From Dietzia lutea (GTDB lineage: Bacteria > Actinomycetota > Actinomycetes > Mycobacteriales > Mycobacteriaceae), in NCBI RefSeq assembly GCF_003096075.1, contig NZ_CP015449.1, positions 3,710,364 to 3,774,363 of the forward strand: DNA of 64,000 bases, given 5' to 3'. The notes under the pieces were generated by a model, which ran no database searches, was not told the origin of the DNA, and saw only the letters and a program-made list of their open reading frames with translations. How positions within the stretch are numbered: the stretch's first letter is position 1; each line of letters begins with the position of its first letter. The position numbers and the translations under genes were made by a program. Positions 1 through 64,000 of this stretch are shown here, piece by piece.

Positions 1-171
1 GAGAACCCGGCTTCGCACTGGCCCGACGGCGGCGACTCCCAGCCGCGTCCGTCGACGGTCGTGGCCTGGCGCGACGGTTTCTCCGGCGGCACCGGCTCGC
101 TCGGTTCCGGATCGCTCGGCTCGGGCTCCCTGGGCGCGGGTCCGCTGCCGATGGGCTCGCTCGGCCGCTGA
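1..171 (+). CDS. C-terminal end of a Gly-Ser-Leu repeat protein (partial, 5' end outside window)
   Basis: The open frame enters from the left edge and stops at TGA 169-171, leaving 56 residues. The visible part is a hydrophilic stretch with Trp and Asp followed by GSLGSGSLGSGSLGAG-type repeats ending in GSLGR. The repeat style resembles the GSVGAGSVG repeats of the DUF6802-like protein at 40307-41512, so this may be a paralogue; that link is inference from composition only. The domain that would identify it lies outside the window. Confidence 0.6.
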   Translation, partial: ENPASHWPDGGDSQPRPSTVVAWRDGFSGGTGSLGSGSLGSGSLGAGPLPMGSLGR

Positions 172-347
172 CCCCGCCGCGCCCCGGAGCGTAGGCCGCT
201 GACTCTGCGCACCGGGGCGCAGGCCGCCGTCGAGAAGACCGTTTCGCACACGTCCACTCGGGCGATGCGGGCCGAACGCTCTTCTCGACGGGCCGCCCGC
301 CCGGCGGTCGCGACGGGCCGCCCGCCCTGGGCCGCCCGCCCGGCGGC

Positions 348-1199
348 CTACCGCCCGGCGCGTGCGCTCGCGGCGGCGGGCGCCGCGCCCGTGTACGCCA
401 GTCCGCGCTCGGCGCAGGCCGCGATCGAGGTGGCCACGCCCTCCGGGTCGTCGGACATCGGCACGTGCCCGTCGGCGGTGATCTCCACGTCCGCCTGCGG
501 GAACAGCCGCGTGGCGAGCTTGACTTGGCCGACCGGCAGGACCATGTCGAACCGGCCCCAGCGGATGGTGATGGGCAGGTCCTCGTCGACGGGCGCGGAG
601 AACAGGAAGGTCCGGCGGTCGGCCCGGTCCAGCACGGTGTTGGACACGATCGCCTCGCTGTCGATCGCGGCGGCCTCGGCGGGGTACCGCCACGGGCGGG
701 CGCAGAACACCGCCATCATCACCGCTCGTCCGGCGGCCCGCTCGGTGAGCGCGGGGATGTGCCGCCCGAGCTTGCCGGCCGCGCGTCGGAGACTACGGAA
801 GACGGTGATCGTGTAGCGCCACTCGGCGTGCGAGCGGAAGAACCCGGCGGGCGAGAGCGCGGTGACGCTGCTGGCCAACCCGCGCGCCCCGAGTTCCAGC
901 GCGAGGAAACCGCCGAGGGAGTTGCCGGCGATGTGCGGCCGCTCGCCGGCCGGGACGACCGCCTCGAGCAGGTCGACGAGCTCACCGACGAAGTGGTCGA
1001 GCACGTCCCCGGCGTCCGGCAGGTCGGCGGAGCGTCCGTGTCCGGGCAGGTCGACGACGACCACGCGGAACCGGTCGGCGAGCAACGGGACCACGGCGTC
1101 CCAGGCGTGCGCGCGGTGGCAGACGCCGTGGATGAGGACGATGGTCGGTCCGGATCCGGTGATCTGGTGATACAAACCCATGCGGTCAGTGTCCACCAT
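348..1199 (-). CDS. alpha/beta-fold hydrolase
   Basis: A 283-residue protein with the alpha/beta hydrolase fold: oxyanion-hole segment LIHGVCHRAHAW near residue 23, the DLPGHGRS turn near 50, and nucleophile elbow GNSLGG with Ser94. An Asp in WGRFDMVLP and a late His in DGHVPM complete a plausible triad. The substrate cannot be read. I chose ATG 1199 because a GGTGGGG stretch lies about 9 nt upstream; the next Met (1181) has no such site, and the open frame extends further upstream without support. It is divergent from the MarR gene at 1312, so that regulator may control it (inference). Confidence 0.75.
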   Translation of the reverse strand: MVDTDRMGLYHQITGSGPTIVLIHGVCHRAHAWDAVVPLLADRFRVVVVDLPGHGRSADLPDAGDVLDHFVGELVDLLEAVVPAGERPHIAGNSLGGFLALELGARGLASSVTALSPAGFFRSHAEWRYTITVFRSLRRAAGKLGRHIPALTERAAGRAVMMAVFCARPWRYPAEAAAIDSEAIVSNTVLDRADRRTFLFSAPVDEDLPITIRWGRFDMVLPVGQVKLATRLFPQADVEITADGHVPMSDDPEGVATSIAACAERGLAYTGAAPAAASARAGR

Positions 1200-1311
1200 C
1201 GCGCGCCGCCCCACCAGTGCCTCGACGTGACGCCCCACGGCGGGAGAAGAAGGGCTTACATTCGGTGCCGCGAGGCTTCCGGGGGGAGCCGGTGTCGAGG
1301 GGGCTGGGGTC

Positions 1312-1797
1312 ATGGTGACGACGACGAGGGAACCGGACACCGGAGCTGTCGGGCCCGCTCTGGGTCTCGCCGAGCAGTTCCGGCCGATCCTCCTCCGGCT
1401 GGACCTGCTGGTCCGCCGCCAGAGCACTCAGTACGCGCTGAGTAGAGCGCAGACGTCGATCCTTCACACTCTGGCGTGCCACGGTCGTCTGCGCATGACG
1501 GACCTCGCCCGTCTCGAGAACGTGCGGGTGCCGACCACCAGCAACTCGGTGAGCGTCATCGAGGCCATGGGGTACGTCGAGCGCGAGCCCGACGAGTCCG
1601 ACCGGCGTGGCGTCTGCGTACGACTGACGGACCTGGGCCGCGCGCGGATCGAGCAGGTGCTGGCCGACCGCGACCGCGACTTCGCCGAACACCTGGGTCG
1701 GCTGACCGGCGAGCAGCGCGAGCTGCTGTCGGCGGCGGTGCCCGCTTTCAACGCCCTGCTCGACGCCTTCGACGCCGCCTCCGCCGGACCCGCCTGA
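1312..1797 (+). CDS. MarR-family transcriptional regulator
   Basis: A 161-residue protein of normal MarR length. A winged helix spans roughly residues 45-110: LSRAQTSILHTLACHGRLRMTDLARLENV, then the recognition helix with PTTSNSVSVIEAMGYVERE and the wing DESDRRGVCVRLTD. The ligand is unknown. It is divergent from the alpha/beta hydrolase that starts at 1199. The 112-bp gap contains a -10-like TACATT at 1257-1262. Start ATG follows a G-rich run (gggggctggggtc) that can serve as ribosome binding site. Confidence 0.85.
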   Translation: MVTTTREPDTGAVGPALGLAEQFRPILLRLDLLVRRQSTQYALSRAQTSILHTLACHGRLRMTDLARLENVRVPTTSNSVSVIEAMGYVEREPDESDRRGVCVRLTDLGRARIEQVLADRDRDFAEHLGRLTGEQRELLSAAVPAFNALLDAFDAASAGPA

Positions 1798-1846
1798 CCT
1801 CCGCGCGGCCCACTCCCCCGCCTCCGTCCGACTAGCCTCGGCGGGC

Positions 1847-2545
1847 ATGAGCACTGTCGTCATCACCGGCGCCTCCCGCGGGATCGGGGCGGCGACCGCC
1901 CGCGCCCTGGCCGACCGCCACGACCTGGTCCTGGTGAGCCGCGACGCCGACGCGCTCCGGGCCGTCGCGGCCGACTGCCGCTCCGCACACCCGGGCGACG
2001 GCCGGTCCGTCGAGATCGTCGAGGCCGACCTCACCACCGCCGACGGGGTCGCCCGCGTCGCCGACGGCCTCAGCACGCTCGACGGGCTCGTCCACTGCGC
2101 CGGGGTCGCCGATCTCGGCCGGACCGAGCACACCGACGCCGAGCAGTGGCGCCGGGCATTCGAGGTCAACGTGCTGGCCGTGGTCGAGCTGACCCGGGCA
2201 CTGCTCCCGGCGCTACGCGCGGCACAAGGACACCTCGTCGTCGTCAACTCCGGCGCGGGGACCACCGCCAAGCCCGGCTGGGGCTCCTACAGCGCCTCCA
2301 AGTTCGCGCTGCGCGCCGTCACCGACACGCTCCGCGGCGAGGAACCCGACCTGCGCGTCACCTCCATCCACCCCGGCCGCGTCGACACGGACATGCAGCG
2401 CGCGATCGTCGCGCACGAGGGCGGTACCTACGACCCCGGCGCCTACCTCAGCGCCGACTCCGTGGCCACCGCCGTCCGACACGCGTTGGAGTCCACTCCG
2501 GACGCCCACCCCACCGAGGTCGTCCTGCGGCCGCGGTCCCGCTGA
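1847..2545 (+). CDS. short-chain dehydrogenase/reductase (SDR)
   Basis: A 232-residue classical SDR, slightly short for the family. The cofactor site TGASRGIG lies near residue 7, the Asp of the adenine pocket in EADLTT, and the catalytic Ser/Tyr/Lys in VVNSGAG and YSASK. NAD(P)-dependent oxidoreduction of an unknown alcohol or ketone is expected, in the cytoplasm. The NAG motif is replaced by CAGVAD. It lies 49 bp after the MarR gene and 92 bp before panE on the same strand; no shared pathway is evident. Confidence 0.85.
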   Translation: MSTVVITGASRGIGAATARALADRHDLVLVSRDADALRAVAADCRSAHPGDGRSVEIVEADLTTADGVARVADGLSTLDGLVHCAGVADLGRTEHTDAEQWRRAFEVNVLAVVELTRALLPALRAAQGHLVVVNSGAGTTAKPGWGSYSASKFALRAVTDTLRGEEPDLRVTSIHPGRVDTDMQRAIVAHEGGTYDPGAYLSADSVATAVRHALESTPDAHPTEVVLRPRSR

Positions 2546-2637
2546 CGCCCGCGCCACCCCCCTCGCGCCCTCTCCGCACGGCCGCATACCGCGAACGCCT
2601 GCCGCGCGGCCGTGCGTGTCGTAACGTCTGCACCACC

Positions 2638-3726
2638 ATGACCAGCCCCGATTCCCCTCTGCGGATCACCGTGATCGGCGCGGGCGTGGTCGGCTGCTAC
2701 ATCGGCGGTCGGCTCGCCCGCGACGCCGACGTGACCCTCGTCGGGCGTCCCCACGTCCTCGACCCCATCCGTGAGCTGGGCCTCACCGTGGAGGCGGGCG
2801 GCAACGAGGGCGGCCGCCTGCACGTCCCCGCCGACATGCTCACCCTGGCCACCACCCCGGACTCGGTCCGGCGCGCCGACGTCGTGCTGGTGTGCACCAA
2901 GGCCGGGCAGACGGCCGCCGCCACCGCGGAGTTCGCGCCGCTCCTGCGCCCCACCACCCTCGTCGTGGGACTGCAGAACGGGCTGCACTCGGCGGACCTC
3001 ATCCGCGAAGGCGTGGACTCCGCGCCGGTGATCGCCGGCGTCGTGCCGTTCAACGTCGCCCGCACCGCGCCCGCCACCTACCGCCGCACGTCCACGGGCG
3101 AGATCCGGATCGCCGAGCACCCGAGGCTCGTCCCACTGCTGCGCACGGCCGCCGAGGCCGGACTGCCGCTGCGTCCCACCGACGACATCCAGGCCGTCCT
3201 GCACGGCAAGGTCCTCATGAACCTCAACAACGCCGTACAGGCGCTGTCCGGCCTGCCGCTGCGCACCGAGCTGCTCGACCGCGATCTGCGGTGCTGCCTC
3301 GCCCTGTGCCAGGCCGAGGCGAACCGGGTGTTCACCGCGGCCGGCGTGGTGCCCCGGGTGCCGCTCGCCGTGCCCGCCGGCGCCCTGCCGATGGTGATGC
3401 GCCTGCCCACCCCGCTGTTCCGCCGGCTCGGTCGGGCCGTGATGCGGGTCGACGCCGACGGCACCTCGTCCATGAACGACGACCTGCTGCGGGGCCGGCC
3501 CACCGAGATCGACGTCCTGCAGGGCAAGGTCGTAAAGATGGCCCGTCAGCTCGGACTGTCGGCGCCGGCCTGCGAGCGGATCGTGGAACTGGTGCGCGAG
3601 GCCGAGGCCGACGGCGAGAACCGGCGCCGGTGGAGCGGCCCCGACCTGCTCGCCGAGCTGCAACGCGCGCGGCGCCGGGCGCGCCGGCTCGCCCGACTGC
3701 AGCAGACGAGCGGTCAGTCCTCGTAG
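2638..3726 (+). CDS. panE: 2-dehydropantoate 2-reductase (ketopantoate reductase)
   Basis: A 362-residue protein with an N-terminal NADPH-binding Rossmann motif (VIGAGVVGCYIGGRLA, residues ~10-25). It has the family lysine in HGKVLMNLNNAVQALSG and the C-terminal ketopantoate-domain signature SSMNDDLLRGRPTEIDVLQG. It would reduce 2-dehydropantoate to pantoate in pantothenate synthesis. About 360 residues is longer than E. coli PanE (303), so a paralogous ApbA/PanE-type reductase with another substrate is possible. The open frame extends far upstream inside the SDR gene; ATG 2638 is the first start outside it. Confidence 0.75.
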   Translation: MTSPDSPLRITVIGAGVVGCYIGGRLARDADVTLVGRPHVLDPIRELGLTVEAGGNEGGRLHVPADMLTLATTPDSVRRADVVLVCTKAGQTAAATAEFAPLLRPTTLVVGLQNGLHSADLIREGVDSAPVIAGVVPFNVARTAPATYRRTSTGEIRIAEHPRLVPLLRTAAEAGLPLRPTDDIQAVLHGKVLMNLNNAVQALSGLPLRTELLDRDLRCCLALCQAEANRVFTAAGVVPRVPLAVPAGALPMVMRLPTPLFRRLGRAVMRVDADGTSSMNDDLLRGRPTEIDVLQGKVVKMARQLGLSAPACERIVELVREAEADGENRRRWSGPDLLAELQRARRRARRLARLQQTSGQSS

Positions 3727-3734
3727 CCGAAAGG

Positions 3735-4016
3735 TCAGTCCTCGTAACCGATCGAGAACGCGGCCTCGAGGTCGTGCTTGGACTGGGTCCGGAACGCGAT
3801 GTGCGTCTCGGTGTCCACCACCCCAGGGACCTTGTTGAGGCGGTCGGAGACGATGTCGGCGATCTCCTCGTTGCGCCGCGCGCGGACCAGCACGATGAGG
3901 TCGATGGTCCCGGTGACGGAGTACACCTCGGACACGCCGTCGATCTCGGCGATCGCGGAGGCGACCTCGGGGATCCGCGCCGTCTCGGCGTGGACGAAGA
4001 CGATTGCGGTGATCAT
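3735..4016 (-). CDS. Lrp/AsnC-type ligand-binding (RAM) domain protein, stand-alone
   Basis: A 93-residue protein consisting only of the RAM domain: ITAIVFVHAETARIPEVASAIAEIDGVSEVYSVTGTIDLIVLVRA fits the beta-alpha-beta RAM fold, with the conserved Gly/Asp after TGTIDLIV. There is no N-terminal helix-turn-helix, so it cannot bind DNA alone. Stand-alone RAM proteins usually oligomerise and bind amino acids (family knowledge). Stop codons of this gene and panE are 8 bp apart (convergent). The start is divergent from the AIM24 gene at 4056. Confidence 0.8.
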   Translation of the reverse strand: MITAIVFVHAETARIPEVASAIAEIDGVSEVYSVTGTIDLIVLVRARRNEEIADIVSDRLNKVPGVVDTETHIAFRTQSKHDLEAAFSIGYED

Positions 4017-4055
4017 GGACCCAACGCTAGCGCAGCGGGCGTAGCGTAGGTTGCC

Positions 4056-4745
4056 ATGATCCACGGGGACCTCTTCCGGAGCGCGCGTGAGACGGAGACG
4101 GGCCGACCGTTCGCGCTCCAGAACTCCAAGATGCTCAAGGTGACCCTCGCCGACCAGCCGATTCTCGCGCGGACCGGATCGATGGTCGCCTATCAGGGGC
4201 AGATCGGGTTCGAGAACATCGGCAGCGGCGGGCTCGGCAAGATGTTCAAGGCCGCTGCCACCGGCGAGGGCGTGCCGCTCATGCGCTGCACCGGCCGCGG
4301 CGAGCTGTTCCTCGCCGACCATGCCTCCGAGGTCCAGGTGCTGTACCTCGAGAACGACATGATCTCGGTGAACGGCGCCAGCGTCCTGGCCTTCTCCGAG
4401 GGCATCGCGTGGGACATCCACCGCATCGCCGCGAAGGGCGCCGTCATGACCGGCGGCCTGTTCAACGTCTCCCTGCGCGGCACCGGCTTCGTCGCCGTGA
4501 CGACCAAGGGGCAGCCGGTGGCGCTGGACGTCTCCGGGGCGCCGACCTTCGCCGATCCGCAGGCCGTCGTGTTGTGGACGGCCGGGGTGTCGATGGACGT
4601 GCGCGTGGACACCGGTGGGCTGCGGTCGCTGATCCGCGGTGGGTCGGGCGAGACGTTCCAGTTGGCGTTCGGCGGGCAGGGCCTGGTCGTGGTCCAGCCG
4701 TCGGAGAACGTCCCGCAGGGCGCGGGGAGCCAGGGCGGGTCGTAG
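4056..4745 (+). CDS. AIM24 family protein
   Basis: A 229-residue protein of the AIM24/DUF124 (TPM/tubby-like beta-barrel) family. The signature runs ILARTGSMVAYQGQIGFEN near residue 35 and GRGELFLADHASEVQVLYLENDMISVNGASVLAFSEGIAWDI in the middle. No signal peptide or membrane segment is visible. The biochemical role of bacterial members is not established. Monocistronic by context, between a divergent RAM-domain gene and a convergent ketosteroid isomerase. Confidence 0.8.
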   Translation: MIHGDLFRSARETETGRPFALQNSKMLKVTLADQPILARTGSMVAYQGQIGFENIGSGGLGKMFKAAATGEGVPLMRCTGRGELFLADHASEVQVLYLENDMISVNGASVLAFSEGIAWDIHRIAAKGAVMTGGLFNVSLRGTGFVAVTTKGQPVALDVSGAPTFADPQAVVLWTAGVSMDVRVDTGGLRSLIRGGSGETFQLAFGGQGLVVVQPSENVPQGAGSQGGS

Positions 4746-4753
4746 GTCCGCCG

Positions 4754-4800
4754 CCCCGGCCGATGCGCGACGGCGGTCCCCCGCCCCCGGCCGATGCGCG
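4754..4800. repeat. 16-bp direct repeat in an intergenic gap
   Basis: CCCCGGCCGATGCGCG occurs at 4754-4769 and again at 4785-4800, 31 bp apart, between the convergent ends of the AIM24 and KSI genes. It looks like a small local duplication. No function is visible. Confidence 0.7.
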
Positions 4801-4801
4801 C

Positions 4802-5185
4802 TCAGCTCATGTTCTCCGGGGTCCAGTAGGCGCGCATGGAGGAGACCTTGCCCTCGGCGTCGTGGACCATGAGGTCCCACACGTTGATGGTGGCCTTGGA
4901 GCCCCCGTCGAAGTGGGTGGTGATCTCGAAGTTGAACAGCAGGTCGTTGCCGCACACGCGGGTCTCGAGGACCTTCGCCTCGATCTTCAACGCGACGACG
5001 CTGGAGTAGAAGGCGCGGATCGCCTCCGCGCCCTCGTGCACGGTGCCGCCGCCGACGGGGTCCTCGACGGTGGCGTCGTCGGCGTAGAGGGCCATGACGG
5101 CCTCGAGGTCGCCGGCGACGAGCGCGTCGACGTAGGACTGCGCGGTGGCGCGGATCTGCTCGGGTGCGGTGGCTGCGGCGCTCAT
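4802..5185 (-). CDS. steroid delta(5)-isomerase (ketosteroid isomerase, KSI)
   Basis: A 127-residue NTF2-fold protein that resembles Pseudomonas putida KSI over most of its length. YADDATVEDPVGG corresponds to YADDATVEDPFGQ, and VWDLMVHD...MRAYWTPENMS to VIDVMRFD...MQAYWSEVNLS. The catalytic residues appear conserved: Tyr18, Asp42 and Asp104 correspond to KSI Tyr16, Asp40 and Asp103. It should move the C5-C6 double bond of 3-keto-delta5 steroids to C4-C5. An AAAGG ribosome site precedes ATG 5185. Upstream is a near-perfect KstR-type operator (5228-5241), which ties it to steroid catabolism. Confidence 0.85.
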   Translation of the reverse strand: MSAAATAPEQIRATAQSYVDALVAGDLEAVMALYADDATVEDPVGGGTVHEGAEAIRAFYSSVVALKIEAKVLETRVCGNDLLFNFEITTHFDGGSKATINVWDLMVHDAEGKVSSMRAYWTPENMS

Positions 5186-5227
5186 GGTGGGTGGCCTTTC
5201 GGTGACGACGACGAGGTGACCCGAGCC

Positions 5228-5241
5228 TAGAACGTGTTCTC
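5228..5241 (-). promoter_or_regulatory. KstR-type operator upstream of ketosteroid isomerase
   Basis: TAGAACGTGTTCTC fits the KstR consensus TNNAACNNGTTNNA in seven of eight fixed positions (last A is C). On the minus strand it reads GAGAACACGTTCTA and runs into a -10-like TAGGCT, 43 bp upstream of the KSI start. The arrangement is the same as at 12742-12755. KstR is the TetR-family repressor of cholesterol catabolism in mycobacteria and rhodococci; no kstR gene is in this window. Confidence 0.65.
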
Positions 5242-5366
5242 ACGCGGCGGGCGCGCACCGGACCATTTTCTGCTGCGCCTCCTCGTCGGTTGCGCCACTT
5301 GCGCCCCAGCCCTACCCTCCTCTCACGACTGTCACAGGGCCGGCGCGCCCGGGGAGCGGAGTACGC

Positions 5367-6800
5367 ATGTCCACACAGCAGACGTCCCGACAGCCGTCGG
5401 ACGAGGAGTCGTTCCACACCGGCCGGGTGGTGATCATCTCCCTGGTCGCCGCGCTCGGCGGTTTCCTCTTCGGGTTCGACACAGCGGTGATCAACGGCGC
5501 GGTCGACGCGGTGCAGCAGGACTTCGGTATCGGTGCCGGGCTGATCGGGTTCACGGTCTCCTCGGCGTTGCTCGGGTGCATCCTCGGCGCCTACCTGGCG
5601 GGGCGACTGGCCGATCGGTGGGGCCGCACCCGCGTCATGGTCCTGGCGGCGGCGTTGTTCCTCCTCAGCGCGCTCGGTTCCGGGTTCGCGTCCGGCCCGT
5701 GGGACCTCATCGCCTGGCGCGTCCTCGGCGGGCTCGGCGTGGGCGCGGCGTCCGTCATCGCTCCGGCGTACATCGCCGAGGTGGCGCCGCCCGCGATCCG
5801 TGGCCGACTCGGTTCGCTCCAACAGCTGGCGATCGTCTCGGGCATCTTCGTCGCCCTGCTCTCGGACGCGTGGCTGGCCGGAGTGGCCGGCGGCGCGATC
5901 GAGGAGCTGTGGTTCGGGGCGGCCGCGTGGCGGTGGATGTTCTGGGCGGAGGTGATCCCCGCGGTGGCCTACGGGTTCCTGGCGCTGATGATCCCCGAAT
6001 CGCCGCGCTACCTGGTGGGCAGGGGGATGGTCGACGAGGCCAAGCGCGTCCTGCGTTCCATCCAGGAGGGCGGGATCGACACCCGCATCCGCGAGATCCG
6101 CGCGACCGTCCGCGAGGACCGCCGCCAGTCGTGGCGGGACCTGATCCGCCCGGGCGGCTGGAACTTCCTGCCCATCGTGTGGATCGGCATCATCCTGTCG
6201 GTCTTCCAGCAGGCCGTGGGCATCAACGTGATCTTCTACTACTCCACCACGCTGTGGCAGTCGGTCGGCTTCGCCGAGGAGGACGCGTTCACCCAGTCGG
6301 TCATCACGTCGGTGACGAACATCGTCGTCACGATCGTGGCGATCTCGCTCATCGACAAGATCGGTCGCCGCCGACTGCTCATGATCGGCTCGGTCGGCAT
6401 GACCATCTGCCTGGCGGTGATGGCGGCGATGTTCAGCCAGGCCACCATGGTCGCCGGGCCGGACGGCGAACTCGCCCCGCAGCTCGGCGACACCCCGGGG
6501 CTCATCGCCCTCATCGCCGCGAACGGATTCGTCGTGTTCTTCGGGATGTCGTGGGGCCCGGCGGTGTGGGTGCTGCTCGGCGAGATGTTCAACAACCGGA
6601 TCCGCTCCACCGCGCTGGGGTTGGCGGCGGCCGCGCAGTGGCTGGCGAACTTCGCCGTGTCGACCGCATTCCCGCCGATGGCCGAGTTCAGCCTGCCGTT
6701 CACCTACGGCTTCTACGCGGTCGCGGCGCTGCTGTCGCTGCTGTTCGTGGCGCGGTTCATCCCCGAGACGACCGGCCGCTCGCTGGAGGAGATGGAGTAG
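5367..6800 (+). CDS. MFS sugar porter (proton-coupled sugar transporter)
   Basis: A 477-residue, 12-helix inner-membrane transporter of the sugar porter family. Visible signatures are GGFLFGFDTAVINGA in TM1, GRLADRWGRTR after TM2, PESPRYLVGRG at the end of TM6, QQAVGINVIFYYS in TM7, DKIGRRRLL between TM8 and TM9, and PETTGRSLEEME at the C terminus. These match XylE/GalP/GlcP-type symporters; the sugar cannot be told. It stands alone, convergent with the GyrI-like gene 7 bp beyond. Confidence 0.9.
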   Translation: MSTQQTSRQPSDEESFHTGRVVIISLVAALGGFLFGFDTAVINGAVDAVQQDFGIGAGLIGFTVSSALLGCILGAYLAGRLADRWGRTRVMVLAAALFLLSALGSGFASGPWDLIAWRVLGGLGVGAASVIAPAYIAEVAPPAIRGRLGSLQQLAIVSGIFVALLSDAWLAGVAGGAIEELWFGAAAWRWMFWAEVIPAVAYGFLALMIPESPRYLVGRGMVDEAKRVLRSIQEGGIDTRIREIRATVREDRRQSWRDLIRPGGWNFLPIVWIGIILSVFQQAVGINVIFYYSTTLWQSVGFAEEDAFTQSVITSVTNIVVTIVAISLIDKIGRRRLLMIGSVGMTICLAVMAAMFSQATMVAGPDGELAPQLGDTPGLIALIAANGFVVFFGMSWGPAVWVLLGEMFNNRIRSTALGLAAAAQWLANFAVSTAFPPMAEFSLPFTYGFYAVAALLSLLFVARFIPETTGRSLEEME

Positions 6801-6807
6801 CCCGGGG

Positions 6808-7419
6808 TCAGGCCTCGTCGTCGGGGGTGCGCACCGCGCAGAAAAGGTCGGTGCGCAGCGTGGCCGGGTCCATGTCGGGCGAGGGTTCGGTGACATACGA
6901 CTCCCAGAACGGCAGCCCGGGCGCGCGTCCCGTCCCCGCGATCTCGCCCATGAAGTCGCCCCAGGCCGGCCCGAGGTCGTCGTACGAGCCGACGTGGCTG
7001 ATCACGGCGATCTCGCCGGCCGGCAGCTCGGAGGCGACGACCCGTCGACCGTCGGCCTCGATCGGTTCCGCCCCAACCTGCTCGGCCAGCGGGGCACGGA
7101 GCGGGAAGCCGATCTCCAGGTCGACCACCGAGTCGGGCCCCTCGACCGCGTCGGTGTAGAGGGCGATGGGCGGGCCCGCGGGAGCCAGGCCGGCCTCGAA
7201 CGCGCGCGGCAGGACGGTCCCGAAGACGGAGTCGAACACCCCGGTCAGCTCCGACATCGGCACGCCCGTCACGCGGACCACGGCGGTGGGCACGGCGGGC
7301 ACGCGCAGCAACCGGATCCCGTCGATCGGGTCCGCGCCCAGGGCGGGGTAACCAGACGGGGGGTCGGCCGGCGCCGTGGGTGCCTGACCGTGTGACGAGG
7401 AGGATGACGACGACGACAT
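6808..7419 (-). CDS. GyrI-like small-molecule-binding domain protein
   Basis: A 203-residue protein with a Ser-rich start (MSSSSSSSSHG) followed by one GyrI-like/AraC effector-binding domain. Visible elements are LLRVPAVPTAVVRVTGVPMSELTGVFDSVF, an ALYTDAVEG strand, and the late SHVGSYDDLGPAWGDFMGEI helix, which is the usual family ending. There is no DNA-binding domain. Such proteins bind small ligands and some hydrolyse cyclopropanoids (family knowledge). ATG 7419 has GGAAGGG upstream; the frame upstream of it is unsupported. Confidence 0.75.
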   Translation of the reverse strand: MSSSSSSSSHGQAPTAPADPPSGYPALGADPIDGIRLLRVPAVPTAVVRVTGVPMSELTGVFDSVFGTVLPRAFEAGLAPAGPPIALYTDAVEGPDSVVDLEIGFPLRAPLAEQVGAEPIEADGRRVVASELPAGEIAVISHVGSYDDLGPAWGDFMGEIAGTGRAPGLPFWESYVTEPSPDMDPATLRTDLFCAVRTPDDEA

Positions 7420-7592
7420 GGTGTGCCCTTCCGACGACGAGGTGCCTGCTCCCAGTGTGCGCTGCGATCGGGACGAGGGGAAGACCCGCCGAGCAGCAGG
7501 GCGAGCCTCTCCGCGCCGACGGGTGCACCCGGCGCCCGGGGGTACGGCCGGCGAGGGATGCAGCCGACGCCCGGCGGGGGAACACTGGGGGC

Positions 7593-7775
7593 ATGCCCCA
7601 CTACCGTCTCCACACCCCCGACCAGACGATCGGTCTCGGCGAGCACGAGACCGCCCAGCAGGCCCTCGAGTCCGCCGTGTCCGGTCATCGTGAGACCCGG
7701 CCCGCCGACGGGTCCCTCGAGGTCCAGGTGGGCGAGGCGTGGCACTCCGTCGACATCGAGGGGGACATGCCGTGA
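7593..7775 (+). CDS. small hypothetical protein translationally coupled to an MBL-fold gene
   Basis: A 60-residue acidic protein (MPHYRLHTPDQTIGLGEHETAQQALESAV...) that I do not recognise. It may form a small alpha/beta fold, with a strand, the helix HETAQQALESAV, then two strands (SLEVQVG, AWHSVDIEG). A G-rich site (GGGGG) precedes the ATG. Its TGA overlaps the GTG start of the next gene (GTGA at 7772-7775), so the two are probably co-translated and may work together. Confidence 0.65.
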   Translation: MPHYRLHTPDQTIGLGEHETAQQALESAVSGHRETRPADGSLEVQVGEAWHSVDIEGDMP

Positions 7776-8671
7776 GCGCGGCCCGCGACGCCGGAGCCGA
7801 CCGCAATTCTCACGGGACGGGCCCGGATTCGGTGACCCAGTGCGCGACGTGCGGGGTCGAGCGGGCGGAGCCCCTGCCCGAGGTGTGTCCGATCTGCGCG
7901 GACGAGCGCCAGTACGTGCCCGTCTCCGGGCAGCGCTGGACCACGCCCGAGCAGTCGCGGGCGGCGGGTGCGTCCATCGAGTTCACCGAGCGCGAGACCG
8001 ACGTGATCGGTCTGGAGCAGAAGAACTGTCCCGGGATCGGCCAGCGGCCGTCGCTCATCCGGACCGACCACGGGAACGTCCTGGTCGAGGTCCCGAACTA
8101 CATCAGCGACGAGGCGGTCGCGGCGATCCGCGGCTGGGGCGGACTGTCGGCGATCATCGCCTCGCACCCGCACATGTACGGGCTGCAGTCGTTGTGGTCG
8201 GCGGCGTTCGACGACTGCCCGGTGTACGTCTCCGCTCCGGACGAGCAGTGGCTGGGCCTGCGACCGCGCAAGACGATCGTGTGGGGCGGGGGCCACGCGA
8301 CGGACCCGGCCGACGGCGGCGAGATCGAGATTTTGCCCGGCGTGCGGGCGTCGCAGCCGGGCGGCCACTTTCCCGGCAGCGTGGTCGTGCACTGGACCGC
8401 TCCGGACGGCGAGGGGGTGCTGTTCAGCGGCGACACGATCGGCACGGTCGCCGACCGGGAGTGGGTGACGTTCATGCGGTCGTTTCCCAACTGGATGCCG
8501 CTGTCCGGTGCGGTGGTGCGCCGGATCGCCGAGCACGTCTCGCGGTACGACTACGACAGGCTCTACAGCAACTTCGGCGGGTTCGTTCCCCGGGACGCGC
8601 GGGCCGCGGTGCAGCGGTCGGCCGAGCGCTACGCGGCATGGGTCGACGGCGAGTACGACCACCTCACCTAG
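7772..8671 (+). CDS. MBL-fold metallo-hydrolase-like protein with N-terminal zinc ribbon
   Basis: A 299-residue protein. Residues ~20-42 carry two CxxC pairs (CATC and CPIC), a rubredoxin-like zinc knuckle. The rest follows the metallo-beta-lactamase order: IIASHPHMYG, then HFPGSVVVHW, then LFSGDTIGT. The canonical HxHxDH metal motif is degenerate (HPHMYG lacks the Asp-His pair), so hydrolase activity is uncertain. Start GTG 7772 overlaps the stop of the 60-aa gene. The 3' end overlaps the convergent ArsR gene by 8 bp. Confidence 0.7.
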   Translation: MSAARDAGADRNSHGTGPDSVTQCATCGVERAEPLPEVCPICADERQYVPVSGQRWTTPEQSRAAGASIEFTERETDVIGLEQKNCPGIGQRPSLIRTDHGNVLVEVPNYISDEAVAAIRGWGGLSAIIASHPHMYGLQSLWSAAFDDCPVYVSAPDEQWLGLRPRKTIVWGGGHATDPADGGEIEILPGVRASQPGGHFPGSVVVHWTAPDGEGVLFSGDTIGTVADREWVTFMRSFPNWMPLSGAVVRRIAEHVSRYDYDRLYSNFGGFVPRDARAAVQRSAERYAAWVDGEYDHLT

Positions 8672-9137
8672 AGGCGCCCGGGCCCGACCCGCGCTCGCCG
8701 GACTCGGGTCCCTCACCGGAGCCGACACCCTCGGCGCGCTCGGCCGCCTCGCCGGACACCGCGCGCTCGGCCGCCTCGGCACGCTCCATGCGCTCGGCGC
8801 GCTCCTTGACCTGCGCGAGCCGGTGGTCCCACCCCTGCGACACCGCGCCGAGGAGGTCGGAGATCTCCCGGATACGGTCGGGCCGCACGGCGTGTACCTG
8901 TCGACGCTGATGCGCTCGCGCGTGCACGAGCCCTGAGTCGGTGAGTATGCGCAGGTGCTTGGCGACCGCCTGTCGGCTCACGCCCAGATCACGGGCCACG
9001 GCACCGGCGTCGTCGGGCCGATCGGCGAGTCGGACGAGGACCCGCCGGCGGGTCCGGTCCGCGAGGGCGCCGAACACACCGTCCGCCTCCACGCTGAGCA
9101 GCCGGTCGTGCGGGTCCTCTCCGTTCCGACTGCTCAT
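8664..9137 (-). CDS. ArsR-family transcriptional regulator
   Basis: A 157-residue protein. The winged helix lies in residues ~15-90: VFGALADRTRRRVLVRLADRP, ARDLGVSRQAVAKHLRILTDSGLVHARAHQRRQVHAV. No metal-site cysteines are seen, which fits the SdpR/YgaV-like subgroup paired with SRPBCC proteins. The C-terminal ~50 residues are a Glu/Ala/Gly-rich tail (ERAERMERAEAAERA) that may form a coiled coil and is unusual for ArsR proteins. ATG overlaps the stop of the SRPBCC gene (ATGA, 9134-9137), so the two form one operon. Confidence 0.85.
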   Translation of the reverse strand: MSSRNGEDPHDRLLSVEADGVFGALADRTRRRVLVRLADRPDDAGAVARDLGVSRQAVAKHLRILTDSGLVHARAHQRRQVHAVRPDRIREISDLLGAVSQGWDHRLAQVKERAERMERAEAAERAVSGEAAERAEGVGSGEGPESGERGSGPGASR

Positions 9138-9637
9138 CCGCCGCCCTCGGCGCGTACCCGCGCGAGCTCCAGCTCGGACACCCAGCCCTCGGAGTTCTCC
9201 TCGAATCGCCGGCGCCGGACGGCCGCGTCGTCGTGCAGACCCGCGAACCCGGTCTCGCGGACCGTCAGGACGACGCCCGATCCGTGGTCCTCGATCATGA
9301 ACTCGACCAGGTTGGCCTGCGCCTCGTCGACCTCTCCGGCCATGCCACCGAGCCACCGGAACACCGCGCGACGCGGCGGGTCGAGCTCAACCGTGCCGAT
9401 CGTGAACTCGCCATGCACCGGGTCGACGACGCGCGACACGTCGCCCTCGGTCGTGATCTCGTGATCGGTCCACGTGCCGTCGTTGATGAACCATCCCGGC
9501 TCCGACACGATGGCCCAGACCGTCTGCACGTCGGCCTCGATATGGACGCTGCGGACGATCTCGTCGGGCACGTCATCGCTGGTCAGTCCCGCTCCGGGCG
9601 CGCTATCGCCGTCGACGGGCACGGTGTTCTCGCTCAT
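9134..9637 (-). CDS. SRPBCC (AHSA1-like) domain protein
   Basis: A 167-residue protein with a START/SRPBCC fold: EIVRSVHIEADVQTVWAIVSEPGWFINDGTW at residues ~27-57 and AVFRWLGG then VLTVRETGFAGL in the later strands and helix. It is probably a hydrophobic-ligand binding protein. In many bacteria an AHSA1 gene is paired with an ArsR regulator as here, though usually with the regulator first; here the SRPBCC gene comes first. The start follows a GGGAGAGGAGAG run. A candidate ArsR operator lies at 9730-9747. Confidence 0.8.
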   Translation of the reverse strand: MSENTVPVDGDSAPGAGLTSDDVPDEIVRSVHIEADVQTVWAIVSEPGWFINDGTWTDHEITTEGDVSRVVDPVHGEFTIGTVELDPPRRAVFRWLGGMAGEVDEAQANLVEFMIEDHGSGVVLTVRETGFAGLHDDAAVRRRRFEENSEGWVSELELARVRAEGGG

Positions 9638-9729
9638 CGGGCTCTCCTCTCCCCCGAGGTGCCTCCCGCTCGGTGAGTTGGTGTCGCGGCTGCACCTGCC
9701 CTAACACGATGACACGTCGTGCGCTCGAG

Positions 9730-9747
9730 TGCAACCGTTCAGTTGCA
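9730..9747. promoter_or_regulatory. inverted repeat, candidate ArsR operator
   Basis: TGCAAC-CGTTCA-GTTGCA is a perfect 6-6-6 inverted repeat 93 bp upstream of the SRPBCC/ArsR operon start (9637). Its size suits a dimeric winged-helix repressor. Assignment to the ArsR protein is inference from proximity. Confidence 0.5.
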
Positions 9748-9766
9748 GATGAGCGTGCCGACGGCC

Positions 9767-9840
9767 GAACGCGGTCAGCGCGGGACTACGCGGTCGGCGC
9801 TGGTCGGCGCGGTCACCGCCTGGCGAACGCGGTCAGCGCG
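9767..9840. repeat. 16-bp direct repeat at the SDR stop codon
   Basis: GAACGCGGTCAGCGCG occurs at 9767-9782 and 9825-9840. The second copy includes the TGA (complement of 9833-9835) of the downstream SDR gene. The sequence between them is built of similar CGCGGTCGGCGC words, suggesting local slippage duplication of the gene's end. Confidence 0.65.
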
Positions 9841-10747
9841 ACGCCGACGCGGCGGCCGTCTCGGCCGCGGCGAACTCCCAGAACCGCGCTGCCGCCGCGG
9901 GGTCAGAGGCCTCGGCGCTCCGACCGATGAGTGTGGGCATGCCGCGCAGGTGTCTCATCGCGTCGGGACCGGTGTAACTGCACGGCGGCAGCGGCCGGGT
10001 CGCGGCGCTCATGGTCGTCAGGGCCGCCTGCGCCGCGGGCTGGGCGAAGAGGGAGCAGACGCCGGTGACTATTTTGTCCAGCGTCGCGTTACCGGTCGCG
10101 TTGGATATCCCGGTGGCGGCCCACCCGGGGTGCGTGAGCTGGACGTCGACCCCGGCCCTGCCGGCCTCGGCACGTCCGTCGCGCAGCCGCCGCTCGAGCT
10201 CGAGCCCCCACAGCATGTCTCCGAGTTTGGACTGCGCGTACGCCGCCGCGGACGTCCACCGTCGACGCCGGAAGTGCGGGTCGTCGCCGTCGAAGGTGCC
10301 CGCGTGGTGTGCATTGGACGCGACGATCACCACGCGCCGACGCACCACGGGCAGCAGCAGGTTCGTGAACAGAAACGGGCCCAGCACGTTGACGCCGAGC
10401 AGCATCTCGAACCCGTCCGCGGTCTCACGCCGACGAGACGTGATGGCTCCCGCGTTGTTGACCAGCACGTCGATCTCCTCGCCGCCCTGGCCGACCTCGC
10501 CGGTCAGTTCGCCGGCCGCGCGTCGCACGCTCGCGAGGGAGGCCAGATCCGTCTCCACGACGCGCGCGTCCCCGGGGAGTTCGGACGCCACCTGACGACC
10601 GCGTGCGGAGTCCCGGACCGCGAGGATCACCCGCGCCCCGTGCCTGGACGCCGACCGCACGGTGTCGAGGCCGACTCCGCTCGTCGATCCGGTGACGAGC
10701 CACGTCTGGCCGGTGAGGTCGGGGATATCGATCTGCTTGTGCGCCAC
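9833..10747 (-). CDS. short-chain dehydrogenase, retinol-dehydrogenase-like
   Basis: A 304-residue SDR. Cofactor motif WLVTGSTSGVG (residues ~15-25), NNAG near 98, catalytic Tyr/Lys in YAQSK, and HPGWAATG after it follow the retinol dehydrogenase/WWOX-like subgroup. The substrate is unknown. The open frame continues upstream, but GTG 10747 (reading MAHKQIDIPDLTGQ) is the natural start for this subgroup; no strong ribosome site is visible there. The 408-bp gap upstream separates it from a divergent lipase. Confidence 0.75.
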   Translation of the reverse strand: MAHKQIDIPDLTGQTWLVTGSTSGVGLDTVRSASRHGARVILAVRDSARGRQVASELPGDARVVETDLASLASVRRAAGELTGEVGQGGEEIDVLVNNAGAITSRRRETADGFEMLLGVNVLGPFLFTNLLLPVVRRRVVIVASNAHHAGTFDGDDPHFRRRRWTSAAAYAQSKLGDMLWGLELERRLRDGRAEAGRAGVDVQLTHPGWAATGISNATGNATLDKIVTGVCSLFAQPAAQAALTTMSAATRPLPPCSYTGPDAMRHLRGMPTLIGRSAEASDPAAAARFWEFAAAETAAASASR

Positions 10748-11155
10748 GGCCGAAGCGTACGACCCGGACGCCCGCGCCCGCGCCACTTCGCAGCGGACCC
10801 GGCCGCGCGGACCGGCCCCGCGTGAAGGGCCGCGCGAAGACCGCGTGAGGGCGCGCGACGGGTGCGCGGCGGGCGAGTGAGGAGCGCGCGACGGGCGCGT
10901 GAGTGGCCGCGCCGGCGATCTGGTCGTAACCACCGCGGAAAAGGTCGTAGCCATGTGGGCGAAACGCCGCCGGGGCCACGATGGTGACGTCCAAAAGTTC
11001 GATGATGACGGCCAGACCCGCGGTGGGCCCGCGGGTTTCCGGTCACGTGTCGAACCGGCGGCCCGGTCGGCGCTAGCCGGGACGAAGACGGGCCGCCGAT
11101 TGCGGGCTCGGCGAAGCCGTCCGGTGAGGCGCCGGCGGCGGACTACCCTCCGGGT
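10748..11155. other. intergenic region with a dispersed hairpin repeat
   Basis: A 408-bp non-coding gap between divergent SDR and lipase genes. It starts with an extremely GC-rich stretch of gcgcg words, then contains copy A of the dispersed element (10915-10996, minus orientation), then a GC-rich arm pair around CCCGCGG...CCGCGGG. No clear -10/-35 pair for the lipase could be assigned. Confidence 0.5.
10915..10996 (-). repeat. dispersed ~83-bp element, copy A
   Basis: Read on the minus strand this aligns without gaps to 25300-25382, about 58 of 83 positions identical by my count. Shared blocks are TTGGACGT, ACCAT, TTTCGCC, ACATGG and TGG-TAC. The arms (GGACGTCACCAT... and ...CATGGCTACGACC) form an imperfect hairpin. 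A TTG-initiated frame runs through it, but codon third positions are no more variable than the others, so a nucleic-acid element is likelier than a gene. Confidence 0.6.
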
Positions 11156-12457
11156 ATGAACTCCCTCACCTCCACGAGAGTTTCGCGGACGCTTTCGGCG
11201 GCGGCTGCGGCCCTCGTCGTCGTCGCCCCTCTCACCGCCCCCACCGCCGGCGCGCAGCCCGCTGCAGTCGTCGCCCCGGTCGTCGCGCCGGCCGTCGCCG
11301 CGCACGACGTTCCCGGCGCGACGACGGCGGCGCCCTACGCCGACACCACCGCGAATCCGGCACCCACCTGGTCCGGACTCGACACCCGCGAATGGGCTCG
11401 GCCGATCCCCGCGCCGGGGGTCGCGGCGGAGACCGTCCCGCTCGACCCGTCACTCTCGCTGGCGCAGGCCGGACGGGCCGTGCGGCAGGTCTACGGCACG
11501 ATCGACCAGCACGGCCGGCCCGCGGTCTCCGGAAGCGCGGTGTTCCTCCCCCACGGTGCCGCGCCGGAGGGCGGCTGGCCGGTCATCGCGTGGGCGCACG
11601 GCACCACCGGCCTGGGCGACGACTGCGCGCCCTCCACCCAGCCCCGCTCCGAGCGTGACGCCGAGTACCTCGGCCACTGGCTCGACCGGGGCTACGCCGT
11701 GGTCGCCTCCGACTACGTGGGCCTGGGCACGCCCGGGCTGCTCAGCTACCTCAACGGGCCCGCCACCGGCCAGGCGATCGTCGACTCGGTGATCGCCGCA
11801 CGCTCGGCCGACCTGCCCCTGTCCCCCACCTGGGCGCTGGTCGGCCAATCGCAGGGCGCCGGGGCCGCGCTCAACACCGCGGTCCGCGCCACCGAACTCG
11901 GCGCGCCCGACGGCCTGGACTACCGCGGCGTCGTGGCGACGGGTGCCCCGGCGAACATCGAGCACATCTTCCAGTGGGGCGGGCCCGGCTTTCCGCCCGT
12001 GCAGCTACCGACCGGACTCAACGTGTACGCGATGTACATCCTCGCGGGGTTTCGCGATCAGCACCCCGAGCTCGACATCAACGGCTACCTCACGCCGGCC
12101 GGGCGCGAGATGGTCGACGCCGCCGAGACCCTCTGCTACGCGGCGATGCGAGAGAAGGTGGGCGGATTTCAGATCTCGCAGGCGCTCTCGCGGCCCCTGC
12201 AGGAGATCCCCGACGTGTTCGGCCACCTGCGCCGCTACATGGGTACGCCGACCACCGGGTACGACCGGCCCGTGTTCCTCGGCCAGGGACTGCTCGACCT
12301 GGACGTGCCCGCGCCGTCGGCGTTGTCGCTCGCCGCCGAGATGACGCTCAACCAGCAGCCGCTCGAACTGCGCGTCTACCCGGACCGCGACCACAGCGGG
12401 ACCGTGTACGCCGCAACCCCGGATGCGACCGCGTTCCTGGCGCGGGTGATGGGGTGA
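11156..12457 (+). CDS. secreted lipase/esterase (LIP/DAP2-type family)
   Basis: A 433-residue protein with a clear signal peptide (RVSRTLSAAAAALVVVAPLTAPTAGAQ, cut near residue 34). The mature part follows the secretory lipase family: WAHGTTGLGDDCAPS, YAVVASDYVGLGTPG, nucleophile elbow GQSQGAG with Ser232, and late Asp/His candidates in LLDLDVPAP and DRDHSG. It should hydrolyse ester lipids outside the cell. A second member of the family lies at 15752-17107. ATG 11156 is immediately upstream of the basic n-region. Confidence 0.8.
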   Translation: MNSLTSTRVSRTLSAAAAALVVVAPLTAPTAGAQPAAVVAPVVAPAVAAHDVPGATTAAPYADTTANPAPTWSGLDTREWARPIPAPGVAAETVPLDPSLSLAQAGRAVRQVYGTIDQHGRPAVSGSAVFLPHGAAPEGGWPVIAWAHGTTGLGDDCAPSTQPRSERDAEYLGHWLDRGYAVVASDYVGLGTPGLLSYLNGPATGQAIVDSVIAARSADLPLSPTWALVGQSQGAGAALNTAVRATELGAPDGLDYRGVVATGAPANIEHIFQWGGPGFPPVQLPTGLNVYAMYILAGFRDQHPELDINGYLTPAGREMVDAAETLCYAAMREKVGGFQISQALSRPLQEIPDVFGHLRRYMGTPTTGYDRPVFLGQGLLDLDVPAPSALSLAAEMTLNQQPLELRVYPDRDHSGTVYAATPDATAFLARVMG

Positions 12458-12476
12458 TGCGGTCACGGGTTTATGG

Positions 12477-12492
12477 AGTGATTCAGATCACT
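12477..12492. promoter_or_regulatory. CRP/GlxR-like inverted repeat
   Basis: AGTGATTCAGATCACT has the GTGA-N6-TCAC half-sites of the CRP family (GlxR consensus TGTGANNTANNTCACA, outer bases not matched). It lies 20 bp after the lipase stop and about 280 bp upstream of the HsaD-like gene. cAMP-dependent control of that gene is possible but unproven. Confidence 0.4.
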
Positions 12493-12642
12493 GACGACCG
12501 CCGCCATCCCGTGCGGCCGTCCATTTGGTTCCGCGCATTCGCGCACGTCAGGCCGCGCGCACGGGCGCTAGAACTGCAATCTGCGCAATGATCGTTACAG
12601 ACTTGTCACATGGCGCCACTACGGGTTAGAGTCTCGTCATCG

Positions 12643-12676
12643 CCGCGCGGGGATGTTTCAGGGACTCCCCGCGCGG
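12643..12676 (+). terminator. GC-rich hairpin, probable lipase terminator
   Basis: Perfect 11-bp arms CCGCGCGGGGA / TCCCCGCGCGG with a 12-nt loop, no T-run. Actinobacterial terminators often lack a U-tract. It could instead lie in the leader of the HsaD-like gene. Confidence 0.45.
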
Positions 12677-12741
12677 CTGACATCATTTCGAGGGACGCCG
12701 GGTTCGCCGGGGCCGCGGGATTCCCGGGACATCGCGATTCC

Positions 12742-12755
12742 TAGAACGCGTTCTA
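12742..12755 (+). promoter_or_regulatory. KstR-type operator upstream of HsaD-like hydrolase
   Basis: TAGAACGCGTTCTA matches TNNAACNNGTTNNA at every fixed position and is the core of a perfect 16-bp palindrome (12741-12756). It runs into a -10-like TAGTAC (12753-12758), only 12 bp before ATG 12770, so repressor binding would block RNA polymerase. Same layout as at 5228-5241. Confidence 0.75.
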
Positions 12756-12769
12756 GTACCGTTGAGGCC

Positions 12770-13639
12770 ATGAGCGCCCTCGACTTCGAGTCCACCAGCA
12801 AGACCATCACCGCCGGCCGCTTCGAGCTGCACTACCACGAGGCGGGCGAGCAGAGCGTCGCCGAGCCCGAGAGCGCGGTCCCCGTCCTGTTCCTCCACGG
12901 ATCCGGTCCGGGCGTCACCGCGTGGTCCAACTTCTCCGGCAACTTCCCGGTCTTCGCCGAGCGGTTCCACACCATCCTGCTCGACATGCCGGGCTTCGGG
13001 AAGAGCTCCGACCTGGAGTGGGAGAAGGCCTACCCGATGATCGCCGCCGAGGCGATCGACGCGTTCTGCGAGGCCAAGGGCATCGAGAAGGTCGACATCA
13101 TCGGCAACTCCATGGGCGGCAACGTCGCGTGCGAGACCGCGCTCGCCTACCCGGACCGCGTCCGCAAGATGGCCCTCATGGGCCCGGGCGGCCTGGCCGC
13201 GCCGCTGTTCGCTCCGGACCCCAGCGAGGGCTCGCGCCGGCTGTTCGACTTCCTCGCCGATCCGACCGATGAGAAGATGAGCGCCTGGGTCGACACGATG
13301 GTCGGCAACAAGAAGATCGTCTCCCCCGAACTGATCCGCGCCCGCACCGAGGCCGCGACCGCGCCGGGCGCAGTCGAGCGCATGTACTCGATCTTCGGCT
13401 CGATCCTCAAGCCCGAGAACGCCTACACCCCGCTGTACGCCCGCGCGTCCCAGATCCGCCAGGAGACGCTGCTCATCTGGGGCCGCGACGACCGCATGCT
13501 GCCGTACGAGCAGGCACATTTCGCGTTCCGCCAGCTCCCCAAGGCCGAGCTGCACGCCTTCTCCCGCTGCGGCCACTGGGCCATGATCGAGCAGAAGGAC
13601 AAGTTCGAGCGGCTGGTGATCGACTTCCTGCTCAACTGA
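12770..13639 (+). CDS. HsaD-like meta-cleavage product hydrolase (alpha/beta hydrolase)
   Basis: A 289-residue C-C bond hydrolase related to HsaD, which cleaves the 4,9-DSHA intermediate in steroid ring degradation. FLHGSGPGVTAWSNFSGNFPVFAERFH, NSMGGN, MGPGGLAAPLFAPDPSEGSRRL and LLIWGRDDRMLPYEQA match that family closely. The triad is Ser114, Asp241 and His269; Ser114 has the same number as in HsaD. A related aromatic MCP hydrolase (BphD/CarC type) is the alternative, but the KstR box at 12742 favours steroid catabolism. ATG 12770 follows GAGG. No other hsa gene is adjacent. Confidence 0.8.
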   Translation: MSALDFESTSKTITAGRFELHYHEAGEQSVAEPESAVPVLFLHGSGPGVTAWSNFSGNFPVFAERFHTILLDMPGFGKSSDLEWEKAYPMIAAEAIDAFCEAKGIEKVDIIGNSMGGNVACETALAYPDRVRKMALMGPGGLAAPLFAPDPSEGSRRLFDFLADPTDEKMSAWVDTMVGNKKIVSPELIRARTEAATAPGAVERMYSIFGSILKPENAYTPLYARASQIRQETLLIWGRDDRMLPYEQAHFAFRQLPKAELHAFSRCGHWAMIEQKDKFERLVIDFLLN

Positions 13640-13700
13640 GCCCCCACGCGGGCGGTCGGGCGCCCCGGGGACCGCGCTGGCAAGGGTTAGCCTTTCGTGC

Positions 13701-14591
13701 ATGACCGACTCCCCGCAGCCCGGCCAGCCCGGCCAGCCCGAGCAGCCGCAGGACCAGCAGCCCGCCGTCGACCCGCGGACCGGCGAGGACCTGTCGTGGA
13801 AGCAGACGCCCGTGGCGATCGTGCTGCTCGACCGGCCCGCCCCCGGATACGACGAGATCGGTGAACTGCTCGCCGAGATCTTCGAGGGCTCCTACGAGGT
13901 CGAGCGCGGCACCGAGGACGACCCCGCCACGGCGGTGTACATCGAGGACGCGACGGTCATCGTCTCCTCGATCGACGCCCCCGTGCCGGAGGCCGCCCAG
14001 TACACACGCGACCTGGCCGCGTGGAACGGCGGCGAGGCCGTGGTGGAGACGCACCGGTCCCAGGTCGTGGTGGCGGCGTTCCGGTGGGGACCGATCGGCG
14101 ACGACGGCGAGCCCACCGATCCCGAATACCTGGATCCTCGCCTCGACACGCTCCGTTGCGAGTTGGCGGTCGCGAACGTCACGGCAGCACTGACCGCGCT
14201 ACCCGGCGCGGTGGCGGTCACCGTGGGCGGCGCCGCGACGACCCTGCCGGCCGGCCCGTACCGCGATCTCGTGACGGGCAACCCGGTGCCGGCGCCGGCG
14301 CTCGTCGGGGTGCGGGCGGGAATGCAGTCCGAGTCCACGTCGTGCGTCTACACCACCGGAATGGGCAGGTTCGGCCGGATGGACCTCGAGCGCCTGGACG
14401 TGGATGCCGCGCCGGCGGCCGTGTACTCCGAGATGTGCAATCTGGTGGCGTATTCACTGGCGACCGGCACGGTGTTCGTGCCCGGCCAGACGATCGAGGT
14501 GGGCGGGCCGCAGCCGCTGGTCGCCAGCGCCGAGGTCTCCCCGTTCACCGGCCAGGAGATCCTGCGGCTCGCGCCCGGACCGCGGGGCTGA
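13701..14591 (+). CDS. DUF4261-like protein
   Basis: A 296-residue cytoplasmic protein with a Pro/Gln-rich N-terminal tail (residues 1-30, QPGQPGQPEQPQDQQP). The body has AIVLLDRPAPGYDEIGELLAEIF near residue 40 and VYTTGMGRFGRMDLERLDV...IEVGG near the C terminus. That ending (Gly-Phe-Gly-Arg, Leu-Glu, then a VPGQTIEVG segment) is what I recall of DUF4261. The function of that family is unknown. It is convergent with the methyltransferase gene, with only 3 bp between the stop codons. Confidence 0.6.
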   Translation: MTDSPQPGQPGQPEQPQDQQPAVDPRTGEDLSWKQTPVAIVLLDRPAPGYDEIGELLAEIFEGSYEVERGTEDDPATAVYIEDATVIVSSIDAPVPEAAQYTRDLAAWNGGEAVVETHRSQVVVAAFRWGPIGDDGEPTDPEYLDPRLDTLRCELAVANVTAALTALPGAVAVTVGGAATTLPAGPYRDLVTGNPVPAPALVGVRAGMQSESTSCVYTTGMGRFGRMDLERLDVDAAPAAVYSEMCNLVAYSLATGTVFVPGQTIEVGGPQPLVASAEVSPFTGQEILRLAPGPRG

Positions 14592-14594
14592 GGG

Positions 14595-15317
14595 TCAGGG
14601 CCGCTGGTGGTTCATCCGCTCCACCACCAGCCGCGTCGTGGCCGCCAGCTGGAATGGCCGGATGACCGGCTCGATCCGGCTGGCCAGCCGCTCTTTCTTG
14701 AGCCGGGCGATCACGCTGCGGACCAGCTCCGGCAGCGGATTGCCGAGATGGTCGACCAGCGGGTAGATCCGCACCTCCGGCGCGATCCGCGCCATCTCGA
14801 CGATCGCGTCGACGTGGTCGGACAGATCCATCCGGTCGGCGTAGGTGAACAGCAGGTGCGAGCACAGCACGAGGTCGGCCGAGTCGCTGGCCAACGGCAG
14901 CGACGGCAGCGCACCGGCGATGTACCGCTCAGGTGAGGCCGCCAGGTCCGTGAGCATGCGGTCGGCTGCCGTGCGCCGGATCGCCTCGTGTCCCACGACG
15001 CCGCCGCGGACGTCCCAGTCGAAGTCCACCTCGCGCGCCTGCTTCTGCGCCACCGACCGGTCGACGTCCGCGAGGATCCGGCCGCGGAGGTCTTCCGCGC
15101 CCCGGGCGTACTGCGGGTCCACAGCGATGGCGTGCCCACCGGCCGCGCAGATCTCCGCCACCGCGCTGGCCGCGCCGCCCGGGCAGTCGACGATCCGGCC
15201 CTCCAGGTCTGCCCCGTTCAAACCGAACATGTCCGTGTACTCGGCCAACGATCGCGCGCTCACGAGGACATCGGTGTCCTCCAGCGCGTGGAACGTGGGG
15301 TCGGGCCTTACGGTCAC
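14595..15317 (-). CDS. SAM-dependent methyltransferase-like protein
   Basis: A 240-residue protein with a class I methyltransferase layout: motif I as IVDCPGGAASAVAEICAAGGHAIAVDPQY (residues ~42-70), a later SLPLASDSADLVLCSHLLFTY strand-helix (motif IV), and FQLAATTRLVVERM near the end. Motif I has CPGG in place of the usual GxGxG, a variant seen in some families. The substrate cannot be told. GTG 15317 has a good site AGGAGAG upstream. Confidence 0.65.
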   Translation of the reverse strand: MTVRPDPTFHALEDTDVLVSARSLAEYTDMFGLNGADLEGRIVDCPGGAASAVAEICAAGGHAIAVDPQYARGAEDLRGRILADVDRSVAQKQAREVDFDWDVRGGVVGHEAIRRTAADRMLTDLAASPERYIAGALPSLPLASDSADLVLCSHLLFTYADRMDLSDHVDAIVEMARIAPEVRIYPLVDHLGNPLPELVRSVIARLKKERLASRIEPVIRPFQLAATTRLVVERMNHQRP

Positions 15318-15751
15318 CTGGAAACTCTCCTGAAGTGAGCCGGCGCGGATCTGATTTCCGCCGCCGTGGGGTCATGAGCATGGACCCGGGTTCCGGCGCG
15401 GACCGCCGCTGATACCGACCGCGGCCCGCTTCTCTCCGGTGGGCCCGCGCGTCGTCCGTGCTACGCCATGACGGCGTGGGCGACGCGGGACCTCTCCGGT
15501 ACGCGTCGCCAGCACATCAGCACATCTTTTGGCACGGCCTCACCGTAACAGCGGCGTACGACAGTGGCCACCGAGAAGTTCACGGTGATCAGAATGTTCC
15601 GCGCCGTCGCTGGCCGGCGAGTGCACGTCACGTGGGATGGAGCGCCGGCACCGGTGAGGTGCACCACCGGCCAGACATGACACAAGATAGGATTTTGTCC
15701 AGTTCATGGTCCTCAGGGACCGCCCACCGTCTCGGTCCCCGGGGAGCACTT
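15318..15751. other. intergenic region, no confident feature
   Basis: A 434-bp gap between divergent genes. It contains the ribosome site of the methyltransferase and, at 15743-15754, GGGGAG before the lipase GTG. The middle (15520-15620) is slightly lower in GC. I see no persuasive operator, small RNA or small gene; a 74-residue minus-strand frame here has no family resemblance. Confidence 0.4.
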
Positions 15752-17107
15752 GTGAGATCACCGACCAGCCGCCGCAGCAGAACGCCCGGACTGTCCACCG
15801 TCGCGGGTGCACTCGCCCTGGGCGTCGCGATGGCGCTGGCCCCCGCAGTCTCGCCCGCCGCCCCGGAGGCCGCCGCGCAGGGATCGTCCACCGCGCCGGA
15901 CCGCAGCGCGTTCTACACGCCGCCGGCCGACCTGCCCGCCGAGCCGGCAGCGATCATCCGCACCGAGCCCATGACCATCACGCCCAGCTTCCCCGACCTG
16001 GCGAACGGCGGTGCGCTGCCCGCCGACGCACAGCGGATGATGTACCGATCCACGGGCGCCGCGGGCGGTCCGATCGCCGTCACCGGCACGTACCTCCAGC
16101 CCAAGACCCCGTGGACCGGGCCGGGCCCGCGGCCGCTCGCCGTCGTCACGCCCGGTACGCAGGGCCAGGGCGACCAGTGCGCGCCGTCCAAGTCGATGGA
16201 GGTCGGGCTCGGCGTGCAGACCGCGCCGCCGTCGGCGGCCGCCGGCTACGCCGTGATCGACGCCCTGACGATGGTGCGGGAGGGCTTCGCCGTGGTCGTC
16301 ACCGACTACGAGGGCCTCGGCACCCCCGGCCATCACCCGTACGTCAACCGCGACTCGCAGGGCCGCTCCGCGTTGGACGCCGCGCGCGCCGCACTGCGCC
16401 TCCCGGGCACCGACCTCGCCCCCGACTCGAAGACCGTGGTCAGCGGCTACTCCCAGGGCGGTGGCGCCGCCGCGGCCGCCGGTGAGATGCAGCCGACCTA
16501 CGCGCCGGACGTCAACCTCGTGGGCATCGCCGCGGGCGCACCGCCGTCCGACATGATCGGCACGCTCGAGCGGATCGACGGCGGCCTGCTCACCGGCGCC
16601 GTGGGCTACGCGATCAACGGGATCCTGCGGGTCCACCCCGAGCTGCGGGCCGCCTTCGACCGTCAACTGAACGACGCGGGCAAGCGCATGCTCGAGGTGA
16701 CGGCAGGGCAGTGCGTCGCCGAGACCGGCTTCGCCTACGGCCTGCACCGCACCACCGAGTTCACCCGAGACGGTCGCTCCCTCGCCGACGCGGCCCGGTC
16801 CGAGCCGGAGATCATGCGCGTCCTGGAGGGCTACAACCTGGGCGACGAGGCGCCGGCCGTCCCGTCTCTCGTCCTGATCGGGCGGAACGACGACGTGGTG
16901 CCGCACGACACCGCCGTCGACCTCGTCCGGAACTGGTGCGCTCAGGGGACCACGGTCGAACTGCGCACGGCCGAGGTGCCCGCCCTGGCCCCGGGGCTGG
17001 TGATCGACCACGCGATCCCGATGCTGTCCGAGCGCGCGACCAACGCCCGCTACCTCATGGACCGGGTGCACGACCGTCCCGCACCGAACTCCTGCGGGAC
17101 CGTCTGA
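15752..17107 (+). CDS. secreted lipase/esterase (LIP/DAP2-type family), second copy
   Basis: A 451-residue protein. I chose GTG 15752 over upstream ATG 15677 because GGGGAG lies 7 nt before it and it yields a canonical signal peptide (MRSPTSRRSRTPG, then LSTVAGALALGVAMALAPAVSPAAPEAAAQ). The mature part shows the family order VVTPGTQGQGDQCAPS, FAVVVTDYEGLGTPG, GYSQGGG with Ser234, LIGRNDDVVPH (Asp) and VIDHAIP (His). It is expected to act outside the membrane on lipid esters. A strong hairpin follows the stop. Confidence 0.8.
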   Translation: MRSPTSRRSRTPGLSTVAGALALGVAMALAPAVSPAAPEAAAQGSSTAPDRSAFYTPPADLPAEPAAIIRTEPMTITPSFPDLANGGALPADAQRMMYRSTGAAGGPIAVTGTYLQPKTPWTGPGPRPLAVVTPGTQGQGDQCAPSKSMEVGLGVQTAPPSAAAGYAVIDALTMVREGFAVVVTDYEGLGTPGHHPYVNRDSQGRSALDAARAALRLPGTDLAPDSKTVVSGYSQGGGAAAAAGEMQPTYAPDVNLVGIAAGAPPSDMIGTLERIDGGLLTGAVGYAINGILRVHPELRAAFDRQLNDAGKRMLEVTAGQCVAETGFAYGLHRTTEFTRDGRSLADAARSEPEIMRVLEGYNLGDEAPAVPSLVLIGRNDDVVPHDTAVDLVRNWCAQGTTVELRTAEVPALAPGLVIDHAIPMLSERATNARYLMDRVHDRPAPNSCGTV

Positions 17108-17126
17108 CCGACGCACGCAAACGACG

Positions 17127-17154
17127 GAAGGGCCCGCCACGCGGCGGGCCCTTC
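17127..17154. terminator. bidirectional terminator
   Basis: Perfect 12-bp stem GAAGGGCCCGCC / GGCGGGCCCTTC with loop ACGC, between the convergent ends of the lipase (17107) and the SnoaL-like gene (17196). Reads CTTC or TTCC after the stem in either direction. Confidence 0.8.
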
Positions 17155-17195
17155 ACTCGTCTCCGGGCACGTCGCGACCGCGCGCCGCGGCGGTC

Positions 17196-17630
17196 TCAGG
17201 GCAGGTTGTGGTGGTACGCCTGCTGCTGCGTCAGCCGCGAGATCCGCCAGCCGGCGTCCGTCCGGACGAACTCGAGGACGTACCAGAGCCCATAGAAGAA
17301 CACCTGTTGGTCCTTCTCCTCCACGGGCCGCAGCGCCATGGGGTTGAAGCACATGCACCGGCCCGTCGCCGCGTCCCCGTCCAGGCTCACCTCGAGGTTG
17401 GCCATGAGGTGCTGCGTGGCCGCGAAGACCGGCAGCATCTCGGCCAGCCACGCGCGGATCGCCGGATAGGCGTCGTCGGGCCCACCGGAGGCCTCGTAGC
17501 TCACCCGCGCGTCCGGCGTGAAGACCCGGTCCAGACCCTCGAAGTCGCGGGAGTCGATGCAGGTCGCGTACCTGGTCATGAGGTCCTGCAGATCCCAGCG
17601 GTCGGACAACTCGACCAGTGTTCGGCTCAT
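17196..17630 (-). CDS. SnoaL-like (NTF2-fold) protein
   Basis: A 144-residue NTF2-fold protein: LSDRWDLQDLMTRYATCIDSRDFEGLDRVFTPDARVSYEASGG, AIRAWLAEML, ATQHLMANLEVSLDGDAATGRCMCFNPM and a final GWRISRLTQQQAYHHN fit the SnoaL_4-like group. The group includes dehydratases, isomerases and non-enzymatic ligand binders, so the reaction is open. It is divergent from a second SnoaL-like gene that leads an SDR operon. The gap of 23 bp is too short for two independent promoters, so their 5' ends probably overlap. Confidence 0.75.
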   Translation of the reverse strand: MSRTLVELSDRWDLQDLMTRYATCIDSRDFEGLDRVFTPDARVSYEASGGPDDAYPAIRAWLAEMLPVFAATQHLMANLEVSLDGDAATGRCMCFNPMALRPVEEKDQQVFFYGLWYVLEFVRTDAGWRISRLTQQQAYHHNLP

Positions 17631-17653
17631 GATCCCTACGCTAACGTGACCAT

Positions 17654-18184
17654 ATGCAGTACGAGGAGGAAAGGCGCGCCCGCGAGGCGATCGAGCAGCT
17701 GAAGTACCGCTACTGGCGGGCGTGCGACGCCAAGGACCCCGACGGCTTCCGCTCCTGCTTCGTGGCGACCGGCGGAGTACTCGACTTCGGCCCCCTCGGC
17801 CGGACCGACCCCGACACCATGGTCGGCATCTTCCGGCAGATCGCCCTGGCCACCGCGGCCGACGGCGGGCCCCGCATCCTCGACATGCACCACGGCTTCA
17901 TGCCCTCCATCACCGTCGAGTCGGGCGGACCGAGCAGCCCGCCCAGCCGCGCCACCGGCACGTGGACCCTGCAGTTCCGTCAGATCGACCGGGACAAGGG
18001 CACCGAGACCCTCTCCACCGGCGAGTACTCGGACGTCTACGTGATCGAGGACGACCGCTGGGTGATGGCCGAGTGCCTGTTCGCGCCCGGCTGGTCCATC
18101 ACCCGCACCCTCGACGAGGCCACCGTGACCTACCCGGAGGTCAGCGTCGTCCCGGGTGCGGCCACCGAGGGAGCCGACTCGTGA
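17654..18184 (+). CDS. SnoaL-like (NTF2-fold) protein, operon partner of SDR
   Basis: A 176-residue NTF2-like protein: AREAIEQLKYRYWRACDAKDPDGFRSCF, then MHHGFMPSITVES and the late DRWVMAECLFAPGWSI strand. It has more C-terminal tail than the 17196 protein. Its TGA overlaps the GTG of the SDR gene (18181-18184). NTF2-fold proteins beside SDRs recur in steroid, terpenoid and aromatic catabolism, but no KstR-type box is visible here. Confidence 0.7.
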   Translation: MQYEEERRAREAIEQLKYRYWRACDAKDPDGFRSCFVATGGVLDFGPLGRTDPDTMVGIFRQIALATAADGGPRILDMHHGFMPSITVESGGPSSPPSRATGTWTLQFRQIDRDKGTETLSTGEYSDVYVIEDDRWVMAECLFAPGWSITRTLDEATVTYPEVSVVPGAATEGADS

Positions 18185-19080
18185 GCGCCCGCGTCGCGCT
18201 GGTCACCGGTGGCAGCCGCGGGGTCGGCCGCGGCGTGGCCACCGCGCTCGCCGACGCGGGGTGGGATGTCTACGTCACCGGACGCTCCGCCGAGCGACTG
18301 CAGGGCACCATCGACGCAGCCGACGGCGCCCCGGGCCGGATCCGTCCACTCGAGTGCGACCACTCCCGAGACGAGGAGATCCTCGCCGTCGTCGCCCGGA
18401 TCGCCGACGAGACCGGCCGCCTGGACCTCCTGGTCAACAACGTGTGGACCAACCCCAAGGGCTTCATGGGGTTCAACGGCCGGTTCTGGGAGCGGCCCGC
18501 CACCGACTGGGACGCGCTCATGGGCGTCGGCCTGCGCGCGCACTACGTCGCGAGCTGCGAGGCCGCCAAGGTCATGGTGCCGCAGGGGTCGGGGCTGATG
18601 GTCAACATCTCGTCGTTCGGCTCGCGCGCGCCGTTCCACACCGTCCTCTACGGCATGAGCAAGACCGCCCTGGACAAGATGGCCTCCGACATGGCGCACG
18701 AGCTCGCCGGCACCGGCGTGTCCACCCTGTCCCTGTGGCTCGGTCTCATCCGCACCGAGCTGCTGCTGTCCACCGGCATGGAGGACTTCAACGGCTTCCC
18801 CCTGGCCCGCGCCGAGGACCCCACGTTCGTCGGCCGCGTCATCGCCGCCCTCGCCGACGACCCCGACCTCGCGGGTATGAGCGGCTCGACCGTCATCACG
18901 GCCGAGTACGGTCGCGAGAAAGGCATCCGGAACGACGACGGCGAGGTGCCGCTCTCGCACCGGGGTGCCTTCGGCGGGGGCCCGCTCTTCCCGCCCGTGA
19001 CGGACGAGCAGCTGGGGATCGAGACAGTGGACGAGGTGGCCGCGGCGGGCGGACACAACGGATTCACCAAGGAGGGTTGA
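18181..19080 (+). CDS. short-chain dehydrogenase, DHRS1-like
   Basis: A 299-residue SDR with VALVTGGSRGVGRGVA near the N terminus, LVNNVW in place of NNAG, and catalytic Ser/Tyr/Lys in NISSFGS and YGMSK. The segment FWERPATDWDALMGVGLRAHY and the LSLWLGLIRTELL run resemble the DHRS1 subgroup, which reduces steroid and retinoid ketones in animals. The bacterial substrate is unknown. It forms an operon with the SnoaL-like gene upstream and the membrane protein directly downstream (ATG at 19081, no gap). Confidence 0.8.
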   Translation: MSARVALVTGGSRGVGRGVATALADAGWDVYVTGRSAERLQGTIDAADGAPGRIRPLECDHSRDEEILAVVARIADETGRLDLLVNNVWTNPKGFMGFNGRFWERPATDWDALMGVGLRAHYVASCEAAKVMVPQGSGLMVNISSFGSRAPFHTVLYGMSKTALDKMASDMAHELAGTGVSTLSLWLGLIRTELLLSTGMEDFNGFPLARAEDPTFVGRVIAALADDPDLAGMSGSTVITAEYGREKGIRNDDGEVPLSHRGAFGGGPLFPPVTDEQLGIETVDEVAAAGGHNGFTKEG

Positions 19081-19470
19081 ATGACATCCGCCGAGTTCGG
19101 GGAGATCAACGACCCGCTCGAACGACTGGAGCGGAACGAGCGTCAGGGCAACCAGGCGTTCCGGTTCGTATTGCTGTCCACACTCGCGGTCGTGGTGCTG
19201 GCCGTGGTGATCGTGCTGATCCGCGGCGGCATCGGGGACGAGTGCGTCGACCAGGGTGCGCTGTGCCTGACCTCCGACCGCGTCGAGGTGGTCATCATCC
19301 CGCTGCTGCTGTCGATCGTGCTGGCCATCACGTCCGCCGTGAAGACGTACCGGCGGTGGCAGGCGCGGATCCGCTGGCGGCCGTGGCTGTACGCGACCTA
19401 CGCGATGTGGATGGTCACCACCGCGTACCTGCTGATCTCGTCCTCGGCGGTGTTCGTCCAGCGGGGCTGA
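19081..19470 (+). CDS. small membrane protein, unknown function
   Basis: A 129-residue protein with an acidic/basic N-terminal tail (~30 residues) and three predicted membrane segments: FVLLSTLAVVVLAVVIVLI, VVIIPLLLSIVLAITSAV and WLYATYAMWMVTTAYLLI. Two cysteines (DECVDQGALC) lie in the loop after TM1, probably outside, and could form a disulfide. No family recognised. It starts at the base after the SDR stop codon, so it is probably co-translated. Confidence 0.65.
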   Translation: MTSAEFGEINDPLERLERNERQGNQAFRFVLLSTLAVVVLAVVIVLIRGGIGDECVDQGALCLTSDRVEVVIIPLLLSIVLAITSAVKTYRRWQARIRWRPWLYATYAMWMVTTAYLLISSSAVFVQRG

Positions 19471-19521
19471 GCCGCGCACGGCCCCGACGCCCCGGCACCC
19501 CGCCGGCGCCCCGCCGGCACC

Positions 19522-19599
19522 CCGAAATCCGCTACCCTCCCTCCGGATCTGCTACTCCCCTACGAGTAGCGGATCCCGATTCCGCGTAGCGGATTTCGG
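19522..19599. terminator. nested double hairpin, bidirectional terminator / palindromic repeat
   Basis: Outer arms CCGAAATCCGCTAC (19522-19535) and GTAGCGGATTTCGG (19586-19599) are a perfect 14-bp inverted repeat. Inside, GGATCTGCTACTC (19545-19557) pairs with GAGTAGCGGATCC (19564-19576), with one wobble pair. The word ATCCGCTAC thus recurs four times in alternating orientation. It sits between the convergent membrane-protein and leuS genes. Confidence 0.7.
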
Positions 19600-19641
19600 C
19601 GCGCTGACGCGGCCGCGGCCGCGTCGGGGTCAGCGTCAGGC

Positions 19642-22600
19642 TCAGGGCACGATGTTGACCATCTTGCCCGGCACCACGATCACCTTCTTGGGCGCGGCGC
19701 CGCCAAGGTTCTCCTGCACCTTGGCGTCGGCCAGGGCGGCGGCCTCGACGTCGACCGGCGAGGCGTCGGCGGGCACGGTGATGCGCGAGCGCACCTTGCC
19801 CTTGATCTGGACCGGGTACTCGACCGAGTCCTCGACCAGGTACGACTCGTCGAAGGTCGGGAACGGGCCGTGGGCCAGCGAGCCGGTGTGCCCGAGCCGG
19901 GTCCACAGCTCCTCGGCGAGGTGCGGCGCGACGGGCGCGACCATGAGGACCAGCGGCTCGACGACCGAGCGCGGGGCGCCCGGGCCCTCGGTGGGGTACG
20001 CCTTGGTCAGGGTGTTGACGTACTCGATGAGCTTGGCGATCGCGGTGTTGTCGCGCAGGCCGGCGTAGTCGTCGCGGACACCGGCGATGGTGCGGTGCAG
20101 CGCCTTGAGCACGTCCTCGCCGGGCTCGGCGTCGGTCACCCGGACCTCGCCGGTGGACTCGTCGATCACCACACGCCACAGCCGCTGCAGGAAGCGGTGG
20201 GCGCCCACGACGTCCTTGGTGGCCCAGGGGCGCGAGGTGTCGAGCGGGCCCATGGACATCTCGTACACGCGCAGCGTGTCGGCGCCGTAGGAGTCGCAGA
20301 TCTCGTCCGGGGAGACGGAGTTCTTGAGCGACTTGCCCATCTTCCCGTACTCCTGGAACACCTCGATCTCGGCGGCGTCCGCGCCGGCGGAGGCGTCGGT
20401 CCAGTAGTACTTCCCGTCGCGCTCGGTCACCTCGGCCGCGGGGACGTAGACGCCCCGGGAGTCGGTGTAGGCGTAGGCCTGGATGTAGCCCTGGTTGTAG
20501 AGACGCCGGTAGGGCTCCTCGCTGGTGACGTGGCCGAGGTCGAACAGGACCTTGTGCCAGAAGCGCGAGTACAGCAGGTGGAGCACGGCGTGCTCGACGC
20601 CACCGACGTAGAGGTCGACGCCGCCCGGGTCGTCGGGGCCGTGGATGACGGGCCGGGGCCCGGTCCAGTAGCGCTCGTTCTCGATCGCGCACAGCTGCTC
20701 GGAGTTGGTGGGGTCGATGTAGCGCAGCTGGTACCAGCTGGAGCCGGCCCAGTTGGGCATGACGTTGGCGTCACGCGTGTAGGTCTGCAGACCGTCGCCG
20801 AGGTCGAGCTCGACGGTCATCCACTCGGTGGCCTTGGCCAGCGGTGGGGACGGCACCGAGTCGGCGTCGTCGGGGTCGAACGAGACGGGCTTGTAGTCCT
20901 CGACCTCGGGCAGCTCGACGGGCAGCATCTCCTCGGGCAGCGCGTGGGGCACGCCGTCGGAGTCGTACACCACCGGGAACGGCTCGCCCCAGTAGCGCTG
21001 GCGGGCGAACAGCCAGTCGCGCAGTTTGTACTGGACCGTCCCCTCGCCGGTGCCCTCCCCCTCGAGCCAGGCGATGGTGGCGGCCTTGGCCTCGTCCACG
21101 CCCAGGCCGTCGAGGGACAGACCCTCGTCGTTGGTGGAGTTCACCGCGACGCCGTCGCCGGCGTAGGCCTCGGCCTGCACGTCGAGCTCGCGCCCGTCGG
21201 CGGGGGCCACGACCTGCCGGATGGGCAGCCCGAACGCCACGGCGAACTCGTGGTCGCGCGCGTCGTGGCCGGGCACGGCCATGATGGCGCCGGTGCCGTA
21301 CCCCATGAGGACGTAGTCGGCGACGAACACCGGGACCTGCTCGCCGTTGACCGGGTTGACGGCGTAGGCGCCGGTGAAGACGCCGGTCTTGTCCTTGTTC
21401 TCCTGGCGCTCGAGCTCGGACTTCATGGACGCGGCGCGCCGGTAGGCGAACACGGCCTCGGCGGGCGAGGAGTGGCCGCCGGTCCAGCGCGGGTCGAGGC
21501 CGCCGGGGGTCGCCTCGCCGGGGGCCGAGCCGGGCGCGCCGGCCGGGACCTCGGGCCAGAACGGCCCGGCGAGCTCGGCGACCAGCGGGTGCTCGGGCGA
21601 CAGGACCATGTAGGTGGCGCCGAAGAGGGTGTCGGGACGGGTGGTGAACACCTCGATGGACTGGTCGGCCACGGCGAACCGGACGCGGGCGCCCTGCGAG
21701 CGGCCGATCCAGTTGCGCTGCATGGCCTTGACCTTGTCGGTCCAGTCGAGCCGGTCGAGGTCGTCCACGAGGCGGTCGGCGTAGGCGGTGATCCGCATCA
21801 TCCACTGGCTGAGGTTCTTGCGGAAGACGGGGAAGTTGCCGCGCTCGGAGCGTCCCTCGGCGGTGACCTCCTCGTTGGCCAGGACGGTGCCCAGGCCGGG
21901 GCACCAGTTGACCGTGGAGTCGGAGAGGTAGACCAGGCGGTGGGCGTCGAGGACCTTCTCCTGCTCGGCGCGCGTCAGCTCGCCCCAGGTGCGGCCGGCG
22001 AGGTCGGCGGCGAGATCGGCGGGCAGCCCGGCGGCCAGCGGGCGGACGTCGGAGGCGAACTGCTCGACGAGCTCGGCGATGGGCCGGGCGCGGCCGGTGC
22101 GGGTGGGGTGGTCTCCGCCGTCAACTGTGCGGGCGGGGGCGTCGGGGTCGTACCAGGAGCCGTGGATCTGCAGGAAGATCCACTGGGTCCAGCGGTAGAA
22201 CTCGGTGTCGGTCGTGGCGAAGACGCGGCGGCGGTCGTGCCCCAGCCCGAGCCGACCGAGCTGGCGCTCCATGTTGGCGATGTTGGTCTCGGTGGTCACG
22301 CGCGGGTGCTGTCCGGTCTGGACGGCGTACTGCTCGGCGGGCAGGCCGAACGCGTCGTAGCCGAGGGTGTGCAGCACGTTGGTGCCGAGCATCCGGTTGT
22401 AGCGGGCGAACACGTCGGTCGCGATGTAGCCCAGCGGGTGGCCGACGTGCAGCCCGGCGCCGGACGGGTAGGGGAACATGTCCTGGACGAAGAGCTTGTC
22501 CGCGGGCAGGTCACCGTCGGGCGCGGCCAGCGGGCCGACGGGGTTGGGCGCCTCGAACGTGCCGCGCTCGGACCATTCGCGCTGCCAGCGGGACTCGATC

Positions 22601-22719
22601 TCCCCGGCGAGCGCCGCGCCGTAGCGGTGGGCAGGCCCGGCCTCGGGCTGGGTCCCGCTCCCGGACGCCGCCGCGGTCTCGGGCTGCACGCCGGTGGCGC
22701 TCTGGTCGCTGCTGCTCAC
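19642..22719 (-). CDS. leuS: leucyl-tRNA synthetase
   Basis: A 1025-residue class Ia synthetase that charges tRNA-Leu. The HIGH motif is HVGH at residues 91-94 ([16 protein letters not shown]). The CP1 editing domain shows [21 protein letters not shown] and [12 protein letters not shown]. The KMSKS loop is KMGKS near residue 795 ([18 protein letters not shown]), a usual actinobacterial variant. The start adds a ~35-residue Ser/Ala/Gln-rich tail before the catalytic core. A hairpin at 22812-22849 separates it from doxX upstream. I saw no T-box or attenuator in the leader. Confidence 0.97.
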
Positions 22720-22811
22720 GTCGTCTGCTCTCCCCTGGTCTCGCCGGTGCCCACACGCAGGCCGTGTCCAGCCTAAACCCTGCCCGGGGTGGGGCCGCGT
22801 CAGCGTGGGGA

Positions 22812-22849
22812 CCGCGCGGCCGGACGGGTGGTCACGTCCGGCCGCGCGG
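22812..22849 (-). terminator. hairpin terminator of doxX-like gene
   Basis: Perfect 14-bp arms CCGCGCGGCCGGAC / GTCCGGCCGCGCGG with a 10-nt loop, 73 bp beyond the DoxX stop and upstream of leuS. Confidence 0.7.
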
Positions 22850-22921
22850 GGCCGTGGGCGCCGGGCCGCACCGCCACGGGGGTGGCGCGGGCCAGGCTGG
22901 CGCCGCTCGGGGCGGCGGGGG

Positions 22922-23392
22922 TCAGGCCGTGGCCGCGCGCCGACCGGCGAGCACGGCGTCGACGCTGTAGCGCCCGGGGCCGACCAGTCCGAAGACCGCG
23001 GCGGCGAGCCCGACCACCGCGACCAGCTCCCAGCCGTTCTCGGCGACGTAGACGCCGGAGCCGATGTGGACCGTGAAGAACGCGCCGATCATGACGACGA
23101 CGACGAGGACGGCCACCACGGGCGTGAGCAGGCCCAGGATGAGCAGGATGCCTCCTACGAGCTCGATCGCACCCACGACGGCGGCGGCGGCAGCGCCACC
23201 CGGCACGCCGACCGAGTCGAAGAAGGCGCCGGTGCCGTCGATGCCGTTGATGGCGAACTTCTCCCAGCCGTGGGCGATGAGCACCACGCCCAGAAGGGCG
23301 CGGGTGAGGAGCAGGCCCGCGTCGCGGACAACGGCAGGGACGGGAAGCAGCCGGCTGTCGGCGGCCTCGGGACGGGTGACGGTCGTGGTCAT
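22922..23392 (-). CDS. DoxX family membrane protein
   Basis: A 156-residue protein with four membrane helices: [20 protein letters not shown] (typical DoxX TM1 with HGWEK), [42 protein letters not shown] and [19 protein letters not shown]. In mycobacteria a DoxX protein works with superoxide dismutase in a membrane oxidoreductase complex; no such partner is seen here. It is divergent from a MarR gene; promoter elements are at 23425-23454. Confidence 0.85.
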
Positions 23393-23424
23393 GGGAACCC
23401 TCTCGGTAGGTGATACGGCACATA

Positions 23425-23454
23425 TTTGTACCCACCCGCTACGTGTCGTGTCAA
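23425..23454 (-). promoter_or_regulatory. promoter of doxX-like gene
   Basis: On the minus strand TTGACA (23449-23454), an 18-nt spacer and TACAAA (23425-23430) make a good sigma-A type promoter 32 bp before the DoxX start. It lies next to the promoter of the divergent MarR gene, so MarR binding could affect both. Confidence 0.65.
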
Positions 23455-23463
23455 CTACGCCGC

Positions 23464-23469
23464 TATAGT
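23464..23469 (+). promoter_or_regulatory. -10 element for a leaderless MarR transcript
   Basis: TATAGT is followed by six bases and then ATG 23476, so transcription would begin at or near the A of the start codon. GGAG lies only 2 bases from the ATG, too close for a normal ribosome site, supporting leaderless translation. Confidence 0.55.
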
Positions 23470-23475
23470 GGAGCT

Positions 23476-23991
23476 ATGGCAGATCAGGCTCGGAACCACC
23501 AGGTGCGATGGCTGGACAGCGAGGAGAAGGCCCTGTGGCGGGACTACCTCGCCGTCCAGGGCCGCCTCCACCTGGAGATCCAGCGGGACCTCAAGGCGTC
23601 CTCCGACCTGACCGAGCCCGAGTTCGAGGTCCTCGTGTATCTCAGCGAGGCGGACGGCCCGCAGCGCATGACCGCCCTGGCCGACGTCCTGCTGTGGGAG
23701 CGCAGCCGGCTCTCGCACCAGGTGAGCCGCATGATCAAGCGCGGCCTCGTGCAGCGCACCGCCTGCCCGGATGACGGCCGGGGCGCGTTCGTCTCCGCCA
23801 CCGACGAGGGAATGCGGGCGATCGAACAGGCCGCCCCGGACCACGTGGCCACGGTGCGTCGCGAGTTCCTCGACCGCCTCAGTGAGGACGACAAGCGGGA
23901 ACTCGCCCGACTTCTCGCGAAGGTGCGGGGTGTCGACGGGGTCGAGACGAATCGGCGATCCGCCGGCGCGGGCGTACCCTCAGGGGCGTGA
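23476..23991 (+). CDS. MarR-family transcriptional regulator
   Basis: A 171-residue winged-helix protein: DLTEPEFEVLVYLSEADGPQRMTALADVLLWERSRLSHQVSRMIKRGLVQRTACPDDGRGAFVSATDEG covers helix-turn-helix and wing. Divergent from doxX, which it may regulate (inference). The TGA overlaps the GTG of the SdpI-like gene (23988-23991), so that membrane protein is in its operon. Confidence 0.85.
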   Translation: MADQARNHQVRWLDSEEKALWRDYLAVQGRLHLEIQRDLKASSDLTEPEFEVLVYLSEADGPQRMTALADVLLWERSRLSHQVSRMIKRGLVQRTACPDDGRGAFVSATDEGMRAIEQAAPDHVATVRREFLDRLSEDDKRELARLLAKVRGVDGVETNRRSAGAGVPSGA

Positions 23992-24575
23992 ACGCAGTGC
24001 TCGTGGTGGTCATGGTGCTCCTCGGGGGGCTCGCGCTCGTGGTCGGCGGCACCGGGCTGGCGGGCCTCCTCGGCCGACTCCCCGGCAACGGCGTCCTCGG
24101 CGTACGCACGCCCGAGACCCGGCGCTCCCCCGAGGCGTGGGAGCTCGCCAACCGGGCCGCCGGACCCGCGTTTCTCGGCTCCGGTCTCGTGCTCCTGCTC
24201 GGTGCGCTCGCCCTGGGACTGATCGGCGGATGGGTGGGCGGCCTCGTCGTCGTCGTCGCCGTGGTCGGTTCCCTCGCCCTGCTCAGCGTCGCCGGCCTCG
24301 CCGGGGCACGCGCGGCGGCCATGTGGGACGCCACCCGCGGTGACGTGGGCGGATGCGGCTGCGGCCCCGACGGCTGCGGAGGCCACTCCGGCGCGGACGC
24401 CGCGGACACCGGCTGCGCGAGCGGCTCCTCCGGCGACTCCCCCGCCGGCACCTGCGCCCCCGCCGACGCGGGGTCCGGCGCCCCCGGCGACCCCGCCGCC
24501 GACTGCGGCGTCACCGGCGGATGCGGCTCGTGCGCCCTCCACGGCATGTGCGAGACGGAGAGCGCCACCCGCTGA
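23988..24575 (+). CDS. SdpI-like membrane protein with Cys-rich tail
   Basis: A 195-residue protein. Residues 1-115 are SdpI-like: three hydrophobic helices with LPGNGVLGVRTPETRRSPEAWELANRAAGP between the first and second, the family signature. Residues ~118-190 form a tail with about ten Cys in Cys/Gly/Asp clusters (GGCGCGPDGCGGH, GGCGSCALHGMC), which I have not seen in SdpI proteins and which could bind a metal or form disulfides. GTG overlaps the MarR stop. SdpI is the immunity/signalling protein for the SdpC toxin in Bacillus; no toxin gene is nearby. Confidence 0.7.
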   Translation: MNAVLVVVMVLLGGLALVVGGTGLAGLLGRLPGNGVLGVRTPETRRSPEAWELANRAAGPAFLGSGLVLLLGALALGLIGGWVGGLVVVVAVVGSLALLSVAGLAGARAAAMWDATRGDVGGCGCGPDGCGGHSGADAADTGCASGSSGDSPAGTCAPADAGSGAPGDPAADCGVTGGCGSCALHGMCETESATR

Positions 24576-24651
24576 GCGGACCGGTGGCCCGGCCCCCCGG
24601 TCGCCCCTACGGTGTGGGACACATCAGTCACCACCGTGGAAGGAGACCGAC

Positions 24652-25221
24652 ATGGCCGCCACAGACACGACCCGGGACGTCACCGAGATCCTCACCGCCG
24701 ATCACCGCGAGATGATCGAGCTCCTCGACCAGATCGAGGCCACCACCGACCCCGCCGAGCGTCGCGCCCTCGCCGACGCCGTCACCGCCGAGGTCATGCG
24801 CCACTCCGTGGCCGAGGAGATGTTCGTCTACCCCGTCATGGAACGTGAGATCCCCGGAGGCAAGGACGAGGTCGAGCACGACAAGGAAGAGCACGACGAA
24901 ATCGTCGTGGTGATGAAGAAGCTCGAGAACGTCGACGCGCAGGAGGCCGAGTTCATGGGCCTCGTCCGCGAACTCAAGGGCCTGCTCGACCACCACGCCG
25001 ACGACGAGGAATCCGACCAGTTCCCCAAGCTGCGCGAGCACCTGTCGAAGGACACGCTGCTGGACATGGGCCGCAAGGTCGAGGCCGCCAAGCAGGTCGC
25101 CCCCACGCGGCCGCACCCCAGCGCCCCCCACTCCGAGCTGTTCCACAAGACGGTCGGCGCGGGCGTCGGGATGGTCGACCGGCTGCGTGACGCGCTGAGC
25201 GGGCGGATGAAGAACACCTGA
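24652..25221 (+). CDS. hemerythrin (HHE) domain protein
   Basis: A 189-residue four-helix protein with hemerythrin-type ligands: ADHREM (His18), MRHSVAEEMFVYP (His51 and nearby Glu), EHDKEEHDEI and LLDHHADDEESDQFPKL. A di-iron site binding oxygen, NO or peroxide is expected. The last ~50 residues are an extra tail with His-Pro and a short amphipathic segment. Ribosome site AAGGAG precedes ATG. The 76-bp gap from the SdpI-like gene suggests either an operon or its own promoter. Confidence 0.85.
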   Translation: MAATDTTRDVTEILTADHREMIELLDQIEATTDPAERRALADAVTAEVMRHSVAEEMFVYPVMEREIPGGKDEVEHDKEEHDEIVVVMKKLENVDAQEAEFMGLVRELKGLLDHHADDEESDQFPKLREHLSKDTLLDMGRKVEAAKQVAPTRPHPSAPHSELFHKTVGAGVGMVDRLRDALSGRMKNT

Positions 25222-25440
25222 GGCGAGGGGCGGCGCGGCTGTCACTGCCGCGGCGACGCGCGACGCCCGCGCGGTACGGCTGCGGCCGCGCGGCGCGATT
25301 TGGACGTGACCATGTTGGTCTGTAGGTCGTTTCGCCGACATGGTTACGTCCATTCCCTCCATGGCTACATCCGTATCCGCGGAGGCCCCTTTCCAGGGCG
25401 CCCGGGAGGGTGATCCGCGGGCTGCGACGCCCCCGGCGGG
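25222..25440. other. intergenic region with hairpin repeat
   Basis: A 219-bp gap between convergent hemerythrin and DUF202 genes. It holds copy B of the dispersed element (25300-25382) with a 17-bp stem that may act as a bidirectional terminator. Confidence 0.5.
25300..25382 (+). repeat. dispersed ~83-bp hairpin element, copy B
   Basis: Arms GGACGTGACCATGTTGG (25302-25318) and CCGACATGGTTACGTCC (25335-25351) pair over 17 bp when two G-U pairs are allowed, with loop 25319-25334. A third related arm (ATGGCTACATCC) lies at 25360-25371. It aligns with copy A at 10915-10996 on the other strand. Confidence 0.65.
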
Positions 25441-25812
25441 TCACCGCAGGGACGTCACCACGATCGCGACGAGCCCGCAGGCGGCGATCACGATCACGAG
25501 ACCCACGAGGCCGATGTTGTGGCGGGTCTGCGTCTGCTCGACCTCGCCCGCGCGGACGAACCGGCCCACCCGCTGCTCGTGCCGACGCTGCACCCGCAGC
25601 AGGGCCAGCAGCGGGACCACCACGAGCACCGAGAACGCGGCCGCCCACGCCCACGACAGCTCCCCCACCAGCTTGGCCACGAGGATGATGTTCGCCGCCA
25701 CCACGGCCCAGGTGCGAGCCCACGACAAGCTGGTTCGCTCGGACTGGAGTCCGGAATCGGGCGGGACCGCCTCGGGCTCCACACCGATGCGGCGCGGGCG
25801 CGGAGAGGTCAT
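25441..25812 (-). CDS. DUF202 family membrane protein (second of pair)
   Basis: A 123-residue protein with the DUF202 signature LQSERTSLSWARTWAVVAANIILVAKLVG at residues ~22-50 and two further helices (WAAAFSVLVVVPLLALL and NIGLVGLVIVIAACGLVAIVV). Three membrane segments. Function unknown. Its ATG overlaps the stop of the partner DUF202 gene (25809-25812), so the pair is co-expressed. Confidence 0.8.
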   Translation of the reverse strand: MTSPRPRRIGVEPEAVPPDSGLQSERTSLSWARTWAVVAANIILVAKLVGELSWAWAAAFSVLVVVPLLALLRVQRRHEQRVGRFVRAGEVEQTQTRHNIGLVGLVIVIAACGLVAIVVTSLR

Positions 25813-26183
25813 CCGAAGGTCCCGCTGAGGATCGCGACGGTGAGCACCACCGCGCCCGCCGCGATGCCCAGCACCAGCAGAATCGAGGCCTGCGGCATCG
25901 GCAAGGGCCGCTGGTGTCGCATGGCCGACTCGATACGGATCCAGCGCCGGAACGCGACGATCGCCAGCAGCCCGGCCAGCACGAGGAGGATGCACGCGAG
26001 CGGCGTGCGGATGATCTCCGGGATCTCGTCGCCCGCGAACGCCTCCAGCGCCACCGCACCGGCCGTCAGCCCGAGGCTCGTGCGGATCCACGCCAGGAAG
26101 GTGCGCTCGTTGGCGAGCGTGAAGCGCGGATCCGGTTCCTCGCCGTCCCGCAGCGCCCTGGGCCGCCACCCCTGCTCTGTCAT
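25809..26183 (-). CDS. DUF202/YidH-like membrane protein (first of pair)
   Basis: A 124-residue protein with DPRFTLANERTFLAWIRTSLGLTAGAVALEAF, the YidH/DUF202 signature, then IIRTPLACILLVLAGLLAIVAFRRWIRIESAMRHQRPLP and a last helix. Three membrane segments. Paired YidH/YidG-type genes are common (family knowledge); no role is established. ATG at 26183 is divergent from the SBF symporter at 26250. Confidence 0.8.
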   Translation of the reverse strand: MTEQGWRPRALRDGEEPDPRFTLANERTFLAWIRTSLGLTAGAVALEAFAGDEIPEIIRTPLACILLVLAGLLAIVAFRRWIRIESAMRHQRPLPMPQASILLVLGIAAGAVVLTVAILSGTFG

Positions 26184-26249
26184 CCGGCGTGCTCCGTCAT
26201 GACCCGAGCCTATCGGGCGCCCGGGCGGCGGGAGTGATGCAATAGGGGG

Positions 26250-27227
26250 ATGCGCCTTCTGCGTCGTCTCCGGATCGAGCCGTTCATCCTGGCGATCCTG
26301 GCCGCGGTGGTCGTCGCCGCGTTCCTGCCCGCCACCGGCGGCGCGGCCGACGCCCTCGACTGGGTGACGACTATCGGCATCGCTGCGCTGTTCTTCCTCT
26401 ACGGCGCGCGACTCGAGCCCCGCGAGCTGCTGGTCGGCCTCACGCACTGGCGGCTGCACTCGGTGGTGCTCGTCGCGACGTTCGTCCTGTTCCCGCTGCT
26501 CGGGCTGCTCGGGCAGTGGCTCCTCACGCCCGTGCTCGGTCCGGCGCTCGCCGCGGGCTTCCTGTTCCTCACGCTGGTCCCGTCGACCGTGCAGTCCTCC
26601 ATCACGTTCGTGGCGATCGCGCGCGGACACGTCAGCGCCGCGGTGGTGTCGGCGTCGGTGTCCAACCTCCTGGGCGTGTTCGTCACTCCCCTGCTGGTGT
26701 TCGCCCTCATGACCACGGACGGGTCGGTGGTCATCACGTGGGACTCGGTGGGGTCGATCGCGTTGCAGCTGCTCCTGCCGTTCGTGGTGGGCCAGTTGCT
26801 GCGGCGGTGGATTCTGCCCGTCATCCGTAGGATCCCGAGGATCGCGCTGTTCGACAAGACCGTCATCGTGCTGGTGGTCTACGCGGCGTTCTCCGAGGGG
26901 GTCGCCGACGGGATCTGGTCGACGATCGGCGCGGCCGAGCTCGCGTGGCTGCTCGTCGCGTGCTGCGTCCTGCTCGCGGTGGTGCTGGGCCTGACCGAGC
27001 TCGCCTCCCGCGCCCTGCGCTTCGAGGACCGCGACAAGCGCGTCGTGCAGTTCTGCGGCTCCAAGAAGTCGCTGGCCACCGGGCTACCGATGGCGGCCGT
27101 GCTGTTCGTCGGGCAGCCCATCGGCCTCATGGTGCTGCCGCTGATGCTGTTCCACCAGATCCAGCTGATCGTGTGCGCGTGGCTGGCCGGCCGCTATGGC
27201 CGAGCGGCCGATGCCGCGTCCGCCTGA
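26250..27227 (+). CDS. bile acid:sodium symporter family (SBF, YfeH/SLC10A7-like) protein
   Basis: A 325-residue protein with about ten membrane helices. ALFFLYGARLEPRELLVGLTHWRLH, TLVPSTVQSSITFVAIARG and the late VQFCGSKKSLATGLPMA match the SLC10A7/YfeH branch rather than bile acid carriers proper. The transported solute is unknown. The 3' end overlaps the convergent VanZ gene by 34 bp. Confidence 0.85.
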   Translation: MRLLRRLRIEPFILAILAAVVVAAFLPATGGAADALDWVTTIGIAALFFLYGARLEPRELLVGLTHWRLHSVVLVATFVLFPLLGLLGQWLLTPVLGPALAAGFLFLTLVPSTVQSSITFVAIARGHVSAAVVSASVSNLLGVFVTPLLVFALMTTDGSVVITWDSVGSIALQLLLPFVVGQLLRRWILPVIRRIPRIALFDKTVIVLVVYAAFSEGVADGIWSTIGAAELAWLLVACCVLLAVVLGLTELASRALRFEDRDKRVVQFCGSKKSLATGLPMAAVLFVGQPIGLMVLPLMLFHQIQLIVCAWLAGRYGRAADAASA

Positions 27228-27808
27228 GCCGCGCCGCCCGGTTCTGCCGGCCCGGGCGCGGCGACCTCCACCACCTTGTCGGGGTCACCGAGTCGCGGCC
27301 CGAGGAGGACCAGGACCGCGAATACGATCGCGGTGGTCACCGCGACGCCGGTCCACAGGACGTGGAGGCGGCGGCCGGCAAGATGCGCGATCACGGCACC
27401 CACCAGGGCACCGAGGGTGTTGAACAGCAGGTCGGAGACGTCCGAATGCCCCAGGGCGAACACGTACTGGAGGGTCTCGATCGCGGCGCTGGCCAGCGCT
27501 GCGATCCCGACGACGAGGCCGACCGCCCGCCTCCGGTGCGCGAGCAGGATGAACAGCAACGCCCCCACCGGGACGAGGAACGCCACGTTGCCGAGATAGT
27601 CGAACAGCGGCCCGAACCAGCTCGTCGAGTCCCGGTAGAGGGCGAACGGCGTCCATTCCATCGAGCGATTCCGCTGGGCCTCCGGCCGCCACAGCATGCC
27701 GATCACGAAGAACGCCTTGAACATCGTCAGCGACACCACCACCGCGCCGTAGGCGACCAGGGCCACCGCCGCCCAGGCCCGGAGTCGCGTGGTCGTCGGT
27801 TCCGTCAC
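27194..27808 (-). CDS. VanZ family membrane protein
   Basis: A 204-residue protein with VanZ topology: an N-terminal helix, then YLGNVAFLVPVGALLFILLAHRRRAVGLVVGIAALASAAIETLQYVFALGHSDVSDLLFNTLGALVGAVIAH, which contains the VanZ signature (N-x-x-x-F-x-P-x-G, E-x-x-Q, D-x-x-D-x-x-x-N-x-x-G). VanZ proteins are linked to low-level glycopeptide resistance in some Gram-positives, but most homologues are uncharacterised. The stop lies inside the SBF gene. Confidence 0.8.
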   Translation of the reverse strand: MTEPTTTRLRAWAAVALVAYGAVVVSLTMFKAFFVIGMLWRPEAQRNRSMEWTPFALYRDSTSWFGPLFDYLGNVAFLVPVGALLFILLAHRRRAVGLVVGIAALASAAIETLQYVFALGHSDVSDLLFNTLGALVGAVIAHLAGRRLHVLWTGVAVTTAIVFAVLVLLGPRLGDPDKVVEVAAPGPAEPGGAAQADAASAARP

Positions 27809-27855
27809 CGGCTCAGTCTGCAGGACGGTCCCGGTTCCGGGCCCTCGGAGCTATA

Positions 27856-27885
27856 CTGTACGTTTGTACGCGTACATATGTACAG
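27856..27885. promoter_or_regulatory. TetR operator, 30-bp palindrome
   Basis: A near-perfect palindrome: CTGTAC, three bases, TGTACGCGTACA, three bases, GTACAG. Only the two 3-base inserts break the symmetry. It overlaps a -10-like TATACT (27852-27857) and ends 15 bp before the TetR GTG start, as expected for autorepression of the TetR/efflux operon. Confidence 0.75.
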
Positions 27886-27900
27886 CTACGGAGGGGCACC

Positions 27901-28488
27901 GTGACCGCACCCGGTCGCACGCGCGACCCCGAACGGCGGATCCGCGAGATCGGTCGGGCGGCCGCCGATCTCATCGCCGAGGGCGGCGTGGAGGCGCTCA
28001 CCCATCGCGCTGTGGCCGCCCGGGCCGGCGTGGCCGTGGGCACCACCACCCGCTACTTCGCGAGCATCGACGACCTGCGACGCCACGCCCTGGAGTTCCT
28101 CGCCGAGCGGGTCGACCGCGACCTCGCCGAACTGGCGGACGGGATCGCCTCCGCCGACGACCCCGTGGAGTACCTGGCCGTGTCCGCCCACGCTGACCTC
28201 TCGGACCACCGCACCGTGCTCGCCGAGTGCTCGCTCGAGTACGCCGGGCTGTTCGAGGAGGGCTTCCGCGATCTCGCCCTGCGCTGGTACTCCGGCCTGT
28301 CCGAGATCCTCACCCCGTACTTCGGGCGCGCCCGGTCGGAGGTGCTGGCCATGTGCCTCGACGGCGCCTACTTCAACACCGCCCTCACCGGCAGCCCGCC
28401 TGTCCCCGCCCGTCTCGAGGCCGCCATCCGGGCGCTCGCCACCATGCCCGACATCGCCGCCGAACCCGACGAGGATCTCTCCACATGA
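27901..28488 (+). CDS. TetR-family transcriptional repressor
   Basis: A 195-residue protein with an N-terminal TetR helix-turn-helix: RIREIGRAAADLIAEGGVEALTHRAVAARAGVAVGTTTRYFASIDDL (residues ~12-58), the YF-x-S variant of YxHF. The C-terminal ligand domain is unassigned. GTG 27901 follows GGAGGGG. Its TGA overlaps the ATG of the efflux gene (28485-28488). The 30-bp palindrome just upstream is the likely operator. Confidence 0.9.
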   Translation: MTAPGRTRDPERRIREIGRAAADLIAEGGVEALTHRAVAARAGVAVGTTTRYFASIDDLRRHALEFLAERVDRDLAELADGIASADDPVEYLAVSAHADLSDHRTVLAECSLEYAGLFEEGFRDLALRWYSGLSEILTPYFGRARSEVLAMCLDGAYFNTALTGSPPVPARLEAAIRALATMPDIAAEPDEDLST

Positions 28489-30056
28489 GCGGCACGACCG
28501 CCCCCACGCGCGACACTATGCACACCGACCCGCACATCGTGGGTTCCTACGATCCGTCTCGCCGCTGGCTGGGCCTGATCACACTGACTTTCTCGCTGCT
28601 CGCCATCACCACGGACATGACGATCCTCAACGTGGCCATTCCCGCGATGTCCGCGGACCTGCAGCCGAGCGCGTCGCAACAGCTGTGGATCATCGACGCG
28701 TACTCGCTGGTCATGGCGGGGCTGCTCATCTCCATGTCGTCGATCGCCGACCGCTGGGGCCGCAAGCGGATGCTCATGACCGGCTACGTGCTCATCGCAC
28801 TCGCCTCGGTCCTGGTGCTGCTGGCGCACTCCCCCGGGTTCGTCATCGCGCTGCGCGTCCTGCTGGGCGTCGGCGCGGCCATGGTCATGCCGTCCACCCT
28901 GTCGCTGCTGCGGGTGACCTTCACCGACACCCGCGAACGCGCCACCGCGCTGGCCGTGTGGGCTGCCGTGGCCGGCATCGGCGCCGCGGTGGGCCCGCTG
29001 CTCGGCGGGTTCCTCCTGGAGACGTTCCACTGGCAGTCGGCGTTCCTGGTGAGCGTTCCGATGATGGTCATCGCCTTCGTCAGCGCCATCGTCACCGTCC
29101 CGGAATCCCGCGTTCCCGAACCCGGGCCGTGGGACCCGTTCGCCGCGGCCCTGACCCTGGTCGGGATGTCGACCATCATCTGGGCCATCAAGACGTTCAG
29201 CGAGCAGGCCTCCCTGATCTACCTGCCGGCGTGGATCGCCTTTGCCGTGGGCGCCGGGGCCCTGACGTGGTTCGTCCGACGCTGCCTGCACTCGGACTCC
29301 CCGCTGCTGGACGTGACGATGTTCCGCCACCGCATCTTCTCCGCCGGCGTCCTGGCGGCTCTGGTCGCGAGCTTCTCCATGTCCGCCGGGCTCTTGCTGC
29401 TGGCGCAGTGGCTGCAGCTGGTCAACGGTGCCAGCGCGTTCGAGTCCGGTCTCCAGCTCATGCCTCTCGCCCTGGCCGCCGCGGTCACCTCGCTGTTGGC
29501 GCCGGTGGCCTCGGAGCGGATCGGCATGCGGACCACGATCTTCCTCGCCCTGTTCGTCACCGGGGCGGGGATGTTCTACCTGGGGGTGCGGGGCGGGGGT
29601 CTGGACCTGACCTCGGTGTTCATCGCGCTCGGCCTGATCGGTGCGGGGATCGGCGCGCTGGCGCTGGCCTCCTCCATGATCATGGGCGGCGTCCCGCGAT
29701 CAAAGGCCGGCAACGCCGCCGCCATGGAGGACACCTCCTACGAGTTCGGCGCCGTGCTGGGCATCGCCATCCTCGGCTCGCTCGCGTCCTTTCTCTACCG
29801 GCGGGAGCTGGGCACCCCGGCCGAAGCGCTGGTGCTGGGCGCAGAGGCCACCGAGGCCGCCCGGGACTCGCTCGGTGGGGCCGTGGCCGTGGCGGAGGCC
29901 GCGCGGTTGCCGGACCTGGCCGCGCGGGCCGGCGAGGCCTTCACCTCCGGGCTGGGCCTGGCGGGCCTGATCGGCGGGCTCATCCTGGTGGTGTTCGCGT
30001 TCGTGGTGTTCTTCCTGACCCCCAAGGGCACGATGCTCGCCGATCTGGAGCATTGA
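28485..30056 (+). CDS. MFS multidrug efflux transporter, DHA2 (14-TM) type
   Basis: A 523-residue transporter of the EmrB/QacA group. TM1 region LITLTFSLLAITTDMTILNVAIPAMSADL, motif A as SIADRWGRKRMLM and antiporter motif C as WAAVAGIGAAVGPLLGGFLL are clear, with extra helices after the middle as in 14-TM antiporters. It should expel cationic or hydrophobic drugs against protons. Co-transcribed with the TetR repressor upstream. Convergent with the hydrolase gene 4 bp beyond. Confidence 0.88.
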   Translation: MSGTTAPTRDTMHTDPHIVGSYDPSRRWLGLITLTFSLLAITTDMTILNVAIPAMSADLQPSASQQLWIIDAYSLVMAGLLISMSSIADRWGRKRMLMTGYVLIALASVLVLLAHSPGFVIALRVLLGVGAAMVMPSTLSLLRVTFTDTRERATALAVWAAVAGIGAAVGPLLGGFLLETFHWQSAFLVSVPMMVIAFVSAIVTVPESRVPEPGPWDPFAAALTLVGMSTIIWAIKTFSEQASLIYLPAWIAFAVGAGALTWFVRRCLHSDSPLLDVTMFRHRIFSAGVLAALVASFSMSAGLLLLAQWLQLVNGASAFESGLQLMPLALAAAVTSLLAPVASERIGMRTTIFLALFVTGAGMFYLGVRGGGLDLTSVFIALGLIGAGIGALALASSMIMGGVPRSKAGNAAAMEDTSYEFGAVLGIAILGSLASFLYRRELGTPAEALVLGAEATEAARDSLGGAVAVAEAARLPDLAARAGEAFTSGLGLAGLIGGLILVVFAFVVFFLTPKGTMLADLEH

Positions 30057-30060
30057 CCTC

Positions 30061-30918
30061 TCAGCGGCGCTGGGCGTCGAGGAAGTCGACGATCCCTTCG
30101 GCCACCTCGCGCGGGCGCTCCTCGGGCGCGAAGTGCCCACACCGCTCGATGAGCCGGAGGTCGCTGCCCGGGATCGCAGCCTGCAGCCGGTGCGCCCACT
30201 CGGTGATCTGCCAGGTGTCGTCGGCGCCCCACAGTGGCTGCACCGGCACCTGACCCAGTCTGCCCAGTTGATCGCTGATCTCGAGTGTGTGCCGCGGGTC
30301 GTAGTGGGCGACCTGGTGCCGGAAGAAGCTGGGTTGGCCGATCGGCCCGCTGATGAAGTCGAGGTACACGTCGAGCGCGTCCGGGTCGAAGTTCGCGGGG
30401 TCACTGTGCGTGGACAGCAGCCAGTCGCGGAAGTGCTCGCGGTGCTCGGCGTCGGGCGTCCGCTCGAGCGCGTCGAGGCCCTCGGCCATCTGCTGGCGGG
30501 TCCGCTCGGAGGGATAGCTGTCGAAGCTCACCACGTCGATCAGGGTCAGCGACCGCAGCCGCTCGGTCGAGCGCACGCCGAACCGCTGGGCGATCCCGCC
30601 GCCGATGTCGTGGGCGACCAGGTGGAACGTGTCGAGTCCCCACTCGTCCAGCAGGCCGTCCAGCACGGCGACCTGCCCGGTGATCGAGGCGTCGACCTCC
30701 GGGTCCAGCGGCCGCTCGGACAGCCCGTAGCCCAGTAGGTCGAAGACGTGGGCGCGGTACCCGGCCTCGGAGAGACCGGGTACCACTCCCCGCCAGATGT
30801 ACGACGACGAGGGCGTTCCGTGGATGAGGACGACGGGTTCGCCCTCGCCGTGTATGCCGAACCGGATCCGGTGGCCATCGATGACGGCGTCGCGGTCGGC
30901 GATGTGGTTCATCGGCAT
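30061..30918 (-). CDS. alpha/beta hydrolase with Asp nucleophile (epoxide hydrolase/dehalogenase-like)
   Basis: A 285-residue protein. HGTPSSSYIWRGVVP and FDLLGYGLSERP are as in haloalkane dehalogenases, and the nucleophile elbow VAHDIGGG puts Asp104 in place of Ser. Late candidates are Asp233/234 (GADDTW) and His262 (CGHFAPEERP). The residue after the nucleophile is Ile, not the Trp of classical haloalkane dehalogenases, so an epoxide hydrolase or other relative is as likely. Its start is 4 bp from the stop of the DJ-1/PfpI gene upstream. Confidence 0.75.
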   Translation of the reverse strand: MPMNHIADRDAVIDGHRIRFGIHGEGEPVVLIHGTPSSSYIWRGVVPGLSEAGYRAHVFDLLGYGLSERPLDPEVDASITGQVAVLDGLLDEWGLDTFHLVAHDIGGGIAQRFGVRSTERLRSLTLIDVVSFDSYPSERTRQQMAEGLDALERTPDAEHREHFRDWLLSTHSDPANFDPDALDVYLDFISGPIGQPSFFRHQVAHYDPRHTLEISDQLGRLGQVPVQPLWGADDTWQITEWAHRLQAAIPGSDLRLIERCGHFAPEERPREVAEGIVDFLDAQRR

Positions 30919-30922
30919 CCGG

Positions 30923-31621
30923 TCAGCCGAGGTCGGACACGATCCGCTTGGCGAGTTCCTCGGAGGACTGCGGGTTCTGGCCCGTGTAGACGTTGCGGTC
31001 CACCACGACGTGCGATCCCCAGGGCTCGGCGGCCTTGGAGTAGTCGGCGCCCAGCTCGACGAGCTTGTCCTCCAGCAGCCAGGGCGCGTTGGCGGCCAGG
31101 CCGACCTGCTCCTCCTCGTCGTTGGAGAACCCGGTCATCTTGTAGCCCGCGAACGGCGACGAGGACGCGTCGTCGGAGGCGGCGAGCACGGCGGCCGGCG
31201 CGTGGCACAGGAGCGCGACGTGCTTGCCTTCGCTCACGCGGTCCCGGAGGAGCGCGCCGGAGGTTTTGTCGACGGCGAGGTCCTCCAGCGGGCCGTGACC
31301 GCCGGGGTAGAACACCACGTCGAAGTCGTTGTGGTCGACGCTGGCCAGGTCGGTCGGCGCCTCGAGGACCTGAGCGAGGCGGTCGAGGGAGGCCCGGACG
31401 TGCTGCAGGGTCTCCGGGTCGCCGGCGCCCTCGTCGAGGCTCGCCTGGTCGACGGAGGGGGTGCGGCCGCCCGGGGTGGCCACGGTGACGGACCACCCGG
31501 CGTCGGTGAACACCTCGTAGGGGGCCACGAACTCCTCGGCCCAGAAGCCCGTCGGGTGCTGGGAACCGTCCTTGAGAGTCCAGTGGTCGGCTGCGGACAG
31601 GATCATCAATACGTTCGCCAT
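30923..31621 (-). CDS. DJ-1/PfpI family (Hsp31-like) protein
   Basis: A 232-residue type 1 glutamine-amidotransferase-like protein. Nucleophile Cys139 and His140 lie in VALLCHAPAAV; GFWAEEFVAPYEVFTDAGWSVTVATPGG and FYPGGHG precede it, matching Hsp31/YajL-like members of about 230 residues. Likely a glyoxalase III/deglycase-type or chaperone-like stress protein. It is upstream of the Asp-hydrolase gene on the same strand (4-bp gap), so the two are probably an operon. Confidence 0.85.
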   Translation of the reverse strand: MANVLMILSAADHWTLKDGSQHPTGFWAEEFVAPYEVFTDAGWSVTVATPGGRTPSVDQASLDEGAGDPETLQHVRASLDRLAQVLEAPTDLASVDHNDFDVVFYPGGHGPLEDLAVDKTSGALLRDRVSEGKHVALLCHAPAAVLAASDDASSSPFAGYKMTGFSNDEEEQVGLAANAPWLLEDKLVELGADYSKAAEPWGSHVVVDRNVYTGQNPQSSEELAKRIVSDLG

Positions 31622-31949
31622 GCCGCGACCCTACGGATCTCAAGCGGCCTCGCAACTGGTCTCACCAAGGCTTCTCGCGCGTGACCTCAACCATAAATAT
31701 ATATGTCTTCATCTGATTCACATGTGACGGAAGATGACATGTGCGATCCCGTTACCAGCGCTTTTCTGTCGTACCCGCAGTTGGCGACATATCAGCAGCT
31801 CAGACCGTCCCTCATGCGGACGGCTCCTTAGGAAGCAAAACGTTGAGGAGCGGTGTGGCAAGCCTTAGCGTTCACGCCGCATGAGCTGAGCGGCTCACGC
31901 AAATCGAGGGGTGATCCAGGCCTCTCCCGGTGCACTGAAGGAGTACTCG
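31622..31949. other. lower-GC intergenic region upstream of two exported proteins
   Basis: A 328-bp gap distinctly poorer in GC than the rest. It contains an AT run (ccataaatatatatg, 31691-31705), a TCACATGTGA palindrome (31718-31727) and a further ACATGTG (31738-31744), a short hairpin CCGTCC/GGACGG (31805-31823) and a 42-codon frame (31703-31831). A promoter for the following genes is likely here. Confidence 0.45.
31703..31831 (+). CDS. candidate small ORF (42 aa), doubtful
   Basis: ATG at the end of the AT-rich run opens 42 codons (MSSSDSHVTEDDMCDPVTSAF...) ending in TAG. There is no ribosome binding site and codon use is low-GC, unlike every neighbour. It could be leaderless, foreign, or chance. 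Listed only because it fills the otherwise empty region. Confidence 0.2.
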   Translation: MSSSDSHVTEDDMCDPVTSAFLSYPQLATYQQLRPSLMRTAP

Positions 31950-32468
31950 TTGGCCACAAAGCCCTCATTGCTCCGTCGCACCGCTCCACTCGTCGTCCTG
32001 ACCGGCCTGGCATTGCTGGGGTTCTCGGCAGGGGCGGGAACCGCATGGATGACTGAAGCAACCGCCTCAGTATCCACGAACCACCGCGCAGATCCTTCCG
32101 TCGCACAAGCGGGGTTGATCTCGCCGACGACGGCCAACCCGACGTCCACAGCGCCCACATCGACCCCGGCGACGTCGACGGCACGGGTAGACGCCAAGCC
32201 GCCCGAATCCTCGACATCCGAGGAGCCCCCGACCCGGCCGGCGCCTGCACCCGCACCCGCACCCGCACCCGCGATCCGCGTGCCGGTGGCGCCCGCACAA
32301 CCACCCGTGCGGCCGCGGTACACGCCGGCTCCCGCGCCGCAGCCTGTGCCACCACCTGCACCTGCACCGGTAGCGCCAACAGTGCCTGAGCCGCCTCCGA
32401 TCAACATTCCACTACTACCCGTCAATCCTCAGCCACCCATTCAGCCGCGGCACGTCACCCTCGGCTGA
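31950..32468 (+). CDS. exported Pro/Ala-rich low-complexity protein
   Basis: A 172-residue protein. I chose TTG 31950 because AAGGAG sits 6 nt upstream and it yields a clean export signal (MATKPSLLRRTAPLVVLTG, then LALLGFSAGAGTAW). The rest is disordered: a Thr/Ser/Ala segment, then (AP)n repeats (APAPAPAPAPA, residues ~90-102), PVPPPAPAPVAP and a PPINIPLLPVNPQPP ending. No domain is visible. It may be anchored by the N-terminal helix and span the envelope. It is 40 bp upstream of the next small exported-looking protein. Confidence 0.7.
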   Translation: MATKPSLLRRTAPLVVLTGLALLGFSAGAGTAWMTEATASVSTNHRADPSVAQAGLISPTTANPTSTAPTSTPATSTARVDAKPPESSTSEEPPTRPAPAPAPAPAPAIRVPVAPAQPPVRPRYTPAPAPQPVPPPAPAPVAPTVPEPPPINIPLLPVNPQPPIQPRHVTLG

Positions 32469-32508
32469 ATCTCGCCAGTCAAATTCGGAACACCAAGGAG
32501 AGAACACA

Positions 32509-32838
32509 ATGATCCCCGCTGGAATCCTCGCCGCCATCGCCGCGATCGGGACCACGATCACGACCGCCCTCGTCGGTCTCGGACCCGCTGCCGCGTCCGT
32601 GGCCGGGCCGGCCATCGCCGCCGGCCCGCCCACGGTCGCCGGCGTTGCAGCGGCGGCGCTCGGCGGTGCCGGCAGCCTCGGCGCACTCGGCATCGGTGCC
32701 GGTGCCGCCGGGACCAACCCCCACGTGGCGGGAGGCCTGCAGAACGCCGGTGCCCAGATGTACAACGATGCGGTCGGGTCGGTCGCGGGTGCCGTCAACG
32801 GCCTGAATATCCCCGGCGTTCACATCCAGGTGAACTGA
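32509..32838 (+). CDS. small Gly/Ala-rich hydrophobic protein, unknown
   Basis: A 109-residue protein with an excellent ribosome site (AAGGAGAG). The first ~65 residues are almost entirely Ala, Gly, Ile, Val and Pro (MIPAGILAAIAAIGTTITTALVG...), giving one or two hydrophobic helices without a basic n-region. The C-terminal 40 residues are polar and end IPGVHIQVN. Not recognised. It follows the Pro-rich exported protein and precedes a strong terminator, so the two small genes form a transcription unit and may act together at the cell surface (inference). Confidence 0.65.
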   Translation: MIPAGILAAIAAIGTTITTALVGLGPAAASVAGPAIAAGPPTVAGVAAAALGGAGSLGALGIGAGAAGTNPHVAGGLQNAGAQMYNDAVGSVAGAVNGLNIPGVHIQVN

Positions 32839-32858
32839 TTCGCCCATCAGCACGCCAG

Positions 32859-32894
32859 CCCCGCTGCACGCCGACAGTGGTCGGCGCAGCGGGG
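32859..32894 (+). terminator. strong hairpin terminator of the two-gene exported unit
   Basis: Arms CCCCGCTG-CA-CGCCGAC and GTCGGCG-CAGCGGGG pair over 15 bp with a 2-base bulge and AGTG loop, followed by TTT. It lies 20 bp after the 109-aa gene. Confidence 0.75.
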
Positions 32895-32915
32895 TTTGGG
32901 TGCTTGAATGGCGCG

Positions 32916-33473
32916 GTGACCAGCGTGACCTATTTGCAGCAGACCGACGCGGAACAGCTACTGTCGGCCGATCGCGCAGATCTCACGATCTCCCGCGTCT
33001 TCCCCGCCGAGCCCGCCTTCAATGAGCGGATGTACTGCGAGATCGGCAGCGACTGGAACTGGACCGACCGCCTCGAGTGGACGCAGGGTCGCTGGTCCTC
33101 CTACTGTTCCGACCCGTGCGTCAGCACCGTTCGCGCGAGACTGGGCGACGAGGTCGTCGGTTACGCGGAACTGCGCATGAGTCCCTAGGACGGCGCGGCC
33201 GACGCGGCCACTGCGGGCGGGACCGGGTCCGCCGATGACGGAGTCGACGTGGAGATCGTCTACTTCGGCATCCTGCCCGCCTTCGCTGGCCGCGGCCTGG
33301 GCGGCTGGTTCCTCTCCGAGGTCTGCCGCATCGCCTGGAACGTCCCGGGCTGCCGCCGCGTGTGGCTGCACACGTGCGCCGACGACTCCCCCGCCGCTGT
33401 CCCCAACTACCTCGCCCGCGGGTTCGTCGAATACGGCCGAGCGGACACCGGCTGCGACGCCTGCACTGCGTGA
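32916..33473 (+). pseudogene. GNAT acetyltransferase broken by an in-frame TAG
   Basis: From GTG 32916 the frame reads an acetyltransferase N-terminal half (TDAEQLLSADRADLTISRVF...VVGYAELRMSP) and meets TAG at 33186-33188. The same frame resumes at once with DGAADAATAGG...VEIVYFGILPAFAGRGLGGWFLSEV, which contains the acetyl-CoA loop (GRGLGGWF), and ends EYGRADTGCDACTA at 33473. A single nonsense base change therefore splits one ~185-codon gene. No frameshift is needed. Either a recent pseudogene, a read-through stop, or a sequencing error. Confidence 0.75.
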
Positions 33474-33492
33474 TCCGACGGGCGGGCCCGGT

Positions 33493-33969
33493 TCACGGCT
33501 CGGGAAGCCGACTCAGCGCCCGCCCACTCATCCGCGAGATCAACTTCTCTGCGACCGCCCCGAACGCCTGCAGCTCGTCGTCGTCGAATCCCTCAAACAA
33601 CCACTCGGCGAGACCGACGCGCGCCGTCACCACCTCATCCACGATCCGGCGCGACTTCTCCGTCAGGCTCACCAACCGCACCCGCCGGTCATCCGGCGGC
33701 ATCGTCCGCTCCACGTAACCACTCGCGACCAGGCCGTCCACCAGCGCCGTCACCTGGCGCGGGGAGCAGTCGAGGTACGTCGCCAGCTCCACCTGCTTGC
33801 ACTCACCCTGCAAGCCCAGCACGAACAGCAGCTCCAGGCGCGGCACCGTCAGCCCGTAGTTCGCCGCCGCGCGCTCGATGTGCCCGGCCATCTGCTCGGA
33901 GAGCATCAACGCGCGATCGAGAATCTCCCTCGACGATAGTGCCACCTGTTTATAGTTACCACTATTCAC
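33493..33969 (-). CDS. MarR-family transcriptional regulator, divergent from CYP125
   Basis: A MarR protein with LTVPRLELLFVLGLQGECKQVELATYLDCSPRQVTALVDGLVASGYVERTMPPDDRRVRLVSLTEKSRRIVDE as winged helix. I give GTG 33969 (158 aa, GGGGA 7 nt upstream); GTG 33945 (150 aa, starting MALSSREILD) is equally possible and would leave the ATAGT/ACTAT inverted repeat outside the gene. Probably regulates the P450 and itself. Confidence 0.75.
   Translation of the reverse strand: MNSGNYKQVALSSREILDRALMLSEQMAGHIERAAANYGLTVPRLELLFVLGLQGECKQVELATYLDCSPRQVTALVDGLVASGYVERTMPPDDRRVRLVSLTEKSRRIVDEVVTARVGLAEWLFEGFDDDELQAFGAVAEKLISRMSGRALSRLPEP
33952..33965. promoter_or_regulatory. inverted repeat between MarR and CYP125 genes
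   Basis: ATAGT-TACC-ACTAT is a perfect 5-4-5 inverted repeat in the only AT-rich spot between the divergent genes, with another ATAGT at 33936-33940. It is a candidate MarR operator, about 55 bp upstream of the P450 start. Confidence 0.5.
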
Positions 33970-34018
33970 GGTTTCATCCCCACCGGGGGCCGGTGGGCGA
34001 CCAGTCTCAGGAGACACC

Positions 34019-35263
34019 ATGGACGTGACCATCCCGGCGGGCTTCGACTTCACCGACCCGGACCTGTTCGAAAAGCGACTGCCACACGACGAGTGGCGCC
34101 AGCTCCGGCGGACGCAGCCCATCCACCGCGTGGACAAACGCCCCGGCTCCGACGGGTTCGACGACGACCACTACTGGCTCGTCACCCGGCACGCCGACGT
34201 CAAGGAGATCTCCCGCCTGACCGGCGAGATCTTCTCCGCGGGGGAGAACACGATGATCCCGCGGTTCGCCGAGGGCACGCCGCGCGAGATCATCGAGGCC
34301 CAGCGCGCGATGCTCGTCAACGAGGACGGCGAGATCCACAAGAAGCACCGCCGCATCATCTCCCGCGGCTTCACCCCCCGCGGCGTCGCCGGCATGCGTG
34401 ACGAGCTCGCCGACCGCGCGCGGAAGATCGTCACCGCCGCCGCCGAGAACAACGCCGACGACTTCGTCACCGCCGTGGCCTCCGAGCTGCCGCTGCAGGC
34501 GATCGCCGAACTGCTGGGCGTCCCGCAGGAGGACCGGCACAAGATCTTCGAGTGGTCCAACATCATGACCAGCTACGACGCCGGCGTCGACCCGGACGCG
34601 CCCGCCATCGCCTCCATGGAGCTCATCGGCTACGCCAACGCCATGGCCGAGGACCGGGCGGCCAACCCGCGCGACGACATCGTCACCAAACTCGTCCAGG
34701 CCGACGTCGACGGCGAGCACCTCTCCGCCGACGAGTTCGGTTGGTTCGTGACCCTCCTCGCCGTCGCCGGCAACGAGACCACCCGTAACGCCACCACCCA
34801 CGGCATGGTCGCGATGCTCGAGCACCCCGACCAGTGGGAGCTGTTCAAGCGCGAGCGGCCCGAGACTGCCTACGACGAGATCCTGCGCTGGGCGTCGCCG
34901 ATCACCCAGTTCCAGCGCACCGCCATGGAGGACACCGAGATCGGCGGGGTGTCCATCGCCAAGGGCGACCGGGTGCTGATCTGCTACGGGTCGGCGAACT
35001 TCGACGAGGAGGTCTTCGACGACCCGTTCACGTTCAACATCCTCCGCGACCCGAACCCGCACGTGACCTTCGGCGGCCAGGGCCCGCACTACTGCCTGGG
35101 CGCGAACCTGGCGAAAATGCAGCTCGAGCTGATCTTCAACGCCGTCTCCGACCACCTGCCGGACCTCACCGCGCTCGGCGATCCCAAGCGCCTGCGCTCC
35201 GGGTGGCTCAACGGCCTCACCGAGTGGAGGGTCGACCTGGGCGTGTGCCCCGTGGCGAGCTGA
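34019..35263 (+). CDS. cyp125: cytochrome P450, CYP125-like (steroid side-chain hydroxylase)
   Basis: A 414-residue P450. Heme loop FGGQGPHYCLGANLAK places the thiolate at Cys359; the I-helix reads AVAGNETTRN near residue 250; EILRW is the ExxR helix. Long stretches match what I recall of M. tuberculosis CYP125A1: PGFDFTDP-like start, ISRGFTPR, ELPLQAIA-LLGVPQEDR, HPDQWEL, SANFDEEVF-DPFTFNILR-PNPHV, LRSGWLNG. CYP125 oxidises C26/C27 of cholesterol or cholestenone; CYP142-type is the alternative. The N terminus is ~18 residues shorter. AGGAG precedes ATG. No KstR box is seen here; control may be by the divergent MarR. Confidence 0.82.
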   Translation: MDVTIPAGFDFTDPDLFEKRLPHDEWRQLRRTQPIHRVDKRPGSDGFDDDHYWLVTRHADVKEISRLTGEIFSAGENTMIPRFAEGTPREIIEAQRAMLVNEDGEIHKKHRRIISRGFTPRGVAGMRDELADRARKIVTAAAENNADDFVTAVASELPLQAIAELLGVPQEDRHKIFEWSNIMTSYDAGVDPDAPAIASMELIGYANAMAEDRAANPRDDIVTKLVQADVDGEHLSADEFGWFVTLLAVAGNETTRNATTHGMVAMLEHPDQWELFKRERPETAYDEILRWASPITQFQRTAMEDTEIGGVSIAKGDRVLICYGSANFDEEVFDDPFTFNILRDPNPHVTFGGQGPHYCLGANLAKMQLELIFNAVSDHLPDLTALGDPKRLRSGWLNGLTEWRVDLGVCPVAS

Positions 35264-35317
35264 CCCGCCCGCGGGCGAGGCCTTGACCGCCGCGCCGGAC
35301 CTTCGCCGCCCGCGTGC

Positions 35318-35650
35318 TCAGCCCAGCCACGCCTGTAGCAACATGTACGTCCCCGTGCCCAGCACGATGCTCGCGGCGGCGCGCCGGAACGCCAGGTGCA
35401 CGCCCAAGGTGAGCGCGAGCGCGACGGTCGCCGGCACCCACGAGCCGAGCGCGGTGGTGGTGTCGCGCAGGGTGTAGACCACCAGGACCACCATCACGCC
35501 GGCCGGCATGGTGCGGCCGAGATAGCGGACGACGCCCGAGTCGCGAAGGCGGGTGAGCGCGACAAACGGGGCGGCCCGCAGCGCCACGGTGACCAGGAAC
35601 ATCACGCCCAGACCGGCGAGCAGGTAGGCGGTCCCGGGGACCGCGCTCAC
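35318..35650 (-). CDS. azlD: AzlD family branched-chain amino acid export subunit
   Basis: A 110-residue protein with three to four helices: LLAGLGVMFLVTVALRAAPFVAL, RTMPAGVMVVLVVYTLRD and WVPATVALALTLGVHLAFRRAAASIVLGTGTYMLL. RAAPF and MPAGVMVVLVVY are typical of AzlD. Its start overlaps the AzlC stop (35647-35650), forming the usual two-subunit exporter operon for branched-chain amino acids. Confidence 0.85.
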   Translation of the reverse strand: MSAVPGTAYLLAGLGVMFLVTVALRAAPFVALTRLRDSGVVRYLGRTMPAGVMVVLVVYTLRDTTTALGSWVPATVALALTLGVHLAFRRAAASIVLGTGTYMLLQAWLG

Positions 35651-36399
35651 CCGACATCACTCCCGGGCCGGTTCGTCCGCCCGGGCCGCTCCGCCCGCCC
35701 GGTTCGCTGCAGCCACGCGTACCGCACCAACAGCACACCGACAAACCCGCACAGGCCCACGATGAGCATCTGGTCGGGGGCCACCACGGCGGCGATCAGC
35801 CCGCACACGAGGCCGATCACCGGCGCGGGCAGGTCGCCGGACGACCGCCACGCGTCCACGGCCAGGACGGCGAACAACGCGGTCAGCGCGAACTGCAACC
35901 CGTCCAGCCCCTCGGGCAGGGCGGTGCCGACGAGCGCACCGATCACGCCCGGGATCACCCACAGAGATTGGCAGGTGATCGCGATGGTCAGCGTCCGCGG
36001 ACCGGTCATCTCCGCGCGCCGCTTGGTGGCGGTGATCGCGTAGACCTCGTCGGTGAGCGCGTACACGGCGTACAGGCGCCCGAGGCGTGAACGGATGGCC
36101 TCGAGCGGGAAGCTCAGGCCGTAGAACACGTGGCGGAAGTTCACCAGGAACGCCGCGGCGGCCAGCGAGTACAGGGGAGTGACGGCAGTGAGCAGGCCGA
36201 TCGCCAGGAACTCCATCGACCCGGCGTAGATCACCAGAGAGAACACCGGTGCCCACCACCAGTCGAACCCCGCCTGAGTCATCAGCACCCCGAACGCCAG
36301 CCCGAGTGGCACCAGCCCCAACCCGACGGTCGAGCAGTCGGCCAGACCCTTGCGGATCTCTGCGCGGATCTCCGCGCTGGTGGAGGGGCTGGTCGACAC
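35647..36399 (-). CDS. azlC: AzlC family branched-chain amino acid exporter large subunit
   Basis: A 250-residue protein with AzlC signatures: PLGLAFGVLMTQAGFDWWWAPVFSLVIYAGSMEFLAIGLL, AFLVNFRHVFYGLS and YALTDEVYAI. Seven or so membrane helices. GTG 36399 begins the frame at MSTSPSTSAEIRAEIRKG, where family similarity starts; no strong ribosome site is visible. Divergent from the VOC gene at 36484. Confidence 0.85.
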   Translation of the reverse strand: MSTSPSTSAEIRAEIRKGLADCSTVGLGLVPLGLAFGVLMTQAGFDWWWAPVFSLVIYAGSMEFLAIGLLTAVTPLYSLAAAAFLVNFRHVFYGLSFPLEAIRSRLGRLYAVYALTDEVYAITATKRRAEMTGPRTLTIAITCQSLWVIPGVIGALVGTALPEGLDGLQFALTALFAVLAVDAWRSSGDLPAPVIGLVCGLIAAVVAPDQMLIVGLCGFVGVLLVRYAWLQRTGRAERPGRTNRPGSDVG

Positions 36400-36483
36400 G
36401 CCGGGCAGTCTATCCAGCCACGATTTCGCATCACCCCCGACAGAGGCCTTCCGCTGCCCGGCCGGCGGGTGCAGACTCGACGC

Positions 36484-36903
36484 ATGGACGCACATCAGAC
36501 GGGCGCCGTGCCCGCGCCGACGGTGTGGCACTGCTTCCGATGCTCCGACGCCCGGACGGTGATCGACTGGCTGGTCGCGACCCTGGGGTTCGTGGAGACG
36601 GCGTGCTACGCCGAGGACGGCGTGGTGACCCACGCGGAGCTCCTGTGGCCCGAGGGCGGAGGCGTGATGCTGGGCGAGGGCGGGCGCGGGGCGGACGACC
36701 CGCACGCCTCGCCACCCGGCGCCGGTCTGGCCTACGTCGTGACCGCCGACTCGGAGCAGGTATACCGCAGGGCCGTGGACGCCGGGGCCGAGGTGGTGCT
36801 GGCGTTGCAGGACACCGACTACGGGGATCGCACCTTCTCCGTGCGGGACCCGGAGGGCAACGTGTGGTCGGTGGGGCAGTACCGGGGCGCGCCCCTGCCC
36901 TGA
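36484..36903 (+). CDS. VOC (glyoxalase/bleomycin-resistance) family protein
   Basis: A 139-residue protein with two beta-alpha-beta-beta-beta motifs: VWHCFRCSDARTVIDWLVATLGFVETACY and LAYVVTADSEQVYRRAVDAGAEVVLALQDTDYGDRTFSVRDPEGNVWSVGQY. The second ends in the common DPEGNxW. Metal-ligand positions are partly filled (Glu, His), and the activity is not predictable. The N-terminal tail of ~10 residues is extra. Confidence 0.8.
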   Translation: MDAHQTGAVPAPTVWHCFRCSDARTVIDWLVATLGFVETACYAEDGVVTHAELLWPEGGGVMLGEGGRGADDPHASPPGAGLAYVVTADSEQVYRRAVDAGAEVVLALQDTDYGDRTFSVRDPEGNVWSVGQYRGAPLP

Positions 36904-36922
36904 CGATCGCGCGGTGCGGCGG

Positions 36923-38161
36923 TCAGGCCCGTCGCTGGTCGGCGGTGGGCACGAGCGGGATCGCCAGCGCCGCGATCACGGCCGCGCCGGCGAACACCGG
37001 CCAGTAGCCGATCGCGTCGATCACCGCGGCGACCAGGGGAGTGGACGCCGAGATCGCCACGAACTGGGTGGTGTTCTGCACCCCGAGCGCGCGGCCGCTC
37101 CAGCGGGGCCCGGCGAACTCGGCGACAGCGGTGAACGCCAGGCCGTTGTCGGACACCGAGAGCACGGTGGCGATCACGCCGAGCGTCACGGCGATGACCC
37201 CGGGCGCGCCCAGTGCTTCCGCCACCGCCAGCGCGGCCAGGCCGGCGGTCACCGAGATCGCCACGCCGCGAATGGGTGTCATGCGGGACCCCACCCGGTC
37301 CGAGACCGCGCCCGCCACGATCCGCGCGACCGCGCCGAGCACCTGACTCACCGTCACCACGACGCCTGCGGACACCGCCGACCAACCGTGCCCCAGCACG
37401 AGCCACGTCAGCAGGAACGCCTGAAGCATGCCCTGCGGCAGCACGAGCAGCACCGAGACGCCGTGGACGCGGTACAGGTAGTCGGACCCGCGGTACGGTG
37501 AGCCGTCGGTCGCCGCCTCACCGCCCGCGCGGCTCACCGCCTCGCCGCCCGCGTCGGGCGTGGCCTCGGGTGGGGGCGGATCGGTGACGACGACGAGGGC
37601 CGCCACCGCCGAGACAACGGCCATCGCCAGGGGGAGCGCGAACGCCGCGCCCAGACCATACGACTGCGCGAGCAGCGGCATGGTCATCGCCGCGACCGCG
37701 GATCCGGCCGGCTGCGACATCTGGCGGACGCCCATGGCGAGCCCGCGGCGGTGCGCGGGGAACCAGCTCACGACCAGTCGCCCGCTCGCCGAGTTACCCG
37801 AGGCGGTGAAGGCACCCGTGACCAGCAGCAACACCGCCAGCAACGCGAACGAGTCCACGAAGAGCGCCGCGGTGAGGGTGACGGCGGCACCGGCCGACCC
37901 GGCGACCAGGACGACCTTCTCCCCGGCACGGTCGACCAGCCAGCCCCACGCGATCAACGCCGCGGCCATGCCGACCAGCGGCATCGCGACCAGGACCCCG
38001 CCCTGCGGGAGGGACAGTCCCATGACGCTCGTGAGATGGGGGAGCAGGAAGCCGACACCGATCACGAACGCCGATCCGGACGCGGCGACGAACGTGGCCA
38101 CGGCCAGCACCAGCCAATGCCGGGCCGTCACTGTCGTCGACTCACCGTCTACCGTCTCCAC
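36923..38161 (-). CDS. MFS transporter
   Basis: A 412-residue, 12-helix transporter. Motif A appears as GWLVDRAGEKVVLV and, in the second half, as GAVSDRVGSRMTPI. The loop between the halves is Pro/Gly/Ala-rich (PPPPEATPDAGGEAVSRAGG). The GMGVRQM-like segment GLAMGVRQMSQPAGSA suggests the CynX/nitrate-like or oxalate/formate-like branches, but the substrate is not evident. Convergent with the VOC gene (20 bp). Confidence 0.8.
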   Translation of the reverse strand: METVDGESTTVTARHWLVLAVATFVAASGSAFVIGVGFLLPHLTSVMGLSLPQGGVLVAMPLVGMAAALIAWGWLVDRAGEKVVLVAGSAGAAVTLTAALFVDSFALLAVLLLVTGAFTASGNSASGRLVVSWFPAHRRGLAMGVRQMSQPAGSAVAAMTMPLLAQSYGLGAAFALPLAMAVVSAVAALVVVTDPPPPEATPDAGGEAVSRAGGEAATDGSPYRGSDYLYRVHGVSVLLVLPQGMLQAFLLTWLVLGHGWSAVSAGVVVTVSQVLGAVARIVAGAVSDRVGSRMTPIRGVAISVTAGLAALAVAEALGAPGVIAVTLGVIATVLSVSDNGLAFTAVAEFAGPRWSGRALGVQNTTQFVAISASTPLVAAVIDAIGYWPVFAGAAVIAALAIPLVPTADQRRA

Positions 38162-38235
38162 CTGCAGGAGCTTATGGCACTGACCAGAATACGAAAACGC
38201 TATCCCATATCATGAGACAGCAGGAGGTGACTGAG

Positions 38236-38868
38236 TCAGTTGAGGTCGCCGTCCTGCATGTACGTGGCGTACAGGGGCAGGGGCATCTCCTGTCGGCGCA
38301 GCACCGCGCCCCACACGTCGACGCGGGCGGGCGCGAGCAGGTCGCTGGGCAGGCTGGGCGCGACGTACCAGTCGCCGCGGTCGAGCTCGTCCTGCAGCTG
38401 ACCGGGCGCCCAGCCGGTGTACCCGACGAACACCCGCATGCCGTCGATGTGCTCGCGCAGGAGGTCGGGGTCGCTGTCCAGGTCCACGACGTGCACGCGG
38501 CCCTCGATCTGCTGGAGCCCGCTGAACCGATGGCCGTCGACGCCGGCGCTCAGCACGACCAGGGCGATGCCGGTGTCGGGCTTGACGGGCCCTCCGATGT
38601 GGAACACGGACGGGGGAGCGCACAGCTCGGACCAGGCGGGCAAAATCTCCTCGACATCGGTCTCGCTGCGTCGGGTGATCACCACGCCCAGCGACCCGGA
38701 ATGGTCGTGTTCGATCACGTAGATGATCGCGCGCCGGAAATTCGGGTCGGGCATGTCGGGCGCGGCGATGAGCAGTGAACCGGCGACGGGATCCCGCTTG
38801 TCCATGGCGTCGTAGAGGCGGTCGCCGAACAGGCCTCCGCCGCTCAGATCATCCGGTCCCGTGTCCAT
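38236..38868 (-). CDS. YqgE/AlgH family protein
   Basis: A 210-residue protein with the UPF0301 signature: AGSLLIAAPDMPDPNFRRAIIYVIEHDHSGSLGVVITR, then FHIGGPV, and late FVGYTGWAPGQLQDELDRGDWYV. The family function is not settled. ATG 38868 (MDTGPDDLSGG) was chosen because similarity begins just after it; no good ribosome site is present. A TGACTGAGTCA palindrome overlaps its stop codon. Confidence 0.88.
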   Translation of the reverse strand: MDTGPDDLSGGGLFGDRLYDAMDKRDPVAGSLLIAAPDMPDPNFRRAIIYVIEHDHSGSLGVVITRRSETDVEEILPAWSELCAPPSVFHIGGPVKPDTGIALVVLSAGVDGHRFSGLQQIEGRVHVVDLDSDPDLLREHIDGMRVFVGYTGWAPGQLQDELDRGDWYVAPSLPSDLLAPARVDVWGAVLRRQEMPLPLYATYMQDGDLN

Positions 38869-38971
38869 GTATCCATGATGCCCCCGTCGCCGCCGGGCCA
38901 CACGCGCGTCCCCTCGATCGGGTCTCGCCGCGGTGGTCGGTGGCCCGGCCGCGAGCGCTACCGTGACTCCC

Positions 38972-40357
38972 GTGACCTCACCGCCCACCGATCCGGCCGT
39001 TCCCACACGGGGCCGCCTGACCGCCGCCCTGCGCGAGTCCGATGGTCTGGGTCGGCTGTCGACGGCACGGTTGGCGGCGTTGCTCAGCGAGGGCATCCAT
39101 CAGGCCGCCCTGGGCGGGATCGTGTTGTTCAGCCCCGAGTCGGGCACCACTCCGGCGGCGATCGTGGGCGGGTTCGCGGTGATGCTGCTGCCCTATTCAA
39201 TTGTCGGGCCCTTCGCCGCAGCCGCGCTGGACCGGTGGGACCGCCGGGTCGTGGTGGCCGTCGCCGCCCTGGTGCGGACCCTGGCGATCGTGGCGACCAT
39301 CGCGCTCATCGCCGCCGGTGCCGTCCACTCGGGCGCGGGTCTGGCGGTGTTGTTCGCGCTGTCCCTCGTGGCGATCGGTCTGGGCAGACTCATCAACACC
39401 GGGATGACCGCGGCCATGCCCAAGGTGGTCCCGGACCGGCTCCTCGCCGCCACCAACTCGGTGCTGGTCACGGTCGGTTCGGTCATCACCGCGGTGGGCG
39501 CGGTCGCGGCGTTCGCGGTGCTCGCCGTCCTGGGCGCGGGCGACGCCGCGGTCTCGTGGACCCTCGTGCCGTCCGTGGTCACCGCGCTGGCGGGGGTGTG
39601 GGCGGTCCTCGCCCTGCCGCCGCGCCACCTGGGACCCGACGACGACGACCTCCTCTCCCACCCGGACGAGGCCGTCACCCGCCGTGCCGCCCGGGCGTTC
39701 GCCGGGGGATTGGCCGAGGGCGTCCGGGCCGCACGTTCCTCGGCCCTGGTGCGGGTGTCCTTGACCGGCGTCACGCTCGGGCGGGCCGCGTTCGGGATCA
39801 CGACGATGCTGGCGATCCTGCTCCTGCGCGATGCCGAGTCCGGCGGGTCGGGCGGCCCGGTCGTCGCCGGGATGGGCGGATTCGGCTTGATGTCGGCGGC
39901 CGTGGCCGCGGGCATGGGTCTGGCCGCGGTCGTCACCCCGTGGGCCATCGCCCGAGCCCAACGCGTCCTCGTCGTGGCCGCCGGGGCGGCTGCATCCGCG
40001 GTCGCCCAGGTCGTCGTCGGACCGACCCTCGACCCGACGGCCCTGGTGGTGGGCGCGGTGGCGATCGGTCTGGGGGCGCAGGTGGTCAAGCTCGTCGCCG
40101 ACAACGCCATGCAGACCGATGTCCCCGATGCGCGCCGTGGCGGCGTGTTCGCCCTCCAGGACGCGCTGTTCAACTCGGCATTCGTCGTGGGCATGCTCGT
40201 GGTGCTGCCGCTCGTGCCCGCGGACGGCCGGTCGGTGTCGCTGATGCTGGTCCCGGCGGTGCTGTACGCCGCCGCGGCCGTGATCGCGGTGGTGGTGGGC
40301 ACGCGCTCACGAGCCCAGACTGAGCGAGCCCGCGGCGATCGAACCGCCGCCCACTGA
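38972..40357 (+). CDS. MFS-like membrane transporter
   Basis: A 461-residue protein with about 12 hydrophobic helices, for example AIVGGFAVMLLPYSIVGPFAAAALDRWDRR (a degenerate motif A, DRWDRR) and VVAGMGGFGLMSAAVAAGMGLAAVV. It resembles MFS drug/lysophospholipid-type carriers distantly; substrate unknown. GTG 38972 is taken as start because a -10-like TACCGT (38959-38964) lies 7 bases before it; GTG 38963 is an alternative. The 3' end overlaps the DUF6802-like gene by 51 bp. Confidence 0.7.
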   Translation: MTSPPTDPAVPTRGRLTAALRESDGLGRLSTARLAALLSEGIHQAALGGIVLFSPESGTTPAAIVGGFAVMLLPYSIVGPFAAAALDRWDRRVVVAVAALVRTLAIVATIALIAAGAVHSGAGLAVLFALSLVAIGLGRLINTGMTAAMPKVVPDRLLAATNSVLVTVGSVITAVGAVAAFAVLAVLGAGDAAVSWTLVPSVVTALAGVWAVLALPPRHLGPDDDDLLSHPDEAVTRRAARAFAGGLAEGVRAARSSALVRVSLTGVTLGRAAFGITTMLAILLLRDAESGGSGGPVVAGMGGFGLMSAAVAAGMGLAAVVTPWAIARAQRVLVVAAGAAASAVAQVVVGPTLDPTALVVGAVAIGLGAQVVKLVADNAMQTDVPDARRGGVFALQDALFNSAFVVGMLVVLPLVPADGRSVSLMLVPAVLYAAAAVIAVVVGTRSRAQTERARGDRTAAH

Positions 40358-41512
40358 ACCCCCACCGACCGAGCCCGCGCCGACCGAGCCACCACCGACG
40401 CTGCCTGCTCCGATCGAGCCCGCGCCAACGCTCCCCGCGCCGACTGAGCCGCCGGCCGCGGAGCCGCCACCGACGCTGCCCGCGCCGACCGACCCGGTCG
40501 CAGCGGACCCTGCGGCCGCCGATCCCACCCCGGCCGAACCCGCGGCCGCGGAGCCGACTCCGAGCGCGCCCGCGTCGATGACCCCGACGTCCACCGAGCC
40601 GGCCACCGACCCCGCGTCGACGTGCGGCAGCTCGACATGCGGGAGCTCAATGGTGGGGAGCTCGATGTGGGGCGGTTCGAAGTGCGGCAGTTCGATGCGC
40701 GGGGGCTCGAACGGCAGGGCGGTGTCGAGGCGACCGTTGCCGTCGACGTCCGCGACCGACAGCCACCCGCCACCCGTGTCGACCGTGATCGACCCGTCCT
40801 CCTCGACGACCGGGGCCGCGGGCTCAGGGACCGTGCCACCCTGAACCGGCGGGGACGGGGCCGGGGTGGGTTCGGTGACCGGGGGAGTCGACCATCTGGA
40901 CGAGTCCGCCGCCGCGGCGGAGCCGTGGTGGATCGCACCGATCGCATCGGACAGCAGCGAGCCCCAGTCCGGCAGCGCCCCCAGGGACCGGGTACCGGCG
41001 GCGATCGCGTCCGACCCTGCGGCCAGTGCACCGTCGACGAGACCGCCCGATCCGTGTACCCCGGCGGCGATCGAGCCGGCCGCCAGGGACCCGGCGCCGA
41101 CGGAGCCGAGACCCACCGATCCCGCGCCCACCGAGCCCCCGCCGACCGAGCCCGCTCCCACAGAGCCACCGCCGACGCTGCCTGCGCCGACCGAGCCTGC
41201 GCCCACGGATCCGGCGCCCGCGGCCCCCGCGCCGAGAGAACCCGCCGCGAGCGCCCCCACGCCACCCGCGTGGACGTTCCACACCCCGCGATTGCCGTCG
41301 TCGGCGTAGGCGACCTGGCCGGCGGCGCCGACGTCGGTCACGACACGGTCCGCGGTGCCGTCGAAATCCGAGTCCCAGAGGGCGTCGTCGGCGTACCCGT
41401 CGCCGTCGAAGTCCAGCCACAGCGCGTCCGGCGCGCCGATTCCGAGGGTGAGATCGGGCTCGCCCTGCCACTGCGTCGGCTCACCGACGCCGTCTCCGAA
41501 GAAGTAGTCCAT
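40307..41512 (-). CDS. DUF6802-like protein with long GSVGAGSVG repeats
   Basis: A 401-residue protein. Residues 1-80 (MDYFFGDGVGEPTQW...LWLDFDGDGYADDALWDSDFDGTADRVVTD) carry two DxDxDG-type calcium-loop-like motifs and match what I recall as DUF6802. Two blocks of degenerate pentapeptides G-S-[VIL]-[GA]-[AG] follow (residues ~95-165 and ~325-401), separated by a Pro/Thr-rich linker and a second DVDGNGRLD loop with alternating IELPHFEPPHIELP. No signal peptide. ATG 41512 starts the domain; the frame continues upstream without support. Confidence 0.7.
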   Translation of the reverse strand: MDYFFGDGVGEPTQWQGEPDLTLGIGAPDALWLDFDGDGYADDALWDSDFDGTADRVVTDVGAAGQVAYADDGNRGVWNVHAGGVGALAAGSLGAGAAGAGSVGAGSVGAGSVGGGSVGAGSVGGGSVGAGSVGLGSVGAGSLAAGSIAAGVHGSGGLVDGALAAGSDAIAAGTRSLGALPDWGSLLSDAIGAIHHGSAAAADSSRWSTPPVTEPTPAPSPPVQGGTVPEPAAPVVEEDGSITVDTGGGWLSVADVDGNGRLDTALPFEPPRIELPHFEPPHIELPTIELPHVELPHVDAGSVAGSVDVGVIDAGALGVGSAAAGSAGVGSAAAGSAATGSVGAGSVGGGSAAGGSVGAGSVGAGSIGAGSVGGGSVGAGSVGGGSVGGGSIAAGSLSLGS

Positions 41513-41643
41513 GCGCCGATCGTGTCGCGCGTGAACCGGACCGACCAGTGCCGCCGGCCGATCTGTGGAGAGTGCTCGGAGTTGTCCACAGACCTTCTTG
41601 AGCCCTTGACGCCTTCCCGCCGGACAGATCGGAGGAGGTGCGG

Positions 41644-42924
41644 TCAGCGGGCGAGCGCGCGGTCCAGCACCACCGGCTGGTGGGGGTCGCCGCCCAGATC
41701 GGGCCGACCCAGGCGTGCCGCCCGCGCACCGAGCACCACGAGGAACACCAGCGCCCAGATCAGGTAGGCGTTGCCGACGAGGCGCTCGACCGGGCTCCAG
41801 CCCAGCTCGCGGTCCTCGCTGTTCGGCACCCACCACTGGGGAGTCGCCAGGAAGATCACCACGCCGCTGGCGGCGATGCCCAGCCAGAGGCGCTCGTCGA
41901 GGTCAGCCCGTCGTCCCGCACGTTCGGCCCACACCAGCGCGAGCACGACCGCCGGCACCGCCCACACCCAGTGGTGGCCCCACGACACGGGCGAGCAGAA
42001 CAGCGCGACGTGACCCACCGCGACCGCCGCGGCGACCTCCTGGCCGGACCGCAGCAGACGCCACGCGAACCACGCGATCCCCAGCCCGATCGTCGCGGCC
42101 ACGACGAACCACACGACCGACGCGGCGGTGTCCTCGAGGCCGAGCCGGTAGACGACGCCGTTGACCGACTGGTTGGAGGTGAACGCCAGGCCGCCGATCC
42201 GCTCGGGATCGCGGATGGCGAAGCTCCAGTAGCGGGCGGAGTCGTCGGGCGCGAGCAGGTGGCCGAGGCCGGTGAACGCCAGCGCCGACACCACCGCCGT
42301 GGCCAGGCCCCGCCAGTCCCGCCGCAGGAAGAAGTACAGCAGGAACACCGCGGGCGTGAGCTTGATGGCCATCGCGAGCCCGGTGAGCGTGCCGCCCCAC
42401 CACCGCCCGCGGCCGAGGATGACGTCGACCAGCACGAGCGCCATGAGGAACACGTTGACCTGCCCGAACCCGATCGTCTCGCGGACCGGGCCGAACCACA
42501 GCGCCACCACCATGACGGCGGCCGTGAGCCACCACAGCTCCCGCGCCGGCCGCTCGCACGTGCGCGTGAGCACCAGCTGCACCACGAGCGCCAACACCGC
42601 GATGGTCGCCAGCGTGACGAGCGCGGACGCCACCGGCAGCGGGACCAGCGTGAGCAGCGAGAAGATCTGCGCGGACAACGGGGGATAGGTGAACGGCAGG
42701 TGCGCGCCCTGCGCGAGCTGCGGCAGTTCGCCGTACAGCTCGCCGCCGTCACGGAACACCTGCCCGCCGACGCGGTAGACGTCGAGGTCTATGCGGTACG
42801 GCGGGATCTGCTGCAGGCCGGGGATGCCGACGGTGTGCAGCATCGTGCCGGCGGCGGCGAGGACGACGACTACGAGGCGACCGACCGCCGAGGAGAGGTA
42901 GCGGTCGACCGCTGCGCCGGTCAC
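41644..42924 (-). CDS. GT87 (DUF2029) alpha-mannosyltransferase-like membrane protein
   Basis: A 426-residue polytopic membrane protein of the GT-C superfamily. RIDLDVYRVGGQVFRDGGELYG near residue 45 is the conserved loop with the catalytic Asp, followed by FTYPPLSAQIF and about ten helices, as in mycobacterial polyprenyl-phosphomannose-dependent alpha-1,2-mannosyltransferases that build lipomannan and lipoarabinomannan. GTG overlaps the pcnA stop (42921-42924), an unusual pairing. Confidence 0.82.
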   Translation of the reverse strand: MTGAAVDRYLSSAVGRLVVVVLAAAGTMLHTVGIPGLQQIPPYRIDLDVYRVGGQVFRDGGELYGELPQLAQGAHLPFTYPPLSAQIFSLLTLVPLPVASALVTLATIAVLALVVQLVLTRTCERPARELWWLTAAVMVVALWFGPVRETIGFGQVNVFLMALVLVDVILGRGRWWGGTLTGLAMAIKLTPAVFLLYFFLRRDWRGLATAVVSALAFTGLGHLLAPDDSARYWSFAIRDPERIGGLAFTSNQSVNGVVYRLGLEDTAASVVWFVVAATIGLGIAWFAWRLLRSGQEVAAAVAVGHVALFCSPVSWGHHWVWAVPAVVLALVWAERAGRRADLDERLWLGIAASGVVIFLATPQWWVPNSEDRELGWSPVERLVGNAYLIWALVFLVVLGARAARLGRPDLGGDPHQPVVLDRALAR

Positions 42925-44579
42925 GCCGGGTCGCCGTTCTGCCGGTCCGTGTCCGATCCCCCGGTCGGCTGGTCTCCGCCCTTCTGCGCGGCCCACCACC
43001 GGAGGAGTTCGGCCTCGGCCTCGTCCCGGTCGAGCGGGCCGCGGTCCAGGCGCAGTTCCTTGAGGAACGCCCACGCGCGGCCGACGTCGGGCCCGGGCTT
43101 GAGGCCCAGCAGAGTCATGATCTCGTTGCCGTCGAGGTCGGGGCGGACCCGGGCGAGGTCCTCCTTCTCCTCGATCTCGGCGATCCGCCTCTCCAGCGAG
43201 TCGTAGTTGGCCTGCAGCTTGGCCGCGCGGCGTCTATTGCGGGTGGTGCAGTCGGCGCGCACGAGCCGGTGCAGGCGGGGGAGCAGGTGACCTGCGTCGG
43301 AGACGTAGCGGCGCACGGCCGAGTCGGTCCACTGGCCCTCGCCGTACCCGTGGAAGCGCAGGTGCAGGAACACCAGTCCCGAGACGTCCTCGATCATCTG
43401 CTTGGGGTACTTCAGGGCCCGCATGCGCTTGCGGACCATTTTGGCGCCCACCACCTCGTGGTGGTGGAACGTCACGCCGCCGCCGGGCTTGGGCGCGCGG
43501 GTGGCCGGCTTGCCGATGTCGTGCAGCAGCGCCGCCCAGCGCAGGACGAGGTCGGGACCCTCCGGCTCGAGGTCGATGGCCTGCTTGAGCACGGTCAGCG
43601 AATGCCAGTAGACGTCCTTGTGCTGCATGTGCTCGTCTCGCTCGAGCTTCATGCCGGGCACCTCGGGCAGCACGTGGTCGGCCAGGCCGGTCTCGCACAG
43701 CATGTTGATACCGTCGATCGGGTAGTCGCCGAGGATGGTCTTGTCGAGCTCGGCCCGCACGCGCTCCGCGGTGATGCGGTCGATCTCCGCGGTCATCTCC
43801 GTCATCGCCCGAAACACGCGCGGCGCGAGGGTGAAGCCCAGCTGGGAGACGAACCGGCACGCCCGCAGCATGCGCAGCGGGTCGTCGGCGAAGGACTGCT
43901 CGGGCGCGGCCGGGGTGTCGAGCACGCCGGCCAGCAGCGCGTCCATCCCGTTCAGCGGGTCGACGAACTCGTGCCGGCCGTCCGAGTGCAGACGCACCGC
44001 CATGGCGTTGACGGTGAAGTCGCGCCGCACCAGGTCGCCGGACAGCGTGTCCCCGTAGACGACCTCGGGGTTGCGGGTCACCCCGTCGTAGGAGTCCGCG
44101 CGGAAGGTCGTGATCTCGATCTGCTGCTCGATCCCGTCGCCGTCCCGCTTGACGGCGGACAGGGTGCCGAACTCGATCCCCGTGTCCCACACCGCGTCCG
44201 CATAACGGTCGAGGATCCCCCGGACCGCCTCCGGGCGGGCGTCGGTCGTGAAGTCCAGGTCCGTCCCAAGACGCCCGAGCACGGCGTCGCGGACGCTGCC
44301 GCCCACGAGGTACAGCTCGTGCCCGGCCTCACCGAACGCGGCGGCCAGCGGGGACAGCACGTCGGCGAGCTGGTTGAGGGTGGTCTGGGCGCCTGCCAGC
44401 AGCCTGACCCTGCGGGCCTCGACCTCCGCGGGATCGGGCCTGGCGCCCGGGCCGTCCTGCAGACCCGAGAACACCGCGGCATCGTGTCGGTCGGAGGCGG
44501 CACGATCGCCGGCGGTGCTGCGATCGGAGGTCGGTCTGCGGGCTGTCACGGCGCTGACTTTACCGAGTGGGCCCGACAT
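42921..44579 (-). CDS. pcnA: CCA tRNA nucleotidyltransferase
   Basis: A 552-residue enzyme that adds or repairs the 3' CCA of tRNA. The nucleotidyltransferase core shows LYLVGGSVRDAVLGRLGTDLDFTTDA (residues ~90-115), RRDFTVNAMAV and DDPLRMLRACRF. An HD domain follows with LLHDIGKPATR. Syntenic with M. tuberculosis pcnA (Rv3907c), and like it divergent from the NUDIX/DUF6049/murJ block. The N-terminal ~65 residues are a disordered extension. A GT87 gene is coupled downstream. Confidence 0.93.
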   Translation of the reverse strand: MSGPLGKVSAVTARRPTSDRSTAGDRAASDRHDAAVFSGLQDGPGARPDPAEVEARRVRLLAGAQTTLNQLADVLSPLAAAFGEAGHELYLVGGSVRDAVLGRLGTDLDFTTDARPEAVRGILDRYADAVWDTGIEFGTLSAVKRDGDGIEQQIEITTFRADSYDGVTRNPEVVYGDTLSGDLVRRDFTVNAMAVRLHSDGRHEFVDPLNGMDALLAGVLDTPAAPEQSFADDPLRMLRACRFVSQLGFTLAPRVFRAMTEMTAEIDRITAERVRAELDKTILGDYPIDGINMLCETGLADHVLPEVPGMKLERDEHMQHKDVYWHSLTVLKQAIDLEPEGPDLVLRWAALLHDIGKPATRAPKPGGGVTFHHHEVVGAKMVRKRMRALKYPKQMIEDVSGLVFLHLRFHGYGEGQWTDSAVRRYVSDAGHLLPRLHRLVRADCTTRNRRRAAKLQANYDSLERRIAEIEEKEDLARVRPDLDGNEIMTLLGLKPGPDVGRAWAFLKELRLDRGPLDRDEAEAELLRWWAAQKGGDQPTGGSDTDRQNGDPA

Positions 44580-44669
44580 CCCCCTGACGGGCGGAGAAGC
44601 GGCGCGACCGCCCCGGAATGTGCTGCGACGCCGCCGCCCGCCGTCCGTCCACTCGACCCGCCGCGGGTC

Positions 44670-45002
44670 TCAGTCGTCCGCCACGACCGCCTTGGACCAC
44701 AGCGGCTCGACCGCCTCGACCTCCGGCGGCCCGCTCAGCAGGTCCCCCGACTCCTCGAGATACCGCAGGTAGGCCGGGTTGCCGAGGAACTCCTGCGCGG
44801 CGGCCGCGTCCCGGTAGTGCTGGAACACCACCATCACGTCCGGGTCGACGTACGAGGCGCACAGGACGTAGGCGCGGTGCCCGTCGTTGGCCTGCACCGC
44901 CTCGGGCATGTGCCGGCGCCACACCTCGATCAGCTCCTCGCGACGCCCCGGCTTGGCCCGGTGTCGCAGGACCAGGGCGTGCGCGGGCGGGCCAGAGCTC
45001 AT
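44670..45002 (-). CDS. antibiotic biosynthesis monooxygenase-like (ABM) small protein
   Basis: A 110-residue ferredoxin-like fold: HALVLRHRAKPGRREELIEVWRRHMPEAV, VLCASYVDPDVMVVFQHYRDAAAAQEFLGNPAYLRYLEES fits dimeric alpha-beta barrel proteins (ABM/quinol monooxygenase-like, no cofactor). The substrate is unknown. ATG 45002 (MSSGPPAHALV) is the start closest to the domain. Confidence 0.6.
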   Translation of the reverse strand: MSSGPPAHALVLRHRAKPGRREELIEVWRRHMPEAVQANDGHRAYVLCASYVDPDVMVVFQHYRDAAAAQEFLGNPAYLRYLEESGDLLSGPPEVEAVEPLWSKAVVADD

Positions 45003-45093
45003 ACAGCGGACTCTAGCCGCGTCCATGCCGCCGGTCCCGCCGCACGTGACGCCCGCCCAGACACCCTGTGTTCCGTGACAGGAGTGACTTAAA

Positions 45094-45773
45094 GTGACGG
45101 GCGCGTCTCGTCGTCGTCACCCTCTGAGCGGTCACCGCCGCCCACGCGTCGCAGTCGCGCCGGCCGTCGCCGTCGCCCTCGCCGCGGCGCCCGTCCCGAG
45201 CGGCGGCACCGCTCCTCTCGCGGGCGCGCAGCCGCCCGGCCTTCCGGCCGCCGGCGTCCAGTCCTCCGGCGGCGTCGACACCTCCACCGCCCTGGGCTTC
45301 ACCACCGCCCCGCCCCGCCGCCCGCCGACCACGTCCCCTACGCGGCCGCCGCGTCCCTGTCCGGGTGCCCCGGGGTCTCCACGCCGCTCGGCCGCGCCGC
45401 CATGACGGCGATGGTCGCCCGCGGCGGCGGCAACGTCCACAACGCCTGGGGCGCCCCCGGCGACCCGGCGTGGCTGGCCAACGACCCGTCGCACGACGTC
45501 GAGCGACTCCGCGACACCGCCCTGTACCTGGCCTCCGCGCCGGGCAACCCCGGCCCCGACGACGCCGCGGAGCCCGGCTCGGCGACCCTCGCGATCGGCG
45601 CCCCCACCGAGCTCGCCGCGGACCTGGGGACCCGCCACATGGCCGCCGCGCTGCGGGTCGGTGGCGTGCCGTTCACCTACGACCGCTACGCCAGCGGCGC
45701 GCACACTTTCGGCCTGTTCTCCCGCGAGCTGCGCGACTCGTGGCGCGTCGTCGGACCGGCGCTCGGGGCCTGA
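45094..45773 (+). pseudogene. mycolyltransferase (antigen 85 family) remnant, internally deleted and frameshifted
   Basis: The first frame (45094-45405, GTG, AGGAG upstream) gives a signal peptide and short linker. Around 45300-45330 the coding frame changes, and the following frame reads AAAASLSGCPGVSTPLGRAAMTAMVARGG, MWGP-like NAWGAPGDPAWLANDP, and GAHTFGLFSRELRDSWRVVGPALGA to 45773. These are the C-terminal third of an Ag85/Cmt-type mycolyltransferase, including the catalytic His segment. The central region with the GLSMxG nucleophile is absent, so the product cannot be an active enzyme. Confidence 0.7.
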
Positions 45774-45830
45774 GCCCGCGCGGTCCGGCGACGGCACGCC
45801 GTGGATTCCGGTCAAGTCACCCCCGGCCGG

Positions 45831-45836
45831 TAGCAT
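45831..45836 (+). promoter_or_regulatory. -10 element for a leaderless NUDIX transcript
   Basis: TAGCAT is followed by six bases and GTG 45843, the spacing expected when transcription starts at the first base of the start codon. No ribosome site is present. Confidence 0.5.
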
Positions 45837-45842
45837 CGATGG

Positions 45843-47141
45843 GTGTCCGAAGCCGATCGTCCCGCCGACCCGCGCGCCAACGCGCCGCGGCGTCGTCGTG
45901 CGCGTCGGCCCGCCGGCCCCGGCTCGGCCGGCCGCGATTCCGCAGGTCAGCGCCCGGATCGGGGCGGCGCGAAGGGCTCCGACGGGCAGCGCTCCGGACA
46001 GGGCGACGCCCAGAAGTCAGCCGGCCAGAACCCCTCGGGCGGCGCCGGTGGCGCGTCCGGGCCGAAGGCCACCCAGGGGGGACAGTCCGGCGCGCCCGAT
46101 GACGGACAGCCCCGCCAGGGCCGGCGACGTCGTCGCGGCGGCCGCGGACGGCGCGGCGGCCGGGGACAGGGCCGCGCGGCCGAGGCCCAGAAGCAGCAGA
46201 GCGCCGACGCCACCCACACCGTGAAGTCCGGCGACGGCACCGCCGGCGCGACCTCACGCCAGGCGCCCCGCCACCCACGCACCTCCAACCGGTCCAGATC
46301 CGGTGGGGGACAGGCGGCCTCGGCCAACACCACCCGCACGGCACCGCCCGGGAAGGCCGGCGGCAAGGGCGGGTCCAAGGCCGGCGGCAAGGCGGCCGCC
46401 AAGAACGCGCCCAAGACCGGTGCCAAGGCGGCGTCCAAACCCGGCGCCCAGGGCGGCAAGGGTGGCGCCAAGAACGCCCGCGGCGGCCGCGGGGGAGCGC
46501 GCCATCCCCGGGGTGGCCAGCGCCTCAAGACCGTGCTGGAGACCTCGGCCGGCGGGCTGGTCGTGCGCGGCCTCGAGCGCGCGGCGAGCGGGCCCCAACC
46601 CGACCTGTCCCGACTCGAGGTCGCGCTCATCGGTCGCCTCGACCGGCGGGGGCGCATGCTGTGGTCGATGCCCAAGGGGCACATCGAGCCGGGTGAGACC
46701 GTCGAGGAGACGGCCCGGCGCGAGGTGCTCGAGGAGACCGGCGTCGACGGCACGGTCCTGGCGGCGCTGGGCACCATCGACTACTGGTTCGTGGCCGAGG
46801 GCCGGCGCATCCACAAGACCGTCCACCACCACCTCATCCGCTACGACCACGGCGAGCTGTGCGACGAGGACCCCGAGATCACCGAGGTCGCGTGGGTGCC
46901 TTTCGACGACCTGCCCCGCCGCCTGGCCTACCCGGACGAGCGGCGGCTGGTCGAGGCCGCCCGCACCCTGTTGCCGCAGCTCGTCCACGCCGAGGTCGCC
47001 GGCGACAACCCGCCGCCCGCCGACGCGCAGGTGGTGGACCCGTCCCGCCGCGCCGACGGTCCGACGCCGGTCCGCCGCACCGGCGCCCGTGGTTCCGCAG
47101 CGGCGCCCCGCGACGACACCCCGGAGGAGTCAGGGCCGTGA
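45843..47141 (+). CDS. mutT4: NUDIX hydrolase with long basic disordered N-terminal region
   Basis: A 432-residue protein. Residues ~225-385 are a NUDIX domain with a full Nudix box [23 protein letters not shown]. By position it corresponds to M. tuberculosis mutT4 (Rv3908, about 248 residues). The first ~220 residues are a low-complexity Gly/Lys/Arg/Gln-rich region ([15 protein letters not shown]; later [17 protein letters not shown]) likely to bind nucleic acid. The C-terminal tail is acidic. Hydrolyses a nucleoside diphosphate-X; (d)NTP or dinucleotide substrate uncertain. GTGA overlap with the next gene. Confidence 0.82.
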
Positions 47142-49801
47142 TCGGGCGGCCGGTTGGGCGCGTAGTCCGGGCGGTCGTCCCGACGGCGCTGTGCGCGGCA
47201 CTGGCGATCGGACCGGGCTGGGGCGTCGGGTGGGGCGCGGCCGCGGCCCGCACGATCACCCCCGAGGAGGCCTCGGCCGCCGGCTACATCCCCAACCCGG
47301 CCCCCGCACTGGCCAGGATCAGCATCGATGAGCTCACCCCGCGCGTCCTCGACGGCGCGCACGACCCTGGCGTCGCCGGGGGCGGGGGAGGGGCCGCGGT
47401 CGGCACCGAGGCCGGGGTCCCGGTCGTCACGGTGTCGGGGACCATCACCAACGTCGGCGACACCCCGCTGGAGGCGGTCGACGTGCGCCTGCAGCGCGGG
47501 CCGCGGGCCGCTGACGCCGAGTCGGTGCGCGAACCGCTGGTGTGGTCGGAACCGTCGTTCGGGGTGCGCGGCGAGTTCGTGCGCGTGGCCGAGGCCGTGC
47601 CGCCGGGCGCGTCGGTGCCGTACCGCGTCTCGATGCCCGCGCGCGCCGTGCCGGGCGATCCGGGCCCCGACCTGCAGCTCACCGAGCCCGGCGTCTACCC
47701 GCTGCTCGTCAACGTCAACGGCACACCCGCGGGCGGATCCCCCGCGCGCCTCGACGACGCCCGCACCCTGTTGCCGGTGCTCGAGGCGCCGCGTCCGGCG
47801 ACCGTGCCGGGGGTCGACGACGACGAGGTGGTCGACCCCGCGCCGGCGGACGAGCCGGGCCCGGCGCCGGTCCCGCTGACCGTGCTGTGGCCGCTGGCCT
47901 CGTCTCCGACGCGGGTCGCGGCGGTGCCCGGTGTCGAGGGACCCGATCCCGTGGTGATGCTGACCGACGATTCCCTCCTCCGCGAGCTGTCGGGGTCCGG
48001 TCGTCTCACCGGTCTGGTCCGCGCGGCCGACGAGGCGTTCGACGGTCCCGGCGGGCAGGAGCTGCGGAGTTCGACGTGTCTGGCAGTGGATCCGGCGCTG
48101 CTGGGGACCGTGTCCGAGATCGCGGGCGGCCGCACCGTGGTGATCTCCGACGACACCGGTCCCGATCGCGCGGGCGACTCCGCCGCGCGGGGCGGTAGGG
48201 CCCGCGGTGGTGGCGAGGACGACTCCGGGGCCGGCGGGACCACCACGCGCCCGGCCGATCCGGAAGCCGTGGCCGCGGACGCCACGCGCTGGTTGGACGA
48301 GCTGCGCGCCCTGGCCGACGGCGCGTGCGTGGTGAGCCTGCCGGCCGCCCAGGCGGGTCTCGAGTCCGTCGCGGCGGTGGGGTCCACGGACCTCACGCGT
48401 GCAGCGCTGGACAACGCGGGCTCCGTCGAACGGATCCTCGGGGTGGCGCCCGTCCCCGACGTTCTCGTGCCCGCCTCGGGCACTCTGGCGCCGGGCACCG
48501 CCGAGGCCCTCGCCCCGCAGGGCGGTGCCGCGGGTAGCGCCGTGGTGGCCGCGCCGTCCACCCGCACCGACACCGGACTCGTGCCGCCGCCCGGGGTCGT
48601 GGGCCTGGCCGGTACGGAGGCGGGGCGCGCGCTGACCTACTCCGCGACTATCGGCTCGGCCCTGGCCGCGACCGGCGACGTGCCCGAGAACCCGCGCTAC
48701 TCGGACCCGGCCACCCGGTACTGGCTCACGGCCGACTCGCCGGCGGCCCGTCTCCAGGACGCCCGCGCGGCTCTGCTGGCACCGGTGGTGGACGCGATCG
48801 ACGCGGCGGGCGACGGCACCGGCGCGGCCGGCGCTCCGGGCACCGCGGCCGGGGCCGTCCCCGGTGGCGCCGCCGGCCCGGGGGACACCGCGGCGGCCGC
48901 CCAGGGCGTCCTCGCCGTTCCGCCGCAGGTGTGGACCGTCGACGGGGAGTCCGCCGGCTCCCTGCTCGAGTCCCTCGGCGCCCAGCTGGCGGCCGGCCGA
49001 ATGAGGGCGCTCCCGCTCGCCGAGCGCCTCACCGGCCCCATGACCGTCCCCGACGGGAGCCTCGCCCCGGACCCGACGGGCGCGGTCGACCCCGGTGCGC
49101 CCGACCCCGCCGGGGCGGACCGTCGCATCGCCGCCGCCCTCGATGCCGTCGGCACGCTCCGCTCGTTGGTCGACACCTCCGATCCGACCTCCGCGGGCGC
49201 CCAGGACCACCTCGACCCGATGGTCACCGACGCCCTGCGGGTCCTCTCGGAGACCGGGCGGCGCGCCGGGGGCGACGGTGTGGTCCCCGGATCCGGGACC
49301 GGCGAGGCCGCGCTGGCCCGGTCCGCCGCGCGACTCGACCGGCTCGAGGAGACGGTGACCGCCTCCCTCGACCGCGTCGACCTCCTGCCGCCGGGCAGCG
49401 TCTTCACGATGGCCAGCCCCAACAGCCCGCTCCTGCTCGTGACGCGCAACGCCCTGCCGTTCCCGGTCCGCGTCGGCGTGACGGTGACCGCCCCGGAGGA
49501 CATCCGGGTCGACCCGGTGGGGGTCGTCCCGATCCCGGCGAGCGGATCGCGCACCCTGCAGGTGCCCACCCAGTCCGACGCCGAGGGCGGCACCCGGCAC
49601 GCCGTGACCTTCATGCTCACCGGACCCGACGGCCGGCCGCTGTCGGAGCCGGTGGAACTGTCCGTCCAGACCGGCGGTTACCCGGTCGCGCAGGCGTTCG
49701 CGTTGGCCGCGGCGGCGCTCGCCCTCGTCCTCGGGGGCCGGCGGTACCTGCGCTACCGTCGGGGCATCCTCGACCCCGCGGACGAAGGGCACCGACCGTG
49801 A
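47138..49801 (+). CDS. DUF6049 family envelope protein (Rv3909-like)
   Basis: An 887-residue protein between the NUDIX gene and murJ, as Rv3909 is in M. tuberculosis. It has an N-terminal export/anchor helix ([25 protein letters not shown]), a long extracytoplasmic region beginning [11 protein letters not shown], with [28 protein letters not shown] (beta-sandwich like) early and [20 protein letters not shown] late, and a C-terminal helix [15 protein letters not shown] followed by RRYLRYRRG. It probably sits outside the membrane and may help MurJ-linked cell wall synthesis. Both ends use GTGA overlaps. Confidence 0.82.
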
Positions 49802-51675
49802 ACGACGAGCAGGGGTCCACCGGACCCGAACTGCGCAGACCGGATCCCGGCCTCAGGGCCAGGCGGCGTGAGTCGGGCAGCTGCGTGCTGCCCGGCCCGG
49901 CGTCGCCTCCGCCGGTCGCCGACTCGTTCGTCCCCGACGCGATCCCGGCCCCCGCGATGACGGCCGCCTCCGTGAGTGCGGCGGCCCCGGCGACCGGCAC
50001 GTCCACGGACGGGTCCGCGGAGCCCGGCGTCGGGGGCGGGACCGGGGGCCGCACGCGCGACTCGTCCGACGCGTCCGTGATGCGGTCGACGGGCTCGATG
50101 GCGGTGGCCAACCTCGCGAGCCGCATCACCGGGTTCGTGCGGATGATCCTCATCCTCACCGTGCTGGGCCCCGCGGTCGCGTCGGCGTTCAACACCGCCA
50201 ACACGCTGCCCAACATGATCACCGAGCTCGTGCTGGGGTCGGTGCTCACGGCCATGTTCATGCCGCTGCTGGCCAAGGCGGCGCAGGAGGACGCGGACGG
50301 GGGCGTGTCGTTCATCCGCCGCCTGCTCACAGTCACCTCGGCGCTCGCGCTCGGAGCGACGGTGCTCGCCGTGGCGTGCGCGCCACTGCTCACCGAACTC
50401 AACCTCGGCGACGGCGAGGTCAACACCGACCTGGCCACCGCGTTCGCGTTCCTCCTGCTGCCGCAGATCTTCTTCTACGGCGTGTTCTCCGTGATGCTGG
50501 CGGTGCTCAACTACAACGGCGTCTTCCGACCCGGCGCGTGGGCGCCGGTGTGGAACAACGTCGTCGCGATCGCCACCCTCGCCCTGTTCGCGGTGGTGGG
50601 CAGCGGCATCGACCCGGCGGCACCGGTCAACCTGCTCAGCGGCCCGATCCTGCTGCTGGGCCTGGGCACGACGCTCGGCGTGGTCGTCCAGGCCGCCGTG
50701 CTCGTCCCCGCGCTGCGCCGCGCCGGTGTCGACCTGCGCCCGCAGTGGGGGCTGGACCCGCGGATCAAGCAGTTCGGCGGGCACGCGCTGGCCGGTGTGA
50801 CGTACGTGCTCATCTCGCAGGTCGGTCTGGTCATGACCAACCGCATCGGCGCCGCCGCCGACGAGGCCGCGATCGCCATCTACCAGACATACTGGCTCCT
50901 GCTGCAGGTCCCGTACGGAATCATCGGCGTCACGCTGCTCACGGCGATCAACCCCCGCCTCGCGGACAACGGCGTCGCCGGTCGGAACGACGCGGTCGTG
51001 CGCGACATCTCGCTGGGCACCCGACTGTCCCTGTTCGGCCTCCTGCCGATCATCGCCTTCATGACCGCGTTCGGGCCGACCATCGCCACAGGCCTGTTCC
51101 GCTACGGCAACTTCGACGCCGACAGCGCCCGGGTCCTCGGCCTCACCGTGGCCGCCGGCGCCTTCACCCTGGTGCCCTACGCGATCGTTCTGCTGCAGCA
51201 GCGCGTCTTCTACGCCCGCGAGGACTACTGGACGCCCACGGTGATGATCCTCGCGATCACCGTCGTCCGGGTCATCCTGTCGCTCCTCGTCCCCGCGGTC
51301 GCCGACGAGCGTTCGCACGTGGTGATCGGCCTGGCCCTGGCCAACGGCCTCGGGTGGGTCGTCGGCGCCGTGGCCGGGTACGTCCTGCTCCGCTCGAAGC
51401 TCGGGTCGTTGCGCGGCCGGGAGACCCTCCGGTCCGCCGCGTGGACGCTCGGCGCCTCGGTCGCCGGCGCCCTGGTCGCCCTCGCGGTGGACACGGTCCT
51501 GCCGATGGACGCGCTCACCGACGCCGTCGGCAGCATCGGCTACGTGCTCCGCGCGGGGGTCGCCGGTGTCCTCACCCTCACGGTCACCGGGCTGGTCCTG
51601 TCGAGATCCCGTCTGCCGGAACTGGACTCCATCACCCCCGTTCTCCGCGGCCTCATGGGGCGTCTGAGGCGATAG
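49798..51675 (+). CDS. murJ: MurJ lipid II flippase (MviN), without fused pseudokinase
   Basis: A 625-residue membrane protein of the MOP superfamily. ANLASRITGFVRMILILTVLGPAVASAFNTANTLPNMITELVLGSVLTAMFMPLL (residues ~100-155) is the MviN signature with the essential Arg in SRITGFVR. About 14 helices follow, with GIIGVTLLTAINPRL in the middle. It flips lipid II for peptidoglycan synthesis. The first ~95 residues are a Ser/Pro/Gly-rich cytoplasmic tail. It ends right after the last helix; the pseudokinase fused to M. tuberculosis MviN is a separate gene downstream. Confidence 0.92.
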   Translation: MNDEQGSTGPELRRPDPGLRARRRESGSCVLPGPASPPPVADSFVPDAIPAPAMTAASVSAAAPATGTSTDGSAEPGVGGGTGGRTRDSSDASVMRSTGSMAVANLASRITGFVRMILILTVLGPAVASAFNTANTLPNMITELVLGSVLTAMFMPLLAKAAQEDADGGVSFIRRLLTVTSALALGATVLAVACAPLLTELNLGDGEVNTDLATAFAFLLLPQIFFYGVFSVMLAVLNYNGVFRPGAWAPVWNNVVAIATLALFAVVGSGIDPAAPVNLLSGPILLLGLGTTLGVVVQAAVLVPALRRAGVDLRPQWGLDPRIKQFGGHALAGVTYVLISQVGLVMTNRIGAAADEAAIAIYQTYWLLLQVPYGIIGVTLLTAINPRLADNGVAGRNDAVVRDISLGTRLSLFGLLPIIAFMTAFGPTIATGLFRYGNFDADSARVLGLTVAAGAFTLVPYAIVLLQQRVFYAREDYWTPTVMILAITVVRVILSLLVPAVADERSHVVIGLALANGLGWVVGAVAGYVLLRSKLGSLRGRETLRSAAWTLGASVAGALVALAVDTVLPMDALTDAVGSIGYVLRAGVAGVLTLTVTGLVLSRSRLPELDSITPVLRGLMGRLRR

Positions 51676-51761
51676 TCGATTCCCCGGGCGGGCGGTACGT
51701 ACACTCGAGAGGTCACGAGCGGCCGACGGGAGGCCGGCGCACCAGGCGAGGAGGACAGCGG

Positions 51762-53435
51762 GTGGGCGATCAGACCGGGACCGGAGCGGGCCCCGCTTCG
51801 CCGACTCCGCCCCGCCTGACCGTCGGCGGCCTCGTCTCCGGTGGCCGGTACGAGCTGCTCGAGTCCTGCGGCGGCGTCGCCGGACAGGCCTTCTGGAAGG
51901 CCCGCGACCGGCGCCTCGGCAGGTTCGTCGCCCTCACCTTCGTCGACCCCCTGCCCGGCGAGCAGCCCCCGGGTTCGGCGAGCGGGGTCCTCGACCGGAC
52001 CGTCGCCCTGACATCCGTCTACTCTGACGGCCTCGCGCGCGTGCTCGACGTCATCCGCGGCCGCGCGGGCGGCATCGTGGTCACCGAGTGGATCCCGGGC
52101 CGCAGTCTCGCCGCCGCCGCCGCGGAGCCGGACCCGGACTCCGCCGTGGGTGCGGTGTGGGGCCTGTCCGACGCCGCGACCCGCGCCGAAGAGGCCGGCC
52201 TCGCCCTCGGGCTGGACTCTCCGGACCGGGTCCGCCTCACCGAGGACGGGCGCGCCGTCCTGTCCTTCCCCGGCGTGCGCGAGGGCGCGGACGTACGCGC
52301 CGACGTGCAGGGGCTCGGCGCGGTGCTCTACGCGCTGCTCACCGGGGCGTGGCCGCTGTCCCTGCCCGACGGGTCCGACCGGCACGATCCGGCCGACGGG
52401 CGGCCGGGGGAGGCCCCGAGGGGCGACGACGACGAGGTCCTCGATCCCACAGTGGTCGGTTCCGGGGTCTCGCCCGAGTCCGCGGTGCTGGCGATGCGGA
52501 CGCTCGACGGGTCGTCGGTGAGCTCGGCGGCCACCGTGAGGTCCATGGTCGCCGACCGCGTCGGCGGGCCGGTGCGCGCCGCCCGTGTCACCCGCCCCGT
52601 GGGCCCCGACACGGCGGGTGGCCCGTCCGCCGCGGGTGCCGTAGAGGGTCCCGCAGCGGGCGCGGCGTACGCGGCGGTGCCGTACTCGGGGACCTACGGC
52701 GCGTCGTACTCCGAGCCGGACCCGGAGACGCAGAAGCGACGCTGGCAGATCATGGCCGGCACCTCCGCCGCGGCGGTCGTGGTGATCGTGCTGGTCCTCA
52801 CGTGGTTGCTCGGCGGCTTCGGCGGCACGAGCAACGACACGCCGCTGTCCCAACAACTCGACGCGATCGAGCGGGCCGCCCAGGCCAGCCGGGCGTCCCA
52901 GACCACCGAGCCCGCGCCGGAGGACCCGGCCGGCACCGACGCGGACGCCGAGGAGAACGAGCAGGACACCCCGGACATCCCGGTCGAGGTCTCGACCGTG
53001 ACGACCTGGCAGCCGGCGTCCTCGGCCGGCACGGCGGAGAACTCGGCGAGCGCGCCGAACGTGGCCGACGGTGACCGGTCCACCTCCTGGTCGAGCGACA
53101 CCTACCGCGCGCAGATCGGTGACGCGCCGTCGGCCTACAAACCGGGCATCGGGCTGATGTTCACCCTCGACGACGAGCAGGAGGTACGGCGGGTCGTCCT
53201 GCACTCCGAGGACGACGACGTGCGCTTCGAGGTGCGCTCGGCGTCCACCGCGACGCCGACCTCCCTGGACGAGACCACCCGGCTCGGTACGGGCACCGTC
53301 CGGGGCGGCGAGGCGACCGTGACGATCGACGAACCCGAGGAGTCGCAATATCTCCTCGTGTGGATCACCCGGCTCGGTACGTCCGGGGCCGAGGCCTACG
53401 ACGCCGAGATCACCGAGGTCGAGCTCGCCCGCTGA
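51762..53435 (+). CDS. membrane pseudokinase with extracellular discoidin-like domain (MviN C-terminal half as a separate protein)
   Basis: A 557-residue protein. Residues ~25-290 are protein-kinase-like (GRYELLESCGGVAGQAFWKARDRRLGRFVAL...) but lack the VAIK lysine (VALTFVD), the HRD loop and the DFG motif, so it is a pseudokinase. A membrane helix lies at ~330-352 (IMAGTSAAAVVVIVLVLTWLLGG), then an acidic linker and a C-terminal galactose-binding/discoidin-like domain (~415-557: WQPASSAGTAENSASAPNVADGDRSTSW). This is the domain order of the C-terminal half of M. tuberculosis MviN, where phosphorylation recruits FhaA. GTG 51762 has GGAGGA upstream. Confidence 0.8.
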   Translation: MGDQTGTGAGPASPTPPRLTVGGLVSGGRYELLESCGGVAGQAFWKARDRRLGRFVALTFVDPLPGEQPPGSASGVLDRTVALTSVYSDGLARVLDVIRGRAGGIVVTEWIPGRSLAAAAAEPDPDSAVGAVWGLSDAATRAEEAGLALGLDSPDRVRLTEDGRAVLSFPGVREGADVRADVQGLGAVLYALLTGAWPLSLPDGSDRHDPADGRPGEAPRGDDDEVLDPTVVGSGVSPESAVLAMRTLDGSSVSSAATVRSMVADRVGGPVRAARVTRPVGPDTAGGPSAAGAVEGPAAGAAYAAVPYSGTYGASYSEPDPETQKRRWQIMAGTSAAAVVVIVLVLTWLLGGFGGTSNDTPLSQQLDAIERAAQASRASQTTEPAPEDPAGTDADAEENEQDTPDIPVEVSTVTTWQPASSAGTAENSASAPNVADGDRSTSWSSDTYRAQIGDAPSAYKPGIGLMFTLDDEQEVRRVVLHSEDDDVRFEVRSASTATPTSLDETTRLGTGTVRGGEATVTIDEPEESQYLLVWITRLGTSGAEAYDAEITEVELAR

Positions 53436-53558
53436 CTCCACCGGCCGTCTCGCCCCGCGCCCGCCTCGTCATCCCGCCGTCCGTTCCGCACCCGCCTTCC
53501 CGCGCCCGCCGTCCCCTCCGGCGCCGAGGTGACACCCCCACCGGCTGACGCACCGGGT

Positions 53559-53564
53559 TACCGT
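53559..53564 (+). promoter_or_regulatory. -10 element for a leaderless sigM transcript
   Basis: TACCGT is followed by seven bases and GTG 53572. The same arrangement, TACCGTGACNCCCGTGA, occurs at 38959-38975 before the MFS gene. Confidence 0.4.
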
Positions 53565-53571
53565 GACGCCC

Positions 53572-54180
53572 GTGAACACCGGTGCCATCGTCACCCCCGC
53601 CCCGGCGACGACGCGTGCGCCCCTGCGGGCGGAGTCACCGCTGACGGACGCCGAGCTGATCGACGCGCACGTCGCCGGCGATCCGGACGCGTTCTCCGCG
53701 CTCGCCCGCCGCCACTACGACTACCTGTGGCGGCTGGCCATCCGGACGTCGTTCAACCGTGATGACGCCGCGGAGGCCCTCCAGGAGGCGCTCGTCTCGG
53801 CGTACCGCAAGGCGGACACGTTCACGCACGCCTGCCCCGTCCAGGGATGGCTCTACCGGATCGTGGTCAACGCGTGCCTGGACAAGATGCGCGCCCAACG
53901 CCTGCGCACCCACACGCAGCTCACCCCGTCACTGCACGAGCAGATCACCCTGCGCGACCACTTCCACCAGGATCCCGCCTACGCGATCATCGTCGCCGAG
54001 GCGCTGGCGGGACTGCCCGACGATCAGCGCGACGCCGTCGTCGTCGTCGACATGTTGCGGTGCACCGTGGCCGAGGCCAGCCACCTGCTCAACGTCGCCC
54101 CGGGCACCATCAAGAGCCGGTGCGCGCGCGGCCGCGCCAAGCTCGCCGTCCTCCTCGAGGGGGTCACCCTCACCGCGTGA
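53572..54180 (+). CDS. sigM: ECF sigma factor SigM
   Basis: A 202-residue ECF sigma factor. Region 2: DPDAFSALARRHYDYLWRLAIRTSFNRDDAAEALQEALVSAYRKADTF; region 4: ALAGLPDDQRDAVVVVDMLRCTVAEASHLLNVAPGTIKSRCARGRAKL. By position it is sigM (Rv3911). GTG 53572 is preferred over GTG 53563 on promoter spacing. The anti-sigma gene rsmA (Rv3912) that follows sigM in M. tuberculosis is missing; only 132 bp separate it from trxB. In corynebacteria SigM controls thioredoxin genes, which fits the neighbours. Confidence 0.88.
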   Translation: MNTGAIVTPAPATTRAPLRAESPLTDAELIDAHVAGDPDAFSALARRHYDYLWRLAIRTSFNRDDAAEALQEALVSAYRKADTFTHACPVQGWLYRIVVNACLDKMRAQRLRTHTQLTPSLHEQITLRDHFHQDPAYAIIVAEALAGLPDDQRDAVVVVDMLRCTVAEASHLLNVAPGTIKSRCARGRAKLAVLLEGVTLTA

Positions 54181-54312
54181 GGGGGAGACCGGGGACACTG
54201 GGGGAACAAGCCGGACCACCCGGGTGTTGAGGCCTTGTGAGGAGGCCTGACACGGGGGTGCAGGTCCGTCACTCTCCCATCGACCGCCCACCCCGAGGAG
54301 CCCAGAGAACTC

Positions 54313-55245
54313 ATGAGCGAGACCGTCCACGACGTCATCATCGTCGGATCCGGCCCGGCCGGGTACACCGCCGCCATCTACTCCGCGCGGGCCGAGCTCA
54401 AGCCGGTGGTCTTCGAGGGGTCCCAGTTCGGCGGTGCGCTCATGACCACCACGGAGGTGGAGAACTTCCCGGGCTTCGCCGAGGGCATGATGGGCCCGGA
54501 CCTCATGATGCAGATGCGTGAGCAGGCCGAGCGGTTCGGTGCCGACCTCCGGATGGAGGACGTGACGTCGCTGGACCTGGCCGGCGACGTGAAGATCGTC
54601 CGCGTCGGCGAGGAGGAGCACCGCGCCCGCGCCGTCATCCTCGCGATGGGTGCCGCCGCCCGCTACCTCGGCGTCCCGGGGGAGCAGGAGTACCTCGGCC
54701 GCGGTGTGAGCTCGTGCGCCACCTGCGACGGCTTCTTCTTCCGCGACAAGCCGATCGTGGTGGTCGGCGGCGGCGACTCGGCGATGGAGGAGGCGACCTT
54801 CCTCACCAAGTTCGGCTCGTCGGTGACGATCGTCCACCGCCGCGAGGAGTTCCGCGCGTCGAAGATCATGGTCGAGCGGGCGCGGGAGAACGAGAAGATC
54901 TCCTTCATCCTCGACACCACCGTGGACGAGGTCGTGGCCGGATCGACCGGATCGGTCGAGAAGCTGTGCCTGCGCAACACGATCACCGGCGAGACCAGCG
55001 AGATCGAGGCCGCCGCCATGTTCGTCGCCATCGGCCACGACCCGCGTTCGGAGCTCGTGCGCGACCAGGTCGAGGTCGACGAGGACGGGTACGTCCTCAC
55101 CGGACAGACCACCGCCACGTCCATCCCCGGCGTCTTCGCCTGCGGCGACCTCGTCGACAAGCGCTACCGCCAGGCCATCACCGCCGCCGGTTCCGGCTGC
55201 TCCGCGTCGATCGACGCCGAGCGCTGGCTCGCCGAGCAGGCCTGA
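54313..55245 (+). CDS. trxB: thioredoxin reductase
   Basis: A 310-residue low-molecular-weight thioredoxin reductase. FAD motif [29 protein letters not shown] at the N terminus, redox-active CATC at Cys135/Cys138, NADPH motif [13 protein letters not shown], and C-terminal FAD contact [24 protein letters not shown]. It reduces the thioredoxin encoded 39 bp downstream. Likely operon with trx, near sigM, consistent with oxidative-stress control. Confidence 0.96.
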
Positions 55246-55284
55246 CCCCCAGCCACCCACACCTCCACCGAAAGGACCGCCAGC

Positions 55285-55629
55285 ATGGCCGACACCCCTA
55301 ACATCGTCGACGTCACCGAGGCCGACTTCGCCGACGCCGTCCTCGCCGCCAGCGCCTCCAAGCCGGTGCTCGTGGACTTCTGGGCCACCTGGTGCCGTCC
55401 GTGCACGATGATGGCCCCGGTCCTCAACGAGCTCGCGGGCGCCGAGTGCGACAAGCTCACCGTCGCCAAGGTGGACGTCGAGGCCAACCAGGAGCTCGCC
55501 GCCGAGTACCAGATCACGGCGATCCCCGCGCTCCTGCTGTTCTCCGAGGGCCAGCCCGTCAAGCGCCTCACCGGCGCCAAGTCCAAGTCGGCCCTGCGCT
55601 CGGAGCTGGGCGACATCCTGGGTTCCTGA
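55285..55629 (+). CDS. trxA: thioredoxin with WCRPC active site
   Basis: A 114-residue thioredoxin. The active site reads WATWCRPCTMMAPVL (Cys37, Cys40): Arg replaces the usual Gly of WCGPC and Thr replaces the following Lys. KVDVEANQELAAEYQITAIPALLLFSEGQ has the cis-Pro (IPA). It corresponds by position to M. tuberculosis trxC (Rv3914). The Arg in the redox loop should alter redox potential or partner choice. AAAGGA precedes ATG. Confidence 0.93.
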   Translation: MADTPNIVDVTEADFADAVLAASASKPVLVDFWATWCRPCTMMAPVLNELAGAECDKLTVAKVDVEANQELAAEYQITAIPALLLFSEGQPVKRLTGAKSKSALRSELGDILGS

Positions 55630-55757
55630 GCGTCTCTCCGAGTGCGTCTGAGAGCCCCCTGAGCGGTCCCCCGCCGCCCGGCGCGGAGACGGCATTCAGG
55701 AGGGCGACGCGGTAAGTTCATGCGGGTACGTAACTCGAGGAGAGCGGGAGGAGCCCC

Positions 55758-56948
55758 ATGGCGTGGAGGCGTGGTGACCGTGGGCCCGAGGTGGCCGCGA
55801 TCCGGGCCACCCTCGCGGGGATGGGTCTGCTGCACAACATCGATTCGGTCGGGATCACCGAGCCGGAGACCGGCTCGATCCTCGCCCGGACCGATGCGGT
55901 GTTCGACGCCGATCTGGAGACGGCCGTTCTGGCCTTCCAGCAGGCCCGTGGGCTGATCTCCGACGGAATCGTGGGCCCGGCCACCCAGGCCGCGCTCGAC
56001 GACGCCAGCCACGTCCTGGGGACCCGGGACCTAAGCTATCTCGTCTCCAAGCCGATGGCCGGGGACGACGTCGCCCAGCTCCAGCGGCGTCTCGGAGAGC
56101 TCGGGTTCTACGCGGGGCTCGTCGACGGGACCTTCGGTGCCCTCACCCACGCGGCGGTCACCGACTTCCAGCGGGACTGCGCCCTCGACGCCGACGGCGT
56201 GGTGGGCGCCGAGACCCTCGACACCATCAACCGCTTCTCAACCCTCTTCAAGGGCGGCGATGTGGCGTCCCTCGTGGAGAAGGAGCGCGCCCGCACGTCC
56301 GGGCCGATGCTCGCCGGGAAGCGCATCGTGCTCGACCCCGGCCCCAGCGGTTCCGAGAACCCGATCCGCATCGAGACGCCGTACGGGACCATCACGGACG
56401 CCGAGCTCCTGTGGGACATCACCCGCCGCCTCTCCGAGCGCATGAACCAGGCCGGCGTGGAGGTCTTCCTCTCGCGGCCCGAGGCGATGATCCCCACCGA
56501 TCCCGAGCGCGCGGAGATCGCCAACGCGTTCAACGCCGACCTCATCATCTCCCTGCGGCTCGACCGCCACCCCAACCCGGTGGGCAACGGGGTCGCGACC
56601 TTCTACTTCGGTAACTCGCTGGGCGCGGAGTCCATGCTCGGCGAGGCCCTGTCGGGGTTCATCCAGCGGGAGATCGTCAGCCGCACCGAACTGCGCGACT
56701 GCCGCACGCACGGCCGCAGCTGGCCACTCCTGCGGATGACCCGTATGCCGTCCGTGCAGATCTACCTCGGGTACGCCCACAACGCCGGCGACCTCGCCAT
56801 CCTGGGGGACCGGAACGCGCAGGACACGATCATCGATTCGATCCTCGTGGGCGTCAAGCGCCTCTACCTGCTCGACGAGGACGATCACCCCACCGGGTCG
56901 ATGTCCGTCGACGATCTCATCGACTACGAGCAGCGCCAGCGAAGCTGA
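55758..56948 (+). CDS. cwlM: CwlM, catalytically degenerate N-acetylmuramoyl-L-alanine amidase homologue
   Basis: A 396-residue protein without signal peptide. Two peptidoglycan-binding repeats (GDRGPEVAAIRATLAGMGLL..., and GDDVAQLQRRLGELGFYAGLVDGTFG...) precede an Amidase_3 domain from ~190. The first zinc ligand is lost (LDPGPSG instead of DPGHGG) and the third is SLRLDRH instead of SxHxD; the Glu may remain in TDAELLWD. In mycobacteria CwlM is a cytoplasmic, PknB-phosphorylated activator of MurA, not an amidase. The C-terminal tail HPTGSMSVDD contains possible phospho-sites. Confidence 0.92.
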   Translation: MAWRRGDRGPEVAAIRATLAGMGLLHNIDSVGITEPETGSILARTDAVFDADLETAVLAFQQARGLISDGIVGPATQAALDDASHVLGTRDLSYLVSKPMAGDDVAQLQRRLGELGFYAGLVDGTFGALTHAAVTDFQRDCALDADGVVGAETLDTINRFSTLFKGGDVASLVEKERARTSGPMLAGKRIVLDPGPSGSENPIRIETPYGTITDAELLWDITRRLSERMNQAGVEVFLSRPEAMIPTDPERAEIANAFNADLIISLRLDRHPNPVGNGVATFYFGNSLGAESMLGEALSGFIQREIVSRTELRDCRTHGRSWPLLRMTRMPSVQIYLGYAHNAGDLAILGDRNAQDTIIDSILVGVKRLYLLDEDDHPTGSMSVDDLIDYEQRQRS

Positions 56949-57021
56949 GCCCGGCGGCTCGACCCACACACGCACACCGCGCTGGGGCGCTCAGCCCCCG
57001 CGGCTCTCAGCGAGGTGGCGC

Positions 57022-57714
57022 TCAGTACCGCGGCGCCCGGCTCCGGGCCGCCTGCGCCCGGGCCGACGCCCCAGACAGCACGCCTAGCCGACGGGTGGCG
57101 AAGCCCCGCTCCGCGAACAGCTGATCGAGCGCGCGCTCGACGTCCGCCTTCCACAGGTGCTCGCTCTGGATGTCGAGGCGGAGCCTCGGGTGGGTCTCGT
57201 GCGGCGCGATGATGGTGAATCCGTGCTCGATGAGGAAGCTCGTCGCCGGCACGCACGAGTCCGCGCCGCACCCGTCACGTGACGCTATCTCGCCCGTATT
57301 CTCGGACGTCACCCCGAACGCCTCGATTGCCTTGATTCCGCGGCTCCGGAGGTCAACGACCACGGCATCGAGGAGCGAGGTGAGCACCCCGGCGGGCGCG
57401 CTGCCCTCGACGCTCATACCCGCCAGGAGGATCGCGTCGGCGCCGACCGGCGAAGTCGGGAAGCATGACGCCCGAGGGATCATCCCGGGAGGCGCGTAGA
57501 AGGCCGCCGCCGCGGGCCGGTCGGCGGCCCGTGCGATCTGTCCGCACACGCCCCACTCGAGCGAGACGTGGGAGATCCACGCCTCCTTCTCGAACTCCGG
57601 ATCCCCGGGGGTGCCACTCGTCGAATCGCCGTCCGTCTGCCAATAGATGCAACGCCGCGCCCGCGGGCCGAGATGGTCCACGGCGGACAGGTCCAACGAA
57701 CGAATCGAGATCAT
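57022..57714 (-). CDS. GNAT-like acetyltransferase (Rv3916c position)
   Basis: A 230-residue protein. [52 protein letters not shown] and [15 protein letters not shown] follow GNAT strand-helix order, but the acetyl-CoA loop is weak ([10 protein letters not shown]). It sits at the place of Rv3916c between cwlM and parB in M. tuberculosis. Start ATG 57714 overlaps the parB stop (57711-57714), so it is coupled to parAB. Substrate unknown. Confidence 0.65.
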
Positions 57715-58886
57715 CGGGTCGTACCGGTTGACCCGCCCTCGAGTAGAGCGAGGACACGGGCCAGATCGTCTGCGTCCCCGACGTCGATCGTGATGCGGCC
57801 CTTCCGGCGCCCCATCGTCACCGATACCGACGTCTCGAAGCGGTCGGACAGTCTTCCGGCCACCGCCTCGAGCTCGGGGTCCTTCCGACGACCGCGGGGG
57901 GCGGGCTTCGGCTTGTCCGAGGCCTCACCGGCGTCACGGTTGGCGAGGGTGACGATCTCTTCCGTGGCGCGCACCGACAAGCCCTCGGCGACGATCCTGG
58001 CGGCGAGCTCGTCCTGCGCGGCGGCGCCCGCCTCGAGTCCGAGGAGCGCGCGGGCGTGCCCTGCGGACAAGACGCCGGCGGCGACCCTGCGCTGGACCGC
58101 GGTGGGGAGCTGGAGGAGTCGGATGCTGTTGGTGATGGCGGGCCTGGACCGCCCGATCCGGTTGGCGAGCTCGGACTGTGTCACGTGGAACTCGTCGAGC
58201 AGCTGCTGGTACGCGGCTGCCTCCTCCAGCGGATTGAGCTGCACCCGGTGGATGTTCTCGAGCAGCGCGTCGCGGAGGAGGTCCTCGTCCTCCGTCTGGC
58301 GGACGATCGCGGGGATCGTCGCCAGCTCGGCCCGCTGGCTCGCGCGCCAGCGACGCTCACCCATGATGAGCTGATACCGGCCGCCGGACATCTCACGGAC
58401 GACGATCGGCTGCAGCAGGCCGAACTCCTTCACGGAGTGCGCGAGCTCGGCGAGCGCCTCCTCGTCGAAGTACGTCCGCGGCTGCTTGGGGTTGGGGTCG
58501 ATGTCGGTCGGCGAGATCTCCCGATAGACCGCCCCCGGGTCGACCAGATCGGCGGTTTCACGTGAAACCTCGTCCGAACGGTCGCCGCTATCACGGGCCG
58601 GCGTTTCACGTGAAACAGGGTCCCGGACACGGTCCGCACTTGCGCCGGACGTCGACGACCCGGCGCTGTCTGCGGCGGCCTGCGGGCCCTCGGCGGAGGA
58701 ATCCGCCGGCGCCGCGGGATCCGTCGAAGGGCGACGGGGGCGCGGGGGAGAGGTGCGAGGGCCGCCCGCGCGGGGGCCCAGGATCACGTCGGCCGCATCG
58801 CTACCGAGCCGCGGTCCGTCGCCGGGTCCCGTGGGGATCAGGGCCGCCAGACCGCGTCCGAGACCACCCTTGCGTTGCTGACTCAT
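57711..58886 (-). CDS. parB: chromosome partitioning protein ParB
   Basis: A 391-residue ParB. N-terminal [14 protein letters not shown], then a ~110-residue low-complexity linker, the CTPase/ParB box I-II region ([46 protein letters not shown] and [10 protein letters not shown]), the DNA-binding helix-turn-helix [26 protein letters not shown], and the C-terminal dimer domain. It loads on parS and spreads as a CTP-dependent clamp. Two parS sites lie inside its own reading frame. ATG overlaps the parA stop. Confidence 0.96.
58555..58568. promoter_or_regulatory. parS site 1 (inside parB)
   Basis: GTTTCACGTGAAAC is the perfect core of the bacterial parS consensus. It lies within the low-complexity linker region of parB. 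Confidence 0.92.
58603..58616. promoter_or_regulatory. parS site 2 (inside parB)
   Basis: Second perfect GTTTCACGTGAAAC, 48 bp from site 1 and also inside parB. Confidence 0.92.
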
Positions 58887-59857
58887 CGATTCTCCTCCGG
58901 ACGCGTCTCGTCCGCGCTAGTGCCGGGGGCGGGGGTGCCCACCAACTCGTCCGTCGTCGTATCGACGCCCCGGCCGCTCACGCCACGACCGTTGACGCCC
59001 CTGCCGTTGATCTCGCGGGCCGCGTCGAGGTAGGCCAGGGCACCTCGTGATCCCGCGTCGTACTGGAGGATGGTCATCCCGAATCCCGGCGCCTCCGACA
59101 CCTTCACGCTCCGGGGGATGACAGTCCGTAGCACGGTGTCGCCGAAGTGGTTCCGTACTTCACCCGCGACCTGCTCGGCCAGCTTCGTCCGGCCGTCGTA
59201 CATCGTGAGCATGATCGTCGAGATCTCGAGCTCGGTGTTGAGGTGCTGCTGGATCAGCTCGACGTTGCGCAGCAGCTGCCCCACGCCCTCGAGTGCGTAG
59301 TACTCGCACTGGATGGGGATGAGCACCTCGCTCGCGGCCACCATCGCGTTCACGGTGAGCAGGCCCAGGGAGGGCGGGCAGTCGAGGAAGACGTAGTCGA
59401 TGCCGAGCAGCCGGAGGTCGTCCGGGTGGAGGACCTCGGCCAGACGCCGCTCCCTGTGGGGCAGGCCGACGAGCTCGATCTCCGAGCCCGCGAGATCGAT
59501 GGTCGCGGGGATGCAGTACAGCCGCTCGGCATGGGGGCTTTTCTGCATGAGGTCCTCGATCGAGGCCTCCCACATCAGCAGCTCGTAGCTCGACGGCGTC
59601 CCCTCGCGGTGGTCCACGCCGAGCGCCGTGCTGGCATTGCCCTGGGGATCCATGTCGATGACGAGGACACCCAGTCCGCCGAGAGCAAGAGCGGCGGCGA
59701 GATTCACGGTGGACGTCGTCTTCCCGACGCCGCCCTTCTGGTTGGCGATCGTGATGATGCGCGGCGTCTCAGGCCGGGGGAGTGCGGGGGCATCCCCGTG
59801 GAGCACCTCGTTCGCCTGCCTCGCAGCCGCGAAAATCGGGGTCTCGTCGTCGGACAT
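58883..59857 (-). CDS. parA: chromosome partitioning ATPase ParA
   Basis: A 324-residue Walker-type ATPase. Deviant Walker [19 protein letters not shown] near residues 40-57, Walker A' [11 protein letters not shown], and Walker [19 protein letters not shown]. It drives ParB-parS segregation. The last ~40 residues contain short repeats ([16 protein letters not shown]) before an acidic tail, not typical of ParA. Coupled to parB by an ATGA overlap; a parS site lies 65 bp upstream. Confidence 0.96.
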
Positions 59858-59921
59858 CCGTCACCTTTCGACTTCCATCATGGACACCGGCGGCGCAGCA
59901 TCCGCTGCCCGTGGAGTCAGC

Positions 59922-59935
59922 GTTTCACGTGAAAC
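59922..59935. promoter_or_regulatory. parS site 3 (upstream of parA)
   Basis: Perfect GTTTCACGTGAAAC in the rsmG-parA gap, where ParB binding could also influence parAB transcription. Confidence 0.92.
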
Positions 59936-59967
59936 CGACACGATCCCGGGCCGGATGCCCGGGCCGG

Positions 59968-60687
59968 TCACCGACCGCGGCGTCCTCCCCCGCGAGATCG
60001 CGAGCCACGGTGTCCCATCCTAGTCGCCAGGGTGCCGATCACCAGCCTCGTCGGTTCGGCATCGGGGGCGGCCACGGTCTCGACGCGAAGCCCGTCGAAA
60101 TCGAGCTTGGCGAGTGCCGCGCGATCCCGTTCGACCTCGTCTGCCGCGGACTCACCCTTCAGCGCGACCATGCGCCCGCCGACACGGAGAAGGGGAGCGG
60201 ACCACCCGGCTAGCTTGGCCAGCGGCGCCACCGCACGGGACGTCACGACGTCGGCATCTCCCGCCGTCGCGATGATGCCCTTCTCCTCCGCGCGGCCGCG
60301 CACCACCCGGACCTCGATCCCCAGCTCGTCGATAATCTCCTCCAGGAAGGTGACGCGGCGCAACAGGGGCTCCACGAGCGTCAGCCGGAGATCCGGTCGG
60401 GCGAGGGCCAACGGGATCCCCGGCAGGCCGGCGCCGCTGCCGATGTCCACGATGGCCTCCCCGACCCCGAGGGCAGACGCGGCCGCAGCCGAGTTGAGAA
60501 CGTGACGATCCCACAGACGAGGACGCTCCCGCGGCCCCATCAAACCCCGCTCCAATCCCGCGGTGCCGAGGAACTCGACGTACCGGATCGCCAGCGGGAG
60601 ACGCTCGCCGAACACGCCGGCGGCGCCGGCCGGTACCGCGGGACCGGCGCTGTCACGTGTCGTTTCGTATGTCGTGTCGTCGGTCAT
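59968..60687 (-). CDS. rsmG: 16S rRNA (guanine527-N7)-methyltransferase RsmG
   Basis: A 239-residue GidB/Rsm[20 protein letters not shown] motif [33 protein letters not shown] and [29 protein letters not shown] are diagnostic. It methylates G527 of 16S rRNA, and its loss gives low-level streptomycin resistance in other bacteria. Syntenic with Rv3919c. The N-terminal ~25 residues are an Ala/Gly-rich extension; an internal Met start is possible. Confidence 0.94.
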
Positions 60688-60720
60688 GACGTTTCGCTCC
60701 CTCGATCGGGCCCGGGCCCG

Positions 60721-60734
60721 GTTTCACGTGAAAC
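60721..60734. promoter_or_regulatory. parS site 4 (upstream of rsmG)
   Basis: Perfect GTTTCACGTGAAAC followed by A, in the jag-rsmG gap, closest of the four to oriC. Confidence 0.92.
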
Positions 60735-60822
60735 ATCGAAACCACATCGATGTCATTCTCTGCCAGACACGCGCCAGGGGTGCGAGCCGCTCGACTCGCA
60801 CCCCCTGTCGCGTGAGGGCCGG

Positions 60823-61311
60823 TCACTCCGGCAGGACGACCACCCGGCGGTTCGGCTCGACCCCGGTCGAGTCCGAGGTGACGCCGTCGATCTCCGCGAT
60901 GGCGTCATGGATGATCTTCCGCTCGAACGGCGTCATCGGCTCCATCTCCTCCGACTCCCCGGACTCGAGCACACGTTGGGCGGCGACACGACCGGCATCG
61001 GTCAACGCCTCTCGCTTGGCCTCACGCCACCCGGCGATGTCCAGCATCAGTCGACTGCGGTCGCCCAGCTCCTGCTGGACGGCCAGACGGGTCAGTTCCT
61101 GGATCGCATCGAGCACCGCGCCATCGGGCCCCACGAGCGTGTCGAGATCGTCGCCACCGACGATGCTCACGACGGCGCGGTCGCCCTCGACATCGAGGTC
61201 GATGTCCCCGTCGAAGTCCAGGATGTCGAGGAACTGCTCGAGATAGTCACCGGCCACCTCGCCCTCCTCGACCAATCGTTCCTCGGACACCTCGATGCTC
61301 CTCTTGGACAT
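60823..61311 (-). CDS. jag: Jag/KhpB-like RNA-binding protein (KH-R3H)
   Basis: A 162-residue protein: an acidic N terminus (EVSEERLVEEGEVAGDYLEQFLDILDFDGDIDLDVEG), a KH domain with DLDTLVGPDGAVLDAIQELTRLAV in place of the GxxG loop (GPDG), and an R3H domain ending FERKIIHDAIAEIDGVTSDSTGVEPNRRVVV. It usually pairs with KhpA to bind RNA and affect cell wall and division. ATG 61311 has GGAGG upstream; similarity ends there though the frame extends further. Confidence 0.92.
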   Translation of the reverse strand: MSKRSIEVSEERLVEEGEVAGDYLEQFLDILDFDGDIDLDVEGDRAVVSIVGGDDLDTLVGPDGAVLDAIQELTRLAVQQELGDRSRLMLDIAGWREAKREALTDAGRVAAQRVLESGESEEMEPMTPFERKIIHDAIAEIDGVTSDSTGVEPNRRVVVLPE

Positions 61312-61439
61312 GGACCCGCCTCCGTCGTGACCGCCGATCGCCGCACCCGCATGAGCCGACGAGTATCTACCCCAAGTATGGGACAAGGTCCCCGACGCCG
61401 GAGCATCGGGGACCTTGTCCAGTTGAGTGCCCTACCGGG

Positions 61440-62642
61440 TCACCGCTTCTTTTTCTTCTTCTTGTTCTTGGGCCGCGATCCGGAGGCCTTCTGAGCCGGC
61501 CTACTCCGCTGTCCGCCCGGCGCCTGGGGTCGCTGCCCCGGGCGGGGCCCGCTCGGCGCGGGCGAGGCGGGAGCGGCCTTCGGCGGGACCACCTCGTCGT
61601 CGTCCCTCTTCACCTCATCCGCTCCCACGGTGGGCGCGGTGGCCACGGCGGTGCCCGACGCGGCGGTCGCCCCGCCACCACGGGCCTTCTTCGGGTTGAC
61701 CGGCTTCACACCGACGCGCGGGGCGAGCGCCTTCTGCTCCTCACGGCGCACCAGCGCGGCGGCGTCGTCCTCCTTGGCCATCCTCTCGTAGAGGAAGTAC
61801 TGCTGGCCCAGGGTCCACAGGTTGTTGGTCACCATGTAGACGAGGATCGCCATCGGCCAGAACGCGCCGGTCACCAGGATGCCGATGGGGAACGCCCACA
61901 GCATCAGCTGGTTCATGATCTTCGCCTGCGGGTTCGCCGCCGCCTCCGGCGACTGACGCGACAGCGACACACGTGCGTTGAAGTGGGTCGTGACCGCCGA
62001 GATGATCATCAGCGGGACGGCGACGAGGATGATGTTCCAGCGGGCGAAGTCGAGCGCGGCGCCCGGCTCGACGAAGGCCTGGAACTGCTCGACCGGCTGG
62101 GAGATGAACGACGACAGCGGGGCACCGAACAGGCGGGCATCGAGGAAGCTCTGGACCTCGTCCGCGTTGAACACGTAGTTGCCCGTGTTGCGCGTCTCCT
62201 CGGCCGTCATCCCCAGTGCGCCGAACTGCTCACCCATCCGGTTGAACGAGCGCAGCACGTGGAACAGGCCCAGGAACACGGGGATCTGGATGAGCATGGG
62301 CAGACAGCCCAGCAGCGGGTTGAAACCCTCCTGCTTCTGCATCTTGCGGGTCTCGACGGCGAGCTTCTCGCGGTCGTTCTTGTACCGCTTCTGCAGCTCC
62401 TTCATCTTGGGCTGCAGCTCCTGCATCTTGCGGGAGAAGCGGATCTGCTTGGCCGCCGGCCAGAAGAGCAACGCGCGCAGCGTGACGACGAGGAAGATCA
62501 CCGACAGCGCCCAGATGACGCCGTTGGAGTCCGGCGCCTCGACCCAGGGGAGCAGCCCCCCGAGGAACGCGAAGATCTTGTGCCAGAACCAGAGGATCCC
62601 GGAGATCGGGTAATAGACCAGCGGGTTGGTGATGAACGACAT
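61440..62642 (-). CDS. yidC: membrane protein insertase YidC
   Basis: A 400-residue YidC/Oxa1 insertase. Five membrane segments, the cytoplasmic coiled loop FSRKMQELQPKMKELQKRYKNDREKLAVETRKMQKQEGFNPLLGCLPMLIQIPVFLGLF, and NLWTLGQQYFLYERM are diagnostic. The C-terminal ~100 residues are a Pro/Ala/Lys-rich tail ending KNKKKKKKR, which should contact the ribosome. Syntenic with Rv3921c. Lies between yidD and jag, likely one operon with rnpA. Confidence 0.96.
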   Translation of the reverse strand: MSFITNPLVYYPISGILWFWHKIFAFLGGLLPWVEAPDSNGVIWALSVIFLVVTLRALLFWPAAKQIRFSRKMQELQPKMKELQKRYKNDREKLAVETRKMQKQEGFNPLLGCLPMLIQIPVFLGLFHVLRSFNRMGEQFGALGMTAEETRNTGNYVFNADEVQSFLDARLFGAPLSSFISQPVEQFQAFVEPGAALDFARWNIILVAVPLMIISAVTTHFNARVSLSRQSPEAAANPQAKIMNQLMLWAFPIGILVTGAFWPMAILVYMVTNNLWTLGQQYFLYERMAKEDDAAALVRREEQKALAPRVGVKPVNPKKARGGGATAASGTAVATAPTVGADEVKRDDDEVVPPKAAPASPAPSGPRPGQRPQAPGGQRSRPAQKASGSRPKNKKKKKKR

Positions 62643-62659
62643 GGGTGTGTGAGTCCTAG

Positions 62660-62953
62660 CTACGTTCGTGAATTGTGGTCGTGCGCATCATGCTCGTCCG
62701 GTGGATCCGGCGCCCGTGGCTCCGGGACCGGGTCCCACCCGCCCGGCGTCCACGGGCCGCAGCGCAACAGTCGCCGCACCGAGAGCCAGGTGCCGTACCA
62801 CGCGCCGTGGACGCGCACCGCCTCGACGGCGTACGCGCTGCAGGTCGGCTCGAAGCGGCAACTCGGCGGGGTGAGCGGCGAGATGCCCTTCTGGTAGAAG
62901 TCCAGCATCCACAGCAGGACCCGCGCCACGGGTCCCGGACGGGCCCGGGTCAC
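62660..62953 (-). CDS. yidD: membrane protein insertion efficiency factor YidD
   Basis: A 97-residue protein with the full signature LDFYQKGISPLTPPSCRFEPTCSAYAVEAVRVHGAWYGTWLSVRRLLRCGPWTPGGWDPVPE, including the three conserved cysteines. The C-terminal 20 residues are an acidic/His tail (DEHDAHDHN). GTG overlaps the rnpA stop (62950-62953). It assists YidC-dependent insertion. Confidence 0.95.
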   Translation of the reverse strand: MTRARPGPVARVLLWMLDFYQKGISPLTPPSCRFEPTCSAYAVEAVRVHGAWYGTWLSVRRLLRCGPWTPGGWDPVPEPRAPDPPDEHDAHDHNSRT

Positions 62954-63312
62954 GAGGCCCCCCGCGCCCGTGCCGCCGCAGCGGCCAACCCGGTTCTCAT
63001 ATCCCGCACCAGATCCGCATGAGGGGCCGTCGCCGACGCCGGGTTCGCTCGCACGACGACCATGAGGTCTGGGTCGACGTCCGCCAGCACCTCGGCTGCG
63101 ATATGACGAAGCCGCCGGCTGACCCGGTGGCGTGTCACCGAGTCCCCGACGGCTTTGCTCACGACGAGCCCGAAACGCGGACCGCCCACGCGGACATCCG
63201 CGGAGTCCACGTGGGCGTGTACGACCATGGTGCGGCGGCCCTTCCTGGCACCCTTACGCACCACCGTCGCGAAATCAGCGGAACGGTGGAGCCGGTGCGA
63301 CCTGGGAAGCAC
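62950..63312 (-). CDS. rnpA: ribonuclease P protein component
   Basis: A 120-residue RnpA: LPRSHRLHRSADFATVVRKGARKGRRTMVVH, then RFGLVVSKAVGDSVTRHRVSRRLRHIAAEV, which is the RNR-type RNA-binding helix (Arg-His-Arg here). It binds RNase P RNA in tRNA 5' processing. GTG start with rpmH 18 bp upstream, the universal rpmH-rnpA order next to oriC. Confidence 0.95.
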   Translation of the reverse strand: MLPRSHRLHRSADFATVVRKGARKGRRTMVVHAHVDSADVRVGGPRFGLVVSKAVGDSVTRHRVSRRLRHIAAEVLADVDPDLMVVVRANPASATAPHADLVRDMRTGLAAAAARARGAS

Positions 63313-63330
63313 GCGCCACCCCGGCCGGGA

Positions 63331-63474
63331 TCAGGCCGTCAGCGAGGCGCGGCCCTTGCGACGACGGGCGCCGACGATGCCACGGCCGGCGCGCGTGCGC
63401 ATCCGGAGACGGAAACCGTGCACCTTGGCACGACGACGGTTGTTCGGCTGGAAAGTCCGCTTGCCCTTGGCCAT
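63331..63474 (-). CDS. rpmH: 50S ribosomal protein L34
   Basis: A 47-residue L34: [17 protein letters not shown], then [30 protein letters not shown]. Normal length and a GAGGAG ribosome site 6 nt upstream of ATG 63474. The frame extends upstream without support. First gene of the rpmH-rnpA-yidD-yidC series. Confidence 0.98.
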
Positions 63475-64000
63475 GGTTGGCTCCTCACGTGAAGTCGGCG
63501 CCGTGACCAGCGCCTGTTCGAGTACGAGACGTCGTCGAATCACCGGGGTCGGCGGCACCACGACGCGCCGTGCGCCCGCGGGCGCACGACAGACTGTTCA
63601 AGATTACGCGGACGACGCGCCGACCACCAAACCGTGTAATCCCATTTGTCCCACCGTCACCACTTCGCAGGCCATCTCGACACGCCCACGGCCGCGACGC
63701 TTGACTTCCGGCCTCCAGTCGATCTTGAGGGTTGCCCCTGGCTGGGACGTGTTGTTACGGTCATTCACCAACACGCCCCCAGGCTGTACATAACCGCAGA
63801 TCCGAACCAGTACCACCGATCCCTCGCCGCCCATCCTCCACCTACGCACCGTCCACGGGAGAAGTCTGTCTTTCCACAGCTGTGGACAACCATGTGGATA
63901 CCTCAGTGGACCTGCGTCGGAGGCTGTGGATAGAGTGTGGTGTCCGGCCTGGCCGGCCCCCCGGCCCACCGGGATCGCCCGACACGCTGACGAGAGGAGA
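63475..64000. other. rpmH-dnaA intergenic region, partial oriC
   Basis: A 526-bp gene-free end of the window. It holds the rpmH leader, a perfect 18-bp palindrome GTGCGCCCGCGGGCGCAC (63570-63587), a mixed-composition middle that is less GC-rich, the DnaA box cluster (63871-63933), a -10-like TAGAGT (63931-63936) and a final GAGAGGAGA that looks like the ribosome site of a gene, presumably dnaA, starting just beyond the edge. Confidence 0.7.
63871..63933. other. DnaA box cluster (oriC part)
   Basis: DnaA-box-like 9-mers: TTTCCACAG (63871-63879, reverse), TGTGGACAA (63881-63889, perfect for the actinobacterial TTGTCCACA), TGTGGATAC (63893-63901) and TGTGGATAG (63925-63933). Their density and position upstream of the expected dnaA start mark an initiation or dnaA autoregulation region. 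Confidence 0.8.

What the first reader, a model, noticed from the sequence alone, without database searches (positions are those of the whole stretch)
5228..12755. Two distant genes share the same KstR-box promoter layout, pointing to a dispersed steroid regulon
TAGAACGTGTTCTC (5228-5241, ketosteroid isomerase) and TAGAACGCGTTCTA (12742-12755, HsaD-like hydrolase) fit the KstR consensus TNNAACNNGTTNNA in 7/8 and 8/8 fixed positions. In both, the right half-site merges into a -10-like TAG[GT].C, so the repressor would sit on the core promoter. The genes are the only two whose predicted enzymes fit steroid catabolism by catalytic residues, apart from the P450 at 34 kb. In mycobacteria and rhodococci such genes are usually clustered, so single genes scattered near oriC are unusual.
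Basis: partly seen in the sequence, partly recalled or inferred. Interest (0 to 1): 0.7.

Follow-up and report, generated by a model that had tools for sequence, protein, structure and literature searches.

The report
Steroid regulon recruits replacement hsaD gene
In Dietzia and several related bacteria the steroid-ring hydrolase gene hsaD is missing from its usual operon, and a hydrolase gene of a different lineage, standing alone elsewhere in the genome behind a sequence that matches the binding site of the steroid repressor KstR, likely does its job.

Summary
In detail: TAGAACGTGTTCTC (5228-5241) and TAGAACGCGTTCTA (12742-12755) match the KstR operator in 7/8 and 8/8 fixed positions and overlap -10-like hexamers. 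The genome is a Dietzia. It encodes kstR (323 bits, cut-off 280) in a main cluster (758-848 kb) with kshA, kstD, hsaA, hsaC and mce-type genes, so the regulon is mainly clustered and the window genes are satellites. Both boxes are conserved in the genus: hydrolase 20 of 20 readable loci, ksi 22 of 23 genomes. The larger finding is a gap. In 74 of 151 sampled genomes of the family a full-score HsaD lies directly before hsaC. In 46 others, Dietzia included, there is HsaC but no full-score HsaD. In all 35 non-Dietzia ones hsaA adjoins hsaC, and 32 hold exactly one solo HsaD homologue with a box. One clade of all boxed solo genes is rejected (p-AU 5e-7), and so is the Dietzia-type lineage joined with operon HsaD (6e-6). 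A boxed solo hydrolase has thus probably replaced operon hsaD at least twice. A KstR-assigned ksi is already in print (Nocardioides simplex). Binding, induction and activity are untested.

The parts
4802..5185 (-). ketosteroid isomerase-like gene (127 aa)
   Evidence: best solved relatives are SnoaL-like proteins and steroid delta-isomerases, E 8e-22 to 1e-20; catalytic Tyr, Asp, Asp aligned (residue roles recalled)
5228..5241 (.). KstR-type box TAGAACGTGTTCTC, 7/8 fixed positions
   Evidence: 7/8 box before ksi in 22 of 23 Dietzia genomes
5224..5229 (-). -10-like hexamer TAGGCT overlapping the box (predicted)
   Evidence: sequence; following bases GGCT kept in most Dietzia loci
12742..12755 (.). 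KstR-type box TAGAACGCGTTCTA, 8/8 fixed positions, full palindrome
   Evidence: 8/8 box in 20 of 20 Dietzia loci with readable upstream DNA
12754..12759 (+). -10-like hexamer TAGTAC overlapping the box (predicted); transcript would start within a few nt of the ATG
   Evidence: sequence; hexamers and spacing across loci
12770..13639 (+). solo HsaD-like meta-cleavage-product hydrolase gene (289 aa)
   Evidence: NF045632 308 bits, cut-off 400; solved HsaD 223 bits; catalytic residues intact

Best explanation
The two sites match the operator of the steroid repressor KstR and overlap predicted promoters of a ketosteroid isomerase-like gene and of a solo hydrolase gene, and that hydrolase likely replaces HsaD, whose gene is absent from the hsaA-hsaC-hsaB operon of this Dietzia genome. 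Without steroid, KstR (encoded at 758 kb) would sit on both core promoters and block RNA polymerase. A CoA thioester from cholesterol side-chain breakdown, the inducer known from mycobacteria, would release it there and in the main cluster together. The isomerase would turn delta-5- into delta-4-3-ketosteroid early in the pathway; the hydrolase would cleave the ring-fission product that HsaC makes. Shown: the sequences, their conservation, the absence of a full-score HsaD, the operon without hsaD, and the separate lineage of the hydrolase. Inferred: KstR binding, induction, the near-leaderless transcript and both enzyme activities.
For: kstR over its cut-off with its own perfect box and helix-turn-helix region nearly identical to solved KstR. 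Box before the hydrolase in 20 of 20 readable Dietzia loci and before ksi in 22 of 23 genomes, flanks diverged. Operon without hsaD in 23 of 23 Dietzia genomes, HsaC over cut-off in 23 of 23, HsaD over cut-off in 0 of 23. The orthologue of the window gene is the only HsaD-family hit at E <= 1e-40 in 12 of 23. In 35 other genomes with HsaC but no full-score HsaD, exactly one HsaD homologue is boxed in 32; 29 of the 61 hits are unboxed. Catalytic residues intact in 52 of 52 boxed solo proteins. Inducer: PMC6678751, passage.
Against: No binding, expression or activity data. Three genomes (G037, G049, G125) lack operon hsaD and have no boxed solo gene. G022, a divergent Dietzia, has no ksi box and its hydrolase start is 71 nt from the box. 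The own genome has a second HsaD-family hydrolase at 93 kb (261 bits) that could act too. Two incomplete Dietzia genomes (G008, G021) have no HsaD-family hit at E <= 1e-40. Loose matches to the box are not enriched.
Confidence: 0.78

Rival explanations
1. The window gene is the old operon hsaD that moved elsewhere and then diverged, rather than a replacement from another lineage.
For: Same enzyme family, same repressor box, and the operon copy is absent.
Against: A clade of the Dietzia and g13 solo genes with operon HsaD is rejected (p-AU 5.6e-6; operon HsaD is its own clade). The third residue of the HGxGPG loop is Ser in 52 of 52 solo and Gly in 14 of 14 operon proteins, while 17 of 19 unboxed and 10 of 10 named homologues in the tree also have Ser. 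Unboxed homologues lie in the same subtree. The groups of this AU test were named after the tree was seen.
Confidence: 0.1
2. The boxed hydrolase serves a different step or substrate under KstR, and another hydrolase does the HsaD step.
For: It scores below the HsaD cut-off; other hydrolases exist in some genomes, here at 93 and 94 kb.
Against: 12 of 23 Dietzia genomes have no second hit at E <= 1e-40. The 93 kb gene has no box within 300 nt. The boxed gene is single in 32 of 35 other genomes without operon hsaD.
Confidence: 0.12
3. The boxes are bound by another TetR-type regulator, or are chance.
For: A consensus match is not evidence of binding; loose matches are not enriched and several exact sites are inside genes.
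Against: The same box stands at kstR and before hsaA in 35 of 35 non-Dietzia genomes lacking operon hsaD. It is conserved while flanks diverge. Of 65 HsaD-family genes read in named non-Dietzia loci one reached 7/8, at a poor site 81 nt away (L083).
Confidence: 0.05

Closest known systems
KstR regulon of Mycobacterium smegmatis and M. tuberculosis (Kendall 2007, PMC1995591; passages seen)
   Same: Same 14-bp palindrome, box overlapping the -10 region, divergent kstR/fadE arrangement, main cluster plus further sites (31 motif instances in M. smegmatis, 16 in M. tuberculosis).
   Different: There hsaC and hsaD are both named as regulon genes; here the operon has no hsaD and a solo hydrolase of another lineage has the box. 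The paper passages seen do not mention an isomerase (no occurrence).
Operon HsaD (NF045632; solved HsaD 7zjt, 2vf2)
   Same: Meta-cleavage-product hydrolase fold family; catalytic Ser, Asp, His and the Arg, Asn and Trp columns shared.
   Different: 308 bits against a cut-off of 400, HGSGPG instead of HGGGPG, outside the hsaADCB operon, outside the operon HsaD clade.
KstR-assigned ksi of Nocardioides simplex (PMC7807495, PMC7593942; passages seen)
   Same: Ketosteroid isomerase genes with no cluster letter, assigned to KstR, with '+' marks in the expression columns.
   Different: N. simplex lists hsaD in its main cluster A beside hsaA, hsaB and hsaC.

Membership tests
KstR regulon | a KstR repressor gene in the genome | tested here: met
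   NF033703 equivalog 323.3 bits, cut-off 280; 257.6 bits to solved KstR
KstR regulon | TnnAACnnGTTnnA operator at the promoter | tested here: met
   8/8 (hydrolase) and 7/8 (ksi), conserved in the genus
KstR regulon | KstR binds the site and genes respond to steroid | not testable with these tools
   needs gel shift and expression data
HsaD (operon type, NF045632) | curated family cut-off | tested here: not met
   308.1 bits, cut-off 400
HsaD (operon type, NF045632) | gene in hsaA-hsaD-hsaC-hsaB | tested here: not met
   hsaC follows hsaA directly; window gene about 2.9 Mb away on the same contig
HsaD (operon type, NF045632) | branches with operon HsaD | tested here: not met
   common clade rejected, p-AU 5.6e-6
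meta-cleavage-product hydrolase (works like HsaD) | Ser-Asp-His triad and conserved Arg, Asn, Trp | tested here: met
   52 of 52 boxed solo proteins, window included
meta-cleavage-product hydrolase (works like HsaD) | cleaves the HsaC product | not testable with these tools
   needs enzyme assay or deletion
ketosteroid isomerase | catalytic Tyr, Asp, Asp of Comamonas KSI | tested here: met
   aligned Tyr18, Asp42, Asp104 (residue roles and the positions 14, 38, 99 in Comamonas are recalled)
ketosteroid isomerase | curated family model | tested here: inconclusive
   TIGR02096 (ketosteroid isomerase-related) 28.5 bits, cut-off 97.1; TIGR02246 (SgcJ/EcaC) 35.1, cut-off 33.95; Pfam SnoaL_2 55.2, cut-off 27
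ketosteroid isomerase | isomerase activity | not testable with these tools
   needs enzyme assay

The most novel reading that the evidence does not exclude
One step of a conserved catabolic operon has been handed over, at least twice independently, to a solo hydrolase gene of another lineage whose near-leaderless promoter carries the pathway's own repressor site. KstR thus holds together an operon whose missing gene works in trans across Dietzia, Gordonia, Jongsikchunia and further genera, and HsaD is the exchangeable step of bacterial steroid-ring cleavage.
Probability: 0.65. Interest if true: 0.68.

Novelty: new variant of a known kind. Interest (0 to 1): 0.56.

Why it matters
HsaD cleaves the ring-fission product of the A ring in steroid breakdown. 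If true, 46 of the 120 sampled HsaC-encoding genomes of this family have no operon-type HsaD, and most of them use a boxed solo gene of one of two other lineages. That would correct annotation that looks for hsaD inside the operon, give a clear case of repeated gene replacement inside one regulon, and raise the question why this one step is exchangeable. It also shows how a conserved operator can single out the missing enzyme of a pathway where similarity alone is ambiguous.

Tried and rejected
Mainly dispersed regulon: rejected, 10 of 22 exact sites fall in an 84-kb main cluster. P450 at 34 kb as a regulon member: rejected, no box. Moved operon hsaD: disfavoured by tree and AU tests. The 93 kb hydrolase as the main HsaD: disfavoured, no box within 300 nt, and 12 of 23 Dietzia genomes have only the orthologue of the window gene at E <= 1e-40. 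A single origin of all boxed solo genes: rejected (p-AU 5e-7). An Rfam scan of the window at gathering thresholds gave nothing. Prior description: the searches brought me to no text on a missing operon hsaD in Dietzia or Gordonia. I read passages of eight of the listed papers and one whole section (section 8 of PMC4810484); the library holds open-licence papers only, so this is weak evidence of absence. PMC7067950 names HsaD among the catabolic enzymes of a Gordonia without its location; PMC13422511 lists kstR in Dietzia isolates.

Limits of counts: the tree used 70 rows that I chose: 14 of 30 fetched operon HsaDs, 6 of 20 readable Dietzia genes, 4 of 4 g13 genes, 16 of 28 other boxed solo genes, 19 of 29 unboxed hits, 10 of 65 rows of named non-Dietzia loci, and the own 93 kb gene. 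'Boxed' means at least 7/8 fixed positions within 200 nt upstream (250 nt for hsaA and ksi). Only hits at E <= 1e-55 were considered in the 35 genomes. One Dietzia locus (L163) was dropped from the hydrolase box count because the gene is cut. For ksi outside Dietzia 48 of 51 matches were fetched.
Full report
What was checked. The two 14-mers are present as described: 8/8 at 12742-12755 and 7/8 at 5228-5241 against TnnAACnnGTTnnA, the KstR motif of Kendall et al. 2007 (PMC1995591, passages). That paper reports that the motif partly overlaps the -10 region, so the layout seen here is the known KstR layout. The whole genome holds 22 exact matches against 1 for the reversed control; seven relatives hold 22-30 against 4-10. 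The full palindrome TAGAACNNGTTCTA is seen 6 times where 0.012 are expected from base composition. Against this, loose matches (up to 3 mismatches) are not enriched over the control (75/66 vs 93/74), and 10 of the 11 exact sites outside the cluster and the window lie inside called reading frames.

Where the window lies. It is G000:C1:3710364-3774363 of a 3.9-Mb genome. The hydrolase is 91-96% identical to genes of Dietzia records, among them D. cinnamea and D. massiliensis at 96%, so the organism is a Dietzia. kstR is at 757963-758793, over its curated cut-off and divergent from an acyl-CoA dehydrogenase gene, with a perfect box between them. Its helix-turn-helix region is nearly identical to solved KstR. 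In the same stretch lie kstD, an HsaF-type aldolase, hsaA, hsaC and a steroid thiolase, echA19, mce-type genes and kshA. Ten of the 22 sites fall between 758,810 and 842,257. The regulon is therefore clustered, and the window genes are satellites about 2.9 Mb away in contig coordinates.

The missing gene. In the own genome 33 nt separate hsaA and hsaC, and an HsaB-like gene follows; there is no room for hsaD. In all 23 Dietzia genomes the hsaA and hsaC matches lie 30-97 nt apart. HsaC is over its cut-off in 23 of 23, HsaD in 0 of 23. In 12 of the 23 the orthologue of the window gene is the only HsaD-family hit at E <= 1e-40; two incomplete genomes (G008 and G021, 83% and 64% complete) have none. 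In the own genome the window gene is the best hit (308 bits), followed by genes at 93 kb (261) and 94 kb (87).

Footprint. Upstream of the hydrolase the box is 8/8 in 20 of 20 Dietzia loci with readable upstream DNA (21 examined; L163 is cut). Its free positions vary while the fixed ones stay, and the flanks diverge. The start lies 13-14 nt after the box in 19 of 20 and 71 nt after it in G022. In named Dietzia records all 15 loci that reach upstream show it (these species may overlap with the G genomes). For ksi, 22 of 23 genomes carry a 7/8 box whose first base is G or A; G022 has none, nor has a second homologue in G003. The closest named relatives of the hydrolase outside Dietzia, in Rhodococcus oryzae (62%) and a Propionibacterium MAG (57%), have no box.

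Beyond Dietzia. In a sample of 151 genomes of the same family code, 120 have HsaC over cut-off and 74 HsaD over cut-off. All 74 HsaDs lie directly before hsaC; ten such loci read in full show hsaA-hsaD-hsaC-hsaB. The other 46 HsaC genomes fall in nine genus codes: g1 (Dietzia) 11, g8 10, g10 9, g17 7, g13 4, g28 2, and g12, g16, g24 one each. In the 35 non-Dietzia ones hsaA adjoins hsaC (5-209 nt between matches) and a box of at least 7/8 lies upstream of hsaA, in 35 of 35 for both. I read the upstream DNA of all 61 of their HsaD-family hits at E <= 1e-55: 32 carry a box (25 at 8/8, 7 at 7/8) and 29 do not. The 32 fall one per genome in 32 of 35 genomes; the exceptions are G037, G049 and G125. 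As a control, of 65 HsaD-family genes in named non-Dietzia loci one reached 7/8 (L083, a poor site 81 nt away). G033 (g12) is identical over 15 kb to Jongsikchunia kroppenstedtii, and G161 (g8) is 92% identical over 2.1 kb to Gordonia hankookensis; the other genera remain unnamed.

Lineages. In a 70-row tree operon HsaD, the Dietzia genes, the g13 genes and the other boxed solo genes are each one clade (supports 98-100). Holding all boxed solo genes together is rejected (p-AU 5e-7), as is Dietzia+g13 with operon HsaD (5.6e-6); Dietzia+g13 together is not rejected (0.52). The last two groups were named after the tree was seen. The third residue of the HGxGPG loop is Ser in 52 of 52 boxed solo and Gly in 14 of 14 operon proteins; most unboxed homologues also have Ser (17 of 19). 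The solo genes therefore look like members of other hydrolase lineages, which points to at least two recruitments. The columns of catalytic Ser, Asp and His and of Arg, Asn and Trp are intact in 52 of 52 (their roles are recalled).

Promoter shape. In the larger solo lineage the first in-frame start is 10 nt after the box in 21 of 28 genes, 11 nt in 3, and 14, 7, 5 and 4 nt in one each. With a -10-like hexamer that begins in the last two bases of the box, transcription would begin at or within a few nt of the start codon, a near-leaderless message; the same holds for most Dietzia genes. This is inferred from spacing alone, and the g13 genes (38-62 nt) and G022 differ. ksi in the window has 42 nt between box and ATG.

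ksi. The protein aligns with Comamonas KSI at the catalytic Tyr, Asp and Asp (roles recalled). In the 35 genomes I fetched 48 of 51 homologous places; 35 of 51 BLAST rows had a box of at least 7/8, which I map to at least one boxed ksi in 32 of 35 genomes. The exceptions are again G037, G049 and G125. KstR-assigned ksi genes without a cluster letter are tabulated for Nocardioides simplex (PMC7807495; PMC7593942). This half of the finding is therefore a known kind of regulon member.

Conclusion. Binding, induction and enzyme activity remain untested.

Noticed in passing
window 12642-12676: Strong hairpin CCGCGCGGGGA...TCCCCGCGCGG upstream of the hydrolase box, found in 18 of 20 Dietzia loci; RNA fold z-score -4.05; no Rfam match in the window. 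Function unknown, perhaps a terminator or small RNA.
   Followed up: partly
L025:5077 (G000:C1:2758576): A further perfect palindrome TAGAACTTGTTCTA at the start of a short-chain dehydrogenase gene, a possible third satellite of the KstR regulon.
   Followed up: partly
L118:8791, 8845 and 10439 (G000:C1 near 2.483 Mb): Three near-matches to the box, two of them just upstream of an NDMA-dependent alcohol dehydrogenase gene and one upstream of an alpha/beta hydrolase gene.
   Followed up: partly
L047 7005-13245 (Rhodococcus oryzae): Relatives of both window genes lie about 2 kb apart: hydrolase (62% identical) and ksi (42%), with another hydrolase, HsaB-like and HsaC-like genes nearby, and no box at the hydrolases. 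Possibly the kind of cluster from which the solo genes came.
   Followed up: partly
L029:5504 (G000:C1:461503): Perfect palindrome TGCAACTAGTTGCA between two genes, also present in G011, G012 and G015; it looks like the operator of some other regulator.
   Followed up: no
G037, G049, G125: Three genomes without hsaD in the operon and without a boxed solo HsaD homologue or boxed ksi; G049 and G125 have an HsaA- and HsaC-like cluster beside an unboxed hydrolase.
   Followed up: partly
G000:C1:93268-95018 and 548491-549354: A tandem pair of further meta-cleavage hydrolase genes and a separate HsaC-like dioxygenase (312 bits), suggesting another ring-cleavage route in this Dietzia.
   Followed up: no
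G000:C1:819502-819885: A second, distant ksi-like stretch (34% identical) inside the main steroid cluster.
   Followed up: no
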